Source of the DNA: Daejeonella lutea
GTDB taxonomy: Bacteria; Bacteroidota; Bacteroidia; Sphingobacteriales; Sphingobacteriaceae
Assembly: GCF_900168015.1 (NCBI RefSeq)
Contig: NZ_FUYR01000001.1
Span: 1,114,943-1,178,942 of the forward strand
Length of the DNA: 64,000 nt
Direction of reading: 5' to 3'
Shown here: in pieces, positions 1 to 64,000 of the stretch
Layout: every line of letters starts with the position of its first letter
Numbering within the stretch: position 1 is the first letter of the stretch
Made by a program: the position numbers and the translations under genes
Notes under the pieces: model-generated
What the model was told of the DNA's origin: nothing
Databases searched by the model: none
What the model saw: the letters and a program-made list of their open reading frames with translations, nothing else

Positions 1-132
1 TGCATAATAGACCTAGTCTATTACAAAGGTTATACCCATGTCGAAGCTGCCGAGGAACTAAATATTCCTATTGGTACCCTAAAAACCAGGATGAGAATGG
101 CGGTTGATGAATTACGGAGGGTGTTTAGATAA
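1..132 (+). CDS. ECF-type RNA polymerase sigma factor, C-terminal fragment
   Basis: The window opens inside a reading frame whose last 43 codons encode a sigma-70 region 4 helix-turn-helix. The residues YKGYTHVEAAEEL, then NIPIGTLKTRMR, then VDELRRVF match the pattern by which ECF sigma factors contact the -35 element. The 5' part, including region 2, lies outside the window, so neither the subfamily nor any anti-sigma partner can be judged. The stop is 7 bp from the 3' end of the convergent DUF1501 gene. The regulon cannot be inferred. Confidence 0.8.
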   Translation, partial: CIIDLVYYKGYTHVEAAEELNIPIGTLKTRMRMAVDELRRVFR

Positions 133-139
133 AAGTTTA

Positions 140-1408
140 TTAACCCCCCCTCATAACCCCTATACCTTTTCCTTCAAAACCTGGGAATAGCACTTTGTTA
201 TTGTTTATTAAGAGGTGCCTGTTTGCAACTTCACTGAATACACTCCGGAAATCAGTGGTAACAGCCAAATCTCGACCATCTTCAAGGTTTTCTATAGCAA
301 GGGCTTGAACGTTTCCATGAACAATTCCTCCATTCACGCCATTTCCCAAAATAAAATTACATGAAGCCCTGCCATGATCCGTTCCGCCAGTACCGTTCTG
401 TTTTACCGTCCTGCCAAACTCAGTCATGGTCATCACCGTCAGGTCATCGTGATAAGCAGTCATATCAGTCCAAAATGCGCTGATTGATTTGCTGAGATCT
501 GTAACATTGCGAGCAAATACTCCTGTATCCTTGCCTTGGTTGAAATGAGTATCCCAGCCTCCTGATTCAGCAAAAGCCACTTCGAGCCCCACATCCATTT
601 TGATTAATTGTGCAATTTGCTTCAATGAATTCCCAAGTGCTGTATTAGGATAGACCGCGTCGGAGGAGGGTTTATAGTTTTTTGTATCCACACTTTTCAA
701 CATTTTCATGGCATCAAAGCTTTCTTTTCCGGTTTCTTTTAGCAAACCCGACGACGTTTGATCATAAAGGTCTTCGAAGCTCTTTGACACCTGGCTGGAA
801 CCTTTTGGGTTTCCCTTCATTTGGATGGCAAAATCTTGCAAGTTATTTATTGCTACAGATGGCATATCTCCGTAGAATGATCTGGGCATGGATGAGGTTA
901 GGCTTACCGCCTGAAATGGCGTTGCTTCATGTCCAAGGAGGCCCACAGCACGGTTTAACCAACCGCTTGAGGTTCCTTTGCTGAAGGGGGTACCAGACTC
1001 CATGTAATCCTGTGCATCAAAATGAGAACGGGTATTGTTAGGCGACCCAATACCATGGACGATTGCCAGTCTTTTTTCCCGAAACAAGCTTTCAAAAGAT
1101 GACATTGAAGGATGAAGCCCGAAACGGCCATCGAGGTCGATCAAAGGATTCGTGTCAGCTGTTCTGGCGGCAGACATCATCAAGCCTGGCCTGGCTGCCT
1201 GAAGATATTTATCTCCAAAAGGAGCCACAGCCATTAGCCCATCCATGGCTCCACGTTGAAATATAGAAACTAGAATTTTTTTACGCTTAAACAGACCCGG
1301 AGCCTGAACCAGATTAGCTGCCTCTGCAAGGAACGTGGGAATACCACCCATACTGATCCCAAAAAGTGCCAAGCCACCTGATTTCAAAAATGCTTTTCTT
1401 GATATCAT
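140..1408 (-). CDS. DUF1501 domain secreted protein
   Basis: This is a DUF1501 protein of about 422 aa, a family distantly related to the sulfatase/alkaline phosphatase fold with no settled function. Family marks visible are FQRGAMDGLMAV near the N-terminus, ESGGWDTHFNQG in the middle and EFGRTVKQNGTGGTDHGR towards the end. The N-terminus SRKAFLKSGG plus a hydrophobic stretch looks like a Tat-type leader, but has Arg-Lys in place of the twin arginine. I use the ATG at 1408 rather than the TTG two codons upstream. It lies 14 bp downstream of the DUF1800 gene on the same strand, the usual pairing of these families, so they are almost certainly cotranscribed. Biochemical role unknown. Confidence 0.92.
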   Translation of the reverse strand: MISRKAFLKSGGLALFGISMGGIPTFLAEAANLVQAPGLFKRKKILVSIFQRGAMDGLMAVAPFGDKYLQAARPGLMMSAARTADTNPLIDLDGRFGLHPSMSSFESLFREKRLAIVHGIGSPNNTRSHFDAQDYMESGTPFSKGTSSGWLNRAVGLLGHEATPFQAVSLTSSMPRSFYGDMPSVAINNLQDFAIQMKGNPKGSSQVSKSFEDLYDQTSSGLLKETGKESFDAMKMLKSVDTKNYKPSSDAVYPNTALGNSLKQIAQLIKMDVGLEVAFAESGGWDTHFNQGKDTGVFARNVTDLSKSISAFWTDMTAYHDDLTVMTMTEFGRTVKQNGTGGTDHGRASCNFILGNGVNGGIVHGNVQALAIENLEDGRDLAVTTDFRSVFSEVANRHLLINNNKVLFPGFEGKGIGVMRGG

Positions 1409-1422
1409 GATCAATAATTTTA

Positions 1423-3396
1423 TTACTTACGTTGAAATTCCGGGGAACCTAATATAATCCCCACCACCTGCGCTAACATTGTATTCGAACCCGACATTGC
1501 TAGCACCTTACCGTCGTTACGTTTCACAGACCCCTGTGCTGATTGCTTCTCTTTTGTCCCATCCATCATGACAACTCCCGGATCAACCATCGTCGCGCTA
1601 GTCTCAGGAACAGCATTTTTTGAAGCCGCAACTTCAATCTTCTTTTGAAGTTCAGGATCATTTAGCATCGGCCGGAGGCGATCTACTGTCTGGCTTAAAT
1701 CCCGTTCAGGCATTATCAAACGTCCGTAAGTGACTAACGCTGCTTCAGAACTTTCCGGTTCCCGATTCTTATTCATAGCAGCAAGATTAACCCGGATGCC
1801 AGGTATGCGTTGCGAGGCAAGTGCAAGCCCAAAATTCATTCTGTTCAATAATGATCCCGTATTAATCCAATATTGGCCCTTATCTGGAAAACCTGTTGGA
1901 GCCTGGTATGAATAGATTTTTTGACCCATCTTATTTATCCAGGTGAAGAGCTGATAGGGCTGGTAAATGTCTGCATCAAGACTTCTGACTGCACTTATAG
2001 CAAGTTCAAACGGCGATTTTGTCTTCTCACGCAGGGCTTCCTTATTCCAAAACTCAGGTGACGAAACCATTGTTAGCAACACTTCAGCAATATTTCCTTT
2101 CGACTTAATGAATACAGCACTCATGTTGTCGACTAATTTCTGGGATGGATTATCATTCACAAATCGAATGGCAATCTTTCGTGAAATAAATTTGGCCGAT
2201 GATGTATGATTGGCCAGCATTTTTAAAAGCTCAACTCCTTCTTCATAACCTCCGTTAGCCGGAAACTTTCTTCCCAGGACTGTTTTTTCTCCAGTATCGT
2301 GCCTGTTTGCTGCGAAAAGAAAATCACCTTCATGCACAAAGCCTCGTTTTTCCAAATTTTGTTCTCCGATACGTTCAATCAGGTTTTTTGCAGCAGACGC
2401 GTATCCGTTTTCCATAGGATAAACTGTCCATCCGGTTAAGATCCGTGCTGCTTGGGTAACGTCCGACTGGCTATAACCTCCATCGACCCCCAGGGTGTGA
2501 AGCTCCATTACCTCGCGGGCATAATTTTCATTAAGACCCTGAGTTTTTTTGTTCTGCTGAAGCTTTGCGACAGCCTTGGCTCTCATCGCTGTGTCTGCAA
2601 TATTCATTGAAGCGCGTGCAGCCATTCGCTTTTGCACCTGGGGATTAACTTGCTGAGAAAGGCTCTCAGGTGTACCGGAACTTGTAACATTATCCAGGTA
2701 AGTTAACATCGCAGGAGATTTCGCAGTGGCGAGCACCAGGTTTTCGAAACTTCCAAAAACGTTAGGCCTGATCACATCCCGTTCGTAGGCAGGGATAAAC
2801 TCTGCGGACTGGCCTTTGGTTAATGAAACATTGAAGTGATTGAACCAGAAATCAGTGAGCAGCTCCCGCGTCTGATTATTCGAATAGGCGGCTCTTAAAA
2901 TCTTCTGATTAATTAATTGTCGCTGAAGTTCAGCCTGAGGCCTGAATCCTTTCTGCAACATATATCCCTTAAGCTGTTCCCGATAGTCCTTTTTGCCCGT
3001 CTGAACAATCGAATCCTGGCTAATGATGCCATCTTTAATGGCCAGTCTCAGAATCTGGCCGGGGTTGGGATAAAGTTTAGATACTTCATTATTAGTAAGG
3101 TTGATCGCATTGTAGCCTTTGAGCATTAGATTCAGTGAATCGTCTGCCAGATCGCCCATTAATTGTTGTGAAAACCACTTCTCCAAGCCAATCTTTAATG
3201 CAGCATCTATATCGCCCGGCCGCGCCCCATAAGTAAACCGACTCAGCAAATGAGCTGCAGCCTGCCGATCACTCAGCCCTGCACTCTTATATGGGAAAGG
3301 CTTACCTGAAGGTGAGTCGCTAATAAAGGAAGCTGAAATTGTCACCGTGAAGAAAAGACTCAAAGGCAGAAAAAAATACTTTAATGTGGTTTTCAT
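1423..3396 (-). CDS. DUF1800 domain secreted protein
   Basis: DUF1800 family protein of 657 aa, first gene of a two-gene operon with the DUF1501 gene. Residues 1-22 form a Sec signal peptide. Family features follow: AAHLLSRFTYGARPGDI near residue 50, TDFWFNHFNVSLTKGQ near 185, and NENYAREVMELHTLGVDGGY near 300, with DUF1800 extending almost to the C-terminus. DUF1800 and DUF1501 proteins are frequently adjacent in Bacteroidota and Planctomycetota and are thought to act together outside the cytoplasm, but no reaction is established. The ATG at 3396 gives a clean signal peptide. No obvious -7 box is visible upstream. Confidence 0.92.
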   Translation of the reverse strand: MKTTLKYFFLPLSLFFTVTISASFISDSPSGKPFPYKSAGLSDRQAAAHLLSRFTYGARPGDIDAALKIGLEKWFSQQLMGDLADDSLNLMLKGYNAINLTNNEVSKLYPNPGQILRLAIKDGIISQDSIVQTGKKDYREQLKGYMLQKGFRPQAELQRQLINQKILRAAYSNNQTRELLTDFWFNHFNVSLTKGQSAEFIPAYERDVIRPNVFGSFENLVLATAKSPAMLTYLDNVTSSGTPESLSQQVNPQVQKRMAARASMNIADTAMRAKAVAKLQQNKKTQGLNENYAREVMELHTLGVDGGYSQSDVTQAARILTGWTVYPMENGYASAAKNLIERIGEQNLEKRGFVHEGDFLFAANRHDTGEKTVLGRKFPANGGYEEGVELLKMLANHTSSAKFISRKIAIRFVNDNPSQKLVDNMSAVFIKSKGNIAEVLLTMVSSPEFWNKEALREKTKSPFELAISAVRSLDADIYQPYQLFTWINKMGQKIYSYQAPTGFPDKGQYWINTGSLLNRMNFGLALASQRIPGIRVNLAAMNKNREPESSEAALVTYGRLIMPERDLSQTVDRLRPMLNDPELQKKIEVAASKNAVPETSATMVDPGVVMMDGTKEKQSAQGSVKRNDGKVLAMSGSNTMLAQVVGIILGSPEFQRK

Positions 3397-3618
3397 ATTG
3401 GGACCATGATGTATATCGTTGTGACTATTAAATACATTGAAGGATTAAAAGAAAAACGAAATTTTGTAACAAAAATGTATAAATGGTTTTGAATCTAGGA
3501 AAAGGAAAAATGCAAAGCACATTCAATAATAAAACACAAACACTAAAATTGATTGCCGGGATTAAATTTTATAAATAGCTTTGATAACCTACTACGAATA
3601 AGTTTCCTCCTAGCGACT

Positions 3619-4926
3619 ATGAAAAATATTTTAATATTTATCCTCTTCCTTTTACCATTTTCCAATATTAATGCACAATCAAAACATGTTGTTCTGGTAA
3701 GCATTGATGGATTCCGTCCGGAGTTTTATTTGAACGAGGGCTGGAGCACACCGAATTTAAAAATGCTTATGAATAAGGGTGTTTATTCAAAAGGTGTAAA
3801 CAGCGTTTTTCCGTCGGTTACATACCCCTCTCACACAACATTAGTGACCGGCGCTTACCCAAAAAACCACGGGATATTATATAATGCACAGCGAGACTCG
3901 CCGTCCGGTCATTGGTATTTCGAGGAGGAGCTGATAACAACCGAAACACTTTGGGATGCGGCAAAAAAGGCAGGGTTAAAAACCGGTGCCGTGATGTGGC
4001 CAGTAACGGTCGGGGCTCCGATAGACTATAATTTTCCTGTTCGGCGTGCAGACAATGATGAAACTTTAGATCAGCTTAGTGTGACAACGCCCGTCGTAAC
4101 ACCCCTTACATTAATCAGCGATTTAAAAAAAGCTGGTATAATTTCCGGAGATAAAATACAGTTTTTAGACAAAATTGATGAGACTACTGGTAATATGTCT
4201 TCATATATTCTTAAAAAGTATAAACCCAATTTATTGGCAATCCATTTTCTTGGTGCAGACCATGCTCAACATGCTTCCGGGAGAGATTCAAAAGAAGCAC
4301 ATCATGAAGTTGAGCTTATCGATCTGGAAATAGGAAAATTATTGAAGACACTCTCAGAAATTGGAATCGCTGATTCAACAACTTTGATTATTACAGGTGA
4401 CCACGGATTTGTTGATAACAGCAAATCGCTTTCTCCGAATGTTTGGCTCTCTAAAATGGGTGTGTTAACTGACAACAAAAACTGGCAGGCTAAATTTGCC
4501 GCCACAGGAGGTTCCGCTTTTTTATACCTGAAAGACAAAAGCCTAGGAAATAAAATTCTTATCATGCTGGAAAATCTGCCTGCGGAAGAAAGAAAGTTGT
4601 TTCGAATCATAAATCGCGAACAGATGGACAAAGTCGGTGCCGACCCGGAAGCTTTTTTGGCCTTGACCATGAATGAAGGTATTGTTAGTAATGGAGCTTA
4701 TAAGGGTATGGCGGTTAATGAAAAGAAACCTGGGGGTGCCCATGGACATTTTCCCGATTTCTCTCAGATTCAAACGGGTTTTATAGCTTCCGGAGCAGGA
4801 ATTGGCCCACATGATGAGATAAAAAATATGGGAATAAAGGACGTCGCTCCTATTATCTCCCGCCTCTTATCTTTAAATTTCGTTTCAATAGATGGTGTAC
4901 TTCCTCCGCATATCTTAAAACCTTAA
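3619..4926 (+). CDS. Secreted alkaline phosphatase superfamily phosphodiesterase (NPP-like)
   Basis: A 435-aa protein related to ectonucleotide pyrophosphatase/phosphodiesterases. Residues 1-20 are a signal peptide ending INAQ. Metal and catalytic positions are visible: Asp30 in VSIDGFRPEF, the nucleophile Thr68 in FPSVTYPSHT, then LGADHAQHASG, ITGDHGF and GGAHGHFP supplying Asp/His ligands of a two-zinc site. The family hydrolyses phosphodiester or pyrophosphate bonds. The substrate is unknown. An in-frame start 22 codons upstream exists, but the ATG at 3619 directly precedes the signal peptide and is preferred. It heads a tightly packed operon of glycan-active enzymes, with the next gene starting 10 bp downstream. 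Confidence 0.88.
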   Translation: MKNILIFILFLLPFSNINAQSKHVVLVSIDGFRPEFYLNEGWSTPNLKMLMNKGVYSKGVNSVFPSVTYPSHTTLVTGAYPKNHGILYNAQRDSPSGHWYFEEELITTETLWDAAKKAGLKTGAVMWPVTVGAPIDYNFPVRRADNDETLDQLSVTTPVVTPLTLISDLKKAGIISGDKIQFLDKIDETTGNMSSYILKKYKPNLLAIHFLGADHAQHASGRDSKEAHHEVELIDLEIGKLLKTLSEIGIADSTTLIITGDHGFVDNSKSLSPNVWLSKMGVLTDNKNWQAKFAATGGSAFLYLKDKSLGNKILIMLENLPAEERKLFRIINREQMDKVGADPEAFLALTMNEGIVSNGAYKGMAVNEKKPGGAHGHFPDFSQIQTGFIASGAGIGPHDEIKNMGIKDVAPIISRLLSLNFVSIDGVLPPHILKP

Positions 4927-4936
4927 AACCTTCAAT

Positions 4937-7171
4937 GTGAACAAAAAGCTTTCTTTATTTCTTTTCTGCTGTTTCTCTACCTCATTTACTTTTGCTCAAT
5001 ACTCCCAGAAACCCGTTAGCATTTCGACCCAATGGGCCAAAGATGTGAATGATAAAAATGCCTGGCAAGAATACCCCAGGCCTCAGTTAGTGAGAGACAG
5101 GTGGCTGAACTTAAATGGCCTTTGGGACTATAAAATCACTGCAAAAGGAAATACGGTACCTTCTTCTTTTGATGGGAAAATTTTAGTCCCTTATAGTGTA
5201 GAATCAAGTCTTTCCGGAGTGCAAAAACCCTTGTTACCTGACCAAGAACTTTGGTACGAAAAGTTGGTGAACATCCCCGCGGATTGGAAAGGTCAGGATG
5301 TTATACTTCACTTTGGAGCGGTTGACTGGCAAAGCACAATATATATTAACGACAAAGAAATTGGCCAGCATACCGGAGGATCCGATCCCTTTTCATTCAA
5401 CATAACTTCTCACCTAAAACCAGGAGTTCAAAAAATCCTCGTAAAGGTCACCGATCCCACTGATAGCTACATCCAAGCCCGTGGCAAACAGGTCCTGAAC
5501 CCCCAAGGCTTTTGGTATACAGCGGTATCGGGCATCTGGCAAACAGTATGGCTTGAGCCAGTCCATGCGACCAGCATTTCATATTTAAATCCTGTAGCAG
5601 ATATTGACAATGGTAAGATTGCTTTCCAGATCGGCCTCACTAAACCACAAGGCAATGAAATAGTCGAGATGACCGTGAGCCATAAGAATAAAGAGGTAAA
5701 GAAGATCAGAGTCCCTTTCAATAAAATCATTGAAATGGACATGCAAAACGCTGCCCTCTGGTCGCCAGACAATCCAAATCTTTATAAGATTAAGGTTAAT
5801 CTTAGCAGGGGCGGGAGAGTTTTGGATAATTTTTCTTCTTATTTCACCATGCGAAAGATCTCTATGGGCACTGATGACCGCGGTTATACCCGTATCATGT
5901 TAAATAACAAGCCTGTGTTCCAATGGGGTACATTGGATCAGGGATGGTGGCCAGAGAGCCTGCTCACCCCCCCTTCTGACGCGGCAATGAAATACGACAT
6001 GGAAGTACTTAAAAAAATGGGCTTCAACATGATTCGTAAGCATATTAAGGTTGAGCCGGCCCGTTACTACTACCACGCCGACACGCTCGGAATGCTGCTT
6101 TGGCAGGATATGCCAAGTGGCTTTACGAAGCTCAACGATCCTGTTAATCACATTAGGGCCGATGATCCGAATGACTGGGTCAGACCAAAAAAATCAGCCG
6201 AAGAATTCGAAGCAGAATGGAAGTCGATAATGGATAATCTTCGTTTTTTTGGCTCTATCGTGGTTTGGGTGCCATTCAATGAGGGATGGGGACAATATGA
6301 TACTAAAAGAATCACAGCATGGACTCAAAGTCACGATCCGTCCAGACTGGTAGATGCTACAAGCGGCTGGACTGACCGCAAGGTTGGCCATATGTATGAT
6401 GCGCACCAGTATCCGGGACCTGCCATGGAACCAGCAGAAGAGCATCCTGGCCGTGCGATTGTGCTGGGAGAGTTTGGTGGATTAGGATGGCCCGTGAAAG
6501 GTCATTTATGGAATGAGGCGAAAAGGAATTGGGGTTACCGCACATTCTTAACGGAGGCTGAGTATAAAATGCAGCTTAACCAGATCATTCGAAATCTTTA
6601 TCCCATGTTATCTAAAGGACTTTCGGCCGCAATTTACACTCAGACATCCGATGTTGAGGGCGAAGTAAACGGATTGATGACTTACGATCGCAGGTATAAT
6701 AAAATTTCGATTGATGCGATGAAGGAAATGAGCGAGCCGCTTTATCATCAGTATCCTAAAGCTAGAATCCTAATTGCAGACTCTGAAATTAAACTATCAA
6801 AAATGTTTACCAGCAATGTAGATGAGGACAAAAACTGGAAAACGCTAAATTCGCCGGATGGCCGATTCAAAGAAGTCTCAGCACCGGTAAAGTTAAGTAA
6901 AGGACAGAACATCAGAGCATTAAGCAATTTTACAATTGAACAAGTTCCTCAGAAACTTGCAATGAAACTATACGGACAGGGTGATCTAACTGTATTTCTG
7001 AACGGGCAGGAAATTTACAATAAGAAAATTCTAACCCGGCGACACTATGATGAATTTAATATCAGCCAGTACCATCATCTAATAAAACCAGGCGATAATG
7101 TATTGGCATTCGAACTAAAAAAAGTCGAGGCAGATTCGGATTTTGACTTTGGCTTATATAGATTTGACTAA
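4937..7171 (+). CDS. Glycoside hydrolase family 2 protein, secreted
   Basis: A 744-aa GH2 enzyme of the beta-galactosidase/beta-glucuronidase clan. It has a signal peptide (residues 1-20, ending TFAQ), a sugar-binding jelly-roll domain at roughly 40-210, an immunoglobulin-like domain, and a TIM barrel. The barrel carries VVWVPFNEGWGQ (Glu acid/base after Asn) and AIVLGEFGGLGW (nucleophile Glu). A C-terminal beta domain of about 130 residues follows. The start codon is GTG: the overlapping ATG is immediately followed by TGA in its own frame, so GTG is the only sensible start. Second gene of the glycan operon. Exact sugar specificity cannot be read from sequence. Confidence 0.92.
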   Translation: MNKKLSLFLFCCFSTSFTFAQYSQKPVSISTQWAKDVNDKNAWQEYPRPQLVRDRWLNLNGLWDYKITAKGNTVPSSFDGKILVPYSVESSLSGVQKPLLPDQELWYEKLVNIPADWKGQDVILHFGAVDWQSTIYINDKEIGQHTGGSDPFSFNITSHLKPGVQKILVKVTDPTDSYIQARGKQVLNPQGFWYTAVSGIWQTVWLEPVHATSISYLNPVADIDNGKIAFQIGLTKPQGNEIVEMTVSHKNKEVKKIRVPFNKIIEMDMQNAALWSPDNPNLYKIKVNLSRGGRVLDNFSSYFTMRKISMGTDDRGYTRIMLNNKPVFQWGTLDQGWWPESLLTPPSDAAMKYDMEVLKKMGFNMIRKHIKVEPARYYYHADTLGMLLWQDMPSGFTKLNDPVNHIRADDPNDWVRPKKSAEEFEAEWKSIMDNLRFFGSIVVWVPFNEGWGQYDTKRITAWTQSHDPSRLVDATSGWTDRKVGHMYDAHQYPGPAMEPAEEHPGRAIVLGEFGGLGWPVKGHLWNEAKRNWGYRTFLTEAEYKMQLNQIIRNLYPMLSKGLSAAIYTQTSDVEGEVNGLMTYDRRYNKISIDAMKEMSEPLYHQYPKARILIADSEIKLSKMFTSNVDEDKNWKTLNSPDGRFKEVSAPVKLSKGQNIRALSNFTIEQVPQKLAMKLYGQGDLTVFLNGQEIYNKKILTRRHYDEFNISQYHHLIKPGDNVLAFELKKVEADSDFDFGLYRFD

Positions 7172-7188
7172 GCCTCTATTTGTGTCTG

Positions 7189-8619
7189 ATGAAAATTCAA
7201 AAAAACATACTTCTTTCGTACATCATTACCGCTTGCATCTTCTTGATGTCTCCGACGGACAGGTATGTCGCTAAGCACATCCCTGTTGTACAAAAAAGGT
7301 TAAATGTTATTTACATACTTGCTGACGACCTCGGATACTCCGAATTAGGTTCCTATGGCAACACGTTTAATGAAACGCCAAATCTAGATATTCTTGCGAA
7401 AGAGGGCGTAAAATTTAATCGATTTTATGCAGCAGCCCCAGTGTGTTCCCCCTACCGTGCAGCACTGATGACTGGCAAATATCCGGCCCGACTCGGGATC
7501 AATGATTACCTGAGGCCCAATGCCCCCGACCATCTTGGACTTTCTGAAACCACTATGCCCGAAATGTTCCAGCAAAATGGATATCGCACAGGCATAGTAG
7601 GGAAATGGCATTTGTCCGGATATGTAAAAGCCGGTGCTTCGGAAGAAACATTACCGGAAAAACATGGATTTGACGAAGTGTTAGTCAGCGAGAACGAAGG
7701 AATTGCCGAAGGCTGGTACTTCCACCCCTATTTATTCAATAAGGATATTCAAAAGAAACTAGCCGGAGATCGTGAATACATAACTGACAGGCAAAATGCT
7801 GAGGCTGTTGAGTTTATCGAAAGGAATAAAAACAAACCCTTCTTTCTGTATTTGAGCCATTATGCCGTGCATACAACAGTACATGGTAAACCGGCTTTGG
7901 TCGATCATTTCAGGCAGAAAAAAGGTGCAGGCACTAGTCTACCCACAAAAAATAACCCAGAAAACGATCTGTTTAAACGCTGGCCGGCCGATTCAAGGGC
8001 AAAGTTGAATAATCCGCACCTGGCGGCGCAGCTCTTTGTGGTCGACGAGGGAATTGGAATGATAAGGACCAAATTAAAAGAACTTGGGTTGGATAAAAAT
8101 ACAGTAATCGTGTTCACAAGTGATAATGGAGGCGAAACAACGATTACCACGAATGCACCCCTCAAAGGAGGGAAAAGTATGCTTTACGAGGGCGGAGTTA
8201 CTGAGCCATGCATCATTTGGGCCCCTCAGCTTTTCAAGCCGGCGACCGTAAACCAACCTGCAGTCAACCTCGACTTCTATCCGACATTCATGGATTTGAT
8301 TAAAGCAAAACCGAATTCTCAACGACTGGATGGTGTATCGCTTACAAGCGCTCTCAAAGGCAATAAGCCTAATCCATCGAGAAGCTTCTTCTGGCACTAT
8401 CCCCTTAATTCTCCACATTTTTTGGGCGGGCGATCCGCTGGAAGCATCGTAAGCGGTGACTGGAAACTGATTGAGTTTTTCGATAATAAAAGTGTAGAAT
8501 TATATAATCTAAAACAGGATATTTCAGAGACCAATAACCTGGCTAGTAAAAACCCCGAAAAAGTAAAGGAGTTGCTCGTCGGACTCCAAAAATGGCGCAA
8601 AGATGTTAACGCACAATAA
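7189..8619 (+). CDS. Sulfatase (arylsulfatase-type), secreted
   Basis: A 476-aa type I sulfatase. N-terminal residues 1-22 are hydrophobic and likely direct export. The metal-binding Asp pair is at 46-47 (ILADDLGY). The C-S-P-Y-R motif puts the catalytic cysteine, converted to formylglycine, at residue 86. GKWHLSG and VIVFTSDNGGE complete the active site. Family knowledge: these remove sulfate esters from carbohydrates and need a formylglycine-generating maturase (anSME or FGE), which is not in this window. The ATG at 7189 is chosen over the TTG three codons upstream. The last 17 bp overlap the following GH43 gene, which implies translational coupling. Likely target is a sulfated plant or algal polysaccharide. 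Confidence 0.92.
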   Translation: MKIQKNILLSYIITACIFLMSPTDRYVAKHIPVVQKRLNVIYILADDLGYSELGSYGNTFNETPNLDILAKEGVKFNRFYAAAPVCSPYRAALMTGKYPARLGINDYLRPNAPDHLGLSETTMPEMFQQNGYRTGIVGKWHLSGYVKAGASEETLPEKHGFDEVLVSENEGIAEGWYFHPYLFNKDIQKKLAGDREYITDRQNAEAVEFIERNKNKPFFLYLSHYAVHTTVHGKPALVDHFRQKKGAGTSLPTKNNPENDLFKRWPADSRAKLNNPHLAAQLFVVDEGIGMIRTKLKELGLDKNTVIVFTSDNGGETTITTNAPLKGGKSMLYEGGVTEPCIIWAPQLFKPATVNQPAVNLDFYPTFMDLIKAKPNSQRLDGVSLTSALKGNKPNPSRSFFWHYPLNSPHFLGGRSAGSIVSGDWKLIEFFDNKSVELYNLKQDISETNNLASKNPEKVKELLVGLQKWRKDVNAQ

Positions 8620-9697
8620 ATCAATTCGATCTGGAAGACCGTTATTAATTTCCCTTCTCCTGGGTGTACTCACTTTTTCCGTTGACTTTGTTTATGCGCA
8701 GTCAAATTCGGTTCAGGACTCTACCTCATATTTTACAAACCCCGTGGGAAAAGGTGCCGACCCATGGATCATAAAAGATAACAATTCATATTACAGTATA
8801 TTCAGCGTCAATAACCCGAAAGACGGAAATTTCATCGCCGTTTCAAAGTCGGCGGCTTTAACTAAGATCGGTTCCAGAAAAAAGGTATGGACACCCCCTG
8901 CAAACGCATGGAACAGCAAATGCCTTTGGGCACCCGAACTTCACCGCCTGGGTGATAAGTGGTACATTTATTATACCGCAGGTAAATCTGGCCCGCCATA
9001 TATTTATCAACGTTCGGGAGTTTTGGAATCGGTAAGCAGTGATCCCCAGGGAGATTATACGGACAAGGGTATGCTAATAACAGGCGATGACCCACAGGAT
9101 GATAGCAAAACCATTTGGGCAATTGACCTAACAGTTACCGAAATTAATAACGAGCTCTATGCTGTATGGTCAGGTTGGGAGAAAAATAGTGATACTGACA
9201 AAACATCTCAGCATCTCTATATTGCAAAGATGAGTAATCCCTGGACCATAAGTTCTGAACGAGTAAAAATTTCAAGTCCTGTTGAGCCGTGGGAAATTGG
9301 AGGCCCACTCAATCTGAATGAGGGTCCGCAATTTTTAAAGAACAATAAGGATGTGTTCATTATCTATTCTGCCCGCGAATCCTGGACTCCAGAATATCGT
9401 CTGGGCCAGTTAAAACTAAAACAAGGTTCAAACCCTCTCCTTCTCTCAAGCTGGACCAAAAGCGGTCCTGTTTTTCAGGGAACTGACAAAGTTTTAGGTA
9501 CCGGCCACGCAAGCTTTACCACCTCTCCGGACGATAAAGAACATTGGATCTTTTACCATTCAAAAGTTGGGAAAGAACCCGGTTGGAACAGAGATCTCCG
9601 TTTACAACAATTTTTCTGGGATAAGCAGGGTAATCCTCAATTTGGCAAACCGATCCCTGCAGGGGAAAAAATAAAAAAACCATCAGGTGAGAAATAA
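8603..9697 (+). CDS. Glycoside hydrolase family 43 protein, secreted
   Basis: A 364-aa GH43-type five-bladed propeller enzyme, probably an arabinanase, arabinofuranosidase or xylosidase. A signal peptide runs to about residue 33 (VYAQ). The three acidic positions of the family are recognisable: Asp53 in GADPWI (base), Asp175 in WAIDLTV (pKa modulator) and Glu240 in NLNEGPQFL (acid). The start ATG lies inside the 3' end of the sulfatase gene, a 17-bp overlap. Fourth gene of the operon. Together with GH2, GH5-like and sulfatase activities it suggests stepwise trimming of a branched, sulfated glycan. Substrate specificity is inference. Confidence 0.9.
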   Translation: MLTHNKSIRSGRPLLISLLLGVLTFSVDFVYAQSNSVQDSTSYFTNPVGKGADPWIIKDNNSYYSIFSVNNPKDGNFIAVSKSAALTKIGSRKKVWTPPANAWNSKCLWAPELHRLGDKWYIYYTAGKSGPPYIYQRSGVLESVSSDPQGDYTDKGMLITGDDPQDDSKTIWAIDLTVTEINNELYAVWSGWEKNSDTDKTSQHLYIAKMSNPWTISSERVKISSPVEPWEIGGPLNLNEGPQFLKNNKDVFIIYSARESWTPEYRLGQLKLKQGSNPLLLSSWTKSGPVFQGTDKVLGTGHASFTTSPDDKEHWIFYHSKVGKEPGWNRDLRLQQFFWDKQGNPQFGKPIPAGEKIKKPSGEK

Positions 9698-9709
9698 ATC
9701 AAACACTAT

Positions 9710-10768
9710 ATGAAGATCAAAAACGTATTATCTGCCATATTATTAATGGCCTTGTCCTTGAATCTCAGCGCACAAACTAATGGTCGCTGGAGTGCAGAAA
9801 AAGCAAAAAAATGGTATGCGGAGCATGCATGGATTAATGGCGCAAACTTTATTCCCAGTAATGCAATAAATCAGTTAGAAATGTGGCAGGCAGACACATT
9901 TGATCCCCAAACTATTGACAGGGAATTGGGATGGGCTGAAAGCTTAGGGTTCAACACCATGCGAGTGTACCTTCACAGCCTTGCTTACAAACAAGATCCC
10001 GCGGGTTTTAAAGATAGAATGGGAAAGTATCTTGCAGTTGCCGATAAACACCGCATCAAAACGATCTTTGTGTTCTTTGACGACTGCTGGAATAAGGTCG
10101 GCGTAATTGGCAAGCAGCCGGCTCCGCAACCTGGAATTCATAATTCAGGCTGGGTACAGGATCCGGGAGATCCGGCACACAAGGAAAGCGAAAACTTTCC
10201 GGCTCTTGAAAAATATGTGAAAGATGTGATGGGGCATTTTTCAAAGGATAAACGCATACTTTTATGGGATCTCTACAACGAACCCGGGAATTCCGGAAAG
10301 CTGGACACTTCCCTGCCACTGCTGAAAAAAGTTTTTGAATGGGCCCGCTCAGCAAATACTGACCAGCCTATTTCTGCAGGTCTTTGGAGATGGGATTTTG
10401 AAAAGCTTAATGCTTTTCAAATTGCGAACTCTGATATAATTACCTATCATGATTACGAAGCTCCTGAATGGCATAAACGCGTGCTGATGTTGCTAAAAAC
10501 TCACGACCGACCAATGATTTGCACCGAATATATGGCAAGAACAAAGAACAGTACTTTCGCCAACACCCTGCCCATGCTCAAAGCACAGAACATAGGTGCA
10601 ATCAACTGGGGACTCGTTGCAGGAAAAACCAATACTATTTATGCCTGGGATACGCCTATAAAAGACGGAAGTCAGCCAACTGATTGGTTTCACGACATAT
10701 TCTGGCCGGACGGCCGGATTTACCGGACTGCGGAGACTGATCTGATTAAGAAGTTAAATAACAAATAG
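9710..10768 (+). CDS. GH5-like (cellulase clan) glycoside hydrolase, secreted
   Basis: A 352-aa TIM-barrel hydrolase of the GH-A clan, resembling Bacteroidota proteins often labelled 1,4-beta-xylanase. Residues 1-22 form a signal peptide ending LSAQ. The acid/base Glu191 is in WDLYNEPG and the nucleophile Glu273 in MICTEYMAR. Barrel strand signatures GFNTMRVYL and IFVFFDDCW are also visible. It starts 12 bp after the GH43 gene and is followed 10 bp later by an aldose epimerase, so it is in the same operon. The GH family number and substrate need a profile search. Mannan, xylan or galactan are all possible. Confidence 0.85.
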   Translation: MKIKNVLSAILLMALSLNLSAQTNGRWSAEKAKKWYAEHAWINGANFIPSNAINQLEMWQADTFDPQTIDRELGWAESLGFNTMRVYLHSLAYKQDPAGFKDRMGKYLAVADKHRIKTIFVFFDDCWNKVGVIGKQPAPQPGIHNSGWVQDPGDPAHKESENFPALEKYVKDVMGHFSKDKRILLWDLYNEPGNSGKLDTSLPLLKKVFEWARSANTDQPISAGLWRWDFEKLNAFQIANSDIITYHDYEAPEWHKRVLMLLKTHDRPMICTEYMARTKNSTFANTLPMLKAQNIGAINWGLVAGKTNTIYAWDTPIKDGSQPTDWFHDIFWPDGRIYRTAETDLIKKLNNK

Positions 10769-10778
10769 ACTAAATAAG

Positions 10779-11933
10779 ATGAAAGGAATATTCACCGGAG
10801 CACTCATTTGTATATCAGCAGGATTCTTTGCCTGTAACACCCGTCAATCTGAAAAAACAATGGACGACAGCATAACACACCACCTGGACACAGGAGCTTT
10901 TAGCAAAGTATATGACGGAAAAAAAGTCAGTTCGTATGAAATTGGAAATGGCAAAATCACAGCACATTTCACAAATTATGGTGCCCGAATCGTAAGTCTC
11001 TGGGTGCCGGACAAAGACGGAAAAATGACCGATGTGGTTGTCGGCTTTGGAAACATTGATGGATATCTAAATTCAACGGAACCTTATTTTGGTGCTACAA
11101 TCGGTCGATACGGTAACCGCATAGCCAAAGGAAAATTCAAGATTGATGGCGTTGAATATAATGTGCCGTTAAATAACGGCCAAAATGCATTACATGGCGG
11201 AAAGAAGGGATTTCAGGATGTTGTCTGGGATGTGAAGCAGCCTGATAGTAAAACCTTAATTTTTACTTATCTGTCGAAAGATGGTGAAGAAGGATTTCCT
11301 GGCAATTTAACAGCGAAAGTCACGTACTCAATCACTGCCGATAATGAAGTAAAGATGGAGTATGAGGCGATCACCGATAAAAAGACGGTTGTAAATCTGA
11401 CGAATCACGCATTTTTCAACCTGAACGGAGAGGGAAGCGGTGAAATTCTCAAGCATTCGGTGCAGATCTTCGCCGATAAATTTAATCCGGTGGATAGTAC
11501 ATTGATCCCGTCGGGACAGCTTCAAAGCGTATCAAACACACCATTTGATTTTACCAGTGCAAAAACCATTGGAGAAAGAATTAATGCTGATGATGAGCAG
11601 TTAAAATTTGGGAAAGGGTATGATCATAATTACATTCTCAGAGGCAATAAAGAAAACGGCATGCTACATGCTGCAGCAGTAAAAGGTGATAAATCTGGAA
11701 TAAAGATGGATATCTATACCCAGGAGCCTGCTATGCAATTTTACAGCGGCAATTTCATGCAGGGTAAAAACAAGTTTAAAAACGGTAGTACAGATGAATT
11801 CAGGACCGCTTTTGCGATGGAAACCCAACACTTTCCGGATTCTCCTAATCAACCCACCTTCCCAACTACTTTGCTAAATCCCGGAGAAAAGTATCATACC
11901 GTCTCCATTTACAAATTTTCAACAGAAAAATAG
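10779..11933 (+). CDS. galM: Aldose 1-epimerase (galactose mutarotase), lipoprotein
   Basis: A 384-aa mutarotase of the GalM family that interconverts alpha and beta anomers of hexoses. The N-terminus has a lipobox (GFFAC, Cys19), so it is likely anchored in the periplasmic or outer membrane. Catalytic positions are visible: ATIGRYGNRIAKG, His139 in NALHGG, His210 in NLTNHAFFN (acid) and Glu348 in FAMETQHFP (base). It is the last gene of the glycan operon and is followed by a perfect terminator hairpin. Epimerising sugars released by the upstream hydrolases is the natural role. Bacteroidota often carry such lipoprotein GalM paralogues. Confidence 0.92.
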   Translation: MKGIFTGALICISAGFFACNTRQSEKTMDDSITHHLDTGAFSKVYDGKKVSSYEIGNGKITAHFTNYGARIVSLWVPDKDGKMTDVVVGFGNIDGYLNSTEPYFGATIGRYGNRIAKGKFKIDGVEYNVPLNNGQNALHGGKKGFQDVVWDVKQPDSKTLIFTYLSKDGEEGFPGNLTAKVTYSITADNEVKMEYEAITDKKTVVNLTNHAFFNLNGEGSGEILKHSVQIFADKFNPVDSTLIPSGQLQSVSNTPFDFTSAKTIGERINADDEQLKFGKGYDHNYILRGNKENGMLHAAAVKGDKSGIKMDIYTQEPAMQFYSGNFMQGKNKFKNGSTDEFRTAFAMETQHFPDSPNQPTFPTTLLNPGEKYHTVSIYKFSTEK

Positions 11934-11959
11934 GCTTAGGCGCAGCTAGCAACGTAAAA

Positions 11960-11996
11960 ACAAAAGGCCAATTGACATCATCATTTGGCCTTTTGT
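11960..11996. terminator. Strong intrinsic terminator after galM
   Basis: A perfect 12-bp stem pairs ACAAAAGGCCAA (11960-11971) with TTGGCCTTTTGT (11985-11996) around a 13-nt loop, and T-rich sequence follows. It lies 26 bp past the galM stop and 45 bp before the convergent MBL gene ends. It probably ends the six-gene plus-strand operon and may also serve the minus-strand gene. Confidence 0.85.
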
Positions 11997-12041
11997 TATT
12001 TGTTATTTTAACAGTTCTACAAAACCTGTCATTCTATAAAT

Positions 12042-12791
12042 TTAATTTGATCCAGGGTACCAATTTTTTATCCTAACATCAATCTTTCTGTTCTTTTCGT
12101 TAACCAGCTTTTTAAATGCATTTATATCCTGTCCACGGTGGTGATAGGGATAAACTATTCCAGGTTTGAATTCAAGCACTGCGCTTGCTGCTTGATTTAT
12201 ATCCATAGTGTAAGGCAAATTCATGCACACAAACGCAATATCTACGTCTTCCAAAGCGCGCATTTCCGGAATATCTTCCGTATCTCCCGAAATGTAAATA
12301 CTCTTACCACCTATTGTTAAAAGATACCCGTTGCCTCTCCCCTTTGTATGTCGTGCTTCAGCGTCCTGAGGCAAATTATACATTGGAATAGCCTTGATCA
12401 TCATGGCGAGCTGACTAGTTTGCATCCCATTGTTTAAAATCACCAATTTCTCTCTCAGTGATAAGGGAAGCTGCAAAGCGACAGCTTGAGGGGCGACAAT
12501 AATTGCCTGTTTTGTGTTTAGTGCTTCCAGGGCCTTTAAATCCATATGGTCGCCATGCACATCAGTAATAAGGATAATATCTGGTGCAGCAAATGACTTA
12601 TACATCTCCGGGCTTCCCGTGGGATCGACATAAATCGTTTTATTATCCCAGGTCAGTACCACGGAAGCATGCATTACCGGATGAATTTTTAACAAGCCTT
12701 TGCTTGTTTTTATCTCGTCAGTCGGGCTTTTCTGTGCCATCACCTGAGAAATCCCAATAAAAAAAACTGCGAAAAATATTTTAAGCCTCAT
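12042..12791 (-). CDS. Secreted MBL-fold metallo-hydrolase
   Basis: A 249-aa metallo-beta-lactamase-fold protein with a signal peptide (about residues 1-19, ending VMAQ). The metal motif reads ITDVHGDHMD. The first histidine of the classical H-x-H-x-D-H is replaced by Asp, which also occurs in this YtkL/UlaG-like subgroup. ISGDTE and YPYHHRGQD supply the remaining ligands. The ATG at 12791 is used in preference to an in-frame TTG six codons earlier. Monocistronic, convergent with the glycan operon. Substrate unknown. Confidence 0.87.
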   Translation of the reverse strand: MRLKIFFAVFFIGISQVMAQKSPTDEIKTSKGLLKIHPVMHASVVLTWDNKTIYVDPTGSPEMYKSFAAPDIILITDVHGDHMDLKALEALNTKQAIIVAPQAVALQLPLSLREKLVILNNGMQTSQLAMMIKAIPMYNLPQDAEARHTKGRGNGYLLTIGGKSIYISGDTEDIPEMRALEDVDIAFVCMNLPYTMDINQAASAVLEFKPGIVYPYHHRGQDINAFKKLVNEKNRKIDVRIKNWYPGSN

Positions 12792-12929
12792 GGTCTTATT
12801 TTTTACCAATATAATTAACTATCTGTTGGTTTCAGACACAATTTTTAACGTTTTGAATGTCAAAAACGTTTGCTGCGATTATGTTTATTTTATGGAAGCA
12901 AGGGTTTTAAGAATTTTCCTGCAAAGTCC

Positions 12930-13139
12930 CTATGATTTCAAAAATGCCCGATATTCCTGCTGCAAAACAATCAGGCAGTCCGCACATAAACATCCTTCAA
13001 AACATTCACTCACGTATTGCACCTCATTGAGGTTAAGCTGAACCTTACTGCACTGGCACTTGGTATACGAGTTAGCCTTACACTCAACCCGCTTACCACA
13101 GCGTTCACAAGAAATGATTTCGTGTTTTGATAAATCCAT
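12930..13139 (-). CDS. Cysteine-rich CWC-type small protein
   Basis: A 69-aa protein with nine cysteines arranged as CERC, a single Cys, CQC, a single Cys, then CLCADC. This matches the cysteine-rich CWC family, presumed to bind zinc. Function unknown. It starts 14 bp after the nrdA stop on the same strand with no terminator between, so it is probably the third gene of the nrdB-nrdA transcript and shares the cobalamin riboswitch. A role connected with ribonucleotide reductase redox or metal supply is speculation from position only. Confidence 0.8.
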   Translation of the reverse strand: MDLSKHEIISCERCGKRVECKANSYTKCQCSKVQLNLNEVQYVSECFEGCLCADCLIVLQQEYRAFLKS

Positions 13140-13153
13140 ATTTCAAATTGGCA

Positions 13154-15547
13154 CTATGACGAGCAAGTCACGCACCCTTCATCCATACTGCAGCTCGGGC
13201 CACTGACGATTGAAGGTTCAATTCCTGCAATATCATTTTTACTTGCGTCCTCTATAATCGGAACGAGTGGCTCCATGGTTTTGCCGCCTTGCTTTTCAAC
13301 AGTAAACTGTACCGCCTTACTGGCAGCTTGAGTGCGCAAATAATACATCCCCGTTTTCAAACCTTTCTTCCATGCATAAAAGTGCATGGAGGTCAACTTC
13401 CCTGTATTTGGATTATCCACAAACAAGTTTAAGGATTGTGACTGACAGATAAATGCCCCGCGATCTGCTGCCATGTCTATCAGGTTCCTTTGTTTAATCT
13501 CCCAAACGGTTTTATAAAGCTCCCTGATCTCAGCAGGAATAGCCTCAATATGCTGTACAGAGCCATTCGCAGTAATAATGTTATCCTTCATCGCATTATT
13601 CCATAAACCCAATTGTACCAGATCCTTTAAAAGATGTTTGTTTACGATCACGAACTCCCCGCTAAGGACCCTTCGCGTATAAATATTGGAGGTGTAAGGT
13701 TCAAAGCATTCGTTGTTTCCTAAAACCTGGGACGTTGACGCAGTTGGCATGGGTGCAACAAGCAATGAGTTCCTTACACCATACTTGATCACCTCGGCTC
13801 TCAGGCCTTCCCAGTCATACCTTTCTGAAGGTTTGACATCCCATAAATCAAACTGAAATTTACCCTGAGACAGCGGTGAGCCTTGAAAAGTTTCATATGC
13901 CCCGGTTTCTTTAGCAAGATCCTTACTCGCGGTCATCGCCGCAAAATAAATCGTCTCAAAGATATTTTTGTTGAGCATTTTGGCCAGTTCACTTTCAAAG
14001 GGCAGGCGCATAAGTATAAAAACGTCAGCAAGTCCCTGCACACCTAACCCAATAGGCCGATGGCGCATATTCGATCTTCTGGCTTCTTCGACTGGGTAGT
14101 AGTTATTGTCGATGATTTTGTTGAGGTTTTTGGTCGCCTGATAAGTGATCTGGTAGAGTTTCTCAAAGTCGAAACTATTATTAATTACAAATCTTGGCAG
14201 GGCAAGTGAAGCCAGGTTACAAACCGCAACCTCATTTGCATCAGTATACTCCATAATCTCCGTACACAGGTTGCTGCTTTTGATAGTACCAAGGTTTTGC
14301 TGATTGCTCTTACTATTCGCGGCGTCCTTGTAAAGCAAATAAGGTGTTCCCGTTTCGATTTGCGCGTCCAAAATTGCAAACCAGAGTTCCTGAGCTTTGA
14401 TAGTTTTACGGGCCCTTCCCTCTGCCTCATACTGGTGATACAAATTTTCAAATGCTTCACCATGGCATTCGTGCAGTCCCGGTGCCTCATGCGGACAGAA
14501 CAAGCTCCATTCCGCATTCGCTTCTACCCTTTTCATAAACAGATCAGGCACCCACAACGCGTAAAAAAGATCCCGGGCCCGCATCTCTTCCTTGCCGTGG
14601 TTTTTTCTCAGATCTAGAAATTCAAAAACATCGGCGTGCCATGGCTCCAGGTAAATTGCGAAAGCACCTTTTCGCTTCCCTCCGCCCTGATCGACATACC
14701 GTGCTGTATCATTAAACACTTTTAGCATCGGGATGATCCCATTACTCGTGCCATTCGTACCACCAATGTAACTTCCTGTGGCGCGGACGTTGTGAATCGC
14801 AAGTCCAATGCCGCCTGCACTTTGCGAGATCCTTGCCGTTTGTTTTAATGTGTCATAAATGCCGTCTATACTATCGTCTTTCATCGCCAGCAGAAAACAA
14901 GACGACATTTGGGGCTTAGGTGTACCCGCATTAAATAAGGTGGGGGTTGCGTGGGTAAACCATCGCTCACTCATTTGATTATAAGTATCAACCACACTCT
15001 CTATATCATCTTTATGGATGCCAATTGCTACCCGCATATACATGTGCTGAGGCCGCTCTGCAATTTTTCCCTGAAGCCTAAGCAGATAGGACTTCTCAAG
15101 TGTTTTAAAACCAAAATAGTCAAAACCAAAGTCCCGATCATAAATGATCGAGCTATCGAGTATCTCTGCATTATTTTTTATAATCTCTATGACGTCATCA
15201 GCGATGAGCGGCATTCTTCGTCCGGTATGCTCATCTGTATAGTTATACAGTTTTATCATCGTCTCAGAAAAAGATTTCTCCGTATTCTTATGAAGATTGC
15301 TTACTGCTATTCTGCTAGCCAGCAAGGCATAATCAGGATGTTTAGTTGTCAGGGAAGCTGCGGTTTCGGCGGCCAGATTATCAAGCTCAGTAGTGGTTAC
15401 TCCATCAAAAAGCCCTTCAATTACTTTTTTTGCAACATCGATCGGATCAACCAATTGACTTAATCCATACGACAGTTTTTGAATCCGCGCAGTTATCTTA
15501 TCGAACTTGACACTTTCAAGTTTTCCGTTTCTTTTGTGTACGTACAT
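13154..15547 (-). CDS. nrdA: Class I ribonucleoside-diphosphate reductase, alpha (large) subunit
   Basis: A 797-aa catalytic subunit that reduces ribonucleoside diphosphates to deoxy forms. An ATP-cone allosteric domain occupies roughly residues 1-90 ([17 protein letters not shown] start). The radical site is complete: Cys in MSSCFLLAM, the NLCTEI Cys/Glu pair and the second redox Cys in VAVCNLASL. The tyrosine dyad for radical transfer is in GMYYLRT. A C-terminal CVTC pair shuttles reducing equivalents. It follows nrdB by about 100 bp on the minus strand with no terminator seen, so it is probably in the same operon under the cobalamin riboswitch. Confidence 0.96.
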
Positions 15548-15651
15548 TGTTTTCGTTTGTAGTTTATAATTCTTTGTATTAGGCTATATGTATAAGGAAT
15601 TAGTAAGATTGAAAGGCATTTTCAACTTTCCACTTTATCCTTTCACCTAGG

Positions 15652-16620
15652 TTAAAAGTCCTCTTCCAAGGAAAAACTCTGCGTCTCTCTGCCGGAAAGC
15701 ACGCCTGATTTTTGATAGTCTCCCACCCTTTTTTCAAAAAAGTTAGTTTTCCCCTGCAGGGAGATCATTTCCATAAAATCAAATGGATTTGAAGCACCAT
15801 AAATCTTCGAATAACCTAATTCGTCGATCCAGCGATCGGCTACAAATTCGATATATTGCTGCATGAGCTTTGCATTCATCCCAATTAGGTCTACAGGTAA
15901 AGCCTCAGTGATAAATTCTTTTTCAATTTCAACTGCATCCCGAATTATCGAATGAATTTGTTCTTCAGGCAACTTGTTTGACAGCATCCTATAAAGCATA
16001 CAAGCAAACTCGCAGTGTAAGCCTTCATCACGGCTGATGAGTTCATTGCTGAATGTAAGTCCCGGCATCAGGCCGCGTTTCTTAAGCCAGAAGATCGAAC
16101 AAAAGCTCCCGCTAAAAAAAATTCCCTCCACAGCTGCAAAAGCAACCAGGCGCTCAGCAAATGTGCCGTTATCTATCCATCGAAGCGCCCATTCAGCCTT
16201 CTTCTTAACAGCTGGAACCGTATCGATCGCGTGGAAAAGATGATCTTTTTCCATGTTGTCCTTAACATAAGTATCGATCAGCAAAGCATAGGTTTCCGAA
16301 TGGATATTTTCCATCATAATCTGGAACCCATAAAAACAACGAGCTTCAGGAACTTGCACCTCACTCATAAAATTCACTGCCAGGTTTTCATTGACAATGC
16401 CGTCGCTTGCTGCAAAAAAGGCTAGAATATGGGAAATGAAATGACGTTCTCCCTGATTTAGGTTTTCCCAGTCTTTGAGATCGCCCGACAGATCGATTTC
16501 TTCAGCTGTCCAGAAACTGGCTTCATGTTTTTTGTACATCTCCCAAATCTGGGGATAGTTGATAGGTAGGATCACAAAACGGTCCTTGTTCTCTTTTAAT
16601 AATACTTCTTCGTGTTGCAT
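15652..16620 (-). CDS. nrdB: Class I ribonucleoside-diphosphate reductase, beta (small) subunit
   Basis: A 322-aa ferritin-like subunit that houses the diiron-tyrosyl radical. Iron ligands are visible in [19 protein letters not shown] and the later [18 protein letters not shown] helices. The tyrosine in IHSETYALL fits the radical tyrosine of class Ia enzymes (H-x-x-x-Y spacing), so it should be the Tyr type rather than the Phe-bearing class Ic. First gene of the nrdB-nrdA-CWC unit. The 110 bp before the ATG form the expression platform of a cobalamin riboswitch, which implies repression when B12 is available. Confidence 0.96.
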
Positions 16621-16690
16621 ATCTTATGTTTTTGTGGCGACAAGAGATGACAAAAGGCAACATTCCTTCGAAGAAAATGGGCGGGCTTTT

Positions 16691-16733
16691 GCCAAAACTT
16701 TAGTCGTGAAAGTTTTGAACAAACTATTTTGGC
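16691..16733 (-). promoter_or_regulatory. Putative expression platform of the B12 riboswitch
   Basis: Two mutually exclusive helices can form here. AAAACTTT (16694-16701) pairs with AAAGTTTT (16709-16716) around a 7-nt loop. Alternatively GCCAAAA (16691-16697) pairs with TTTTGGC (16727-16733), whose last bases are the end of the B12 box. Competition for 16694-16697 would couple ligand binding to nrdB expression. No U-run follows the hairpin, so transcriptional termination is not obvious and the mechanism is inferred only. Confidence 0.5.
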
Positions 16734-16870
16734 AGGTGTCTGGCTTTCCGGGGTATGAGGCATGAGGTATGAGGTATTAGCGCATCGCCAATACCTGAAA
16801 CCTGACACCCGAACCCTTAGATTACAGTTGCACGTCAGCCCGTGATTTTCACACGGTTCCCTTTTAATTG
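16731..16870 (-). promoter_or_regulatory. Cobalamin (B12) riboswitch of the nrdBA operon
   Basis: Read on the minus strand from about 16868, the leader contains the conserved cobalamin aptamer blocks in order: AAAGGGAACC, then GTGAAAATCAC, GGCTGACG, GCAACTGTAA, and the 3' B12 box AAGCCAGACACCTGCC ending at 16731. The variable arm between ACTGTAA and the B12 box (16751-16810) is a long hairpin: 16801-16810 pairs with 16751-16760 (nine pairs, one mismatch) and encloses a second stem. The riboswitch lies about 110 bp before nrdB. Known biology: B12 riboswitches shut off B12-independent enzymes when a B12-dependent isozyme can work, here presumably class II NrdJ elsewhere in the genome. Confidence 0.9.
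16751..16810. repeat. Heptad hairpin in the riboswitch variable arm
   Basis: Plus-strand units GGTATGA (16752, 16766), GGCATGA (16759), GGTATTA (16773) form the left arm. AATACCT (16790), GAAACCT (16797) and GACACCC (16804) form the right arm. The tips GGTATT and AATACC pair. This is the only heptad array in a 5' leader in the window. Confidence 0.65.
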
Positions 16871-16963
16871 TCCGCCATGGGCGAACAAACCTGGATAGTT
16901 TATGTAAAAGAACTTATGGACTAAAAGTAGAAGTTAAATCGCTTCACCGCACTTTTAAGTTTT

Positions 16964-16992
16964 AAACATGGTGTTAAGTTCTTAACATGTTT
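16964..16992. repeat. Inverted repeat between nrdB and the permease gene
   Basis: AAACATG-gtg-TTAAG pairs with CTTAA-CATGTTT around a 2-bp centre, a near-perfect dyad with one 3-nt bulge. It lies in the divergent intergenic region, 31 bp before the permease ATG and about 95 bp upstream of the B12 aptamer. It could be a transcription factor operator or a hairpin in the permease leader. It does not resemble an NrdR box. Confidence 0.4.
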
Positions 16993-17023
16993 TAATCAGA
17001 AGTAGAACCATAGCGGTTTAAAT

Positions 17024-18268
17024 ATGTTAAGAGATGATTTACTAATCACTGAAACCATGGCGCAAAAGCTTAAACGAACCCTCTCACTTGCTGAGTGTAT
17101 TTTTTTTGGAGTAGGTTCGATTTTGGGTGCCGGGATTTATACCATCGTAGGTAAAGTTGCTGGATTTGCAGGAAATATGACCTGGCTTGCGTTTCTTGTT
17201 GCTTCCTTAACTGCACTGCTTACAGCATTCTCCTATGCGGAATTAAGCGCGGTCTACCCCAAAGCTGGTGGCGAGTACGTCTACACGAAAAAGGCGATGG
17301 GCGAAAAAATAGGCACTGGAGTAGGTTTTATTATTGCCTTGAATGGGATTATTAGCGGAGCGACAGTTGCTGTAGGCTTTGGGGGTTACCTGGTTAAACT
17401 TGTCGACACTCCTATTGTCATCGCTGCCCTTGGAATTATTGCACTTATATTCCTTGTAAATCTTTCAGGAATCCGGGAATCTTCGATTATAAATATCATT
17501 TTTACTTTAATTGAATTTTCAGGGCTTGTACTGGTGATTATAGCCGCATTTCCAAAAATCGGTTCAGTGAATTTACTCGAAGGTGCAGAATCCGGAAAGG
17601 CATCTGTACTGATGGCAGCCTCTCTGGGATTCTTCGCTTTTATCGGATTCGAGGAAATTGTTAAACTGGCGGAAGAAACAAAAAACCCGCAAAAGACGAT
17701 CCCCCGGGCACTTTTTGTTGCAAGTGCAATAGTAACTATTATGTATTTTATTGTTGCTGTGAGTGCAGTTTCAGCCCTGCCTGTTGAGAAGCTCGCGGCA
17801 TCGTCCAGCCCGCTTTCCGATATTGCCGAAGATGGATTGGGTACGACAGCAGGGCTGATTATTATCATCATCGCGCTGTTTTCTACGTCCAATACCATAC
17901 TTTCAAATATGCTGGGCAGCTCAAGGGTAATCTATGATATGGCCAAAGAAGTAAAGATAATGGGTGTATTCCAGCGCGTTTCGAAAAGGCAAACTCCCTA
18001 TGCAGCACTTATTTTGATTTTGGTTGTTATGTCTGCATTTGCCCTGATCGGAAAGATCGAGGTTATTGCCATGATAGCTAACCTGTTCATCTTCATCACA
18101 TTCTTTACAATAAACCTTTCCGTTATTCTCCTTCGCCAATCCGATCCTCAGAAAGTACGTCCCTTCAAAATACCCCTAAATGTGAATAACATGCCCATTA
18201 TAAGTTTTCTGGGAATGGCTATGACGCTGCTGCTTTTTGGATTTAATGTTTATATCCTCATTAGTTGA
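17024..18268 (+). CDS. APC-family amino acid permease
   Basis: A 414-aa integral membrane transporter of the amino acid-polyamine-organocation superfamily with about 11-12 hydrophobic helices. The unwound helix 1 motif GVGSILGAGIYTIVG and the loop signature GFEEIVKLAEETKNPQKTIPRA are typical of cationic or broad amino acid permeases. The substrate is not determinable. Two starts are possible: ATG at 17024, and ATG at 17057 giving MAQKLKRTLSL. The shorter form would match the usual N-terminal length. Divergent from nrdB and convergent with the next gene, three bp apart. No operon partner. Confidence 0.88.
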   Translation: MLRDDLLITETMAQKLKRTLSLAECIFFGVGSILGAGIYTIVGKVAGFAGNMTWLAFLVASLTALLTAFSYAELSAVYPKAGGEYVYTKKAMGEKIGTGVGFIIALNGIISGATVAVGFGGYLVKLVDTPIVIAALGIIALIFLVNLSGIRESSIINIIFTLIEFSGLVLVIIAAFPKIGSVNLLEGAESGKASVLMAASLGFFAFIGFEEIVKLAEETKNPQKTIPRALFVASAIVTIMYFIVAVSAVSALPVEKLAASSSPLSDIAEDGLGTTAGLIIIIIALFSTSNTILSNMLGSSRVIYDMAKEVKIMGVFQRVSKRQTPYAALILILVVMSAFALIGKIEVIAMIANLFIFITFFTINLSVILLRQSDPQKVRPFKIPLNVNNMPIISFLGMAMTLLLFGFNVYILIS

Positions 18269-18271
18269 TGA

Positions 18272-19411
18272 TTAGTTCGTGATCTTATAAAGATGAACTC
18301 CATAACCATCAAAATCATCTGAAAATTTTCCATTTTTGATGCTTATCGTTCTATTCTCTCCAAGAACTTCGGCCTTTTTACCCTTTAAAACTGTAAAGGT
18401 TGACTTCGTGCCCTCCTTACGCATTGCGACAGCAAAAATATACTCTGCGTTTTTATCCCTTTTGGTCATTATGTCGACCGGCGTTGCTGCATTACTGCTC
18501 GCAGCGCTGGCAAATAAATAAGTAGTGGGACTGTTCAAAATGCCGGCCAGCGAGGTTATCTGAGTATTAATAACTTTGATCGCTGCAATCATATCCTTAT
18601 CGTGAAGCAGAGCAGCCTCATCCTGTGGTTCCTTAAATGAATGGCAAAAATACCCGATACCCTTAGCCCCATGTATCAGTGCCATCCATACTTCGGCTTT
18701 AACTTCGGCCGGGGGTGGCTTTCTCAGGCTTTTCGGATGAATTGCCGTTGTTTCAATCCAGCACCAGACAGGTTTCTTGCCCTCCGACCACATGTTCAGG
18801 TTGTCGATTCCTTTGGCAACATAGAAGAGATTGTCTTTGGTTTCAGCATCAGAATTATTTACAGGATAGATATCAAAAGACGCAATGTCACAGCCCTTTA
18901 AATAGCCATTGTTGGCGACCTTATACATGTCAGTATTCCCGGTACAGGTTCCGCGCCCATACCAATTTTGCCAGGCTACTCCCTGAGATAAATTCAGGTA
19001 AACTGGACGGGACGGGTCCTTTTTCTTTATCTCCTCATACCCATTTATAATAAGGGCCGGATCGATACATGGGTCATATTTTTTTGTGACCTTGTTCAAT
19101 TGGGCATTGTCGGGTTCATCATCATGCATCCATGCGTAGATGGAAGCCTCCTGAAGGTTTGCCATCCCAAAAGTATTAGGTCTGCAAATTACCTTCATAT
19201 TTGCAGTCTTCAATTCGCTAAGTTGTTTTTGATCCAAGGCTCTCCAAAGGCCTATATACATGTTTATACCATTTGATTTATAGGCTTGAGCATTAGACGT
19301 ACTCCGAAGCCATACAGCGATAGGAAAATAATTGGGATCATGTTTTGTTTGCCCGGTAGAGATTAGGGCTGTCATCATTATTATAAATGCGAATAAACTA
19401 ATTCTTTTCAT
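18272..19411 (-). CDS. Secreted TIM-barrel-like protein, putative glycoside hydrolase
   Basis: A 379-aa exported protein (signal peptide 1-20, ending STGQ). The pattern of alternating strands and helices, with acidic residues at strand ends (YAWMHDDEPDN and VWCWIETTAIH), suggests a GH-A-like TIM barrel with two catalytic Glu. YFPIAVWLRS near the start and GAKGIGYFCHSF further on also resemble glycan-active barrels. A beta domain follows from about residue 300. I cannot assign a GH family, and a catalytically dead binding protein is possible. It stands alone on the minus strand, 3 bp from the permease stop. Confidence 0.7.
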   Translation of the reverse strand: MKRISLFAFIIMMTALISTGQTKHDPNYFPIAVWLRSTSNAQAYKSNGINMYIGLWRALDQKQLSELKTANMKVICRPNTFGMANLQEASIYAWMHDDEPDNAQLNKVTKKYDPCIDPALIINGYEEIKKKDPSRPVYLNLSQGVAWQNWYGRGTCTGNTDMYKVANNGYLKGCDIASFDIYPVNNSDAETKDNLFYVAKGIDNLNMWSEGKKPVWCWIETTAIHPKSLRKPPPAEVKAEVWMALIHGAKGIGYFCHSFKEPQDEAALLHDKDMIAAIKVINTQITSLAGILNSPTTYLFASAASSNAATPVDIMTKRDKNAEYIFAVAMRKEGTKSTFTVLKGKKAEVLGENRTISIKNGKFSDDFDGYGVHLYKITN

Positions 19412-19499
19412 ACGGTATTTTGAATTTCAGTATTCAACTAAAGTTAAAAAACTTATATCAATGTGACTTGTTTACCAGAAATCAAACACATATTCCAAG

Positions 19500-19880
19500 A
19501 TGAAAAAATACTTAATTATCTTCATGAGCTTTATCATCCTTGGCTCATGCACTCAAAAGCAACAGGAATTCTCAAGTGTAAAAAAAGGAATGACAAAGGA
19601 AGAAGTAGTTAAGCTCGTAGGAGAGCCTACCACAAAGCGCGACATTCTTGTAGCAGAAGTATGGAAATATGACCTGGCTGACCGAAGTGTAGTATTTAGA
19701 AATGGCAACGTTTACGACATTATTACAAGTACGGAAGCACGGGTAGATTCCATCGAAGCATCTCTTAAAAACGCTGGAAAAGGACTTAAGGAAAAGCTTG
19801 AGAAAACAGGCGATACAATCGACAGCGCCAGCCAAAGATTAAAAGATAAGATTGATGGCGATTCTGTAAAGAAAAAATGA
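19500..19880 (+). CDS. Small lipoprotein with BamE/SmpA-like domain
   Basis: A 126-aa lipoprotein with lipobox ILGSC (Cys17). Residues 26-75 resemble the SmpA/OmlA (BamE) fold: SSVKKGMTKEEVVKLVGEPT, then VWKYDLADRSVVFRNGNV. From about residue 80 the tail is a charged amphipathic helix rich in Lys, Glu and Asp. BamE itself belongs to the outer-membrane barrel assembly complex, but Bacteroidota carry many unrelated small lipoproteins with this fold, so a Bam role is not claimed. The aldehyde dehydrogenase gene starts 14 bp downstream. Confidence 0.75.
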   Translation: MKKYLIIFMSFIILGSCTQKQQEFSSVKKGMTKEEVVKLVGEPTTKRDILVAEVWKYDLADRSVVFRNGNVYDIITSTEARVDSIEASLKNAGKGLKEKLEKTGDTIDSASQRLKDKIDGDSVKKK

Positions 19881-19894
19881 TTCCTTAGCGGGAA

Positions 19895-21265
19895 ATGAAA
19901 ATAAATTCAACAAATCCATTTGATGGAGCGGTAATCCAGTCTTACACCCCATATTCCGCTGCCCTTGTTGACGGAATTATTAGCGATATGCATACCGCAT
20001 GGGATGCGTGGAGGGAAGTATCGTTCGCTGAGAAGTCGACACTATTGCATAAAACGGCCCAAATTCTTCGAGCTCGAAAATCTGCGTTAGCTATGCTAAT
20101 GTCCATTGAAATGGGAAAACCATTAAAAAGCGGCATTACTGAAATTGAGAAATGTGCTGAATGTTGCGAATTTTATGCGATAAATGCTGAAGATCTATTA
20201 AAACAGGAACTTGTGAGCACAGACGCTAGAAAAAGCTACGTGACTTTCGAACCTATCGGTGTTGTGCTTGCTATTATGCCCTGGAATTTCCCTTTCTGGC
20301 AGGTAATCCGGTTTCTTGCCCCGACGCTAATGGCTGGAAATTGTGGTGTTCTAAAACATGCCTCAAATGTTTTTGGATGTGCTCTGGAAATTGAAAATAT
20401 TATCAAAGAGGCAGGATTTCCAGACAATGTATTCAGGACCCTTTTGATACCTGGCTCAGAAGTAGAGCGCGTAATCGAAAATGAATTTATAGCAGCAGTA
20501 ACCCTGACGGGGAGCACCGCAGCTGGTAAAAAAGTTGCCCAAAAAGCCGGATCATTGATAAAAAAGACTGTTCTTGAGCTTGGCGGAAGTGATGCTTATA
20601 TAGTTCTAGAAGACGCGGATTTAGAGCTTGCAGCTGAGACTTGCGTAAACAGTCGGATGATAAATAGCGGTCAGAGTTGCATCGCCGCAAAGCGTTTCAT
20701 TGTTGCGGAGCCAATTTTGGACCAATTCACAGACCTTTTTGTAAGAAAGATGGCTTCGAAAATAATGGGTGATCCGGCGGACGAAAAAACAGACATTGGT
20801 CCGCAGGCCCGAACCGACCTGCGCGATCAATTACATGAGCAGGTGAAAGCAAGCATTAGCAAAGGAGCTATTTGTTTGCTAGGCGGATTTATTCCAGAGG
20901 GAAACAATGCCTTTTACCCTCCTACTGTATTAACTAATGTCGCAAAGGGCATGCCCGCCTATGATGAAGAACTTTTTGGACCAGTAGCGGCAATTATTAG
21001 CGCTAAAAACGAAAATCAAGCGATCCAAATTGCAAATGATTCGATTTATGGACTTGGAGCGGCAATTTTTTCCAGGAATATTGAGCGTGCAGAAAAGATC
21101 GCGGCGACCCAGCTTCAGGCCGGATCATGCTTTGTGAATGCACTTGTAAAGTCTGATTCACGTCTACCTTTCGGTGGGATAAAACAGTCGGGATACGGAC
21201 GAGAACTTTCAAATTATGGAATTAAGGAGTTTGTAAATATTAAGACGGTTTATATCGGAGGCTAG
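19895..21265 (+). CDS. gabD: NAD(P)-dependent succinate-semialdehyde dehydrogenase
   Basis: A 456-aa aldehyde dehydrogenase superfamily member, closest in character to short succinate-semialdehyde dehydrogenases that begin with SxNPFDG-type sequence. Catalytic Cys is in NSGQSCIAAKRF and the general-base Glu in VLELGGSDAYI. The cofactor region includes IMPWNFPFWQV and TLTGSTAAGKKVA. It oxidises succinate semialdehyde to succinate in the GABA shunt, although related aldehydes are possible. The length is normal for the short bacterial form. Spacing of 14 bp to the upstream BamE-like gene suggests cotranscription. Confidence 0.88.
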   Translation: MKINSTNPFDGAVIQSYTPYSAALVDGIISDMHTAWDAWREVSFAEKSTLLHKTAQILRARKSALAMLMSIEMGKPLKSGITEIEKCAECCEFYAINAEDLLKQELVSTDARKSYVTFEPIGVVLAIMPWNFPFWQVIRFLAPTLMAGNCGVLKHASNVFGCALEIENIIKEAGFPDNVFRTLLIPGSEVERVIENEFIAAVTLTGSTAAGKKVAQKAGSLIKKTVLELGGSDAYIVLEDADLELAAETCVNSRMINSGQSCIAAKRFIVAEPILDQFTDLFVRKMASKIMGDPADEKTDIGPQARTDLRDQLHEQVKASISKGAICLLGGFIPEGNNAFYPPTVLTNVAKGMPAYDEELFGPVAAIISAKNENQAIQIANDSIYGLGAAIFSRNIERAEKIAATQLQAGSCFVNALVKSDSRLPFGGIKQSGYGRELSNYGIKEFVNIKTVYIGG

Positions 21266-21345
21266 AACGGGTCCTTAAGCCCTGACCCCCATCCAAAAAA
21301 GACCCCTCGCTGACACTCACCCTACCAAATTACGGTGCAAACCGC

Positions 21346-21354
21346 TATCTTTGC
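21346..21354 (+). promoter_or_regulatory. Bacteroidota -7 box before mnmA
   Basis: TATCTTTGC fits the Bacteroidota TAnnTTTG -7 element and ends 16 bp before the mnmA ATG at 21371, which would give a very short leader. No convincing -33 TTTG is present. The box lies downstream of the in-frame GTG at 21335, so it supports the ATG start. Confidence 0.5.
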
Positions 21355-21370
21355 AGCGAATTGGGAATCA

Positions 21371-22459
21371 ATGAGTAAAAGAGGTAGAGTTCTGGTAGCC
21401 ATGAGCGGCGGTGTTGATAGTTCTGTAGCAGCAGTAATGCTGCATGAGCAGGGTTATGAAGTGATTGGCCTGACGATGAAAACCTGGGATTATGCTTCTT
21501 CAGGAGGTTCGTCTAAGGAAACCGGATGCTGTAGTCTTGACAGTATAAACGATGCCCGCGCACTGGCAGTTGGGTATGGATTCCCCCATTATATACTTGA
21601 TATTCGCGACGAGTTTGGCGACTTTGTAATCGACAATTTTGTTGATGAATACCTGGCAGGCAGGACCCCGAATCCTTGTGTTCTATGTAATACTCACATT
21701 AAATGGGAAGCACTGTTAAAACGTGCCGACAAACTTGATTGTGAATTTATAGCCACCGGACATTATGCGAACATCCGTCAGCAGGATAGCGGCAGATATG
21801 TAATTTCGAAAGGCAAGGATGAACATAAGGATCAATCTTATGTGCTATGGGGAGTTTCGCAGGAGAACCTTGCCCGTACACAGTTCCCATTAGGCAGCTT
21901 CGCAAAAGCTGAGATAAGGCAGATGGCAAAAGATATGGGGCAACTGGAGCTTGCGAACAAATCTGAGAGCTACGAGATCTGTTTTGTGCCTGATAACGAT
22001 TACCGCGCCTTTTTAAGAAATAAAGTTTCAGACCTTGATGACCGGATTGGTCCGGGAAATTTCATGCTGAGCGATGGTACAATTGCAGGAAAGCACCAGG
22101 GATACCCCTACTATACCATCGGGCAACGTAAAGGTCTGGGGGTGGCATTTGGGCATCCGATGTTCGTAACCCGAATACTGCCGGAAACTAATACGGTAAT
22201 GCTTGGAACGGTTGACGAATTAGAGCGTTCGGAAGCTCTCGTACGGAATATCAATCTGGTTAAATATGAGAGCATCAATGAACCTCTTGAGGCAATAACC
22301 AAAATTAGATATAAGGATTCAGGTGCGATGAGCACGCTGACCCAACTAGGCGATACGATTAAAGTTGACTTTCATCATTCTGTCTCAGGAATTGCTCCGG
22401 GACAGTCCGCTGTTTTCTATGAGGGAAATGATCTTCTTGGCGGGGGGTTTCTGGTATAA
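21371..22459 (+). CDS. mnmA: tRNA 2-thiouridine(34) synthase MnmA
   Basis: A 362-aa ATP-pyrophosphatase that thiolates U34 of tRNA-Lys, Glu and Gln. The PP-loop SGGVDSS is at residues 12-18. The two catalytic cysteines are in NPCVLCN and ESYEICFVPDND, and the tRNA-contact segment around GQRKGLGVAFGHP is conserved. The ATG at 21371 is preferred to an in-frame GTG 12 codons earlier, because the protein family starts just before the PP-loop and a -7 box lies between. Monocistronic, followed by a short heptad array and then topA. Confidence 0.95.
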   Translation: MSKRGRVLVAMSGGVDSSVAAVMLHEQGYEVIGLTMKTWDYASSGGSSKETGCCSLDSINDARALAVGYGFPHYILDIRDEFGDFVIDNFVDEYLAGRTPNPCVLCNTHIKWEALLKRADKLDCEFIATGHYANIRQQDSGRYVISKGKDEHKDQSYVLWGVSQENLARTQFPLGSFAKAEIRQMAKDMGQLELANKSESYEICFVPDNDYRAFLRNKVSDLDDRIGPGNFMLSDGTIAGKHQGYPYYTIGQRKGLGVAFGHPMFVTRILPETNTVMLGTVDELERSEALVRNINLVKYESINEPLEAITKIRYKDSGAMSTLTQLGDTIKVDFHHSVSGIAPGQSAVFYEGNDLLGGGFLV

Positions 22460-22465
22460 GTACGT

Positions 22466-22486
22466 GTAATCGGTAATCAGTAATCA
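22466..22486. repeat. Heptad array at 3' end of mnmA
   Basis: Three direct 7-bp units, GTAATCG (22466) and GTAATCA (22473, 22480), begin 6 bp after the mnmA stop. One of a set of 7-bp-period arrays at gene ends in this window. Confidence 0.6.
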
Positions 22487-22626
22487 GTGGCGTGACACGG
22501 CAAGTGATGATTATTCTCTGGCCAATGCCAGTGGATCCCGTGCTGTTAGCCTTTAATTATTGTCTGATTGAAGTCTACCGAATACTAGTTTTCTGCCCCA
22601 ATATTAAGGTTCATAGTACCCTTCCA

Positions 22627-22659
22627 TTTGTCTTTCCCTTTAATATTACCTTTATTTGC
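22627..22659 (+). promoter_or_regulatory. Candidate topA promoter
   Basis: TTTG at 22627-22630 and TTTATTTGC at 22651-22659 are separated by 20 bp, matching the Bacteroidota -33/-7 layout with one mismatch in the -7 box. The topA ATG follows 18 bp later. Confidence 0.5.
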
Positions 22660-22677
22660 AAAATATCATTGTACTGA

Positions 22678-25257
22678 ATGGCTAAAAATCTACTTATTGT
22701 TGAATCACCGGCGAAGGCTAAAACTATAGAAGGTTATCTAGGTAAAGACTTCCTTGTTAAATCAAGCTATGGACATATCCGTGACCTGATCAAAACAGAT
22801 GATGCAATCGACGTCAGCAATAATTTTGAACAACGCTACGAAGTTCCGGCTGATAAAAGAGCTGTGGTAAACGAGTTGAAAAAGCTCTCAAAAGATGCTG
22901 AAATGGTTTGGCTTGCCTCGGATGAGGACCGGGAGGGGGAGGCAATATCATGGCATCTTTTCGAAACGCTTGGTCTAAAGGAAGACAAGACGAGGAGGAT
23001 AGTATTTCATGAAATTACAAAAACGGCAATTCTTAAAGCGATTGAGAATCCACGGAAAATAGACTATAATCTTGTATACGCGCAACAAGCACGAAGAGTG
23101 CTTGACAGGCTGGTTGGTTTCGAACTTTCGCCCGTATTATGGAAAAAAGTTAAACCTTCCCTTTCTGCTGGCCGGGTTCAATCAGTAGCAGTACGGCTTA
23201 TAGTTGACAGAGAGCGTGAAGTGAATAAATTTACACCAACGGCTGCTTTTCGCGTCGTTGCTATTTTTTTCACCGACAATCAAAGGGAAATTTTTAGGGC
23301 CGAGCTACCAGAACGTTTTGAGCACGCTCCACAGGCAGAAAGCTTTTTAAAGGATTGTGTCAATGCAATTTTCACAGTCAACAGCCTGGAAACACGGCCT
23401 ACAAAACGCAGCCCCGCAGCGCCTTTCACTACATCTACTTTGCAGCAGGAAGCCAGCAGAAAGCTGGGATTTTCAGTTGCCAGAACGATGTCTGTTGCAC
23501 AAAAGCTTTATGAGCATGGAAAGATCACTTACATGCGTACTGATTCTGTTAATCTCTCCGACACTGCTTTAAATGCAGCTGCGGCAGAAATAAAATCAGC
23601 ATTCGGCGAAAAATACCATCAATTAAGAAAGTATAAAACAAAATCTGCTGGCGCCCAGGAAGCTCACGAAGCAATCCGACCTACTTATTTTGAACAGCAT
23701 ACTATCAGTGGCGATCCATCAGAACAACGACTTTATGATCTGATCTGGAAACGGTCAATTGCTTCGCAGATGGCTGAAGCTGCATTTGAAAAGACGACAG
23801 CAAAAATTGACATTTCTACCAGAAGCGAAGTATTTGTGGCGAATGGAGAGGTAATGAAATTTGATGGTTTCCTTAAAGTCTACATTGAGTCGACCGATGA
23901 AGAAGAACAAGAAATAAACCTTGATGAGGACAACGAAAACTCAATTTTGCCCCCTTTGACTAAAGGCCAGAAATTGAATCTTCGCGAAATGAATGCCACT
24001 GAGCGCTATTCACGGCCACCCGCTAGATACACTGAGGCAAGTCTGGTTAAAAAACTGGAAGAACTTGGTATTGGCAGGCCGTCTACCTACGCACCAACTA
24101 TTTCTACAATTCAAAATCGGGGATATGTAGTAAAAGAGGAACGCGAAGGCAAGAAAAGAGATTTCAGAGTAATAAAACTTAAGGATGGAAATATTATATC
24201 TGATATAAAAACTGAAAATACGGGCGCAGAGAAAAACAAGCTCTTTCCTACCGATATCGGCGCAGTTGTTAACGATTTTCTTGTTGAACATTTCAAGGGC
24301 ATTGTAGACTTTAATTTCACGGCCTCGGTAGAAAAAGAATTTGATGAAATAGCCCAGGGGATGAAAAACTGGACTGAAATGCTCAGATCATTTTACAACC
24401 CGTTCCATAACGAAGTAGAAACAACGTTGCAGAACGCGAACCGGGCAAGTGGTGAGCGTGAATTGGGTGTTGATCCGGAAACCGGGAAGAAAATATCCGT
24501 ACGTATCGGTCGCTTTGGGCCTTTTGTACAAATTGGTGAAGCAGCTGAAAATGAAGACAGTGAAAAACCTAGGTATGCAAGCCTGCGTGCAGGACAAATG
24601 ATTGAAACGATATCACTTGCGGAAGCCCTGGATCTCTTCAAGCTTCCGTTCCAGCTTGAAAATTACGAAGGCAAAGAGGTAAGTGTGGGTGTAGGAAGGT
24701 TCGGACCATACATAAAATGGGGCGAAAGCTTTATCTCCTTGCCAAAAGGTGAAGACCCATTGTCGGTAAATATTGAACGTGCGATTGAAATTATTAATGA
24801 AAAAAATATTGCTGATGCTCCTATTGCCCACTACCAGGGTTTAGGTGTGACAAAAGGAAAAGGCCGTTTCGGGCCGTTCATTAAATGGAATAATTTGTAC
24901 ATTAATGTTCCAGCACGTTACAACTTTGACCAGCTTGGTCAATCTGAAATCGAGGAACTAATAAGCAAGAAAATAGAAAAGGAATCCAATCGTTTTATCC
25001 AGCAATGGGATAGCGAAAAGATCGCTATAGAAAACGGCCGTTGGGGGCCCTTTATTCGATTTGGTAAGCAAATGCTGAAACTGGGCAAAAACCCGGCGAC
25101 AAACGATAAATTTACAGCAGACGAACTCTCCATCCTTCCTTTGGAATCTGTAAAGAAGTTGATTACCGAACAGGTCCCGGACGCATTTGCTCCGAAAGTT
25201 AAAAAAACCGTAAAAAAACCTGCCGGGAAGAAAGTTCCTGCAAAAGTGAAAAAATAA
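22678..25257 (+). CDS. topA: Type I DNA topoisomerase
   Basis: An 859-aa type IA topoisomerase that relaxes negative supercoils. The Toprim domain is at the N-terminus (NLLIVESPAKAKTIEGYLG, and SDEDREGEAISWHL with its DxDxE-like metal site). The catalytic Tyr285 is in KITYMRTDSVNL. Instead of zinc fingers, the C-terminus carries about four short Topo_C repeats recognisable by GRFGPF/GRWGPF cores (near residues 605, 675, 725 and 785) and a lysine-rich tail. This zinc-less arrangement is common in Bacteroidota. A small unknown gene starts 21 bp downstream. Confidence 0.96.
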   Translation: MAKNLLIVESPAKAKTIEGYLGKDFLVKSSYGHIRDLIKTDDAIDVSNNFEQRYEVPADKRAVVNELKKLSKDAEMVWLASDEDREGEAISWHLFETLGLKEDKTRRIVFHEITKTAILKAIENPRKIDYNLVYAQQARRVLDRLVGFELSPVLWKKVKPSLSAGRVQSVAVRLIVDREREVNKFTPTAAFRVVAIFFTDNQREIFRAELPERFEHAPQAESFLKDCVNAIFTVNSLETRPTKRSPAAPFTTSTLQQEASRKLGFSVARTMSVAQKLYEHGKITYMRTDSVNLSDTALNAAAAEIKSAFGEKYHQLRKYKTKSAGAQEAHEAIRPTYFEQHTISGDPSEQRLYDLIWKRSIASQMAEAAFEKTTAKIDISTRSEVFVANGEVMKFDGFLKVYIESTDEEEQEINLDEDNENSILPPLTKGQKLNLREMNATERYSRPPARYTEASLVKKLEELGIGRPSTYAPTISTIQNRGYVVKEEREGKKRDFRVIKLKDGNIISDIKTENTGAEKNKLFPTDIGAVVNDFLVEHFKGIVDFNFTASVEKEFDEIAQGMKNWTEMLRSFYNPFHNEVETTLQNANRASGERELGVDPETGKKISVRIGRFGPFVQIGEAAENEDSEKPRYASLRAGQMIETISLAEALDLFKLPFQLENYEGKEVSVGVGRFGPYIKWGESFISLPKGEDPLSVNIERAIEIINEKNIADAPIAHYQGLGVTKGKGRFGPFIKWNNLYINVPARYNFDQLGQSEIEELISKKIEKESNRFIQQWDSEKIAIENGRWGPFIRFGKQMLKLGKNPATNDKFTADELSILPLESVKKLITEQVPDAFAPKVKKTVKKPAGKKVPAKVKK

Positions 25258-25278
25258 CCATACCGGGGACACTAACTG

Positions 25279-25683
25279 ATGAAGAAAGACCTGCCTGAAA
25301 ACATCGTCGAAAATGTATCTATCGCAGTTGTGATGGAAAGTGCAAGCCCCGAGTCCAAAAATTGGAACGTATATCTGATCAATTTAAAGGACGAAATTAT
25401 AGAGACTGTACTGGTTAGTTCGAAAGGCTATGGCGAAAAAAATGGCGAGGCAGTTAAGACTTCGATACTCCGCCATTCAATAGGAAATGTTGCCTCTCGT
25501 GATTATGCAATGATCGAAATGATTGATGAACAGGTATTCGGTTTAACTAATGAATATTGGCTCAGCTACTATATAAACGGGCAAATCTATGATAAAAAAT
25601 TCATTTTCGTTCCCGAGAGCATTGTAGAATCTAATTTGATCCGTGTACCCATCCTCAACAAACCAGGTGTCATGATTGGTTAA
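25279..25683 (+). CDS. Conserved-looking hypothetical protein
   Basis: A 134-aa cytoplasmic protein of unknown function with no signal peptide or membrane segment. It is rich in beta-strand-forming residues, with segments such as SIAVVMESASPE, NWNVYLINLKDE and SSKGYGEKNGE. The pattern suggests a compact beta-sandwich. It lies 21 bp after topA on the same strand, with no terminator between, so cotranscription is likely. Codon use resembles its neighbours. I recognise no domain. Confidence 0.75.
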   Translation: MKKDLPENIVENVSIAVVMESASPESKNWNVYLINLKDEIIETVLVSSKGYGEKNGEAVKTSILRHSIGNVASRDYAMIEMIDEQVFGLTNEYWLSYYINGQIYDKKFIFVPESIVESNLIRVPILNKPGVMIG

Positions 25684-25761
25684 TAAATTTAGTTCTGATC
25701 ACTCCAAATGATGCCCCGGTGGCACAATGATTGATATTCAAAGGTATACAACGATATACCA

Positions 25762-25947
25762 ATGGAAATTATATTAAAAGTAGCAAACACCGCGTACCCG
25801 GATGGCACGCTAGTGAAATATTTATTTGGGATGAAACAACCGGAAATTATATATTCTGGTATCCAGGTCAAAAAAGATATGTGGCTTAAAAAAGCTGGCA
25901 AAGAAATTATGAAACTTCGTAACAGAAGTTCTAAACTTGCGGGATAA
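25762..25947 (+). CDS. Possible small basic protein
   Basis: A 61-aa open frame with an ATG start, basic and moderately hydrophobic (EIILKVANTAYPDG near the start, MWLKKAGKEIMKLRNRS near the end). The composition is protein-like, but there is no recognised family and no clear ribosome site. A longer frame lies on the opposite strand over the same DNA. It may be a real small gene in the 437-bp gap between two neighbours, or chance. Confidence 0.35.
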   Translation: MEIILKVANTAYPDGTLVKYLFGMKQPEIIYSGIQVKKDMWLKKAGKEIMKLRNRSSKLAG

Positions 25948-26109
25948 CTTATTGTTCGTATTATTTCGCTCACACATTTTTGTAAAAGCAAAAAATACGA
26001 TAACTTAAATTTATTACGTCTTTTTGCCATTCAAATCTTAGGCACGCACATAGTACCGAAGGAATCAAACATTTATGATTCTTTCAGGAGGATAATTACA
26101 TCTGTGTCT

Positions 26110-26117
26110 TATCTTTG
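26110..26117 (+). promoter_or_regulatory. -7 box immediately before yceH
   Basis: TATCTTTG matches the TAnnTTTG -7 consensus and ends 4 bp before the ATG at 26121. If it is used, the transcript would be leaderless or nearly so. Confidence 0.45.
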
Positions 26118-26120
26118 ATA

Positions 26121-26765
26121 ATGGAACAGCATATCCCCCATCTTGAAGCTGCAGAGCAGCGAGTCCTGGGTTCACTTATGGAAAAAAGCAGGACTACGCC
26201 TGACTACTATCCAATGACGTTAAACAGTCTCGTTGCTGCATGCAATCAGAAAACATCGAGATCCCCGATAGTTCAATACGACGAGGACCTAATCGTTTAT
26301 ACACTTGACTCATTAAAGAAAAAAGGACTAATATCTACAGCGACCGGTGGCTCGAGTCGTGTTATCAAATACAAGCATAATTTCGCGATATTATATCCGC
26401 TGGTCCCGTCTGACCTTGCTATAATTTGTCTCCTGCTTTTGAGAGGCCCGCAAACACCAGGTGAGCTTAACACAAACTCCGGTCGTCTATATGAGTTTGA
26501 AACTCTTGACGAAGTGAACGAGGTCCTTCAAAAGCTCTCCGGTTCAGAAATGCCATTTGTAAAGCCAATGGAAAGAAGAGCCGGTCAAAAAGAAGTCAGG
26601 TATGTTCACCTTTTAGGTGACGTGCCAGATGAAACTTCGGAAAATTATGCTGATAAATCGGCAACTCCGGATTCTACTTTGCTAGAGGAGCGGGTTGCAA
26701 AACTTGAAATTCAATTAGGTGAATTGAGGAGCGAGTTCGATAAACTAATGAAAGCACTGACTTAA
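26121..26765 (+). CDS. YceH family protein (DUF480)
   Basis: A 214-aa YceH/DUF480 protein built of two winged-helix-like domains. Characteristic blocks: LEAAEQRVLGSLMEKSRTTP, YPMTLNSLVAACNQKTSR and LLLRGPQTPGELNTNSGRLY. A C-terminal coiled-coil-like helix (EERVAKLEIQLGELRSEFD) follows. The family is widespread in proteobacteria and Bacteroidota and its function is not established. The ATG at 26121 is chosen over a TTG two codons upstream. Monocistronic. Confidence 0.9.
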   Translation: MEQHIPHLEAAEQRVLGSLMEKSRTTPDYYPMTLNSLVAACNQKTSRSPIVQYDEDLIVYTLDSLKKKGLISTATGGSSRVIKYKHNFAILYPLVPSDLAIICLLLLRGPQTPGELNTNSGRLYEFETLDEVNEVLQKLSGSEMPFVKPMERRAGQKEVRYVHLLGDVPDETSENYADKSATPDSTLLEERVAKLEIQLGELRSEFDKLMKALT

Positions 26766-26835
26766 ACAGCCGTTTCCTAGAAAATTTAATACACACATCT
26801 GATTAGTCCCCATTTCCTTCATATTTTACAGCGTT

Positions 26836-27549
26836 ATGCTGGAGAATATCGATTTACGTCTTCTTATGGTTCTTGATATTGAAACCGTACCTCAGTATTC
26901 GTCCTTTGAAGAAGTTCCCGGGCAATATCAAACTCTATGGGAGCATAAAACACGATTTCATCGGAAGGAAGGGGAAACTCCGGCTGAATTTTATACCCGT
27001 GGTGGCATTTGGGCGGAATTCGGGAAAATAGTCTGTATTTCCGCCGGAATATTTTCAATTTACAAGGATCAGGTCTCGCTGAGGGTGAAATCATTTTATG
27101 GCGATAATGAGCGCCTTATTCTGGAGTCATTGGCTACAACCTTACAAAGGTTGTCTGACAATGTGATCCTTTGCGCTCATAATGGCAAGGAATTTGACTT
27201 TCCGTATTTGTGTCGGAGAATGCTCATTAACGCAATTCAACTTCCACCCCAACTGAATACGCACGGGAAAAAACCCTGGGAGGTAAATCATCTGGATACA
27301 ATGGACATTTGGAAGTTTGGCGATTACAAAAACTACACCTCGTTAAACTTACTAGCTGAGATATTCAATATCCACTCTCCAAAAGATGATATTGACGGAA
27401 GTGAAGTACATCACGTGTACTGGAAGGAAAGAAATCTGGAACGGATCCGGGCTTATTGTGAAAAGGATGTTATCACCACCGCTCAATTGATACTGAGATT
27501 TAAGTTACTCCCTCTCCTTACGCCTCAATTCATCACAATCGTTGATTAA
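26836..27549 (+). CDS. 3'-5' exonuclease (PolB-like DEDD exonuclease)
   Basis: A 237-aa protein resembling the stand-alone predicted 3'-5' exonuclease family related to the proofreading domain of family B DNA polymerases. Exo I is LMVLDIETVP (Asp and Glu metal ligands), Exo II is ILCAHNGKEFDFPYL, and Exo III is near RIRAYCEKDVITTAQL (Tyr and Asp). DNA repair or RNA trimming are both possible. The pathway is unknown. The gene sits alone, with no -7 box seen upstream. Confidence 0.85.
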   Translation: MLENIDLRLLMVLDIETVPQYSSFEEVPGQYQTLWEHKTRFHRKEGETPAEFYTRGGIWAEFGKIVCISAGIFSIYKDQVSLRVKSFYGDNERLILESLATTLQRLSDNVILCAHNGKEFDFPYLCRRMLINAIQLPPQLNTHGKKPWEVNHLDTMDIWKFGDYKNYTSLNLLAEIFNIHSPKDDIDGSEVHHVYWKERNLERIRAYCEKDVITTAQLILRFKLLPLLTPQFITIVD

Positions 27550-27918
27550 TAATGCAAATAGGAAATTGAAATCACAAGGTCAACTCAATCCCATTCACCA
27601 AAAATCAGCCATTCAGTCTCCCTTTCACTACAATCCTACAATCCTATACCTCCTATTTACCCTTGTCCGAACTGCGGGTTCGATTGATAACACCAGTTCA
27701 CCCTGACTTAAATAAACTGCTCTGAATCCATTCGTTCACTGAATAGACAAATATCCACCCAGCATCCTATCAATCCTATCATCCTATGAATCCTATTCCA
27801 GACAAATCATCCATCGTATCGATCCTAAACCAACAATCGCCCTTTCCCCTTGTTATCCCAATAATAATTTAACCTAAACCTTACATCCTATACTTATCTT
27901 AGTAGAAATTAGTACAAT
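27550..27918. repeat. Intergenic region with ATCCTA tandem words
   Basis: This 369-bp gap before rnr has no gene I can support. It is pyrimidine-rich and carries two clusters of short tandem words: CAATCCTA at 27631 and 27639 (8-bp step), and ATCCTAT at 27764, 27773, 27781 and 27790 (9-8-9 steps). Neither cluster shows an obvious complementary arm. No tRNA or terminator is seen. The rnr promoter must lie at the 3' end, but no clear -7 box is visible. Confidence 0.5.
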
Positions 27919-30048
27919 ATGTCTAAAAAGAAACCCCATAACATTAATCTGGTGCTAACAAAGCTCATCAGTGGAGTCTTTGAAAAATCAGGAAACAAGC
28001 CATTAAATTATAAGCAAGTTGCATCAAAATTAAATTTACATGATGACGAGTCGCGTGAATTAATATTACAAATTTTAAAGGATGAAAGCCGGAAAGGGCT
28101 TTTATCAGAACCGGAGAGAGGCAAATTTATATTAAAAGAACTGAAAACATTCGTGACTGGCAGGGTCGATATGACCGCCGATGGATCAGCTTACATTGTT
28201 AGTGAAGATGAGTTTGAGGAAGATATCTTCGTAGCTCCCCGCAAGCTTCGGAATGCGCTGCACGGTGATACAGTAAAAGTATATGTATACGCCAAAAGTA
28301 AGGGGCGAAAGAAAGATGGTGAAGTCGTAGAGATCATCAAACGAGCAAAAATGGAGTTTACCGGGATAATCAAGTTGTCCGAGAGGTTTGCCTTTTTCGT
28401 GCCCGATGATCGTAAAATGCTTCATGATATATTTATTCCCCTGGATGGCCTAAAAGGTGGAAAGGACAACGAAAAGGCAGTTGCGCGTATCACAGACTGG
28501 CCAGAGGATGCTAAAAACCCCATTGGAGAAATCACTCACATACTTGGCATGCAGGGTGAGAATAACGCGGAGATGAACGCTATCCTTGCTGATTACGGTT
28601 TCCCTCTGGAATTTCCTGCTCTGGTGGAAAAAGAAGCAGATGAAATTCCAGAAGCGATAACCGGTGAAGAAATTGCCAAACGCAGAGACTTCCGAAACAT
28701 CTTAACCTTTACAATTGACCCGGCTGATGCAAAAGACTTTGACGATGCTATATCATTTAGAAAACTGGATAACGGTAATATAGAGGTTGGGGTGCATATT
28801 GCCGATGTATCTCACTATGTCCGCCCAAATTCAGCACTTGACAAAGAAGCATTCGAAAGAGGAACCTCTGTGTATTTGGTTGACCGGGTTATTCCAATGC
28901 TTCCAGAGCGGCTTTCGAATGGTTTATGCTCATTGAGGCCTAACGAGGATAAACTATGCTTCTCAGCTGTGTTTGAGCTTGACCATGAAGCAAATGTTAT
29001 TCATGAATGGTTTGGCAAAACCATTATACACTCAGATACTCGTTTTAGCTACGAACAAGCACAGGAAATCCTTGAAAATAAAACGGGAAAGCATAGTGAA
29101 GAACTTTTGAAACTTAATGAACTAGCCTATAAACTGAGAGACCGCAAATTCAAGCATGGTGCGATCAGCTTTGAAAGCACTGAAGTCAAATTCCGACTGG
29201 ATGAACACGGCAAGCCCCTGGGCGTTTACGTAAAGGAGCGCAAGGATGCCCATAAACTTATAGAAGATTACATGCTTCTCGCAAATAAGAAAGTCGCTGA
29301 GTTTATAGCAAAAAAAGGTAAGGGGAAGCAAAAACTAACTTTTGTTTACCGTTCCCATGATTCGCCAAAAGAAGATGCCTTACTTAGTTTCTCGCAATTC
29401 GCCATGAAGTTTGGTTATAAGATCGACATAAGCTCTGGTCGCGAAACTGCACGGTCACTAAACTTTTTGATGGCAGATGTCGAAGGGAAAAAAGAACAGA
29501 ATGTGCTTACGCAATTAGCGATTAGGTCAATGGCGAAAGCGATTTATACCACAAAAAAACATAGCCACTATGGCTTGGCATTCGACTTCTATACTCACTT
29601 TACCTCACCAATCAGACGATATCCAGATGTGATGGTTCATCGTTTATTAGAGCTGTATCTTGCAGGGGGAAAATCTGTCAACGAAGAAGAATATGAAAAG
29701 ATGTCACTGCATTCGTCCCAGATGGAGAAAAAGGCGGCGGATGCAGAACGAGCGTCAGTAAAATACAAACAAGCTGAGTATCTGGAGGGAAATATTGGTG
29801 AAGAATTCAAGGGAATAATTTCCGGCCTCACCGAATGGGGTATGTATGTTGAGATCATCGAGAATAAGTGTGAAGGAATGGTGCGTTTACGCGACCTGAA
29901 CGACGATTTCTACGTTTTGGACGAAAAGAATTACTGCATTATCGGGCAAAGAAGAAAAAAGAAATTTCAGCTTGGCGATGAAGTAACCATTATGGTTAAA
30001 AAAGTAGATCTGAGTAAACGACAAATTGATTTTTCACTGGTGCATTGA
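27919..30048 (+). CDS. rnr: Ribonuclease R
   Basis: A 709-aa RNase II superfamily 3'-5' exoribonuclease. Order of domains: an N-terminal winged-helix region (about 1-75), cold-shock RNA-binding domains (about 80-240), the RNB catalytic domain, and a C-terminal S1 domain from about residue 625 (GEEFKGIISGLTEWGMYVEI). The catalytic Asp cluster is DPADAKDFDDAIS at 267-279, and the substrate-binding THFTSPIRRYPD block is present. It degrades structured RNA and acts in RNA quality control. Length is typical. Preceded by a long gene-free region, so it has its own promoter. Confidence 0.95.
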   Translation: MSKKKPHNINLVLTKLISGVFEKSGNKPLNYKQVASKLNLHDDESRELILQILKDESRKGLLSEPERGKFILKELKTFVTGRVDMTADGSAYIVSEDEFEEDIFVAPRKLRNALHGDTVKVYVYAKSKGRKKDGEVVEIIKRAKMEFTGIIKLSERFAFFVPDDRKMLHDIFIPLDGLKGGKDNEKAVARITDWPEDAKNPIGEITHILGMQGENNAEMNAILADYGFPLEFPALVEKEADEIPEAITGEEIAKRRDFRNILTFTIDPADAKDFDDAISFRKLDNGNIEVGVHIADVSHYVRPNSALDKEAFERGTSVYLVDRVIPMLPERLSNGLCSLRPNEDKLCFSAVFELDHEANVIHEWFGKTIIHSDTRFSYEQAQEILENKTGKHSEELLKLNELAYKLRDRKFKHGAISFESTEVKFRLDEHGKPLGVYVKERKDAHKLIEDYMLLANKKVAEFIAKKGKGKQKLTFVYRSHDSPKEDALLSFSQFAMKFGYKIDISSGRETARSLNFLMADVEGKKEQNVLTQLAIRSMAKAIYTTKKHSHYGLAFDFYTHFTSPIRRYPDVMVHRLLELYLAGGKSVNEEEYEKMSLHSSQMEKKAADAERASVKYKQAEYLEGNIGEEFKGIISGLTEWGMYVEIIENKCEGMVRLRDLNDDFYVLDEKNYCIIGQRRKKKFQLGDEVTIMVKKVDLSKRQIDFSLVH

Positions 30049-30122
30049 TTGAAAGGAGGCATGATGCCGGCAGTGTGGAGCCCGGGTTAAATTTACTACC
30101 TGGTGAAGTAACAAACGCTCAG

Positions 30123-30150
30123 ACTTCATGCTTCACAATTCATGCTTCTC
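30123..30150. repeat. Heptad array downstream of rnr
   Basis: Four 7-bp units: ACTTCAT (30123), GCTTCAC (30130), AATTCAT (30137), GCTTCTC (30144). It starts 75 bp after the rnr stop in the gap before the DUF1624 gene. Confidence 0.55.
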
Positions 30151-30229
30151 ACTGCCATCCATTTAATGGCTAGCTCGTTCTTTCTAAAAGTATTTCTGTA
30201 GATTTAATGTTACCAATCCGAAATAGCTT

Positions 30230-31438
30230 ATGAAAGAGAGTGTTACAACTACCGATCGCGTATTGGCCGCGGGAAATCGCATTGATTCGATCGACCTTCT
30301 TCGTGGCCTGGTGATGATCATTATGGCGCTTGATCATACGCGGGATTACTTTCATATTAGCGCATGGACCCAGGATCCTTTGAACCTCGTTACGACAACG
30401 CCAGCGCTCTTTCTCACCCGCTGGATAACGCATTTCTGCGCCCCGATATTTACTTTCCTAGCAGGCACTTCAATCTGGTTTCAGTCAAAAAATAAGAACA
30501 GAAAAGACCTTAGCACCTTTCTGATTAAACGAGGAATTTGGTTGGTTATAGTGGATATAGTGATCTTCAACTTTGCCTTTTCATTCGATCCTTCATATAC
30601 CATCGTAGCGCTGCAAACGATTTGGTCAATTGGGGTAAGTATGATATTTCTGGGTTTACTTATCTGGTTGCCATTTTCCTGGATACTTGGCATCGGCTTA
30701 GTAATTATCCTGGGACATAATTCTCTCGACTTCTATGAAGCCTCACATAAGGGTACTTTCTCGGTTATATACTCCATGATCCATCGTCCCGGATTCTTTT
30801 CTCTTGGCGAAGGTCATGGTCTATTTGTGTTTTACCCAGTCCTTCCCTGGCTAGGCGTAATGATTTTAGGATATTGTTTTGGCAAACTCTTTACAGCCTA
30901 TGCCGGCCTTGAAAGACAAAAAATCTTAATGAAATTAGGCTTCGGTGTGATCATACTTTTTGTAATTATAAGAGCGATAAATGTTTATGGTGACCCTAAA
31001 CTCTGGTCCGTTCAAAATAATGTATTGCACACTATCTTCTCATTTATCGATACTCAAAAATATCCTCCTTCTTTACTGTATGCGGCCATGACAATCGGTC
31101 CGGGTATACTCTTCCTCAGTTTTTTCGAGAAGACGAAAAATGCATTAACTAATATTATAGTGGTGTTTGGCCGGGTACCCTTTCTCTATTACGTACTTCA
31201 TTTCTTCCTAATACATGCGCTGTGCATGGTATTTTTCCTTCTCCGGGGGCATAATTTCAGTGAAGGAATTCATGAAGGGCCGAACATGCTTCCGAATTTC
31301 ATTGCTGCAAACGAAGGTTATTCTTTGAGCATAGTTTACGTTATTTGGATCTGTGTCGTTATCATTCTTTATCCTATCTGTAAATGGTTTAGTGAGTATA
31401 AAAAAACTCACAGGAAATGGTGGTTGAGTTACCTGTAA
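30230..31438 (+). CDS. DUF1624/HGSNAT-like membrane protein
   Basis: A 402-aa polytopic membrane protein with roughly 9-10 hydrophobic helices. The N-terminal signature SIDLLRGLVMIIMALDHTRD is typical of DUF1624 and the heparan-alpha-glucosaminide N-acetyltransferase catalytic family, where a conserved His (here in LDHTRDYF) is thought to carry an acetyl group across the membrane. The bacterial substrate is unknown, and transmembrane acylation of a periplasmic glycan is the family-based guess. Stands alone, with a heptad array 38 bp after its stop. Confidence 0.85.
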   Translation: MKESVTTTDRVLAAGNRIDSIDLLRGLVMIIMALDHTRDYFHISAWTQDPLNLVTTTPALFLTRWITHFCAPIFTFLAGTSIWFQSKNKNRKDLSTFLIKRGIWLVIVDIVIFNFAFSFDPSYTIVALQTIWSIGVSMIFLGLLIWLPFSWILGIGLVIILGHNSLDFYEASHKGTFSVIYSMIHRPGFFSLGEGHGLFVFYPVLPWLGVMILGYCFGKLFTAYAGLERQKILMKLGFGVIILFVIIRAINVYGDPKLWSVQNNVLHTIFSFIDTQKYPPSLLYAAMTIGPGILFLSFFEKTKNALTNIIVVFGRVPFLYYVLHFFLIHALCMVFFLLRGHNFSEGIHEGPNMLPNFIAANEGYSLSIVYVIWICVVIILYPICKWFSEYKKTHRKWWLSYL

Positions 31439-31475
31439 ATAACTGCGTGATCGACCCGGTCGCATACCGACAGTG

Positions 31476-31513
31476 ACCTGTTACTTGATTCCTGATTCTT
31501 GATACTTGATACC
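31476..31513. repeat. Heptad array after the DUF1624 gene
   Basis: Five consecutive 7-bp units in register: ACCTGTT (31476), ACTTGAT (31483), TCCTGAT (31490), TCTTGAT (31497), ACTTGAT (31504). It lies between two plus-strand genes, about 38 bp past the upstream stop. Confidence 0.65.
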
Positions 31514-31563
31514 CCGTTCCTAAGGAAGTTTTGGTATTTTAGCCCGGCCTTAGAATAATTTAA

Positions 31564-32538
31564 ATGCATTCGATAGAACAATTACAGGAAATAGTAAACA
31601 GGGCAATAGCCAGTACAAAATACACTCAAAAACCTACTGAACTTTACGAGCCAATAAGCTATCTCATGGAACTGGGAGGAAAACGTATGCGGCCAGTTCT
31701 GGTATTGTTGTCAACTGAACTATTTGGCGGTAACGTGATGAAGGCTTTGGATGCGGCGATAGGGATTGAGCTGTTCCATAACTTCACGCTAATGCATGAT
31801 GATATAATGGATAAGGCACCCCTCCGACGAGGGAAGCCAACGGTTCATGCCAAGTGGAGTGAGAGTGCCGCTATTTTGTCGGGCGACGTGATGTTCGTAG
31901 AGGCCTATAAAATGATGATCAAAGTTGATGATGCAATTTTAAGAGAAGTACTTGATATTTTCAGTGCTACAGCGTCAGGAGTTTGCCAGGGTCAGCAGGC
32001 CGATATGAATTTTGAAAATCGTGAAGAAGTGTCCGTTGAAGAGTATCTCTATATGATTAAGCAAAAAACAGCTGTATTGCTTGCTGGAAGTATGGAGATA
32101 GGCGCTTTAATTGGCGGCGCGGAAAAAGACCAGGCTAAATTGCTGCATGAATTCGGCGAAAATTTAGGACTTGCTTTCCAGCTCCAAGATGACATTTTGG
32201 ATGTTTACGGTGATCCGGAAAAATTTGGAAAACTTGTCGGGGGCGATATTCTGGCTAACAAAAAAACCTTTCTACTGATCAAGGCAAAGGAATTAGCCAA
32301 TGACAATAAAAGCAAAGAGCTAGCCAAATGGCTAAACGGGACATCACATGAACCTTCTCACAAGATCGCGGCTGTTACGGAAATTTATGACAGTCTCGAA
32401 GTCAGGCAACTTGCCGAGGTTCAAATGCACCAATTTGTAAGCAAAGCCTTGTCAGCCCTGGAACAAATTGGTATAGAGAACAAATCTAAAAAGCTGCTCG
32501 CAGACTTTGCTAGGGCTTTGCTCATCCGCCAGCAATAA
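31564..32538 (+). CDS. Polyprenyl diphosphate synthase (trans, long chain)
   Basis: A 324-aa trans-isoprenyl diphosphate synthase. The first aspartate-rich motif DDIMD is at 79-83 (LMHDDIMDKAPLRRGKPTVH region) and the second, DDILD, at 209-213. KRMRPVLVLL supplies the diphosphate-binding arginine. Small residues before the first motif suit a long-chain product, so it probably makes the octaprenyl or heptaprenyl tail of menaquinone. The gene ends at a terminator shared with the convergent rpmA. Confidence 0.93.
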   Translation: MHSIEQLQEIVNRAIASTKYTQKPTELYEPISYLMELGGKRMRPVLVLLSTELFGGNVMKALDAAIGIELFHNFTLMHDDIMDKAPLRRGKPTVHAKWSESAAILSGDVMFVEAYKMMIKVDDAILREVLDIFSATASGVCQGQQADMNFENREEVSVEEYLYMIKQKTAVLLAGSMEIGALIGGAEKDQAKLLHEFGENLGLAFQLQDDILDVYGDPEKFGKLVGGDILANKKTFLLIKAKELANDNKSKELAKWLNGTSHEPSHKIAAVTEIYDSLEVRQLAEVQMHQFVSKALSALEQIGIENKSKKLLADFARALLIRQQ

Positions 32539-32539
32539 A

Positions 32540-32571
32540 AAAGCGCCTTGCTGATTCCAACAAGGCGCTTT
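32540..32571. terminator. Bidirectional terminator between ispB-like gene and rpmA
   Basis: A perfect 11-bp stem, AAAGCGCCTTG (32540-32550) with CAAGGCGCTTT (32561-32571), and a 10-nt loop. It is A-rich on the left and T-containing on the right, so it can work in both directions. It starts 2 bp after the plus-strand stop and lies 20 bp past the rpmA end. Confidence 0.85.
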
Positions 32572-32590
32572 CTATATAATAATCTGGAAT

Positions 32591-33076
32591 TTATAATTCT
32601 TCTGCCGGAGCTTGTGCTTCAGGAGCTTCTTCTGTAGCTTCCTTTTTAGCAGGAGCTTTTTTCGCTGGAGCAGGTTTCTTTGCAGCAGCTTTTGGCTCAG
32701 CTTTTTCTTCCTTTTCAGCAGCAGCCTCCTTAACAGGTGCTTCTGCCTTTGGAGCAGCCTCAGCTTTCGGAGCCGCAGCTTTCTTAGGCTTTACCGGTGC
32801 ATCTTCAACAACTACCTGTGCTTCTCTAGGAAGAACAGACACGTAAGACTTATCGTCAAATTTCTTTTTGAAAATTACTGTACCGTCGATCAACGCAAAT
32901 AATGTATGATCTTTACCAATACCAACATTTTTATCCGGATGATGCTTAGTACCGCGCTGACGCACGATAATGTTTCCTGCAATTGCAGCTTGACCACCGA
33001 ATATCTTAATACCCAAACGCTTGCTATGTGACTCGCGACCGTTTCTGGAACTACCGGCTCCTTTTTTATGTGCCAT
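32591..33076 (-). CDS. rpmA: 50S ribosomal protein L27 with long Ala/Lys/Glu-rich tail
   Basis: The first ~85 residues are a normal bacterial L27 ([20 protein letters not shown] start, [17 protein letters not shown] core), which sits at the peptidyl transferase centre. The protein continues to 161 aa instead of the usual 85-95. The extra ~70 residues are low-complexity, made of Ala, Lys, Pro and Glu (for example [19 protein letters not shown]), resembling flexible tails of DNA- or RNA-binding proteins. The frame is intact, with no stop at the usual end. It follows rplU by 98 bp on the same strand, the conserved L21-L27 operon. Confidence 0.95.
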
Positions 33077-33131
33077 TATATTTTATATTTATGAATTGTT
33101 GCCAATTCAGGATGTTAAACTTTTTTATTTT

Positions 33132-33159
33132 AGTATCAAGTATCAGGTATCAAGTACTC
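33132..33159. repeat. Heptad array between rplU and rpmA
   Basis: Four 7-bp units: AGTATCA (33132, 33139), GGTATCA (33146) and AGTACTC (33153). It lies inside the L21-L27 operon, just downstream of the rplU stop on the minus strand. Confidence 0.6.
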
Positions 33160-33174
33160 AACCCGACCAAAACA

Positions 33175-33486
33175 TTATAAAGTAATGCCCGTGATTTCGA
33201 TCTTAGTGAACTGCTGACGGTGTCCGTTTTTCTTTTTGTAACCTTTACGGCGTTTCTTTTTGAAAACGATCACTTTTTCACCTTTTAAATGAGACACGAT
33301 CTTAGCAGAAACCTTGGCTCCTTTCAATGCATCAGCACCGATTGAGAATTTACCACCATTTTCTGCTAATAACACGTTGTCAAATTCAATACTAGCGCCT
33401 TCATCTCCCTGTAAACGGTGTACAAAAAGATATTGGTCTTTAGCAACTTTAAATTGCTGTCCGGCTATATTTACTATTGCGTACAT
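33175..33486 (-). CDS. rplU: 50S ribosomal protein L21
   Basis: A 103-aa L21 that binds 23S rRNA. Marks: MYAIVNIAGQQFKVAKDQ start, the KVSAKIVSHLKGEKVIVFKK loop, and the basic KRRKGYKKKNGHRQ segment followed by TKIEITGI. Length is normal. First gene of rplU-rpmA, preceded by a very good -7 box at 33512-33520. Confidence 0.97.
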   Translation of the reverse strand: MYAIVNIAGQQFKVAKDQYLFVHRLQGDEGASIEFDNVLLAENGGKFSIGADALKGAKVSAKIVSHLKGEKVIVFKKKRRKGYKKKNGHRQQFTKIEITGITL

Positions 33487-33511
33487 TATTAATTGTTTTT
33501 TTAAATGAGGT

Positions 33512-33520
33512 GCAAATATA
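33512..33520 (-). promoter_or_regulatory. rplU-rpmA promoter -7 box
   Basis: On the minus strand TATATTTGC is an exact match to the Bacteroidota TAnnTTTG element, 25 bp before the rplU ATG. A TTTG further upstream is spaced about 24 bp, slightly long for a -33 box. Confidence 0.6.
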
Positions 33521-33550
33521 GGAAATAATATTTAAAAAAGAAAACAAATC

Positions 33551-33616
33551 AGGCTTAAGGTTTGGGCGTTAGCCCCACTAATCACTGATCCCTACTCACT
33601 TAAGTCTAATACCTAT
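33551..33616. repeat. Heptad array with two opposed arms, overlapping a stop codon
   Basis: The left part has purine-type units AGGCTTA (33551), AGGTTTG (33558) and GGCGTTA (33565). The right part has complementary-type units CCACTAA (33575), TCACTGA (33582), TCCCTAC (33589), TCACTTA (33596), AGTCTAA (33603) and TACCTAT (33610). The last unit contains the stop codon (33613-33615) of the minus-strand gene that follows. The arms can form an imperfect hairpin. It lies between rplU's promoter and that gene's 3' end. Confidence 0.65.
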
Positions 33617-34119
33617 TTCAAATCCTTATCCCTCGTATCATTGATCATATTGCTTATTTCGGTGATCAGGGATTTTGCGGCATCGTTCAGCTTAGGGCTT
33701 TCTGTATTTTGAGCATCATATAATACGTGCTTTGCTTTTCCCTTATACTTAAATTCAATGTAATATTGCGGCGAATTGGTACTATGGTTTGGGTTACCTT
33801 CTCCGGATATTTTCTCGGGGAAATTCCAGAACCCAAGTTCAGCAGCTTTTCTATGAAGGTAAAGCAGATCATCTTTACGCATCCTGACCTTAGTACGTAT
33901 CAGGGAATCACGGCTATTTATGTACTGGTAGTCCCCGGTTTTTGAATTAAATTCATTTACAAGACTGTCGCCCAACCCATATTTAAACGTTATCGATTCA
34001 AAATCCGCAAACCTGTATGGCGCATTTTTCACCATAATCGAATAATAATAAACGCAATACAGCAGGAATGGGGTAATAATGCAAATAGCTAAAAATATCT
34101 TTTTCCCTCTTTCGGTCAT
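33613..34119 (-). CDS. Hypothetical protein with N-terminal membrane segment
   Basis: A 168-aa protein with one hydrophobic segment at about residues 8-28 (flanked by TERGKK), most likely a membrane anchor with the rest in the periplasm. The soluble part contains YRFADFESITFKYGLGDSL and YYIEFKYKGKAKHVLYDAQ, which look like mixed alpha-beta structure. I recognise no family. It lies 50 bp downstream of the symporter gene on the same strand, so it may share its transcript. The stop codon sits inside a heptad array. Confidence 0.7.
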   Translation of the reverse strand: MTERGKKIFLAICIITPFLLYCVYYYSIMVKNAPYRFADFESITFKYGLGDSLVNEFNSKTGDYQYINSRDSLIRTKVRMRKDDLLYLHRKAAELGFWNFPEKISGEGNPNHSTNSPQYYIEFKYKGKAKHVLYDAQNTESPKLNDAAKSLITEISNMINDTRDKDLK

Positions 34120-34169
34120 GGCTATTTTTGGGCAGTACAGCCCATTTTTAAAAATTAGAAAATATGAAA

Positions 34170-35576
34170 TTAAGCTTCGTCTTCGAGCTTATGAATGCGT
34201 GCTTCATTTGGCGCACTAAGCTCTGCAGGCGGATGGAATTCTCCCTCCCACTTTGCGATAACCACTGTAGCCAGACAGTTACCAATCACGTTCACTGAAG
34301 TCCGCGCCATATCCATTAACTCGTCTATCCCAAGAATGATAAAAATCGGCCATACCGGCATTCCGAAAGATGAAGCTGTACCCAATAAAATTACCAGGGA
34401 GGCACGCGGGACGCCAGCGACCCCCTTACTTGTAAGCATCAAAGTAAATACAATTAGTAATTGCTGTCCAAATGTGAAATGGATTCCAGCGGCCTGAGCA
34501 ACAAAAATTGATGCTAATGACAGATATAAAGTTGTCCCATCGAGGTTGAAGCTATAACCCGTCGGCATCACAAACGCAACGATCTTACGCGGAACTCCAA
34601 TCCTTTCCATCGCTTCCATAGCCCGGGGTAAAGCAGCTTCTGAGCTTGTTGTAGCAAACGCTATGGAAACCGGTTCCGCTATTGCTTGCAGGAATTTCTT
34701 GATCGGCACTCCCACCATTAATCCTATAGGCAGCAGTACCCCCATCAGGAAAACTAACAGAGCAACATACAAAGTGATAAGAAGCTGAAATAAATTAACC
34801 AGAATTCCCAGCCCCATATGTCCCACGGTATAGGCAATGGCCGCACCTACTCCTATTGGAGCGAAATACATAATGATATTAGTAAACTTAAACATTACCT
34901 CTGAAAGGCTTTCAGTAGCCTTCAACATCGGCTGACGCTTATCTTCCTTCACCATTGCTAGTGCTATTCCGAAAAGTATACTGAATACCACAATCTGAAG
35001 AATAGCACCATCAGCTATAGATTTGGCTATATTTTCCGGGAAAATATGCAGAATGATATCGTTGAACGACTGCGGTGGCACTACAGGCAATTCCTCATGT
35101 GCGCCCGGAGGAAGTGTTATGCCCATACCAGCCTGAGATATGTTGATAGCAGCAAGCCCGATAAACAGTGCGATTGTAGTAACCACTTCGAAATAAAGAA
35201 TAGATTTCCAGCCCATCCGACCCACCTGCTTAAGATCTGAATGCCCGGCAATGCCATACACCAGCGTAGCAAAAAGCAATGGAGCAATAATAGTCTTGAT
35301 CATTTTCAAAAAGACCTTACTCAAGACCTGAAGTTTTATGCCCGCTTCCGGATAATCATGTCCAATTTCTGCCCCCACAACCATAGAAATCAGAATCCAT
35401 GTAGTAAGGGACTTCTTTTTCAGACCATAAAGAAATAAGCCCGCAATAGCCAGCCATCTGGAAAACATCAGGGCAGTTTGATTAACAGGAATTATATTGT
35501 AATGATTCAGAAAAGCAAGAAGCGCGGCTATCGAAACGACGATGAGGGCAACTAATCCAATATTCTTAAATTTCAT
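34170..35576 (-). CDS. Dicarboxylate/amino acid:cation symporter (DAACS family)
   Basis: A 468-aa glutamate/C4-dicarboxylate symporter. Family marks: the serine-rich hairpin ATTSSEAALPRAMEAM, the substrate/cation motif GYSFNLDGTTLYLSLAS (NxDGT), and the second hairpin around TSKGVAGVPRASLVILLGT. About eight membrane helices are visible. Extended N-terminal membrane segments make it slightly longer than GltP (about 430). It imports Asp, Glu or C4-dicarboxylates with Na+ or H+. A -7 box lies 23 bp upstream of the ATG. Confidence 0.93.
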   Translation of the reverse strand: MKFKNIGLVALIVVSIAALLAFLNHYNIIPVNQTALMFSRWLAIAGLFLYGLKKKSLTTWILISMVVGAEIGHDYPEAGIKLQVLSKVFLKMIKTIIAPLLFATLVYGIAGHSDLKQVGRMGWKSILYFEVVTTIALFIGLAAINISQAGMGITLPPGAHEELPVVPPQSFNDIILHIFPENIAKSIADGAILQIVVFSILFGIALAMVKEDKRQPMLKATESLSEVMFKFTNIIMYFAPIGVGAAIAYTVGHMGLGILVNLFQLLITLYVALLVFLMGVLLPIGLMVGVPIKKFLQAIAEPVSIAFATTSSEAALPRAMEAMERIGVPRKIVAFVMPTGYSFNLDGTTLYLSLASIFVAQAAGIHFTFGQQLLIVFTLMLTSKGVAGVPRASLVILLGTASSFGMPVWPIFIILGIDELMDMARTSVNVIGNCLATVVIAKWEGEFHPPAELSAPNEARIHKLEDEA

Positions 35577-35598
35577 ATTGTGGGTTTAGCATAACGGA

Positions 35599-35606
35599 CA
35601 AAAGTA
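35599..35606 (-). promoter_or_regulatory. Symporter promoter -7 box
   Basis: On the minus strand TACTTTTG matches TAnnTTTG exactly, 22 bp before the symporter ATG. No -33 TTTG at the usual distance. Confidence 0.45.
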
Positions 35607-35747
35607 AGTAATTGGATTTACATTTCAGGTTGCTTTGCAAGCGACTGAACAGATCATCTTAGCTAACTAAAATGGAATATTTGCATAAAGAATACCTATC
35701 ATCTGAACTCCATCTTCCTTTAAAATACATTTGAACGTAAAAGCAGT

Positions 35748-35779
35748 GGTACTTGAGCGGTACTTGAGCGGTATGAGGC
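35748..35779. repeat. 11-bp tandem repeat
   Basis: GGTACTTGAGC occurs at 35748 and again at 35759, followed by a degraded third copy (GGTATGAGGC, 35770). It lies in the gene-poor kilobase upstream of the symporter. Confidence 0.6.
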
Positions 35780-35792
35780 TGTTTTGGTGGCG

Positions 35793-36209
35793 ATGTCGCA
35801 CGAACAGAAAGCCAGGCAAATCCGACTATTTCATACCAACCCAGCCGGAAAAGGACAAAACGAAAATGGATCTTGCAGTGGCACGGACATAGCCTTATTT
35901 GCACATATTAAATATTACAAGGATGGCTATACAAACTTCACCACTGTTTACTGGCTTCCGCGGAAGTGTGAACCGCCTTTGCTTTTCAGGCAATGCGGGG
36001 GTAAAACTGTACTCAGCCGTTTTCCAGATCGCAGTAAGCTAATTTACAGTTTAAGGCAACAAATGGCTCAAAAACGCTTTTCAGATGCTGTAGAACTTGC
36101 AATGGTAAGGTTTAAGCAACCGGGGCTGAATGAGATATACTTTGTCAAGGCCTCCCCCCTTGGGTTTTCGCTCGTCCTGGAACCTGACAATTACCGAATA
36201 TATGAGTGA
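35793..36209 (+). CDS. Uncertain ORF, possibly a gene remnant
   Basis: A 138-aa frame from an ATG. The second half (FPDRSKLIYSLRQQMAQKRF and YFVKASPLGFSLVLEPDN) looks protein-like, but the first half is less convincing and no family is recognised. It lies in a roughly 1-kb stretch without a confident gene. It could be a small real protein or the degraded remainder of a gene. Confidence 0.3.
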   Translation: MSHEQKARQIRLFHTNPAGKGQNENGSCSGTDIALFAHIKYYKDGYTNFTTVYWLPRKCEPPLLFRQCGGKTVLSRFPDRSKLIYSLRQQMAQKRFSDAVELAMVRFKQPGLNEIYFVKASPLGFSLVLEPDNYRIYE

Positions 36210-36593
36210 TAAACCTTTGCCTGTTAAAAAGAAGAAGATCAGGTTTGACAAGTCAATTCTAATCCGGTAGCTCAGGTAGAATACCCCGGTAAATCTTTAC
36301 AGGTACGACGAAGAGCCGGCGCAAAACCTAGTCGAGCTTTCCCCCACGAGATGAATCACGTCGGATAAATAAGCGCATTTTAGGTATAGATCCACGTTTA
36401 CCTGAGATAAATTGCACCCTTGAGAGGACGAGAAGTACATTCCCTTAAATATGACAAAATGATTTGTTAAAACCCCTTCATGAACATTGTCGAACTTTAC
36501 GTAAATTTCATCGCTTAAAGAAACGCAGAGAAGAATAACTGTCCAGCTTGAAACGCAATACCGCACCCTTAAGAAGATACCAAAATCAACATT
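36210..36593. other. Gene-free stretch
   Basis: No open frame, tRNA or terminator here convinces me. A short GGTAGCTCAGGTAGAAT near 36267 resembles a tRNA D-arm, but the matching anticodon and T arms are missing. The promoter for the lipoprotein gene at 36594 presumably lies within. Confidence 0.4.
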
Positions 36594-37184
36594 ATGAGAT
36601 CTCACCTTAACCTAATGACCATTGCCATTCTAATTTCATTCTCAATTTCGTCCTGCAGCGAGAGCACGGTAACAGATACGCGCCCAAAAGATCAGCAATC
36701 CTTTATCGGAATGGTCAAAGCTGTCAGAGACTCAGCAGCGAGCGTGCCGTTAAATGATGGCAACAGGCCTGTGATGATTGATCAATCCCTGAAAAGGCTC
36801 AAGGTGTACATAGTCGACACACTCAAATCCCGTTTCGTGGGCTGGAACGCCAGAGTCCTCGATAATACAAAAACAGACCCTAATGGTGATGAAGTGAGGC
36901 TTGCGTTTGGCCTGAGTATCGACAATTTTAGCCTGGCAGAGACGGCCAGATATAAATCAGTTGTTTTCAGAGAATGGTTAAGCGATGCTCAATCTCCGCT
37001 GCGAGAGAAGCTGCTGGCCTTGAAAGTTGGCGATCATGTCAAGATTAGCGGCGGCTTTATCACCCGAGACAAACGGATTGATGTTGACCCCTATAATGAA
37101 AAAGAATTCAAGATCACTAAAAATATTTTTGCGAACCCGGAGTTCAGAGTGGATGTAACTGATGTTAATGTAGTGGAGGATTAA
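36594..37184 (+). CDS. Hypothetical lipoprotein
   Basis: A 196-aa lipoprotein with lipobox SISSC (Cys21). The mature part has no recognised domain. GDHVKISGGFITRDKRIDVD in the C-terminal third resembles an OB-fold strand pair, which would make it a small beta-barrel domain. It starts a four-gene plus-strand run (lipoprotein, helical protein, ECF sigma factor, membrane protein), with 6 bp to the next gene, so a link to envelope stress sensing is possible but unproven. Confidence 0.7.
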   Translation: MRSHLNLMTIAILISFSISSCSESTVTDTRPKDQQSFIGMVKAVRDSAASVPLNDGNRPVMIDQSLKRLKVYIVDTLKSRFVGWNARVLDNTKTDPNGDEVRLAFGLSIDNFSLAETARYKSVVFREWLSDAQSPLREKLLALKVGDHVKISGGFITRDKRIDVDPYNEKEFKITKNIFANPEFRVDVTDVNVVED

Positions 37185-37190
37185 TTCTGA

Positions 37191-37709
37191 ATGAAGCCTG
37201 AAAAATTAAGTGATATAAAGAAAGAGTTATTAAGCCGGTCAGTTCCGGAACTTACTGATATATGCCTGAGGATAGCGAAATACAAAAAGGAGAATAAGGA
37301 GCTTTTGAATTACCTTCTGTTTGACTCAGATGATCCTCTTGCGTTTGGGGAGAAGATCAAAACACTTCTCGAAGAAGAATTTAAGGCATTGCAAAAACAT
37401 TACTATTACAGCACTAAAAGCTTGAGGAAGATCTTACGGCTCATGAACCGTTATACGAAATATACAGGAAACAAACAGGTTGAAATTGAGCTCTCCTTAT
37501 GGTTCTGCAACAATTTCCTGCAATACGCCGACCTTCGGACAAGCCATAAACCGCTTCAAGGTCTGTTGATCCGACAGTTGGAAAAGATCAGCAAAATACT
37601 CCCTAAATTACATGAAGACCTCCAGTTCGATTATCAAAGTGAGTTTGAGGACCTGCTGCATAAAGCTGACAGCCAGGCAAAATGGATTAGTAAAAGCCTT
37701 TATATGTAA
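37191..37709 (+). CDS. Hypothetical all-helical protein
   Basis: A 172-aa cytoplasmic protein with no signal or membrane segment, made almost wholly of amphipathic helices (for example KLSDIKKELLSRSVPELTD and YSTKSLRKILRLMNRYTKY). No family recognised. It starts 6 bp after the lipoprotein gene, and the sigma factor starts 24 bp downstream, so it is likely in the same transcript. A helical adaptor is imaginable, but this is inference from shape only. Confidence 0.7.
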   Translation: MKPEKLSDIKKELLSRSVPELTDICLRIAKYKKENKELLNYLLFDSDDPLAFGEKIKTLLEEEFKALQKHYYYSTKSLRKILRLMNRYTKYTGNKQVEIELSLWFCNNFLQYADLRTSHKPLQGLLIRQLEKISKILPKLHEDLQFDYQSEFEDLLHKADSQAKWISKSLYM

Positions 37710-37733
37710 CAATCCCTGAATGGCATTATCTAA

Positions 37734-38243
37734 ATGAAAATTACAGGTTTGAGCAAAGAAGCGCTTTTCAAAGAAATTTTTCAGGCCAATTCTAAAAAAA
37801 TCTACCATTTGTGTTATGGTTATACTGGTGATGATGACACCGCGAATGACCTTATGCAGGAGACTTTTATGAAGGTCTGGCAAAATCTGGACAAGTTTCG
37901 GAATCAGGCTCTGATTTCTACATGGATCTATCGGATTGCTGTAAATACCTGTCTTTCATATCTGCGCGTTGAGAAAAGGCAACCCAAGGATGAGCTTACC
38001 GATAATATAATTGAAACAAAGGGAGAGGAAATCTCGGATAAAAACGAGCAGGTAGCATCGTTGTATAAGTGTATTGCTCAACTTGAAGAAAATGAGAGAA
38101 TTATTATAACAATGGTTCTCGACGAAGTTCCGTATACTGAAATAGCAACAATTTCAGGAATTTCAGAAGGTAATCTTAGAGTTAAGATTCACCGCATTAA
38201 ACAAAAACTGACTGAATTATATAATAAGAATGAAAGATTTTGA
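37734..38243 (+). CDS. ECF-family RNA polymerase sigma factor
   Basis: A 169-aa sigma-70 family protein with region 2 (YHLCYGYTGDDDTANDLMQETFMKVW, core TANDLMQETFMKVW, near residues 38-52) and region 4 helix-turn-helix (EVPYTEIATISGISEGNL then RVKIHRIKQKL). It directs RNA polymerase to its own promoter set. The stop overlaps the start of the next gene by 14 bp, the usual arrangement of an ECF sigma factor with its membrane-bound regulator. Sixth-region C-terminal extensions are absent. Confidence 0.93.
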   Translation: MKITGLSKEALFKEIFQANSKKIYHLCYGYTGDDDTANDLMQETFMKVWQNLDKFRNQALISTWIYRIAVNTCLSYLRVEKRQPKDELTDNIIETKGEEISDKNEQVASLYKCIAQLEENERIIITMVLDEVPYTEIATISGISEGNLRVKIHRIKQKLTELYNKNERF

Positions 38244-38835
38244 AGCATTAAAGAGTATCTGGCACAACCAGGTAGCGCTGCCGAAGGTCAGTCACGAAGA
38301 CGTACTAGAAAAGGTGAACAAGACCAGAACAGGACTTGCTAGCAGATTACTCTTAGAAATGCTGGGAATGATTCTGGCAACTGCTTTCCTTATTTATGTA
38401 TGGATAGAAATGCCTTTCAGAATGTGGACCACCCATCTTGCAATGGCTGTTTTTCTGGGATGTTGCGTTTACTATATTATTGCACAGATCGCTAATTACC
38501 TAAAGATTACATACGATAGCCTCCTTGACAAGCCCGAAGAATATATTCTTTACTTAAAGAAATATAAACATGACAGATTTATATTCAATACGAGGAAGTA
38601 CCGTATCTATTCTATTTTCGTCACTGCCGGATTTATGCTTTATTTTGTTGAAATCGCTTTTCTGGCTATGTTATGGGTTACAATAGCTGGGATCGTTTTC
38701 ACCTTTGCCTGGATTATTGTATGGTATTTTGTGTTGATGCCAATCTATATTAAAAAGGAAGAATCGAAGCTTGAAGATATGATTGAAAATCTGGAAAGGT
38801 TGGAAATGCAATTCGCAGATTCAGACTTCGAATAG
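38230..38835 (+). CDS. Membrane protein, probable anti-sigma factor
   Basis: A 201-aa protein with four predicted membrane helices (about 42-59, 69-90, 127-148 and 150-171) and short soluble N- and C-terminal tails. The N-terminal ~35 residues (KDFEALKSIWHNQ) would face the cytoplasm and could hold the sigma factor. There is no zinc-binding anti-sigma motif (HxxxCxxC). Translational coupling to the sigma gene is the main reason for the call. A role as another membrane component cannot be excluded. Confidence 0.75.
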   Translation: MKDFEALKSIWHNQVALPKVSHEDVLEKVNKTRTGLASRLLLEMLGMILATAFLIYVWIEMPFRMWTTHLAMAVFLGCCVYYIIAQIANYLKITYDSLLDKPEEYILYLKKYKHDRFIFNTRKYRIYSIFVTAGFMLYFVEIAFLAMLWVTIAGIVFTFAWIIVWYFVLMPIYIKKEESKLEDMIENLERLEMQFADSDFE

Positions 38836-38859
38836 TAAACGTTTTACGTTTGGCCGGCG

Positions 38860-38901
38860 GGTCTGAATGAAAACGATTAACTTGACTAGTTTTCTCAGAC
38901 C
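38860..38901. terminator. Hairpin at a convergent gene junction
   Basis: GGTCTGA (38860-38866) pairs with TCAGACC (38895-38901), and inside it GAAAAC (38869-38874) pairs with GTTTTC (38889-38894), a 13-bp stem with a 2-nt bulge and 14-nt loop. It lies between the convergent anti-sigma and PliI-like genes. The right arm is part of a heptad array. There is no clean U-run, so strength is uncertain. Confidence 0.55.
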
Positions 38902-38928
38902 TCAGACCTCAGACCTCAGACCTCAATT
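38894..38928. repeat. Perfect heptad array CTCAGAC x4 overlapping a stop codon
   Basis: CTCAGAC is repeated exactly at 38894, 38901, 38908 and 38915, followed by CTCAATT (38922). The stop codon of the minus-strand PliI-like gene (38923-38925) is inside the last unit. Confidence 0.7.
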
Positions 38929-39549
38929 CTCCTCCTCCTTCTCAACCTCTTTCACACTCAGACTATTACTCCTTAAGGTATACTCCAATTTGCGAATTTG
39001 GCCTGTAGCTTTACTGATACTGTCATCGGTGCTAAATAATGGAAATTGACGCATCAGCTTACCGTCCTTTACATATACCGAATCGCTGCCTTTATAGCCC
39101 TTTTTCAAGGTGCTGCCAAGCTCAGGGAAGCGGATCTGCTGGTTAGAGCCGCTTTCATTATACTCGTAAATGTACATGCTGAGGTAAGAGCCCTCCCCTT
39201 CGCCTTTCGACTGAATATATAGCTCAGGATTACCATCCGAATCGAGATCCATGTCCCAGGCGTCTACAATCCTGCCATCCAATTCACCAGATATAGACCG
39301 GTAATTCAAATGCGTAGAATCAGATCGTAAGACCATATAGCCGCCAACGGAGTTTGAACCTCTGCCCCAGCTAACAACGTCGAGTGTTAATCCAGGCTTC
39401 ACCTCTATAGCTTTATGATAGCGGAAAGGCTGCATTACCTTTTTCGCTGCCGGCTTATTGGAAACTACAGGCTTTTGCTCCTCGGTTGTGCAGGAACTAA
39501 TTAAGACTGCTATCAATGCTATGCCGGATATACTCTTTATAAAATTCAT
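38923..39549 (-). CDS. PliI-like lipoprotein (putative I-type lysozyme inhibitor family)
   Basis: A 208-aa lipoprotein with lipobox LISSC (Cys20). The mature domain follows the PliI pattern: an acidic loop DMDLDSDGNPELYIQSKGEG, then GSYLSMYIYEYNES, the core PELGSTLKKGYKGSDSV, and QFPLFSTDDSISKATG. PliI proteins bind and block invertebrate-type lysozymes in the periplasm. Here the N-terminal extension of about 50 residues is longer than in the enterobacterial inhibitor. The DSDG loop could bind calcium. The assignment rests on my recall of the family pattern and needs a profile check. Confidence 0.7.
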   Translation of the reverse strand: MNFIKSISGIALIAVLISSCTTEEQKPVVSNKPAAKKVMQPFRYHKAIEVKPGLTLDVVSWGRGSNSVGGYMVLRSDSTHLNYRSISGELDGRIVDAWDMDLDSDGNPELYIQSKGEGEGSYLSMYIYEYNESGSNQQIRFPELGSTLKKGYKGSDSVYVKDGKLMRQFPLFSTDDSISKATGQIRKLEYTLRSNSLSVKEVEKEEEN

Positions 39550-39640
39550 ATGTAAACTTGAATTAGGCAGGCAACTACACAGAATGCTGCTTTCTCAAAT
39601 TTAAAAAAATCTGAGTAAGGATAGCAGTGTAGCAGGATAA

Positions 39641-40240
39641 TTACTGGCGAAATTCAATTCCTACCCTTTTACCGGAAATATTTTCCAGCATAGGCTTAAA
39701 GATCAAACGGGCGTTCTCATTTGTTTTTCCCAGGATATTCTGCTTGCCGGCATAGTCCAGGATCTGTTTTTCAGCAATCTTGTAAATATCTTCTACCATA
39801 TTTTTAGAATCGCCTGGAAACCACGCACCTGATACGTCGTAGACTTTAGACTGCTGATGATCAAGTTTGACGTAACAAATTTCAGGTTTAGGAAGAAATA
39901 CGGTTAATGAATCGGATCCCGAAGGAACAATATCGCTTTTTTTAATTCTTGTAAGGTCAATACAACCGGTCACTTCACCGACAGCGACAAAAAGGATGCG
40001 CTTATCAGGCAATATGTTTCTGATCTCCTTTTTCTCGATAACATCCTTCATAGAATATTTGACGAGCTCGAGCTTCCCCATACTCACGATCTTCTCGACC
40101 ATCACATCATCATTGATCTCTGTTCGGGTAATAAAAAATTGTCTCTTTATATAGAAAAACAGCCCGAGAATTAGAACTATAGTAGTAATTGCTACTGTTA
40201 GAAGAATTGCGGTACGGGTGCGGAGAAAAGATTGGCTCAT
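39641..40240 (-). CDS. DUF4230 domain membrane-anchored protein
   Basis: A 199-aa DUF4230 protein with one N-terminal membrane helix (about residues 11-31) and a soluble extracytoplasmic domain. Characteristic patterns: SMGKLELVKYSMKDVIEKKE, KRILFVAVGEVTGCIDLTRI and VFLPKPEICYVKLD. The family is widespread in Bacteroidota and of unknown function. The beta-rich domain is often compared with stomatin/SPFH-like modules. It is separated from trxB by about 150 bp, mostly occupied by a two-armed heptad element. Confidence 0.85.
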   Translation of the reverse strand: MSQSFLRTRTAILLTVAITTIVLILGLFFYIKRQFFITRTEINDDVMVEKIVSMGKLELVKYSMKDVIEKKEIRNILPDKRILFVAVGEVTGCIDLTRIKKSDIVPSGSDSLTVFLPKPEICYVKLDHQQSKVYDVSGAWFPGDSKNMVEDIYKIAEKQILDYAGKQNILGKTNENARLIFKPMLENISGKRVGIEFRQ

Positions 40241-40274
40241 AGCAGATTAAGTGCAAAAAAGATGCCTGAAGAGG

Positions 40275-40395
40275 AATAAAGAACAAAGAGCAAAGAATAA
40301 AGACCAAAGAATATAGCGGCTTCCAAATCAAACCTGAAATCCGTCAGATCTGCGGTTGCGGTCTTTGATCCTTGATCTTTACTCCTTGATCCTAA
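40275..40395. repeat. Two-armed heptad element between DUF4230 and trxB
   Basis: The left arm has six 7-bp units: AATAAAG (40275, 40296), AACAAAG (40282), AGCAAAG (40289), ACCAAAG (40303), AATATAG (40310). The right arm has five complementary-type units: GTCTTTG (40361), ATCCTTG (40368), ATCTTTA (40375), CTCCTTG (40382), ATCCTAA (40389). Compared as reverse complements, the arms agree at 25 of 35 positions by my count, and the spacer is about 45 bp. The right arm contains the trxB stop codon (40392-40394). Confidence 0.7.
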
Positions 40396-41357
40396 TCAAC
40401 GTTCACTTGTACCGGATGCTCTTTATCCGCCAAATATCTTTCAGCCTCCAGGGCAGCCATACAACCAGTTCCAGCAGCCGTGACAGCTTGTCTCCAGAGC
40501 TTATCCTGCGCATCACCACAAGCAAATACTCCTTCAATGTTGGTTTTGGAGCTGTCGGGCTGTGTGATAAGATAACCCGTCTCATCCATATCCAGCCATC
40601 CTTTAAATATTTCTGTATTCGGATTATGTCCAATAGCAACGAAAAAGCCGCTGACATCGATGATGTTCTCCTCGTTCGTCTTATTATTAAATACACGGAC
40701 GCCAGTAACGTTTTTACCGTCGCCAATGATTTCTTTAGTGTCCGTATTATAATGAATCACAATATTGGGGATGCTTAAAACTCGATGCTGCATAGCTTTT
40801 GAAGCCCGGAATTCATCGCGACGAACAAGCATGTGCACAGTTTTACAAAGCTTGGACAAATAGGCAGCTTCCTCGGCGGCTGTATCACCTGCTCCAACAA
40901 TGGCAACATCCTGCCCTTTAAAAAAGAATCCATCACAAACTGCGCATGCTGATACGCCAAATCCATTATATTTTTGCTCGCTTTCAAGCCCCAGCCACTT
41001 CGCTGAAGCTCCTGTTGCGATGATTACCGTATCAGCAGTAATGGTTTTTATCTCATCGATAATGACCTTGTGCGGCGCACTGGAGAAATCAACTTTAGTA
41101 ACATACCCGAACCGAATTTCAGTTCCAAACCTTTCGGCCTGCTTTCTGAAATCTTCCATCATTTCAGGCCCCATAATTCCGGATGGATAACCTGGAAAAT
41201 TTTCGACATCTGTAGTCTGAGTTAACTGACCTCCTGGAACCATCCCGGTGTACATTACAGGTTTAAGATCAGCTCTGGCAGCATATATAGCAGCAGTATA
41301 ACCTGCTGGACCTGAACCAATTATCAGGCATTGTACGTGTTCGGTTTCTTGAGACAT
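40392..41357 (-). CDS. trxB: Thioredoxin-disulfide reductase
   Basis: A 321-aa FAD- and NADPH-dependent enzyme that reduces thioredoxin. FAD motif CLIIGSGPAGYTAAIYAAR near residue 10-28, redox-active disulfide CAVCDG in the middle, NADPH motif VAIVGAGDTAAEEA and the C-terminal FAD contact EGVFACGDAQD are all present. The ATG at 41357 (MSQETEH) is preferred to an upstream in-frame start that would add seven hydrophobic residues and overlap the promoter. It can supply electrons to NrdA through thioredoxin. Confidence 0.96.
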   Translation of the reverse strand: MSQETEHVQCLIIGSGPAGYTAAIYAARADLKPVMYTGMVPGGQLTQTTDVENFPGYPSGIMGPEMMEDFRKQAERFGTEIRFGYVTKVDFSSAPHKVIIDEIKTITADTVIIATGASAKWLGLESEQKYNGFGVSACAVCDGFFFKGQDVAIVGAGDTAAEEAAYLSKLCKTVHMLVRRDEFRASKAMQHRVLSIPNIVIHYNTDTKEIIGDGKNVTGVRVFNNKTNEENIIDVSGFFVAIGHNPNTEIFKGWLDMDETGYLITQPDSSKTNIEGVFACGDAQDKLWRQAVTAAGTGCMAALEAERYLADKEHPVQVNVD

Positions 41358-41374
41358 TATCGATAGTATAAAAA

Positions 41375-41406
41375 GCAAATTTAAAACTTTGTATGCGCAT
41401 CAACAA
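41375..41406 (-). promoter_or_regulatory. trxB promoter
   Basis: On the minus strand TTGTTG (41406-41401) and TAAATTTGC (41383-41375) are 17-20 bp apart, fitting the -33 and -7 elements of Bacteroidota. The -7 box is exact and ends 17 bp before the ATG. Confidence 0.6.
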
Positions 41407-41642
41407 TACGCATTTGTCAGGCTATTCTATAATCTTTGCGGGACTTTTTTATTGAATGAAAGTACAAAAATTTAACACTTTTATTTAAGCCCGATCAGCC
41501 TAACGTTTATTAGAACTGTTTTTGGTTGAGGTTTCCTCCCGAAGGCAGAAAACTATTAACCGTCATCACTGTCATACCGGAAAGCGTTGATCTCAGAAGT
41601 CGCTAAAAACTCTTATAATTACCGAAATTACTTAAACCACCA

Positions 41643-43823
41643 ATGTCACGAAGTTCCTTTGTTGCTGCTGCCTTAATTTTATTACTTTTTCTCTCTCCAC
41701 TCTATCTGCAAGCTCAGAAAAAAAACGCTTCATATCAGCTAAAGTTAAAGCAGGCAACTTCAGAAATCAGAATAGACGGCGTGGCTGATGAAAGAACCTG
41801 GACTGATGCTAACGTAGCCTCAAATTTCTTCATGGTCCAGCCGATGGACACCAGCTTTGCAAAAGTCAGAACCGATGTTATGATGAGCTACGACAAAGAG
41901 AATTTGTACATCATCGCCATTTGTTACCACCAACCCGGACCATACTTCGTGGAATCACTGCGGAGAGATTTCTCGTTCAACAAGAATGATAACTTCCTGC
42001 TGTTTATGGATCCGTTTGATGATAAAACAAATGGCTTTTCATTCGGCTCAAATGCCGCCGGCGCGCAGTGGGATGGGATAATGTATGATGGCAGTAAAGT
42101 AGACCTTAGTTGGGACAACAAATGGGTTTCTGCAGTAAAAAACTACGAGGACAAATGGATATTTGAGGCGGCTATCCCATTCAAATCAATCAGGTATAAA
42201 GCGGGAATCACCGAATGGGGGATAAATTTCAGCAGGTTGGACTTGAAATCAACAGAAAAATCAAGCTGGGCACCCGTTCCACGACAATTTGCAACAGCAT
42301 CTCTTGCATACACCGGCAACTTAATCTGGGATCAGCCCCCTCCGGTGCCGGGGCAAAACATTTCGTTGATTCCATATGTATTGGGTGGATTTTCGAACGA
42401 TCATACTGTAAACCCTTCTAGCCGGGATTATAAACGCGAAATAGGTGGGGATGTCAAAGTTGCTGTTACATCATCATTAAACCTGGATCTGACAGTGAAC
42501 CCTGATTATTCGCAGGTTGAAGTGGATCGACAGGTACCCAATTTGGATCGTTTTGAGCTATTCTTCCCGGAACGAAGGCAATATTTCCTTGAAAACGGTG
42601 ACCTTTTTTCAAATTATGGTTATTCCAACATACGGCCTTTCTTTTCCAGGCGTATCGGCTTGGGTGTTCCGATTCAATTTGGTGCGCGTTTAAGCGGAAA
42701 ACTTAATAAAGACTGGCGAATTGGCCTGATGGACATGCAGACGTCAAAACTTGGCAACGACCTTCCTTCGCAAAATTTTGCAGTCATGTCACTGCAACGA
42801 AGAGTATTTGCCCGCTCAAGCATTAGTGCTCTGTTCATCAATAAACAATCGATTAACTACGAGCCTTCGTATGCAGCGGCGCCAGTTTCAAGATATAATA
42901 GAAATGCTGGTTTGGAATATAATTTGGCTTCTTCAAGCAACACCTGGACCGGAAAGACTGTCGTGATGAAATCCTTTAGTCCCGATAGAAAAGGAAATGA
43001 CTTTATGCAGGCCTCGAATCTTAATTATGTCAGCGGAAACTGGAATATAAACTGGCAGCATGAAGTTGTTGGGCGCAATTATAATGCTGAAGTCGGCTAT
43101 GTACCCCGCACTGGTTATATTAATCTGAACCCTCAAGCCGCATATCTCTTTTTTCCTAAAAAAGGAAAGCTTGTAAGCCACGGACCAAAAATTGTGTCTG
43201 CAAATTACTTTGACCAGTCATTTAACAGGACAGACAACACCACTTATCTTGCCTACAACATTAACTTTAGAAGCAGGGCAACTTTTTCGGCATGGGCTGC
43301 AGCGGATTATGTCAAATTACTCAGACCTTTCGATCCTACAAACCTGGGTGTTGCTACTCTTCCAACAGGATCTGAACATCACTGGAAATCCTGGGGAACT
43401 GATTTCGTGTCGCGGCCCCAAAGCTTATTTACATACGCTTTCTCTACCCGATATGGCGGGTACTACGCTGACGGTACACGCCTGAATATAAATTCAGAAC
43501 TAGGATACCGTTTCCAACCATACCTCAGTCTTGCCTTAAGCTCAAGTTATAATGATCTGAAACTACCGCAGCCATGGGACAGGACAAAATTCTGGCTGGT
43601 GGGGCCGCGTGTCGATGTTACGATGACCAATAAGCTCTTTTTTACAGGTTTTGTGCAGTATAATGAGCAGAGGGAAAATCTAAATATTAATACCCGCCTG
43701 CAATGGAGATATAAGCCTGCTTCGGATCTGTTTATCGTTTATACAGATAACTACTTGCCAAATCCGTTTTCAGTTAAGAACAGGTTCTTGGTGTTGAAGC
43801 TCACTTATTGGTGGAATATTTAG
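41643..43823 (+). CDS. DUF5916 outer-membrane barrel protein with CBM9-like domain
   Basis: A 726-aa exported protein (signal peptide about 1-24, ending LQAQ). Residues 35-210 form a CBM9-like carbohydrate-binding domain (SEIRIDGVADERTW, and VMMSYDKENLYIIAICY). The rest matches DUF5916: a block beginning QVEVDRQVPNLDRFELFFPE, then many alternating beta-strands, ending in the aromatic-terminal LKLTYWWNI typical of outer-membrane barrels. Function unknown. A hydrolase or glycan receptor role has been suggested from domain company. Preceded by a leader of more than 200 bp, so it is a single gene with its own promoter. Confidence 0.87.
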   Translation: MSRSSFVAAALILLLFLSPLYLQAQKKNASYQLKLKQATSEIRIDGVADERTWTDANVASNFFMVQPMDTSFAKVRTDVMMSYDKENLYIIAICYHQPGPYFVESLRRDFSFNKNDNFLLFMDPFDDKTNGFSFGSNAAGAQWDGIMYDGSKVDLSWDNKWVSAVKNYEDKWIFEAAIPFKSIRYKAGITEWGINFSRLDLKSTEKSSWAPVPRQFATASLAYTGNLIWDQPPPVPGQNISLIPYVLGGFSNDHTVNPSSRDYKREIGGDVKVAVTSSLNLDLTVNPDYSQVEVDRQVPNLDRFELFFPERRQYFLENGDLFSNYGYSNIRPFFSRRIGLGVPIQFGARLSGKLNKDWRIGLMDMQTSKLGNDLPSQNFAVMSLQRRVFARSSISALFINKQSINYEPSYAAAPVSRYNRNAGLEYNLASSSNTWTGKTVVMKSFSPDRKGNDFMQASNLNYVSGNWNINWQHEVVGRNYNAEVGYVPRTGYINLNPQAAYLFFPKKGKLVSHGPKIVSANYFDQSFNRTDNTTYLAYNINFRSRATFSAWAAADYVKLLRPFDPTNLGVATLPTGSEHHWKSWGTDFVSRPQSLFTYAFSTRYGGYYADGTRLNINSELGYRFQPYLSLALSSSYNDLKLPQPWDRTKFWLVGPRVDVTMTNKLFFTGFVQYNEQRENLNINTRLQWRYKPASDLFIVYTDNYLPNPFSVKNRFLVLKLTYWWNI

Positions 43824-43825
43824 TG

Positions 43826-43902
43826 GATTTGCCACGCTGCGCTCAATGACAAAAACACAGTCACGTAACTTATGAAAGGTGTCAATGCGAGCGAACAGAA
43901 AT
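43826..43902. repeat. Imperfect inverted repeat between convergent genes
   Basis: The left arm reads GCTGCGCTCAATGACA (about 43838-43852) and the right arm TGTCAATGCGAGCGAAC (about 43881-43898). They are imperfect reverse complements, flanked by GATT and AATC. The core resembles the dispersed TCATTGCGAGCGAAGC-type palindromic words seen in many bacterial intergenic regions. Between the DUF5916 gene and the convergent dipeptidase gene it may act as a bidirectional terminator. Confidence 0.5.
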
Positions 43903-43904
43903 AA

Positions 43905-45062
43905 TCACTTCCCTTTATTAGCCCTTAACAAACGCACGAAGTTATCTCCTAAAATATTCTTTATGTCCTTAACTGAGTATCCTTTTTTCACGAGCGCTTC
44001 AGTAATAGCCGGGTAGTCGGAAACATCATCAAGATGTTGCGGATATGATTCTGCACCATCAAAATCTGCCCCAAGTCCGACATGTTCAGATCCAACCAGC
44101 TTCACCATATGGTCGATATGGGCAATCAGCAGATCAAGCGGAGCCCGCATGTCGTAAATTTCCTGACTGTATTTTGTATTAATCTCATTCTGTGCTTTTG
44201 AACGGTTTGAAGCTTTAGTCAGCTCTGCTAACTCGGCTCTATGATCAGCATTAAATTTTTGCTGTTTTCTGCTATATGTGCTATCGAGAAAACCACTATA
44301 AAAATTAACGAAAACGACGCCACCCGTTTTTGCAATAGCCTTTATCTGATCGTCTTTAAGATTTCTCTGGTGCGCATTAAACACATACGCTGAACTGTGA
44401 GATGCCATAACCGGCTTTGTGGATATCCTGATCGCGTCATAAAATGTGGTTTCGCCTACGTGAGAAAGGTCGACAATCACACCCAGCTCATTCATCCGCG
44501 TAATTATCTGTTTGCCCAAATCAGTCAGACCAATATGTTTGAGACTGTCCTTGCGAAAGGTTTCGTCGTAAGCAGAGCTTGCCCAGGGAGTACTGTTGTT
44601 CCATGTTAGAGTCATGTACGTCATTCCCCTTGCGGCAAGCGCTTCGAGGTTTTCCAGCCGGCTTTCTATCATATGGCCCCCTTCTACACCTATCATTCCG
44701 GCCATTCTCCCAGACTTAACAGTCGATTTTAGTTCAGAGGCAGTTCTAACCAACCTTATCTTATCCGGATGCCGGTTAGCAAGAGCATTCAGGGAATCAA
44801 TTTGCCGGTTAGCCATAGCAAAGCCGCCGGTTGCATCACACCAGATCGAAAATACCTGAACATCAAGTCCACCTTCTTTTGCACGAACCAAGTCGAAATT
44901 GCCGCCTGGCTGACGCTTACCGACATCGATACCAGATCTGATCTGATCAGAGATAATATCGCCGTGTGTATCAACAACAATGGCTTTATCATGGAGTTTG
45001 GCCGATTGCCCAAATACCTGTATTGAGGAAATTAATGAGAGAACTAGCAGTACTTTTTTCAT
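43905..45062 (-). CDS. Membrane dipeptidase (peptidase M19), exported
   Basis: A 385-aa M19 dipeptidase with a signal peptide (1-18, ending VFGQ). Zinc site residues: VVDTHGDII (His-x-Asp), EGGHMIESR (Glu), VIVDLSHVGE (His) and PVMASHSSA (His). A typical C-terminal GADFDGAE follows. It cleaves dipeptides, often with an unusual or D-residue, in the periplasm. The ATG at 45062 is used in place of a TTG two codons earlier. The 3' end abuts the inverted repeat. Confidence 0.93.
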   Translation of the reverse strand: MKKVLLVLSLISSIQVFGQSAKLHDKAIVVDTHGDIISDQIRSGIDVGKRQPGGNFDLVRAKEGGLDVQVFSIWCDATGGFAMANRQIDSLNALANRHPDKIRLVRTASELKSTVKSGRMAGMIGVEGGHMIESRLENLEALAARGMTYMTLTWNNSTPWASSAYDETFRKDSLKHIGLTDLGKQIITRMNELGVIVDLSHVGETTFYDAIRISTKPVMASHSSAYVFNAHQRNLKDDQIKAIAKTGGVVFVNFYSGFLDSTYSRKQQKFNADHRAELAELTKASNRSKAQNEINTKYSQEIYDMRAPLDLLIAHIDHMVKLVGSEHVGLGADFDGAESYPQHLDDVSDYPAITEALVKKGYSVKDIKNILGDNFVRLLRANKGK

Positions 45063-45139
45063 ATTCAACTTGTGTTGTGATTAGCAGATCGTAGAAGTGG
45101 TCATTGTATTTAAAAATAACTTATTCCTGAGATAAAATG

Positions 45140-45243
45140 CTGAAGGCGGGAGTCATAGGTCAGAGAATTTCAAACGTAGCAATTTTCTGAGTCTTCTGGC
45201 ATCTGACGTCGGACATCAGCCCTCTGACTTCAGTCCTTCACGT
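45140..45243. repeat. Two-armed heptad element ending at the carboxylase stop codon
   Basis: The left arm runs CTGAAGG (45140), CGGGAGT (45147), CATAGGT (45154), CAGAGAA (45161). The right arm runs TCTGGCA (45195), TCTGACG (45202), TCGGACA (45209), TCAGCCC (45216), TCTGACT (45223), TCAGTCC (45230), TTCACGT (45237), all in register. The arms are partly reverse complementary. The last unit includes the stop codon (45238-45240) of the minus-strand carboxylase gene, so this is the 3' untranslated region of that gene. Confidence 0.7.
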
Positions 45244-46866
45244 CTGCAAAACCCCAGAATTAAACTGTTTTTCAATAGGAGATTGATTCGCCGCCTCAAT
45301 TCCCATTGATATCACCTTCCTCGTTTCCAGCGGATCGATTATACCATCTATCCAAAGCCTGGATGCAGCATAATATGGAGTAGTCTGAGTGTTATACCTG
45401 TCAGTTATCTTCTTCAGCAATTCGTCTTCCTTCTCCTTGGTAATTTCTTCACCTTTCGCCTTAAGTGAGGCTTCCTCAATCTGCAACAGGACTTTAGCAG
45501 CCTGCGATCCACCCATAACGGCGATTTTGGCAGAAGGCCAGGCGAAAATAAGCCGCGGATCGTAAGCCTTTCCACACATGGCATAATTTCCGGCTCCGTA
45601 GGAATTACCGATAACAATGGTAAATTTAGGAACAACAGAATTGGAAACGGCGTTGACCATTTTCGCCCCGTCTTTGATAATCCCACCCTGTTCTGACCTG
45701 CTACCCACCATGAAGCCTGTGACGTCCTGCAGGAACACCAGCGGAATCTTTTTCTGATTGCAGTTCATGATAAATCGAGTAGCCTTATCCGCAGAATCAG
45801 AGTATATTACACCTCCAAACTGCATTTCTCCCTTTTTACTTTTTACAACTTTTCGCTGATTTGCAACTATTCCAACCGCCCACCCATCGATTCTTGCCAG
45901 GCCGCATATTATACTCTGGCCGTAAAGTTCCTTATATTCCTCCAGTTCCGATTTATCGACTAGCCGCTTGATGATTTCCCGCATATCGTAAGGGCTTTCC
46001 CGGTTTTCAGGAAGAATGCCATAAATTTCCTGCTCGTCAAGTTTCGGTGGAGCTGATTTAATCCGATCAAAGCCTGCATTTTTTGGAGTACCAAGCATGC
46101 TCATGATCTTTCTAATGGATTCCAAACAGGCGGCATCATCCGGATGCTTATAATCTGTAACTCCGGAAATTTCGCAATGTGTGGACGCACCACCCAGTGA
46201 TTCATTGTCGATGTCTTCACCAATCGCCGACTTGACGAGATAACTGCCAGCCAGAAAAACAGATCCGGTGCCATCAACAATCATTGCTTCATCACTCATG
46301 ATGGGCAGATATGCGCCACCGGCAACACAAGATCCCATGATTGCAGATATTTGAACAATTCCACTGCTGCTCATTATGGCATTATTTCTAAAGATCCTGC
46401 CGAAGTGTTCTTTATCGGGAAATATCTCATCCTGTAAAGGCAGAAAGACGCCAGCGGAATCGACCAGGTAGATCACGGGCAAGCGATTCTCCATGGCTAT
46501 CTCCTGCGCACGCAGATTCTTTTTGGCGGTCATTGGGAACCACGCGCCCGCCTTAACTGTGGCATCATTTGCGACGATCATGCATTGCCTTCCCGAAACA
46601 TAACCGATTCCACATACAACACCAGCTGATGGACATCCGCCATACTCCTTATACATATCTTCTGCAGTAAATGCACCAATTTCTAACCAGGGTGTATCTT
46701 TGTCAAGTAAGTATGAAACGCGCTCACGGGCAAGCATCTTTCCCTTTTCCTTTTGTTTGGCCCCTGCTTTTTCGCCTCCACCGGCGTAGATCTGTTTTAA
46801 ACGGTTCTTAACCTCAAACCAGAGCTGCTTGTTGATATCTTCGTTCTTATTGAATTCCAAATTCAT
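45238..46866 (-). CDS. Acyl-CoA carboxylase carboxyltransferase (beta) subunit
   Basis: A 542-aa biotin-dependent carboxyltransferase of the propionyl-/methylcrotonyl-CoA carboxylase beta type. Both halves of the crotonase-fold pair are present: KARERVSYLLDKDTPW-like N-terminus, then AVKAGAWFPMT-like first domain with VASCVAGGAYLP, and a second domain with FLQDVTGFMVGS and IGNSYGAGNYAM. It transfers carboxyl from biotin to an acyl-CoA. The long FA/branched-chain specificity cannot be fixed, although the length and second-domain pattern favour methylcrotonyl-CoA. No biotin carboxylase subunit lies in the window. Confidence 0.9.
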   Translation of the reverse strand: MNLEFNKNEDINKQLWFEVKNRLKQIYAGGGEKAGAKQKEKGKMLARERVSYLLDKDTPWLEIGAFTAEDMYKEYGGCPSAGVVCGIGYVSGRQCMIVANDATVKAGAWFPMTAKKNLRAQEIAMENRLPVIYLVDSAGVFLPLQDEIFPDKEHFGRIFRNNAIMSSSGIVQISAIMGSCVAGGAYLPIMSDEAMIVDGTGSVFLAGSYLVKSAIGEDIDNESLGGASTHCEISGVTDYKHPDDAACLESIRKIMSMLGTPKNAGFDRIKSAPPKLDEQEIYGILPENRESPYDMREIIKRLVDKSELEEYKELYGQSIICGLARIDGWAVGIVANQRKVVKSKKGEMQFGGVIYSDSADKATRFIMNCNQKKIPLVFLQDVTGFMVGSRSEQGGIIKDGAKMVNAVSNSVVPKFTIVIGNSYGAGNYAMCGKAYDPRLIFAWPSAKIAVMGGSQAAKVLLQIEEASLKAKGEEITKEKEDELLKKITDRYNTQTTPYYAASRLWIDGIIDPLETRKVISMGIEAANQSPIEKQFNSGVLQT

Positions 46867-46870
46867 GTGA

Positions 46871-46942
46871 GCAAGTTAGGAAATTACTAAAGATGAATTA
46901 GCAAATTTGAGAATTAGAGGACATGCAAAATTGCCTGGTTAG
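46871..46942. repeat. 8-bp-period array between carboxylase and upstream hydrolase gene
   Basis: Nine 8-bp units in register: GCAAGTTA (46871), GGAAATTA (46879), CTAAAGAT (46887), GAATTAGC (46895), AAATTTGA (46903), GAATTAGA (46911), GGACATGC (46919), AAAATTGC (46927), CTGGTTAG (46935). The stop codon of the minus-strand gene (46939-46941) is in the last one. The whole intergenic space is built of it. Confidence 0.6.
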
Positions 46943-47973
46943 TGTAGGTTCTCTGGCTGAGAATTTATAAAATCATTGTAAACCTGTTCACCGAAATAAG
47001 TAAAACGAGCCTTGTTCATTTCTTTCGTACCGCTCAAATTGCTGAAGATAAATCCGTTGAGTCCAACCTGATGGGTATGGAAAATAAGTCCCTTGGGATT
47101 CTGCTTTAAATGGAATTGAATACGCCCGGAAAGTGCCTCGGAACGTATAAAGCTGGTGTCAGTCCGTGATTTAAATTTAAACTCCCGAGCCAGATGCGAT
47201 TGCATTAACTTGCTTCTGTACCACGTCCCTCCTGTCGGTGAGACTAACGGCTTTCCGTTATAAACCACCACGCTATCGTTATATGCTAAAACACTCAAGT
47301 AACGCTTTTTATCGACTTTCAGCCAGTTTGCAAGCTGGTGCCCGTACTTTTCTTCATAGCCGTAGTCACTGTCAATAAAAGCAAAGCGGTCTATATTCAT
47401 TGGGATATCAGAAACACCATCAAGATATCCAAAAATAAAACTACCTCCACCACTATGACTATTCAAAGTAATCATCGGCGTAAGGCTTTCAAAATTGGCA
47501 TTAATCGAGGTAAACAAGTTTTGGATAAGTTGTGGATACCCGGGATGCGCTTTTTTCCATGCCGGCCAGCTTTTCTGTCTGGTAGCCAGATACACGGTTA
47601 TTATGTTAAAATCATTCAACTTGCTGCGCATATATCGGGTTTGTGCAGCAAGGTGCTGAATATCGTAGTGCCAATCATCCTCTGATGTCATTTTCTTGCC
47701 GGCAGTCCATTCGATTGAATTGCCATTTGGAAGAGCAAAATAAATAAGCCTGGTTTTCTTACGTGGATCAATCAGATCGGCCCGTGGAGAGTTAATATGT
47801 ATAATAACATCAGTTGGCTTGTCAGATATTGTTAGGGTGGCCTCCTCGGGAATAATGCCGGGTACAAACCCTGTTAATTCAGGTTTTTGTTTGTTTTGTC
47901 CCAAACTCCGATCAACCAGGCAGAAGACTACGAAAAATATTGCAAGAATAAAAAGAAGGTTGAATCTCCTCAT
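46939..47973 (-). CDS. Secreted protein with serine-hydrolase-like motif
   Basis: A 344-aa protein with a signal peptide (about residues 1-26, ending SLGQ). LNSHSGGGSFIFGYLDG holds a Ser in a nucleophile-elbow-like setting (SHSGG), FIDSDYGYEE could hold the acid, and FHTHQVGLNGF a His, so an alpha/beta hydrolase is plausible. I recognise no precise family. The ATG at 47973 is used over a TTG two codons earlier. It lies between two 8-bp-period arrays of opposite orientation. Enzyme activity is not demonstrated by sequence. Confidence 0.65.
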   Translation of the reverse strand: MRRFNLLFILAIFFVVFCLVDRSLGQNKQKPELTGFVPGIIPEEATLTISDKPTDVIIHINSPRADLIDPRKKTRLIYFALPNGNSIEWTAGKKMTSEDDWHYDIQHLAAQTRYMRSKLNDFNIITVYLATRQKSWPAWKKAHPGYPQLIQNLFTSINANFESLTPMITLNSHSGGGSFIFGYLDGVSDIPMNIDRFAFIDSDYGYEEKYGHQLANWLKVDKKRYLSVLAYNDSVVVYNGKPLVSPTGGTWYRSKLMQSHLAREFKFKSRTDTSFIRSEALSGRIQFHLKQNPKGLIFHTHQVGLNGFIFSNLSGTKEMNKARFTYFGEQVYNDFINSQPENLH

Positions 47974-47976
47974 CTC

Positions 47977-48032
47977 CAATTTTACTAATTTTCAAATTCC
48001 CTATTTTGCTAATTTACCAAGGGTGCTAATTT
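47977..48032. repeat. 8-bp-period array overlapping the methyltransferase stop codon
   Basis: Seven units at an 8-bp step: CAATTTTA (47977), CTAATTTT (47985), CAAATTCC (47993), CTATTTTG (48001), CTAATTTA (48009), CCAAGGGT (48017), GCTAATTT (48025). It starts 4 bp upstream of the hydrolase-like ATG and includes the stop codon (48026-48028) of the next minus-strand gene. Its words are the complement type of those in the 46871 array. Confidence 0.6.
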
Positions 48033-48562
48033 AATTTATAGCACGAATATAGTACAGCAGGCGGCAAATTCATCTCCAGGCTCGTCTCCATGCGGTCAAA
48101 AATCGGCATGAAATAGTTTTTTTGCAATGAATAAAGAAACTGCCGGAACACACCACCTTTTTTTAACAGACTATAGCAGTCATTAAGAAGCTGTCGTCGG
48201 TCTGAATCGTCAAAAAGGCTCAATGGCAGACCGGAGATAATTACATCAACTGACGACAAGTCAAAGTATTTTGTAACATCTGCCGCGGATTCCTTGATCA
48301 GGTGAAATCTGCTATCTTTTATATTTTCAAGCTTTGCGTAAAATTGGGGTTCTATCTCAAAGCAAAACAATTGTGAATCGGGATGAAGTTTTGAAAGAAT
48401 TCTTTCTGTGATATTACCGCTGCCTGCTCCAAGTTCAATGACAATTTGTGGCTTATGGTTATTGATCTCATTGGTAATGTTACGTGACACAAAACGCGAT
48501 GATTCATATATAGCACCAGTCGTCTTAATGTTTTTTATGTAGCTTAATGCTTTTGAGATCAT
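48026..48562 (-). CDS. SAM-dependent methyltransferase (phospholipid methyltransferase-like)
   Basis: A class I methyltransferase of 178 aa from the ATG at 48562. A GTG 17 codons upstream (48613) would lengthen it to 195 aa. Features: KNIKTTGAIYESSRFVSR start, motif I IELGAGSGNITERIL, FCFEIEPQF (acidic binding residue), VDVIISGLPLSLF (motif IV region) and GGVFRQFLYSLQ. The short N-terminus and SSRF block resemble PmtA-type phospholipid N-methyltransferases and rRNA dimethylases, so the substrate is open. Its stop lies in an 8-bp-period array. A -7-like TATCTTTA lies at 48637-48644 on the same strand. Confidence 0.8.
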   Translation of the reverse strand: MISKALSYIKNIKTTGAIYESSRFVSRNITNEINNHKPQIVIELGAGSGNITERILSKLHPDSQLFCFEIEPQFYAKLENIKDSRFHLIKESAADVTKYFDLSSVDVIISGLPLSLFDDSDRRQLLNDCYSLLKKGGVFRQFLYSLQKNYFMPIFDRMETSLEMNLPPAVLYSCYKLN

Positions 48563-48681
48563 TTGTCTTCTTTTATTCAGATAAGCCTGTATGAGACTTT
48601 TAGATATTTGCACCGGTCAAATATCGGGCTGACCAATAAAGATAGTATAATTACTTGACCAACCTAATAATATAAACGATG

Positions 48682-49701
48682 TTAAAGTCCTTCAAGTATG
48701 GCAACCTTACCCCCTGATCCGGCAAGAAGTACCAGGGACCCGGTCTTTGCTTTTCGAACAGCATTATAGGATTCAGGTGAATACTTCATCCAGGTTTTAC
48801 CACCGTTTTTAGAAATATCAGTTCCCGAAGTTCCGGTTGCTATTACAATCTCAGGATTTATGTACTCTACAGCTGATTTATATCCAAAAGGATTTGACTC
48901 AGGATGTGTCCAGGTTCGTCCGCCATTTTTTGTCAGCAGCATATTATTCGTGCTTAAAGTATCGGAGAGATAGTCACCGCCGACAGCCAGACCTCTTTTT
49001 GCACTGATAAAAGCTATCGAAAACGGTCCGGTAGAATTCTTTCCCTGGATAATTGGGCACGGATAGCTTTTCCAGGAAATACCCAAATTTTTAGAAACAA
49101 ACAGCCGCGATTGGGCACCTCCCGTTGCGATTAAAACATGTCCTCCGTTAAGTATTCTAATTCCCGTCCCGCTAGCTGCAAATGATGCCTCTCCTTCTAT
49201 CAGCTTTATATTTAAATTATTGCTTATATCAACCCAGGTTCGACCGCCGTCCTCGGTTCTGAGCAATTGCATCTTGCCATTAATAGGATCACCATAAATA
49301 ATCCCATTCTTGTTATCAAGGAAATCCATTCCATCCAGAAATATCTCCGGCAATTCATTTCTGTAAACCTCCTTCCAATTAAGGCCTCCGTCATTAGTAA
49401 CGAGTATAACTGCCGGAGAACCGGCACTTACGACAATGGCATCAGTTCCTGAAAAGGCCTCAATATCTCTAAAATCATATTTATCGTAACCTGTTATCTG
49501 CTTCCATTTCCAGTTTACCCCTCCGTCAGTTGTGACAGAAGTCCATCCATTACTCCCACTTACCCAGGCTACATTGTTGTCTACTACCGACAGCCCCCTG
49601 ATGCTTGTTTTTGTACCGGAACTAAGCGTTCGTATGGACTGCGATAACACAGTGGAAATTCCCGAACCTAAAATCAGCAAAATGATGATCAAATTCTTCA
49701 T
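48682..49701 (-). CDS. Secreted BNR/Ycf48-like repeat protein
   Basis: A 339-aa exported protein (signal peptide 1-20, ending VLSQ) built of BNR/Asp-box repeats that should form a seven-bladed propeller. Asp-box copies visible: TTDGGVNW, TNDGGLNW, TEDGGRTW, SKNLGISW, TKNGGRTW and SKNGGKTW. Such proteins are described as photosystem assembly-like, sialidase-like or general secreted binding proteins. No catalytic residues are evident. The start codon overlaps the DUF2147 stop by 4 bp, so both are translated from one message. Confidence 0.87.
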   Translation of the reverse strand: MKNLIIILLILGSGISTVLSQSIRTLSSGTKTSIRGLSVVDNNVAWVSGSNGWTSVTTDGGVNWKWKQITGYDKYDFRDIEAFSGTDAIVVSAGSPAVILVTNDGGLNWKEVYRNELPEIFLDGMDFLDNKNGIIYGDPINGKMQLLRTEDGGRTWVDISNNLNIKLIEGEASFAASGTGIRILNGGHVLIATGGAQSRLFVSKNLGISWKSYPCPIIQGKNSTGPFSIAFISAKRGLAVGGDYLSDTLSTNNMLLTKNGGRTWTHPESNPFGYKSAVEYINPEIVIATGTSGTDISKNGGKTWMKYSPESYNAVRKAKTGSLVLLAGSGGKVAILEGL

Positions 49702-50135
49702 CGTACTCTTGACCAGGTTTCGGTTCTTCCCAGGAGTGAGATCCCAACAAAGCCCCTGACATAGATTTGATTATTGTCGACCATACTAATCTTACAACTG
49801 TATGTTTTGCCTGTTTTAGGGTCGTAAATTGTTCCACCTTCCCAAACCCCCTCCTCAGAATAGCTGAAACCTCTAAGCATTTCGAGTCCCAATATCGGCC
49901 GCTTTGTTAAACTCTTATCTGGATTTTTATCATCCGTTTCCGGCTTTCCCGTACTATCGTTGGGCTTTTTCAACCAAACTATCTTGCCTGAGAACTTGCC
50001 ACCAACTGGAAATATTTGAATCTGCGCATCACCTGTACTTGTAAGCCATTTACCAACAACAGCATCTTTAGTCTGTGCAAAGGACTGGTTAAATGCAACG
50101 AATAATAGGATGAACAACAATGATCTTCTCATCAT
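49698..50135 (-). CDS. DUF2147 domain secreted protein
   Basis: A 145-aa exported protein (signal peptide about 1-20, ending SFAQ). The mature region follows DUF2147: VVGKWLTSTGDAQIQIFP, GKIVWLKKPND, EGVWEGGTIYDPKTGKTYSC and RGFVGISLLGRTETWSRV, predicted to be a small beta-barrel. Function not established. It precedes the BNR-repeat gene and overlaps its start by 4 bp. A second ATG one codon later is equally possible as start. Confidence 0.88.
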   Translation of the reverse strand: MMRRSLLFILLFVAFNQSFAQTKDAVVGKWLTSTGDAQIQIFPVGGKFSGKIVWLKKPNDSTGKPETDDKNPDKSLTKRPILGLEMLRGFSYSEEGVWEGGTIYDPKTGKTYSCKISMVDNNQIYVRGFVGISLLGRTETWSRVR

Positions 50136-50235
50136 GGGTCGTATTTTTGATATTGAACTATAAAAATATCGATAAATTACATTTTAACAGTAAAATCTTC
50201 TTCTAAGATTTTATATTTGCAGTCCCTTAGAAAAT

Positions 50236-50319
50236 GCCCGGATGGCGAAATTGGTAAACGTTGCGGTCTCAGAAGCCGTTGGAGTTATATCCTTGAGAGT
50301 TCGAGTCTCTCTTCGGGCA
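50236..50319 (+). tRNA. tRNA-Leu (anticodon CAG)
   Basis: An 84-nt class II tRNA with a long variable arm. The acceptor GCCCGGA pairs with TTCGGGC (one G-U). The anticodon arm GCGGT-CTCAGAA-GCCGT gives anticodon CAG (leucine, codon CUG). The T arm has TTCGAGT. CCA is not encoded, as usual in Bacteroidota. Followed 41 bp later by a second leucine tRNA. Confidence 0.93.
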
Positions 50320-50360
50320 CTGTAAGTAAATAATCACCAATTACTTATAGATTCTTTAAT

Positions 50361-50444
50361 GCCCAGGTGGCGAAATTGGTAGACGCACCACTTTGAGGGG
50401 GTGGCGCCTTAACGGGTGTGGCAGTTCGAATCTGCTCCTGGGCA
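50361..50444 (+). tRNA. tRNA-Leu (anticodon GAG)
   Basis: An 84-nt class II tRNA. The acceptor GCCCAGG pairs with CCTGGGC. The anticodon arm CCACT-TTGAGGG-GGTGG gives anticodon GAG (codons CUU and CUC). The T arm has TTCGAAT, and CCA is not encoded. Probably transcribed with the preceding tRNA-Leu(CAG). Confidence 0.94.
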
Positions 50445-50503
50445 CTTAATAATTATACCACGAAAAAATACCACCAACCCAGGTGTGTAACTTAAATAAA
50501 TTT

Positions 50504-51271
50504 TTAAAAAACATCCAGCTCGAGCCCATCGTATGCGAGGAAAATGCCTTCTGGTAGCTCCTGGGAAACTTTACTATGTGTTCCAAGGCGGTGACTAATA
50601 TGCGTCAGATAGGTTTGTTCCGCGCCAATTTCTTTCGCCATACTGAGCGCTTCATCATAGGTAAGGTGAGATATATGACTTTCCTTTTGCAGCGCATTTA
50701 TGACAACAATTTTCGATCCTCGTATCTTTTCAATATTCTCCTTGTCTATCGTTTTTGCATCAGTGATGTACGTAAAATTGCCGACCCTGTAACCAAATAC
50801 CGGTAACTTATAATGCATAACAGAAATAGGTATTACATCAATTCCGGCAACATTAAACGGCTGATTCGCCTTTATTTCGTGGAGTTCGAGTCGTGGAATG
50901 CCCGGATACTTTGCTTCTGAAAATATATAATGAAATTCCTGTCGCAGGGCATTTTGAACCCGCATATCGGCATAGACGTCTATCTCTGCCTGCTGCTTAA
51001 AATTGAATGCCCTAACATCATCTAATCCAGCCACATGATCTTTATGTTCGTGGGTAAATAGGATAGCATCAAGGTGCTTCAGGTTTGCTCTAAGCATCTG
51101 ATATCGAAAATCTGGTCCGGCATCTACAACTAAAGACTTTCCAGCTTCCTCTATCAAAACTGAAACACGAAGCCGCTTGTCATGCCTATCGGCCGACGTG
51201 CATACTTCGCAATCACATGCAATCACTGGAACACCCTGCGAAGTCCCGGTTCCTAGAAAAGTTATTTTCAA
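50504..51271 (-). CDS. MBL-fold metallo-hydrolase (PhnP/RNase Z-like)
   Basis: A 255-aa metallo-beta-lactamase-fold protein beginning KITFLGTGTSQGVPV, with metal motifs VVDAGPDFR, LFTHEHKDHVAGLDD (the complete HxHxDH), VMHYKLPVFGYR and YITDAKTI, then LTHISHR. It resembles PhnP-type cyclic phosphodiesterases, and a CDCEVCTS cysteine pair near residue 20 is typical of them. Start codon is TTG at 51271: it overlaps the upstream stop as TTGA and no ATG or GTG exists in position. Translation is therefore coupled to the 91-aa gene. Confidence 0.88.
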   Translation of the reverse strand: MKITFLGTGTSQGVPVIACDCEVCTSADRHDKRLRVSVLIEEAGKSLVVDAGPDFRYQMLRANLKHLDAILFTHEHKDHVAGLDDVRAFNFKQQAEIDVYADMRVQNALRQEFHYIFSEAKYPGIPRLELHEIKANQPFNVAGIDVIPISVMHYKLPVFGYRVGNFTYITDAKTIDKENIEKIRGSKIVVINALQKESHISHLTYDEALSMAKEIGAEQTYLTHISHRLGTHSKVSQELPEGIFLAYDGLELDVF

Positions 51272-51543
51272 AATTCCAGCTTGGTTTGTTTCAGTAAATA
51301 CAGAAATGCTTTTTGCTTTTCATCGAGTAGGTTATCGTCTGTTTCTGTATTTTGAAGAAGATCGGCCAGGGCATTGATTTTGTTATCAAGATTGGAAAAC
51401 TTGTTAACGATAATTACCCGGCTCTGCTCCAAAATACAAGCACCTGTTTTAAAATTCCCTTTTTCATAGCGCAGTTTAAACCCCAGCGATTTCAGCAGGG
51501 ATTCAAGCTTTTCAAGTGTGTGCTGTGTGTAAGAAAGGGACAT
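51268..51543 (-). CDS. Hypothetical helical protein coupled to the MBL gene
   Basis: A 91-aa cytoplasmic protein of unknown function: LEKLESLLKSLGFKLRYEKGN, then NLDNKINALADLLQ and a Lys-rich C-terminus. It looks like a helical bundle with a beta turn. Its stop overlaps the TTG start of the MBL-fold gene by 4 bp, so the two proteins are probably made in fixed ratio. No known domain. Confidence 0.8.
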   Translation of the reverse strand: MSLSYTQHTLEKLESLLKSLGFKLRYEKGNFKTGACILEQSRVIIVNKFSNLDNKINALADLLQNTETDDNLLDEKQKAFLYLLKQTKLEF

Positions 51544-51562
51544 TCTAAATCAAAAATAAATA

Positions 51563-51597
51563 AAAAGGGCTTAAACATCATATGCTTAAGCCCTTTT
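51563..51597 (-). terminator. Terminator after lolA
   Basis: On the minus strand a perfect 12-bp stem AAAAGGGCTTAA with TTAAGCCCTTTT and an 11-nt loop is followed by a T-rich run (TTTTTATTTATTTTT). It lies just past the lolA stop (51615) and ahead of the next minus-strand gene. Confidence 0.88.
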
Positions 51598-51614
51598 CAG
51601 GAAAATTTAAAAAC

Positions 51615-52268
51615 TTATCTCAAATCAACTACCTCAACACCAGGATACTTCTTAGCATCAAAAGCAAAGGTTGATTCAGGAACTTTGATATTTGGAGTAA
51701 ACGTTTTAATTGAATACGTATACTTATTGCCATTCTTGTCAAAGATCACTGCATTAGCAATCTGCTTATTAAGTTTGTCAATTTGCAAACGAACTTTAAA
51801 AAACGTACGTTTTGAATCTGTCGGGGTCAAATCGATATTGTGAACAATGCGACCATTGGCTGCCTTCGTGTCATTTGTATATAAGGATTTAAACCCTTTC
51901 TCATAAATAGTAAAAATCTTGGCGGGATTTAATCCTTCAGCATTATTATCTACTTCGCTTAACTGCACTTCCTTATCCGCTTTCAAATAAGTCCACTGGT
52001 TTTTTCCGTCACTTATTAATTCCTGACCCTTAAGAATAATTTTGTACTTATTCGCTTTGGATCTTACAAATAAAGTACCTGCCTGAGTTTCTTTAATTTT
52101 AGCTTGTGGGTTTTCTAGAGTGTAAGAAAAATCAGTTTTAATTACATCGTAGGCTCTGTATTTTTTACTTACTTCAGCGAGAATCGCCTTAGCCTTCACT
52201 TCGCTTTGCGCCATCAGGTTCATCGCCGATCCTAAAACAACAAACGCGCATATTACTACCTTCTTCAT
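51615..52268 (-). CDS. lolA: Outer-membrane lipoprotein carrier protein LolA
   Basis: A 217-aa periplasmic carrier that moves lipoproteins from the inner to the outer membrane. A signal peptide ends NLMAQ at about residue 21. The mature part shows the LolA pattern: KAILAEVSKKYRAYDVIKTD, YTLENPQAKIKETQAGTLFV, SDGKNQWTYLK and the C-terminal VPESTFAFDAKKYPG. Position just downstream of ftsK on the same strand is the conserved bacterial arrangement, and a terminator follows. Confidence 0.93.
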   Translation of the reverse strand: MKKVVICAFVVLGSAMNLMAQSEVKAKAILAEVSKKYRAYDVIKTDFSYTLENPQAKIKETQAGTLFVRSKANKYKIILKGQELISDGKNQWTYLKADKEVQLSEVDNNAEGLNPAKIFTIYEKGFKSLYTNDTKAANGRIVHNIDLTPTDSKRTFFKVRLQIDKLNKQIANAVIFDKNGNKYTYSIKTFTPNIKVPESTFAFDAKKYPGVEVVDLR

Positions 52269-52300
52269 ATTTTTATAATTATAATCTATTATGTATAACG

Positions 52301-54835
52301 TTATTCTTTTTGATCTAATGTACCCAAGAACTGTTCCAAAGAATATTCGTCAGGAATTAGAACTTCACGTGCCTTACTTCCCTCGAAAGGGCCAACTATT
52401 CCGGCAGCTTCTAATTGGTCGATTATTCTTCCTGCCCGGTTATAACCCAGCTTTAATTTTCGCTGAATTAATGACGTAGATCCTTGCTGGTGCATGACAA
52501 TGAGTCGCGCAGCTTCTTCAAAAAACTGATCCCTGTCCGACGCATCGAACTCTTTCATTGAAGATTCCGAATTTTCATCTAAATATTCCGGCAACATGAA
52601 AGCAGACGGATATCCCCGTTGTGCACCGATAAAATCAGACACTTTTTCAACTTCCGGTGTATCTACGAATGCACATTGTATCCGTATAAGATCACTTCCA
52701 GTTGATAAAAGCATATCCCCTCGCCCGATTAACTGATCAGCTCCCCCGCTGTCGAGAATTGTCCGGGAGTCGATTTTAGAGAGAACCCTAAATGCAAGCC
52801 GGGCTGGAAAGTTTGCCTTAATTGTTCCTGTAATAATATTTACAGAAGGCCTTTGAGTTGCTATTACGAGGTGAATACCCACCGCACGGGCAAGCTGGGC
52901 TATACGCGCAATAGGGGTCTCTACTTCTTTTCCAGCCGTCATCATTAAATCCGCAAATTCATCGATAATCAGCACAATGAACGGCAAGAAACGATGGCCG
53001 TCGTTCGGATTGAGCTTTCTGCTGATAAATTTTTGATTATATTCTTTAAGATTTCTTACATGTGCATTCTTCAACAGATCATACCGCTGATCCATCTCGA
53101 TACACAAAGAATTTAGTGTAGCGATAACTTTTTTGGTGTCCGTAATGATCGCATCTTCCTCTCCAGGGAGCTTAGCCAGAAAATGCCGTTCAATCTTTCT
53201 GAACAAGGTCAGTTCCACTTTTTTGGGATCAACAAGCACGAATTTCAATTGCGAAGGATGCATTTTATAAAGCAGAGATACGAGGATCGCATTGATACCC
53301 ACCGACTTTCCCTGCCCGGTTGCTCCCGCTACCAGGAGGTGAGGCATTTTTGAAAGGTCTGCTATATAAACTTCATTCGAAATTGTCTTCCCCAAGGCAA
53401 TAGGAAGGTCCATTGTGGTATTCTGAAACTTCTCCGTAGCCAGCACGGATCGCATAGACACCATCTCCGGGTGCTGGTTTGGGACTTCTATACCAATTGT
53501 ACCTTTGCCAGGCATAGGAGCAATAATCCGTATCCCTAAAGCGGCAAGGCTTAGCGCGATATCATCCTCAAGATTTTTGATTTTCGAAATCCTAACTCCG
53601 GGAGCTGGAATTATTTCGTATAAGGTAACGGTGGGACCTATGGTGGCCTTTATCTTATCAATCTCAATATTATAGTGATTGAGAGTTTCGACAATTTTAT
53701 TCTTGTTCGCCTCCAATTCCTCCGCGTTTACAGCTATCTTATTTGATCCGTAATTTTCTAACAGGTCAAGCGGAGGATACTTATAACTTGAAAGGTCAAG
53801 TGTGGGGTCATACATCCCAAATTGCTCCACAAGTTCTGAAGATTTTTTCTCCTCCTCTGTAACTTCGATCGTTAGTGGTGGAGTTTCTTTAATTTCATTC
53901 ACAACGGCCACTGCAGTTTCCATCGGTACATTTCTTGACGGACTTAACACCACATTAACATGGCGGTCTGGATCAGGCTCGATAGGTTGTAGTGGTGGCA
54001 GATTTTGACTAACCTTATTTGAATTGCCATTTTCAGAATTTGAACGGTTTGGAAGGTTAAATTCAACTGGTTCATAGCGCACTTCCTCTTCCAATTCTAT
54101 ATTTTCGGATGTCTCGGGAACAACATATTTCGGTTCTCTGCTCCGCTCCGGAATCTTGAAATCGATGTTATAAGCTATAATAAGGGCTGTCAGGCCAGCA
54201 AAAGCTAAAAGACCGGCTATACCTGCATTCCCAATTTGGGCCTGTAACAGGCGGTTCGTCCAGAAGCCGAACTCACCTTCCAGGTAATGTGGGTAATCAG
54301 TTAAAAAGGCATGAAAGAATCCCAGCGTTACCGAGATAAAAATCAGAAGAAAAAACGAATAAGAAAGCGTTTTTGAGATTGATAACACCTTTATCTTAAA
54401 CAGCATGCGGTAACCCACAATAAAGAACACGCCAATAAAAAGGAATGAAGCGACACCAAACCATTCGTAAATAAACTGATGTGAAAGTAAAGCTCCAAAT
54501 TTACCCAACCAGTTTTCCACCACGGGTTGGTTCAATCCCATGTCAATCAATTCAGCTTGCGTCTTCCAAAGGTTACCCCAACCTCCATTTGCATCGAGCA
54601 CATAACTTTGATCATCCTTCCATGTAAAAAGATAGGATGTAAAGGCTATCATGAAATACAAGGAAACAATCAGGAAGAACAATCCAATGATCTTAATTGC
54701 ACGGTCGTCGTTAAACTTAAACTTTGGCATTACATCCGCAGTTTCCCTAGAAATCCTCGATTTTGTGGTGGGCTTTGATTTTGGCTCGTCACGAAATGAA
54801 TTCTCATTCCGGAACTGATTTCCTCTTAAGGGCAT
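52301..54835 (-). CDS. ftsK: DNA translocase FtsK/SpoIIIE
   Basis: An 844-aa chromosome-segregation motor. Four membrane helices occupy the first ~230 residues (first at about 50-70, then three clustered between 130 and 225). A linker follows. The RecA-like motor has Walker A GATGQGKS at 504-511 and Walker B FIVLIIDEFADL. The gamma winged-helix domain at the end includes AARLIVMHQQGSTSLIQRKL and YNRAGRIIDQLEAAG and reads KOPS-type sites. The linker is shorter than in E. coli. A TATATTTG -7 box lies at 54859-54866 (minus strand). Confidence 0.96.
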   Translation of the reverse strand: MPLRGNQFRNENSFRDEPKSKPTTKSRISRETADVMPKFKFNDDRAIKIIGLFFLIVSLYFMIAFTSYLFTWKDDQSYVLDANGGWGNLWKTQAELIDMGLNQPVVENWLGKFGALLSHQFIYEWFGVASFLFIGVFFIVGYRMLFKIKVLSISKTLSYSFFLLIFISVTLGFFHAFLTDYPHYLEGEFGFWTNRLLQAQIGNAGIAGLLAFAGLTALIIAYNIDFKIPERSREPKYVVPETSENIELEEEVRYEPVEFNLPNRSNSENGNSNKVSQNLPPLQPIEPDPDRHVNVVLSPSRNVPMETAVAVVNEIKETPPLTIEVTEEEKKSSELVEQFGMYDPTLDLSSYKYPPLDLLENYGSNKIAVNAEELEANKNKIVETLNHYNIEIDKIKATIGPTVTLYEIIPAPGVRISKIKNLEDDIALSLAALGIRIIAPMPGKGTIGIEVPNQHPEMVSMRSVLATEKFQNTTMDLPIALGKTISNEVYIADLSKMPHLLVAGATGQGKSVGINAILVSLLYKMHPSQLKFVLVDPKKVELTLFRKIERHFLAKLPGEEDAIITDTKKVIATLNSLCIEMDQRYDLLKNAHVRNLKEYNQKFISRKLNPNDGHRFLPFIVLIIDEFADLMMTAGKEVETPIARIAQLARAVGIHLVIATQRPSVNIITGTIKANFPARLAFRVLSKIDSRTILDSGGADQLIGRGDMLLSTGSDLIRIQCAFVDTPEVEKVSDFIGAQRGYPSAFMLPEYLDENSESSMKEFDASDRDQFFEEAARLIVMHQQGSTSLIQRKLKLGYNRAGRIIDQLEAAGIVGPFEGSKAREVLIPDEYSLEQFLGTLDQKE

Positions 54836-54858
54836 CCGATATCTTAATTATGTACTGA

Positions 54859-54866
54859 CAAATATA
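54859..54866 (-). promoter_or_regulatory. ftsK promoter -7 box
   Basis: On the minus strand TATATTTG matches TAnnTTTG exactly, 23 bp before the ftsK ATG. No clear -33 TTTG at the expected distance. Confidence 0.45.
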
Positions 54867-54969
54867 ACGTTATAAAGAATAATCAGATATTACCTGTATG
54901 CCTGTTTTTTCTTCCCGAATAATTAAACCTTTAAAAAACCTTGCGGTCTTAGTATTGAATAGATTTAGA

Positions 54970-55074
54970 GTTGAAGTAGAATTATTTTGAGAAAATATCG
55001 GCTCTGAAGAGTCATACGATTAGTTTAGGTTTAGGTGGTTAATCCCACTCCTTAAAATGGGGTGGGATTTTTTT
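54970..55074 (+). ncRNA. Candidate small RNA or attenuator leader
   Basis: A possible short transcript of about 100 nt. A weak promoter is suggested by TTG (54941) and TAGATTTAG (54960-54968). A hairpin GGCTC-TGAA-GAGTC sits at 55000-55013. The transcript would end at a textbook terminator (55041-55074). The DNA before the ankyrin gene carries no reading frame. It could be an independent sRNA or a premature-termination leader for the gene starting 60 bp later. Both promoter and family are inference. Confidence 0.4.
55041..55074 (+). terminator. Intrinsic terminator ahead of the ankyrin gene
   Basis: AATCCCACTCC (55041-55051) pairs with GGGGTGGGATT (55059-55069) over 11 bp (one G-T) around a 7-nt loop, followed by a run of seven Ts. 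It lies about 60 bp upstream of an ATG, not downstream of any plus-strand gene, which is why a small RNA or leader is proposed. Confidence 0.85.
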
Positions 55075-55133
55075 ATTTATTTTTATTAATATTGACTTAC
55101 ATACGGGCTTTTATCCATCAAAAAAGAATTACA

Positions 55134-55781
55134 ATGGATCAAGATTTACTGGAAGAGTACATACAAACAGGCAATTCTTTTGAGCTCGACGCCCTGTTAA
55201 CATCAAATCCCAAAATTGCTTCGGTAAAAACAAGTCATCAGGTATCGCCTTTGATGCTATGTTGTTATTACAGGCAGCCAGAACTTGCTGAGATTATTTT
55301 CAAGCATTTAGATAAAATTACCTTCTTCGAAGCCGCTGCAATTGGCAAAACAGACATTATAGAAAAAGCAATTGATGAATCACCTGGTCTAATCAATGAT
55401 TTTTCAGATGATGGCTTTACACCCCTTGGCCTGGCGTCATATTTCGGAAACGAAGATGTCGTTCGGCTATTATTGTTAAAAGGAGCTGACCCAAATACCT
55501 CGTCTATGAATGGATACAACGTTTATCCAATCCATTCTGCAGTGGCATCAAATTACGACATGATAGCCAAAATGCTGATCGAAGCCGGTGCAAATGTCAA
55601 TGTGGTCCAAATGTCGGGAGCCACACCCCTACATTCTGCGGCGCATAACGGAAATATTGACCTACTGATAGTTCTATTGGAAGCAGGTGCAGATGTTAAT
55701 GCCTTGACAGAAGATGGGAAAACCCCGGCTGATAAAGCTTCAGAAAAGGGTTTTGCGGAAATCGCCAAGATACTTTCTTAG
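55134..55781 (+). CDS. Ankyrin-repeat protein
   Basis: A 215-aa protein made of ankyrin repeats: FTPLGLASYFGNEDVVRLLL then KGADPN, and repeats with YPIHSAVASNYDMIAKMLI plus AGANVN, and TPLHSAAHNGNIDLLIVLL plus AGADVN, with degenerate copies at the N-terminus. Cytoplasmic, no signal peptide. I take the ATG at 55134 (MDQDLLEEY); upstream in-frame codons would add a hydrophobic stretch that overlaps the terminator. It likely acts as a protein-binding adaptor. Partners unknown. Confidence 0.85.
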   Translation: MDQDLLEEYIQTGNSFELDALLTSNPKIASVKTSHQVSPLMLCCYYRQPELAEIIFKHLDKITFFEAAAIGKTDIIEKAIDESPGLINDFSDDGFTPLGLASYFGNEDVVRLLLLKGADPNTSSMNGYNVYPIHSAVASNYDMIAKMLIEAGANVNVVQMSGATPLHSAAHNGNIDLLIVLLEAGADVNALTEDGKTPADKASEKGFAEIAKILS

Positions 55782-55969
55782 TATCAAGAAGTTAACTTAT
55801 TCAAACAACAATTAAGGATTTCGGCAGTCAAACTTTATTAAAGGGGAAATACCGATTATGTTAACTCGAATGTGCGGCATTGGCTCCACATGAACGAAAA
55901 TGATCCAGTCGACAATTCAATATTTCTGAAAAAAGGTGCCTTTCTCTTGATTTTTGTTGCTGCCTCTAT

Positions 55970-56191
55970 CTACAAATCCCAAGCTCCAGCCCTTTTCCTT
56001 TTGATGAAGTGGCGAATATCTAATACTAAGGCGGCACATACATAGAATACCAAAGGAAACCCGACGGCTAAAAAGGAAGAATAAATAAAAAATAATCTGA
56101 TCTTCGATATGGAGATGTTCAGACGCTCTCCAAGATAGGTACACACACCGAAGGACCGTTTCTCAAAAAATGTAATAAATCTCTGTAACAT
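55970..56191 (-). CDS. PspC-domain small membrane protein
   Basis: A 73-aa PspC family protein. The block SFGVCTYLGERLNISISKIRLFFIY corresponds to the PspC core (FGVCTYLGERL, then a membrane helix of about 20 residues), followed by HFIKRKRAGAWDL. In other bacteria PspC is a phage-shock or stress regulator, while Bacteroidota carry short versions of unclear role. It starts 2 bp from the end of the upstream DUF2851 gene, so it is in that operon. Confidence 0.82.
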   Translation of the reverse strand: MLQRFITFFEKRSFGVCTYLGERLNISISKIRLFFIYSSFLAVGFPLVFYVCAALVLDIRHFIKRKRAGAWDL

Positions 56192-56192
56192 G

Positions 56193-57473
56193 TCAAATGT
56201 TCAATAATTTCATCCCGATGCCACAAGATAAGCATTTCTTCTCATCGCAGTAGGCTTTTTTCAATTGAATTAACGACTGCGAAAAAAATGCGCTTTCTGG
56301 ACTTAACTTAATTTCTTTAAAACGAGCAATAATAGAATTTGTTTCGGGCGGCAGGCTCTCGAGAAGCAAAATGCTTCGGTTAATATGATCTTGAGATGAA
56401 TTCTGCCGTCCATAAGCCATTAAAAAAACAGCAACAGTATTAATAAGTATATTATTTAATGAATGTTCTCCCAGCAATGGGAAACGTCTTTGTGAAGGTA
56501 CGTCGAATCGGTAATGATCCTGCCAATATTCATTTACAGACAACCCCTGAAACATATGGATAACCCGATTGACATCCTTTTCACGTAGTATTTTTGAGAA
56601 TAGATGACTCGAACTGAGCACAAGTCCAGCGAATTGCGCAAGACGTGTTGTCGGGAAATTAACCGGCCTCATTCTCATGTACTTCCATAAGAAGTTATCC
56701 ATCATTATTAACCCGTGCTTTTTCGTCAAAAATTCATACTCCTTTCGGAGCAATTTTGGATATGCATCAGTATGCCTGTCCATTAGAAACCCAGCCTGTC
56801 CAAAAATCAAGGCCTCAATTTGTAAAGGCTTATCTTTATAACGGTCTAATAAATATCGAGGCAAGGATCTGGCGAGCATCTCAAAGGGCATTGCATTCGT
56901 CTTGAAGCCAAAATTGGATGCAAGATGAATGTAAAATGCATCATCCCAACTTCCTTTAAATTCCATGAGTAAGTGTTCAACCGCAGCTGACTTCTGTTCT
57001 AACCTCTCAATTTCAACACGGTAGAGCCAGTTCCTGACATGAAAAGTATCGACTTGTCCAACCTGTCTTCCGCATGGAATCCAGTCCATACACTCTACTA
57101 AACTTAGATAGGCATCGGAAATCTTAGCCGGGATAAGCTCTTCGAGCGAGAGCGTTGGAATTAACGAACCATCCGTTCGAACAATATCCTTGTCGTGCTT
57201 CCCAACTACGTGTAAAATAACATTATCATAGGCTTGATCTGTCTGGTGCTTGTGTCGAGACCAGTCTGATGAACGTAAATGGATTTCAACGTTACCTGCC
57301 CATAAGGTATCTCCAATTTTCACAACAGAGCTTTGAAAATCCGGTCCGGAGTGAGTATTGTGTGACCCAACATTTAAAATCTTAATCGGCTCCCCTAAAC
57401 TGGTTGTGAGATTTTTCTGGTCGAATAAGCGAAATTTCCAAAGATAATGTAGAAAATCTTCATGGTGGGCCAT
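56193..57473 (-). CDS. DUF2851 family protein
   Basis: A 426-aa DUF2851 protein, a Bacteroidota-specific family of unknown function. Family marks: FLHYLWKFRLFD near the start, GSHNTHSGPDFQSSVVKIGD, WAGNVEIHLRSSDWSRHKH, and YDNVILHVVGKHD. The N-terminal half resembles a nuclease-like fold with conserved Asp and His. C-terminal CDEKKCLSCGIGMKLL contains a possible zinc pair. Upstream of pspC-like on the same strand. Not essential-looking from sequence alone. Confidence 0.88.
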   Translation of the reverse strand: MAHHEDFLHYLWKFRLFDQKNLTTSLGEPIKILNVGSHNTHSGPDFQSSVVKIGDTLWAGNVEIHLRSSDWSRHKHQTDQAYDNVILHVVGKHDKDIVRTDGSLIPTLSLEELIPAKISDAYLSLVECMDWIPCGRQVGQVDTFHVRNWLYRVEIERLEQKSAAVEHLLMEFKGSWDDAFYIHLASNFGFKTNAMPFEMLARSLPRYLLDRYKDKPLQIEALIFGQAGFLMDRHTDAYPKLLRKEYEFLTKKHGLIMMDNFLWKYMRMRPVNFPTTRLAQFAGLVLSSSHLFSKILREKDVNRVIHMFQGLSVNEYWQDHYRFDVPSQRRFPLLGEHSLNNILINTVAVFLMAYGRQNSSQDHINRSILLLESLPPETNSIIARFKEIKLSPESAFFSQSLIQLKKAYCDEKKCLSCGIGMKLLNI

Positions 57474-57587
57474 AGTTTAAGTTACGGCACTTATAAGGCA
57501 GAAAGGGTCTAGATTGAATTACCGGTATAATGTATTCAATAAGTGGCGGGAATTTTCAGCGATGTAGTTCCAGTTTCCCTCCTTAAA

Positions 57588-58418
57588 TTATATAAGATTA
57601 TTTTCTTCAAGAATATGACTCATTTCTTGTTGAAGCTTTAATGCTTCTTCCCGTGCCTTCTCAGCAAAGTCTTCACCCCTGGATGCATAAATTATTGATC
57701 GTGATGAGTTCACAAGTAAGCCGCAATCATTGTTTATTCCAAATTTTGCAACTTCCTGCAGGCTTCCTCCCTGGGCACCTATACCGGGAACGAGTAAGAA
57801 ATGATCGGGTGCGTGTTTTCTGATATTTATAAATTCTTCACTTCTCGTAGCTCCAACTACATACATGATCCGGTCATTACCGGCCCAGGTATTCGCGGTA
57901 TCAATAACTGTTTCGAATAAGCGTTGTTCTCCAGTTGTTAAAAACTGGAAGTTCTTTCCACCTTCATTTGATGTTAAAGCTAGTAGCACAACCCATTTCC
58001 CCTCAAATTCAAGAAAGGGTTTAACAGAGTCAATTCCCATATAGGGTGCTACAGTAATGGCATCAAAACTCATTCCTGAAGACTCCTTATCAAAAAAAGC
58101 TTTAGCGTACATCGTTGAAGTGTTTCCAATATCTCCGCGTTTAGCATCGATAAGGCCTAGGCAGGTTTTCGGAATATGCTGGGAAGTCATGATAAGGCTT
58201 TGCCACCCAGCTATACCTCTGCTTTCATAAAATGCACTGTTTGGTTTGTATGCCACACACAGGTCGTGAGTCGCGTCAATGATTCGTTTATTAAACTCAA
58301 AAACAGGATCAGCAAAATCTAGCAAAAAGCTTGGAATAAGACTTATATCAGTGTCTAGTCCAACACATAAAAACGATTTCTTCTGCTTTATTTGGTTAAC
58401 TAACTGCTGTCTATTCAT
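57588..58418 (-). CDS. pyrF: Orotidine 5'-phosphate decarboxylase (type 2)
   Basis: A 276-aa enzyme of the last UMP-synthesis step. The decarboxylase signature is LGLIDAKRGDIGNTSTMYA (Asp-x-Lys-x-x-Asp catalytic array), with FLCVGLDTD at the N-terminus for substrate binding and LLVPGIGAQGGSLQEV for phosphate. The length suits the longer type 2 form. Single gene, divergent from rho across 233 bp. Confidence 0.95.
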   Translation of the reverse strand: MNRQQLVNQIKQKKSFLCVGLDTDISLIPSFLLDFADPVFEFNKRIIDATHDLCVAYKPNSAFYESRGIAGWQSLIMTSQHIPKTCLGLIDAKRGDIGNTSTMYAKAFFDKESSGMSFDAITVAPYMGIDSVKPFLEFEGKWVVLLALTSNEGGKNFQFLTTGEQRLFETVIDTANTWAGNDRIMYVVGATRSEEFINIRKHAPDHFLLVPGIGAQGGSLQEVAKFGINNDCGLLVNSSRSIIYASRGEDFAEKAREEALKLQQEMSHILEENNLI

Positions 58419-58651
58419 CAGGAATATAATTTTGAGCGAAAATAAATAAAGAAGGTGTCATGCACTCAAAAAAAGAAATTAAAGTTTTGATTATTTCATT
58501 TAATTGTATAGCATTGTGCTGTAATCTCAATTTATCCCTGAATTCAGGAAATCACAATAATTCCTAGATATCATTTTTTGAATTTATTTGTGCTGTCGTT
58601 CTCCAGGATGAATTATTGAACTAAAAATCCCAAAACTATAAACCATATTTA
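58419..58651. other. pyrF-rho divergent intergenic region
   Basis: This 233-bp AT-rich stretch carries no gene. TTTATTTG at 58583-58590 is one mismatch from the -7 consensus on the plus strand and could start rho with a 60-nt leader. Nothing else stands out. Confidence 0.35.
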
Positions 58652-60319
58652 ATGCTGGATAGTAATAAATTGAACGATAAGCTCGTTTCTGAGCTGCGTG
58701 AAATTGCCCAAAGCCTTGGCGTAGCCGACACTGATACATTGCGCAAGCAGGACCTCATTCATAAAATTATTGAAAGCTCGGCAAACCCTCCCTCACCTGA
58801 AGTTACGGTAGCTACTATAAATGAAGGCGATACAAATCAGGCTGATGGCAAACCCCGTAAACGTTTAAGAAGTGTAAAAGCAAAGAACGAAACCAAACAA
58901 CACCAGGAAGTTCATCTTGATAATACACGTACATTCGATTTTCCTGAAGAGGAGGAGATTTCCCAGCAGGATGCAATCAGCGACTCGTCCGAACAACAAA
59001 ACATTTCAGATAACATTACACAAACTCAAGAATCGAATGCATCCGAAGAACAAACGAGTTCTGAAATTGTAGAAGATACCGAAGCAGTTAAGGGCCAACG
59101 AACTGGCGGCCAGGGTGACCAAAAGAAATTTGACCGCAGGCAAAACCAAAACAATCAGAATCAAAATCAAAACAGGAACCAGGAACCTGCTATTAACCTG
59201 GATTTTGACAATGTTATTGTTAATGAGGGGATTCTGGAGATCATGCCTGACGGATATGGTTTTCTGAGATCTTCAGACTACAACTACCTTTCATCACCTG
59301 ATGATATTTATGTTTCGCAATCACAGATTAAATTATTCGGCTTAAAAACCGGAGATACTGTCAGAGGAAGCATTCGGCCGCCAAAAGAGGGTGAAAAATA
59401 CTTTCCTCTAGTTAGAGTCGAGGCAATAAATGGGCGTATGCCAGCGGAAGTCCGTGACCGCGTACCGTTCGACTATCTTACACCTCTTTTTCCGACTGAA
59501 AAATTAAACCTTTTTGTTGATACGGCAAATCACTCAACAAGGATCATAGATCTTTTCACTCCTATTGGTAAAGGTCAGCGTGGCCTGATCGTTGCTCAAC
59601 CCAAAACGGGAAAGACTATGCTCTTAAAGGATGTGGCTAATGCAATTGCCAAGAACCACCCGGAAGTATACCTGATCATCCTACTTATTGATGAACGGCC
59701 TGAAGAGGTTACTGATATGGCCAGAAGCGTACGTGCTGAAGTTGTATCATCAACATTTGATGAGCCAGCCGAGCGCCATGTAAAAATTGCCAACATTGTA
59801 CTTGAAAAAGCTAAAAGAATGGTAGAGTGCGGACATGATGTGGTGATCCTTCTTGACTCAATCACCCGCCTTGCGCGTGCCTATAACACGGTAGCACCTG
59901 CATCAGGTAAAATTCTTTCGGGGGGTGTTGATGCAAACGCACTACACAAACCAAAACGCTTTTTTGGAGCAGCGAGAAACATTGAGGATGGGGGTTCATT
60001 AACTATATTAGCAACTGCCCTTACTGAAACCGGGTCTAAAATGGATGAGGTAATTTTCGAGGAATTCAAAGGAACTGGCAATATGGAGCTGCAGTTAGAC
60101 CGTAAATTGTCTAATAAGCGTATCTTCCCTGCTATCGATCTTACTGCTTCAAGTACCCGTCGCGATGATTTGCTTTTGGATAAGGATACCCTTCAGCGAA
60201 TCTGGATTTTAAGGAACCACCTTGCAGATATGAACTCGCAGGAGTCAATGGAATTCCTCCAATCACAAATGCGCGGTACAAAAACTAACGAAGAATTCTT
60301 AATTTCAATGAACTCATAG
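58652..60319 (+). CDS. rho: Transcription termination factor Rho with N-terminal insertion
   Basis: A 555-aa hexameric RNA helicase that ends transcription. After the N-terminal helical domain (residues 1-45) there is a low-complexity Gln/Asn/Glu-rich insertion (about 50-180, including [12 protein letters not shown]), usual in Bacteroidota and absent in E. coli Rho. The cold-shock RNA-binding domain follows ([20 protein letters not shown]). The motor has Walker A QPKTGKT at 316-322, [14 protein letters not shown] and [21 protein letters not shown] heptad element begins 5 bp after the stop. Confidence 0.96.
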
Positions 60320-60324
60320 GATAA

Positions 60325-60387
60325 TTAGGTTTTGGGCGTTAGGTTTTTACCTGCCCCATTTCCTAAGGCCTAATGCCTAAACCTGTT
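60325..60387. repeat. Two-armed heptad element after rho
   Basis: The left arm has TTAGGTT (60325, 60339) and TTGGGCG (60332). The right arm has complement-type TTCCTAA (60360), GGCCTAA (60367), TGCCTAA (60374) and ACCTGTT (60381). With one gap AGGTTT..GGC.TTAGG pairs against the right arm, so RNA from either strand can fold into a hairpin. It fills the gap between rho and pssA and may act as the rho terminator. Confidence 0.65.
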
Positions 60388-60394
60388 CACAAAA

Positions 60395-61081
60395 ATGGTT
60401 AAACACATTCCCAATACCGTAACATGTCTAAACCTGTTTTGCGGCTGCCTGGGAATCGTTTATGCATTTCAGGGTGAGCTTGAAATTGCCTCATATGCAA
60501 TTATAGTTGCAGCTATTTTCGATTTCTTTGACGGCATGCTCGCACGCTTGTTAAAAGCCTATTCTGATATTGGCAAAGATCTGGATTCACTTGCCGATAT
60601 GGTGAGTTTCGGAGTTTTACCTTCGGTAATTATCTATCAGTTCTTCCTCCAGTCGTCTTCGCCTAACCAGTGGATAAATTTCTCAGCATTTCTAATTGCA
60701 ATTTTATCAGCCCTGAGGTTAGCAAAGTTTAATAATGATACCAGGCAGTCCGAGAACTTTATTGGTTTGCCAACCCCGGCAAATGCTATGCTCATCGCCT
60801 CTTTACCGTTTATCGCTGCGGACCAGAATTTCGTCTCACCTTACCTGCAAAATCACTTTTTTCTCGTGTTATTTAGCTTAGGAATGGGACTATTACTCGT
60901 TTCAGAAATTCATCTTATGTCCTTAAAATTCAGCAGTATGGATCTTAGGAAGAATACAAATCGTTATATTTTAGTTTTTTCCTCACTCATTCTGCTGGTA
61001 ATATTTAAATTTGCCGCAGTTCCACTCATATTGATTTTATACTTTATTCTATCTTTTATCCAATTCAGAACAGCAAAATGA
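60395..61081 (+). CDS. pssA: CDP-diacylglycerol-serine O-phosphatidyltransferase
   Basis: A 228-aa integral membrane enzyme that makes phosphatidylserine. The CDP-alcohol phosphotransferase signature, which reads D-G-x2-A-R-x8-G-x3-D-x3-D, is present as DGMLARLLKAYSDIGKDLDS plus LAD. About seven hydrophobic helices fit the family. The stop codon overlaps the purS ATG (ATGA), coupling the two genes. Confidence 0.92.
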   Translation: MVKHIPNTVTCLNLFCGCLGIVYAFQGELEIASYAIIVAAIFDFFDGMLARLLKAYSDIGKDLDSLADMVSFGVLPSVIIYQFFLQSSSPNQWINFSAFLIAILSALRLAKFNNDTRQSENFIGLPTPANAMLIASLPFIAADQNFVSPYLQNHFFLVLFSLGMGLLLVSEIHLMSLKFSSMDLRKNTNRYILVFSSLILLVIFKFAAVPLILILYFILSFIQFRTAK

Positions 61082-61329
61082 AGTTTATCGCAGAAGTAAA
61101 TATAATGCCACTCAAGGAAATTCTGGACCCTCAGGGCAAAGCCGTTACTGGCAGCATGAAAAATCTCGGTCTACAGGAAATTCATAATGTTAGAGTGGGT
61201 AAACATATTACACTCGAGTTGGAAGCACCAAATGAGACAGTAGCTAATCAAAAGGTAGATGAAGCTTGCCGGAAACTGTTGGCAAATCTGATTATGGAAA
61301 GCTACGAATTTGAATTACAGCCTGCTTAA
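61078..61329 (+). CDS. purS: Phosphoribosylformylglycinamidine synthase subunit PurS
   Basis: An 83-aa PurS, the small subunit that carries ammonia between PurQ and PurL in purine synthesis. Pattern: KFIAEVNIMPLKEILDPQGKA, then NLGLQEIHNVRVGKHITLEL and LLANLIMESYEFEL, the usual length. Its ATG overlaps the pssA stop. purL and purQ are not in the window. Its stop codon overlaps, tail to tail, the stop of the minus-strand Hpt gene. Confidence 0.93.
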   Translation: MKFIAEVNIMPLKEILDPQGKAVTGSMKNLGLQEIHNVRVGKHITLELEAPNETVANQKVDEACRKLLANLIMESYEFELQPA

Positions 61330-61712
61330 CCAGCCTGCTCGAGTTCTTTCTTTACCTCCGTTAGTTTATTGAACAGATCTCCGCTAAACTCATAAAGCAT
61401 TTCAAATGCTGGGCCGATTGAATTTGTGTTTGTAAGGCTCCGCGCATTATTCTCAATTTCCGCCATACTTTCCTTTGCTGAATCGGCTCCCATAAACGCA
61501 AGGGTTGGTTTTATCTTGTGAGCAATTTCCGCTACTTTCGACCAGTTCTCTTCAGCGATATATTGCTTCAGCTGATCAAAATATGCCGGTGTCTGATCGA
61601 GGAATAATTCGATCATCTCAATCATAAATTCATTGCTCCCGCTAGATACATCGCGGAGATAGGTTAAATCAATTTTGAATTCTGCTTTGTTTTGAGATTG
61701 GTTTTCCGACAT
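61326..61712 (-). CDS. Histidine phosphotransfer (Hpt) domain protein
   Basis: A 128-aa helical protein with one Hpt domain: FMIEMIELFLDQTPAYFDQLK then EIAHKIKPTLAFMGA, where His65 is the phosphorylated residue (HxxKP). It relays phosphate between two-component proteins. No kinase or response regulator is in the window. It ends over the purS stop, both using TAA sequences that overlap by 3 bp. Confidence 0.85.
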   Translation of the reverse strand: MSENQSQNKAEFKIDLTYLRDVSSGSNEFMIEMIELFLDQTPAYFDQLKQYIAEENWSKVAEIAHKIKPTLAFMGADSAKESMAEIENNARSLTNTNSIGPAFEMLYEFSGDLFNKLTEVKKELEQAG

Positions 61713-61728
61713 GAGAAATAAATATCAG

Positions 61729-62211
61729 CTAAGATAACTTTTTTACGAATAAACTATCCGACAAATCATTTAACAAATCGACAAACGGTCGGTTTAACGA
61801 GGGATGAACAAGCTTTGGCGCAATTTCACACAAAGGCTCTAAACAAAAACGCCGTTCATGAAGAAAGGGGTGGGGAATTTTCAAGTCAGATTCATTAACT
61901 ATCTGGTCTCCATATAATAATATGTCGATATCAATAGTTCTTGAGCCCCATTTTTCTTTTCGCTCTCTTCCGAGCGCCAATTCTATCGATAAAACCCCTT
62001 TTAGAAGGTCGGAAGGGCCTAATTCTGTCCCAATGGCTATCACTTGATTAATAAAGTCCGGTTGATCGTTTTTACCCCAGGATGCTGTTTGATAAAGCGA
62101 TGATGCTGAAGTAACTGCGCCCAGCCTCTGGGTAATCAATTTTGACGCATCTGACAGATATTTGATGCTATTCCCCAGATTACTTCCCAGTAATAAATAC
62201 GCGATATTCAT
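61729..62211 (-). CDS. folK: 2-amino-4-hydroxy-6-hydroxymethyldihydropteridine diphosphokinase
   Basis: A 160-aa folate-pathway enzyme (HPPK). YLLLGSNLGNSIKYL starts the fold, followed by SLYQTASWGKNDQPDFINQV, the ATP loop ERKEKWGSRTIDIDILLYG and the pterin loop IPHPFLHERRFCLEPLCEI. All expected catalytic residues are present (two Asp in DIDIL, Arg and His). It ends 17 bp from the Hpt start, so cotranscription folK-Hpt is likely. Confidence 0.95.
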   Translation of the reverse strand: MNIAYLLLGSNLGNSIKYLSDASKLITQRLGAVTSASSLYQTASWGKNDQPDFINQVIAIGTELGPSDLLKGVLSIELALGRERKEKWGSRTIDIDILLYGDQIVNESDLKIPHPFLHERRFCLEPLCEIAPKLVHPSLNRPFVDLLNDLSDSLFVKKLS

Positions 62212-62297
62212 GTTATTTTAGCTGGTTCTGTAACATTTAGTCAGGTACAGCATCTGTTATTTAGTATAATTGCATAGTTAAAACTTTTGACCCTTAT

Positions 62298-64000
62298 ATG
62301 AAAGAATTTTTCAAATTTGTTTTCGCATCCATGGTTGGTGTAATACTTTCGTTTTTCGCGATTTTCATCCTTTTTATAATATTCATCACCGTTCTAGTTT
62401 CTTCCGCGGGAAGCGACAAAAAGGTGGAAGTGTCGGCTAATAGCGTTATGCACATGAGTCTGGATTATCCAATTTCTGAACGCGCCGATAAAAACCCATT
62501 TTCCGAGTTCAATTTTATGGGTTTTGAAAGCAAAAAAACACTTGGGCTAAAAGAGATTCTCGCCGGAATACAATCCGCTAAAACTGATGAAAATATCAAA
62601 GGGATTTATCTCGATGCTTCCTCAGTTTCAGCAGGGTTTGCAACAATTGAAGAAATCAGAAACGCGTTGATAGACTTTAGAAAATCCGGCAAATTTGTTC
62701 TGGCTTATAGTGAAGTATACACTCAGGGTGCCTATTACCTTGCTACCGCAGCAGACAAAATATATTTAAATCCTGAAGGGATGGTCGATTTCAGGGGTTT
62801 GAGCTCAGAAAGTATGTTTTTCAAAGGCTCGCTTGACAAACTCGGTATCGAGGCGCAAATAATTAAAGTAGGCACTTATAAAAGTGCTGTTGAACCGTTC
62901 ATTCTGGAAAAAATGAGTGAACCGAACCGCCGCCAGGTTACCTCATTCCTTGGCTCAATGTATGATCACTTCCTCAATAAAATTTCAGAAAGCCGCAAAA
63001 TTGCGAAGGCTGATTTATTCTCAATAGCTGACAGTGCGAAAGTCAGGGATCCAAAGGATGCAGTGTCTTTCAAAATGGTAGACGGTCTGCTTTATAAAGA
63101 TCAGGTCCTTGATGAATTAAAGAAACGTTCCGGAAGTGATAAAAAGAAAGACGTCAAATCCGTCAGCATTGAAGATTACGCAGGAAAGGACGAGAGAGAG
63201 AGTACCACATCATCCAATAGAATCGCCGTTATTTATGCTAACGGTGAGATCATCAGTGGAGAAGGAAATGATAATACCATGGGCTCAGAACGAATTTCCA
63301 GGGCTATTCGCAAAGCCCGGACCGACGATAAGATTAAAGCTGTTGTACTCAGAGTCAATTCTCCTGGTGGTAGTGCTTTAGCATCTGATGTAATGTGGAG
63401 AGAAGTCGTTCTGACTAAAAAAGTTAAGCCTGTGATCGTTTCCATGGGAGACGTAGCTGCTTCCGGAGGTTATTATATCGCATGTGCGGCCGACTCGATT
63501 TTTGCTCAACCAAATACAATTACAGGTTCTATTGGCGTTTTTGGCATCATTCCAAACATGCAGAAATTCTTTAATGATAAACTTGGGATCACATTTGATG
63601 GCGTAAAAACTGGTAAATATGCTGACCTGGGCGACGTTAGTCGTCCACTAACTGAAGACGAAAAATTGATTTTCCAGCAGGAAGTAAACAAAACCTATAA
63701 CACTTTTACTAAGAAGGTAGCTGACGGAAGAAAGAAGTCGCAGACATACATCGACAGCATCGGACAGGGCCGAGTATGGAGCGGAACAGAAGCACTGAAT
63801 AATGGACTGGTTGATCGATTGGGAGATATAAACGATGCGATAGCTTCTGCTGCGAAAAAAGCCAAACTAAGTGATTATAAGGTAGTGAGTTATCCTGCTC
63901 AGGTTGATCCATTCAAATCGTTTTTTGATAATTCGGCCGATAAAGTCAGGGTTTATTTTGCTAAAAGAGAGCTAGGGGACAATTTCACTTATTACGAGCA
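62298..64000 (+). CDS. sppA: Signal peptide peptidase SppA, 67K type (3' end beyond window)
   Basis: An open frame from ATG 62298 runs off the window at 64000 (567 complete codons), about 20 codons short of a full-length ~590-aa SppA. The N-terminus has a membrane anchor at about residues 7-36. The catalytic dyad is visible: Lys195 in VGTYKSAVEPF and Ser389 in VAASGGYY, one in each of the two ClpP-like halves. SVNSPGGSA-like repeats (RVNSPGGSALAS) are present. It degrades leftover signal peptides in the membrane. Confidence 0.93.
   Translation, partial: MKEFFKFVFASMVGVILSFFAIFILFIIFITVLVSSAGSDKKVEVSANSVMHMSLDYPISERADKNPFSEFNFMGFESKKTLGLKEILAGIQSAKTDENIKGIYLDASSVSAGFATIEEIRNALIDFRKSGKFVLAYSEVYTQGAYYLATAADKIYLNPEGMVDFRGLSSESMFFKGSLDKLGIEAQIIKVGTYKSAVEPFILEKMSEPNRRQVTSFLGSMYDHFLNKISESRKIAKADLFSIADSAKVRDPKDAVSFKMVDGLLYKDQVLDELKKRSGSDKKKDVKSVSIEDYAGKDERESTTSSNRIAVIYANGEIISGEGNDNTMGSERISRAIRKARTDDKIKAVVLRVNSPGGSALASDVMWREVVLTKKVKPVIVSMGDVAASGGYYIACAADSIFAQPNTITGSIGVFGIIPNMQKFFNDKLGITFDGVKTGKYADLGDVSRPLTEDEKLIFQQEVNKTYNTFTKKVADGRKKSQTYIDSIGQGRVWSGTEALNNGLVDRLGDINDAIASAAKKAKLSDYKVVSYPAQVDPFKSFFDNSADKVRVYFAKRELGDNFTYYE

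Follow-up and report, generated by a model that had tools for sequence, protein, structure and literature searches.

A cobalamin riboswitch upstream of class I ribonucleotide reductase genes in Daejeonella lutea and related Sphingobacteriaceae

A cobalamin riboswitch is located in the leader of the nrdBA operon of Daejeonella lutea, and we consider it highly probable (roughly 85%) that this element represses the class I ribonucleotide reductase in the presence of B12. Both the response of nrdB to B12 and its OFF direction are inferred. The genome also encodes a B12-dependent reductase, so that the spare class I enzyme would very probably be switched off when B12 is available.

A cobalamin riboswitch precedes nrdBA

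We searched the whole 64-kb stretch of DNA under analysis (hereafter, the window) with cmscan. Three Rfam matches were obtained, two of them tRNA-Leu genes and the third a cobalamin riboswitch (RF00174) on the minus strand at 16714-16909, which scores 60.1 bits (E = 2.2e-12; gathering threshold 31.5 bits) and spans the full model from position 1 to 189. A preliminary description made from the sequence alone had proposed a cobalamin riboswitch on this strand and named an Rfam search as the check, which it passes. The range given there, 16640-16870, does contain the blocks that were named, but it is displaced by about 40 nt toward nrdB, omitting the 39 nt at the 5' end of the aptamer and including most of the expression platform 3' of it.

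A gap of 93 nt separates the end of the aptamer match from nrdB (15652-16620, minus strand), the gene for a class I small subunit of 322 aa (PF00268, 397 bits), which places the riboswitch directly upstream of a B12-independent isozyme. The order is nrdB and then nrdA (13154-15547, minus strand), which encodes the class I large subunit of 797 aa with an ATP-cone (TIGR02506, 751 bits, over the cut-off; PF02867/PF00317). A promoter scan found no sigma-70-type site, for which the consensus is not known to fit the host's phylum.

All conserved blocks of the aptamer had been described as present, and this stands for P1, the core and the B12 box. The 5' strand of P1, AAACTAT (16895-16901, minus strand), pairs perfectly with ATAGTTT (16721-16727), as read directly; the conserved core GCAACTGTAA occupies 16822-16831 on the same strand; and the B12 box AGCCAGACACCTGCC, which the preliminary description had also assigned to the minus strand, was located at 16731-16745 both in the cmscan alignment and in the sequence itself. 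Elsewhere the aptamer deviates. The strand AGCCA-GACACC is one base short relative to the Rfam model in the cmscan alignment, and loop L5 (16830-16835, minus strand) reads ACGUGC, which is non-canonical and not of the CCCCG type. Full cobalamin aptamers carry a peripheral P8-P11 arm; in its place the window has a variable arm (16747-16821, minus strand) that includes part of a dispersed repeat of CTCATAC heptads.

Three of the six matches to this heptad in the window fall within the arm, and nine further partial matches lie at about seven sites in the genome. Tandem CTCAGAC heptads at 38894-38922 (plus strand) resemble the repeat in the arm. The same arm holds other simple repeats in relatives L108 and L067 and is short in others, as if it were a tolerated landing site.

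A class II reductase and a B12 receptor are encoded in the same genome

The preliminary description predicted a class II NrdJ elsewhere in the genome and proposed a search for btuB. The genome, at 4.03 Mb and 99.98% completeness, does contain the B12-dependent isozyme: nrdJ is located at G000:C8:469515-471755 (579 bits with the pieces joined, against a cut-off of 400) and encodes a 1126-aa protein, in an open frame of 1132, that contains PF08471, the N-terminal domain of class II enzymes. The class III gene nrdD had no match in this genome. Two cobalamin riboswitches score over threshold in the genome, namely the one before nrdB and a second one, at 99.5 bits, which ends about 100 nt upstream of a TonB-dependent receptor gene. 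The best family for this receptor is the B12 receptor TonB-B12, with 274.5 bits and under the cut-off of 599.7, and we call the gene btuB-like. For the corrin-ring gene cobJ/cbiH the genome has two matches, which score 43 and 28 bits and fall short of the cut-off of 246; B12 is therefore probably taken up and not made. A DUF6580 protein (PF20221) is encoded about 0.8 kb 3' of the btuB-like gene (L006 9272-9802, minus strand), and a link with B12 uptake is possible.

The riboswitch recurs in relatives that also carry nrdJ

We examined 80 related nrdB loci drawn from genome records. By cmscan, 17 of them have a cobalamin riboswitch immediately upstream of nrdB and in the same orientation; a regular-expression search for the aptamer, which recovered 3 of 80, was too strict and was replaced by cmscan. 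Two further loci of the 80 have a cobalamin riboswitch upstream of nrdB on the opposite strand (L015 803-1035 and L024 848-1062, minus strand). An nrdJ gene over the cut-off is present in 46 of the 80 genomes: 16 of the 17 riboswitch genomes and 30 of the 63 others have it (Fisher p = 5.8e-4). The single riboswitch genome in which nrdJ was not detected, that of L014, is a 2.6 Mb metagenome assembly.

A leader model, R1, was built from eight sequences including the window, which match it by construction, and was run on 399 sampled genomes of the family with Infernal's stricter filters, because of which absence of a match is no proof that the leader is absent. The family is that of Mucilaginibacter limnophilus and Paradesertivirga mongoliensis, recognized by identical nrdJ coordinates in G337/G210 and G011/G169, and NCBI assigns both species to Sphingobacteriaceae. 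The leader was found in 46 of the 399 genomes and is followed by an in-frame NrdB start in 44, the other two sequences ending or not being read. Among leader genomes 45 of 46 have nrdJ over the cut-off, compared with 96 of the 353 others (p = 7.7e-22; G139, with its nrdJ divided between two contigs, is scored as nrdJ-negative). The one leader genome in which nrdJ was not detected, G376, shows the weakest match to the leader. The association holds inside two genera: in g15 the leader occurs in 19 of 60 genomes with nrdJ and 1 of 45 without (p = 8.7e-5), and in g19 in 9 of 11 and 0 of 7, respectively (p = 0.0023). These within-genus tables are the only control for phylogeny, no tree being used and relatedness being uncorrected beyond the genus, and the 80-locus and 399-genome sets overlap and are not independent (the genome of L026 is G011 and that of L067 is G337).

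Conversely, 96 of the 141 nrdJ genomes of the family have no detected leader. The nrdJ genes of the family are of two types, one of about 860 aa (851-880) and one of about 1100 aa; the leader was found in none of the 25 genomes with the short type only, whereas 45 of the other 116 nrdJ genomes have it. Taken as a comparison of gene content, the co-occurrence of leader and nrdJ supports a functional coupling of the two. In one relative a match to the Flavo-1 sRNA family (58.1 bits) lies 3' of nrdB at L031 2579-2655 (plus strand).

L5 and L13 vary together

The P13 hairpin occupies 16693-16717 on the minus strand, and CACG in its loop L13 (16705-16708) is complementary to CGUG of L5. Among 23 nrdB riboswitches there are seven L5 sequence classes, and the complementarity of L13 follows the L5 class; of 5040 permutations of the classes, 4 reach the observed value. 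Runs of four or more contiguous Watson-Crick pairs can form between L5 and L13 in 16 of the 23 own pairs, against 16 of 400 cross pairs, a count that keeps two of the 23 sequences (L051 and L083) for which the wrong hairpin was picked. By these comparisons, the predicted L5-L13 kissing loop is non-canonical but covarying.

A three-strand expression platform

We identified three strands that can pair in alternative ways, all on the minus strand, one just 5' of P13 and two between P13 and nrdB. The 5' switch strand GTTTGTTC (16717-16724) can pair with the middle strand GGCAAAAG (16686-16693) to form helix H1, which extends P13 and has one bulged U. The middle strand can instead pair with the 3' switch strand, GTTGC plus CTTTTGTC (16649-16661), to form helix H2, and the 3' strand has the start-codon region as its other possible partner. 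Across the leaders, the middle strand reads GRCRAAAG and variants just 3' of P13, and the 3' strand CUUUUGUC is nearly invariant.

Both helices were evaluated in 41 of the 46 leader sequences; L138, L148, L154, L156 and L158 were omitted, with the 3' strand not located or the contig ending. H2 is 94.6% paired with 14 distinct pairs (shuffled, 92.0%, with 18 of 5000 shuffles reaching the observed value; slid, 49-67%), and H1 is 71.7% paired with 30 distinct pairs (shuffled, 69.9%, 30 of 5000; slid, 32-61%). There is thus comparative support for both predicted helices, that for H1 being weaker than that for H2. Because the 3' strand is nearly invariant, the support for H2 consists mostly of conservation together with G-U/A-U changes. 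Two-sided changes occur as well, for instance in L131, which has GAUAAGAG with CUUUUAUC, and in L125, which has GACGGAGA with CUUCUGUC. A hairpin between the 3' end of the B12 box and the strand after P13 (GCCAAAA/UUUUGGC) appears in the window's free minimum-energy fold and in several sequences; it was set aside, and H1 and H2 preferred, because it is not kept across the set.

In single-sequence folds of eight leaders, four (the window, L106, L107 and L110) pair CUUUUGUC and the preceding GUUGC over AUGCAAC, the start of nrdB, and the other four fold differently. A start was found in 44 of the 46 sequences (not in L148 and L156), and in 32 of these 44 the pairing of the 3' strand with the start touches a base of the AUG. 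Measured against dinucleotide shuffles, covering of the start codon in these 44 sequences does not go beyond what composition gives (mean z -0.62; 7 of 44 sequences below -1.65; window +0.14). For the window, the calculated energies are -19.9 kcal/mol for the H2 state, -18.9 for the start-covered state and -20.7 for the unconstrained minimum. The difference of 1 kcal/mol between the two end states is small enough that a ligand could decide between them. No Shine-Dalgarno sequence is evident in the window's nrdB leader, and the phylum Bacteroidota makes little use of such sequences. The conservation of the three-strand platform suggests translational control, and we judge the translational platform as drawn, with its three strands and covered start codon, to be a little better than an even bet.

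Proposed mechanism and alternatives

Repression by bound B12 most likely acts at translation, a preference that rests on analogy with E. coli btuB as presented in excerpts of PMC10653944. Ligand binding would close the L5-L13 contact and stabilize the extended P13 (H1). Formation of H1 would free the CUUUUGUC strand to base-pair over AUGCAAC at the start of nrdB and so turn translation OFF. When the ligand is absent, the middle strand would take CUUUUGUC as its partner (H2), and the start codon would stay open, with translation ON. With B12 present, the cell would rely on NrdJ, supplied with B12 imported through the BtuB-like receptor.

The same riboswitch might act with the same sign on transcription, through premature or Rho-dependent termination in a pyrimidine-rich leader. 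The region from P13 to the start is indeed pyrimidine-rich in the eight aligned leaders, and the pairing over the start codon is not distinguished statistically from composition; however, the minus strand has no intrinsic terminator-like site between 16500 and 17100, and the strongest conserved feature 3' of P13 is a strand switch and not a stem followed by a T-run. We regard transcriptional control as unlikely, with perhaps one chance in a few.

Control in the opposite sense, with the riboswitch activating nrdBA in the presence of B12, is quite improbable. A corrinoid-activated riboswitch is known, that of A. halodurans cobT in the excerpts of PMC10653944. In the window the 3' strand of P1 overlaps the 5' switch strand, so that P1 could block H1 and favor the open state, but the two strands lie next to each other in some relatives, L119 and L120 among them. 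Moreover, repression is the expected sign where a B12-dependent isozyme is present in the same genomes, and in one relative a cobalamin riboswitch is also found before a metE-like gene, metE being the other classic B12-independent isozyme. That the element is a decaying, functionless relic is the least probable reading and very doubtful: it scores 60.1 bits compared with 99.5 for the btuB copy, its arm carries a dispersed repeat and a decayed-looking aptamer exists in the same genus (G231), but the window has P1, the core, the B12 box, L5-L13 and the switch strands intact, and five nrdB riboswitches of the genus, whose non-canonical L5 is matched by L13, all score low (36.8-66.5 bits). Repression of nrdBA by B12 remains the reading that we favor.

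Relation to known systems

The preliminary description had appealed to an established precedent for B12 riboswitches before class I reductase genes, and such a precedent is found in Streptomyces. According to excerpts of PMC4991794, which cites Borovok 2006, Streptomyces coelicolor has a B12 riboswitch before its class I genes nrdABS and also carries nrdJ, an arrangement like that described here. S. coelicolor is an actinomycete whose nrdABS operon includes an extra regulator, whereas here nrdB is followed by nrdA and control is modelled as translational. In delta-proteobacteria with nrdJ, B12-elements before nrdDG were proposed from comparative genomics (excerpts of PMC545781), and riboswitches before nrdD are reported for Chlorobium (excerpts of PMC8620254); these cases resemble ours in that a B12-independent reductase is predicted to be repressed by B12, but the target in them is a class III enzyme and here it is class I (PMC545781, PMC8620254, as excerpted).

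As to mechanism, the excerpted PMC10653944 describes E. coli btuB and env8 as translational cobalamin riboswitches in which L5-L13 stabilizes P13 and, through it, a structure that prevents initiation. We propose the same role for L5-L13 and a block of initiation in the nrdB leader; relative to the excerpted account of btuB and env8, the L5 of nrdB is non-canonical and matched by L13, and it is the AUG region that we propose to be blocked. Among the literature titles and abstract openings searched, none dealt with cobalamin riboswitches upstream of the class I nrd genes of Sphingobacteriaceae, and a search pairing cobalamin riboswitch with Pedobacter found nothing. B12 riboswitches that control a B12-independent reductase are already known, and the present case is a clear and recurrent form of it with a distinctive leader. 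If our reading is correct, the choice of ribonucleotide reductase in these bacteria would be set by the B12 in their environment. The leader alignments lend themselves to the study of B12 riboswitch action in bacteria that are sparing of Shine-Dalgarno sequences.

Class I and class II reductases in the genus

We compared the two classes of reductase in 20 genomes of the window's genus. An nrdJ gene was found in 19 of them (18 over the cut-off and the one split over two contigs in G139) and not in G114, whereas class I nrdA was found in 8 (G000, G056, G067, G077, G092, G109, G119 and G231), a count taken from the weaker cross-match of the nrdJ search and read with some of the other 12 assemblies being incomplete. 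This is an unusual balance. With class I in 8 of 20 genomes and nrdJ in 19 of 20, class I looks like an accessory enzyme in the genus and class II like the standing one. Rfam finds the riboswitch before nrdB in six of the eight class I genomes and none before nrdB of G056 or G231. In G231, R1 detects the platform, and the aptamer reads as degenerate; G056 has both class I and nrdJ, but no riboswitch was found in it by either Rfam or R1.

A broader reading would join these observations. Class II would be the everyday reductase, and class I an optional aerobic back-up, in parts of Sphingobacteriaceae; a lineage-specific three-strand riboswitch would cover the start codon directly, independently of a Shine-Dalgarno sequence; L5 and L13 would have drifted jointly from their customary sequence; and the switch would be kept almost only with the long nrdJ of about 1100 aa. 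As a whole we offer this tentatively, at somewhat less than even odds. In G077, of the same genus, a third cobalamin riboswitch (L105 1501-1695, plus strand) lies before a gene at 1839 that we call metE-like from sequence resemblance and not from a family search.
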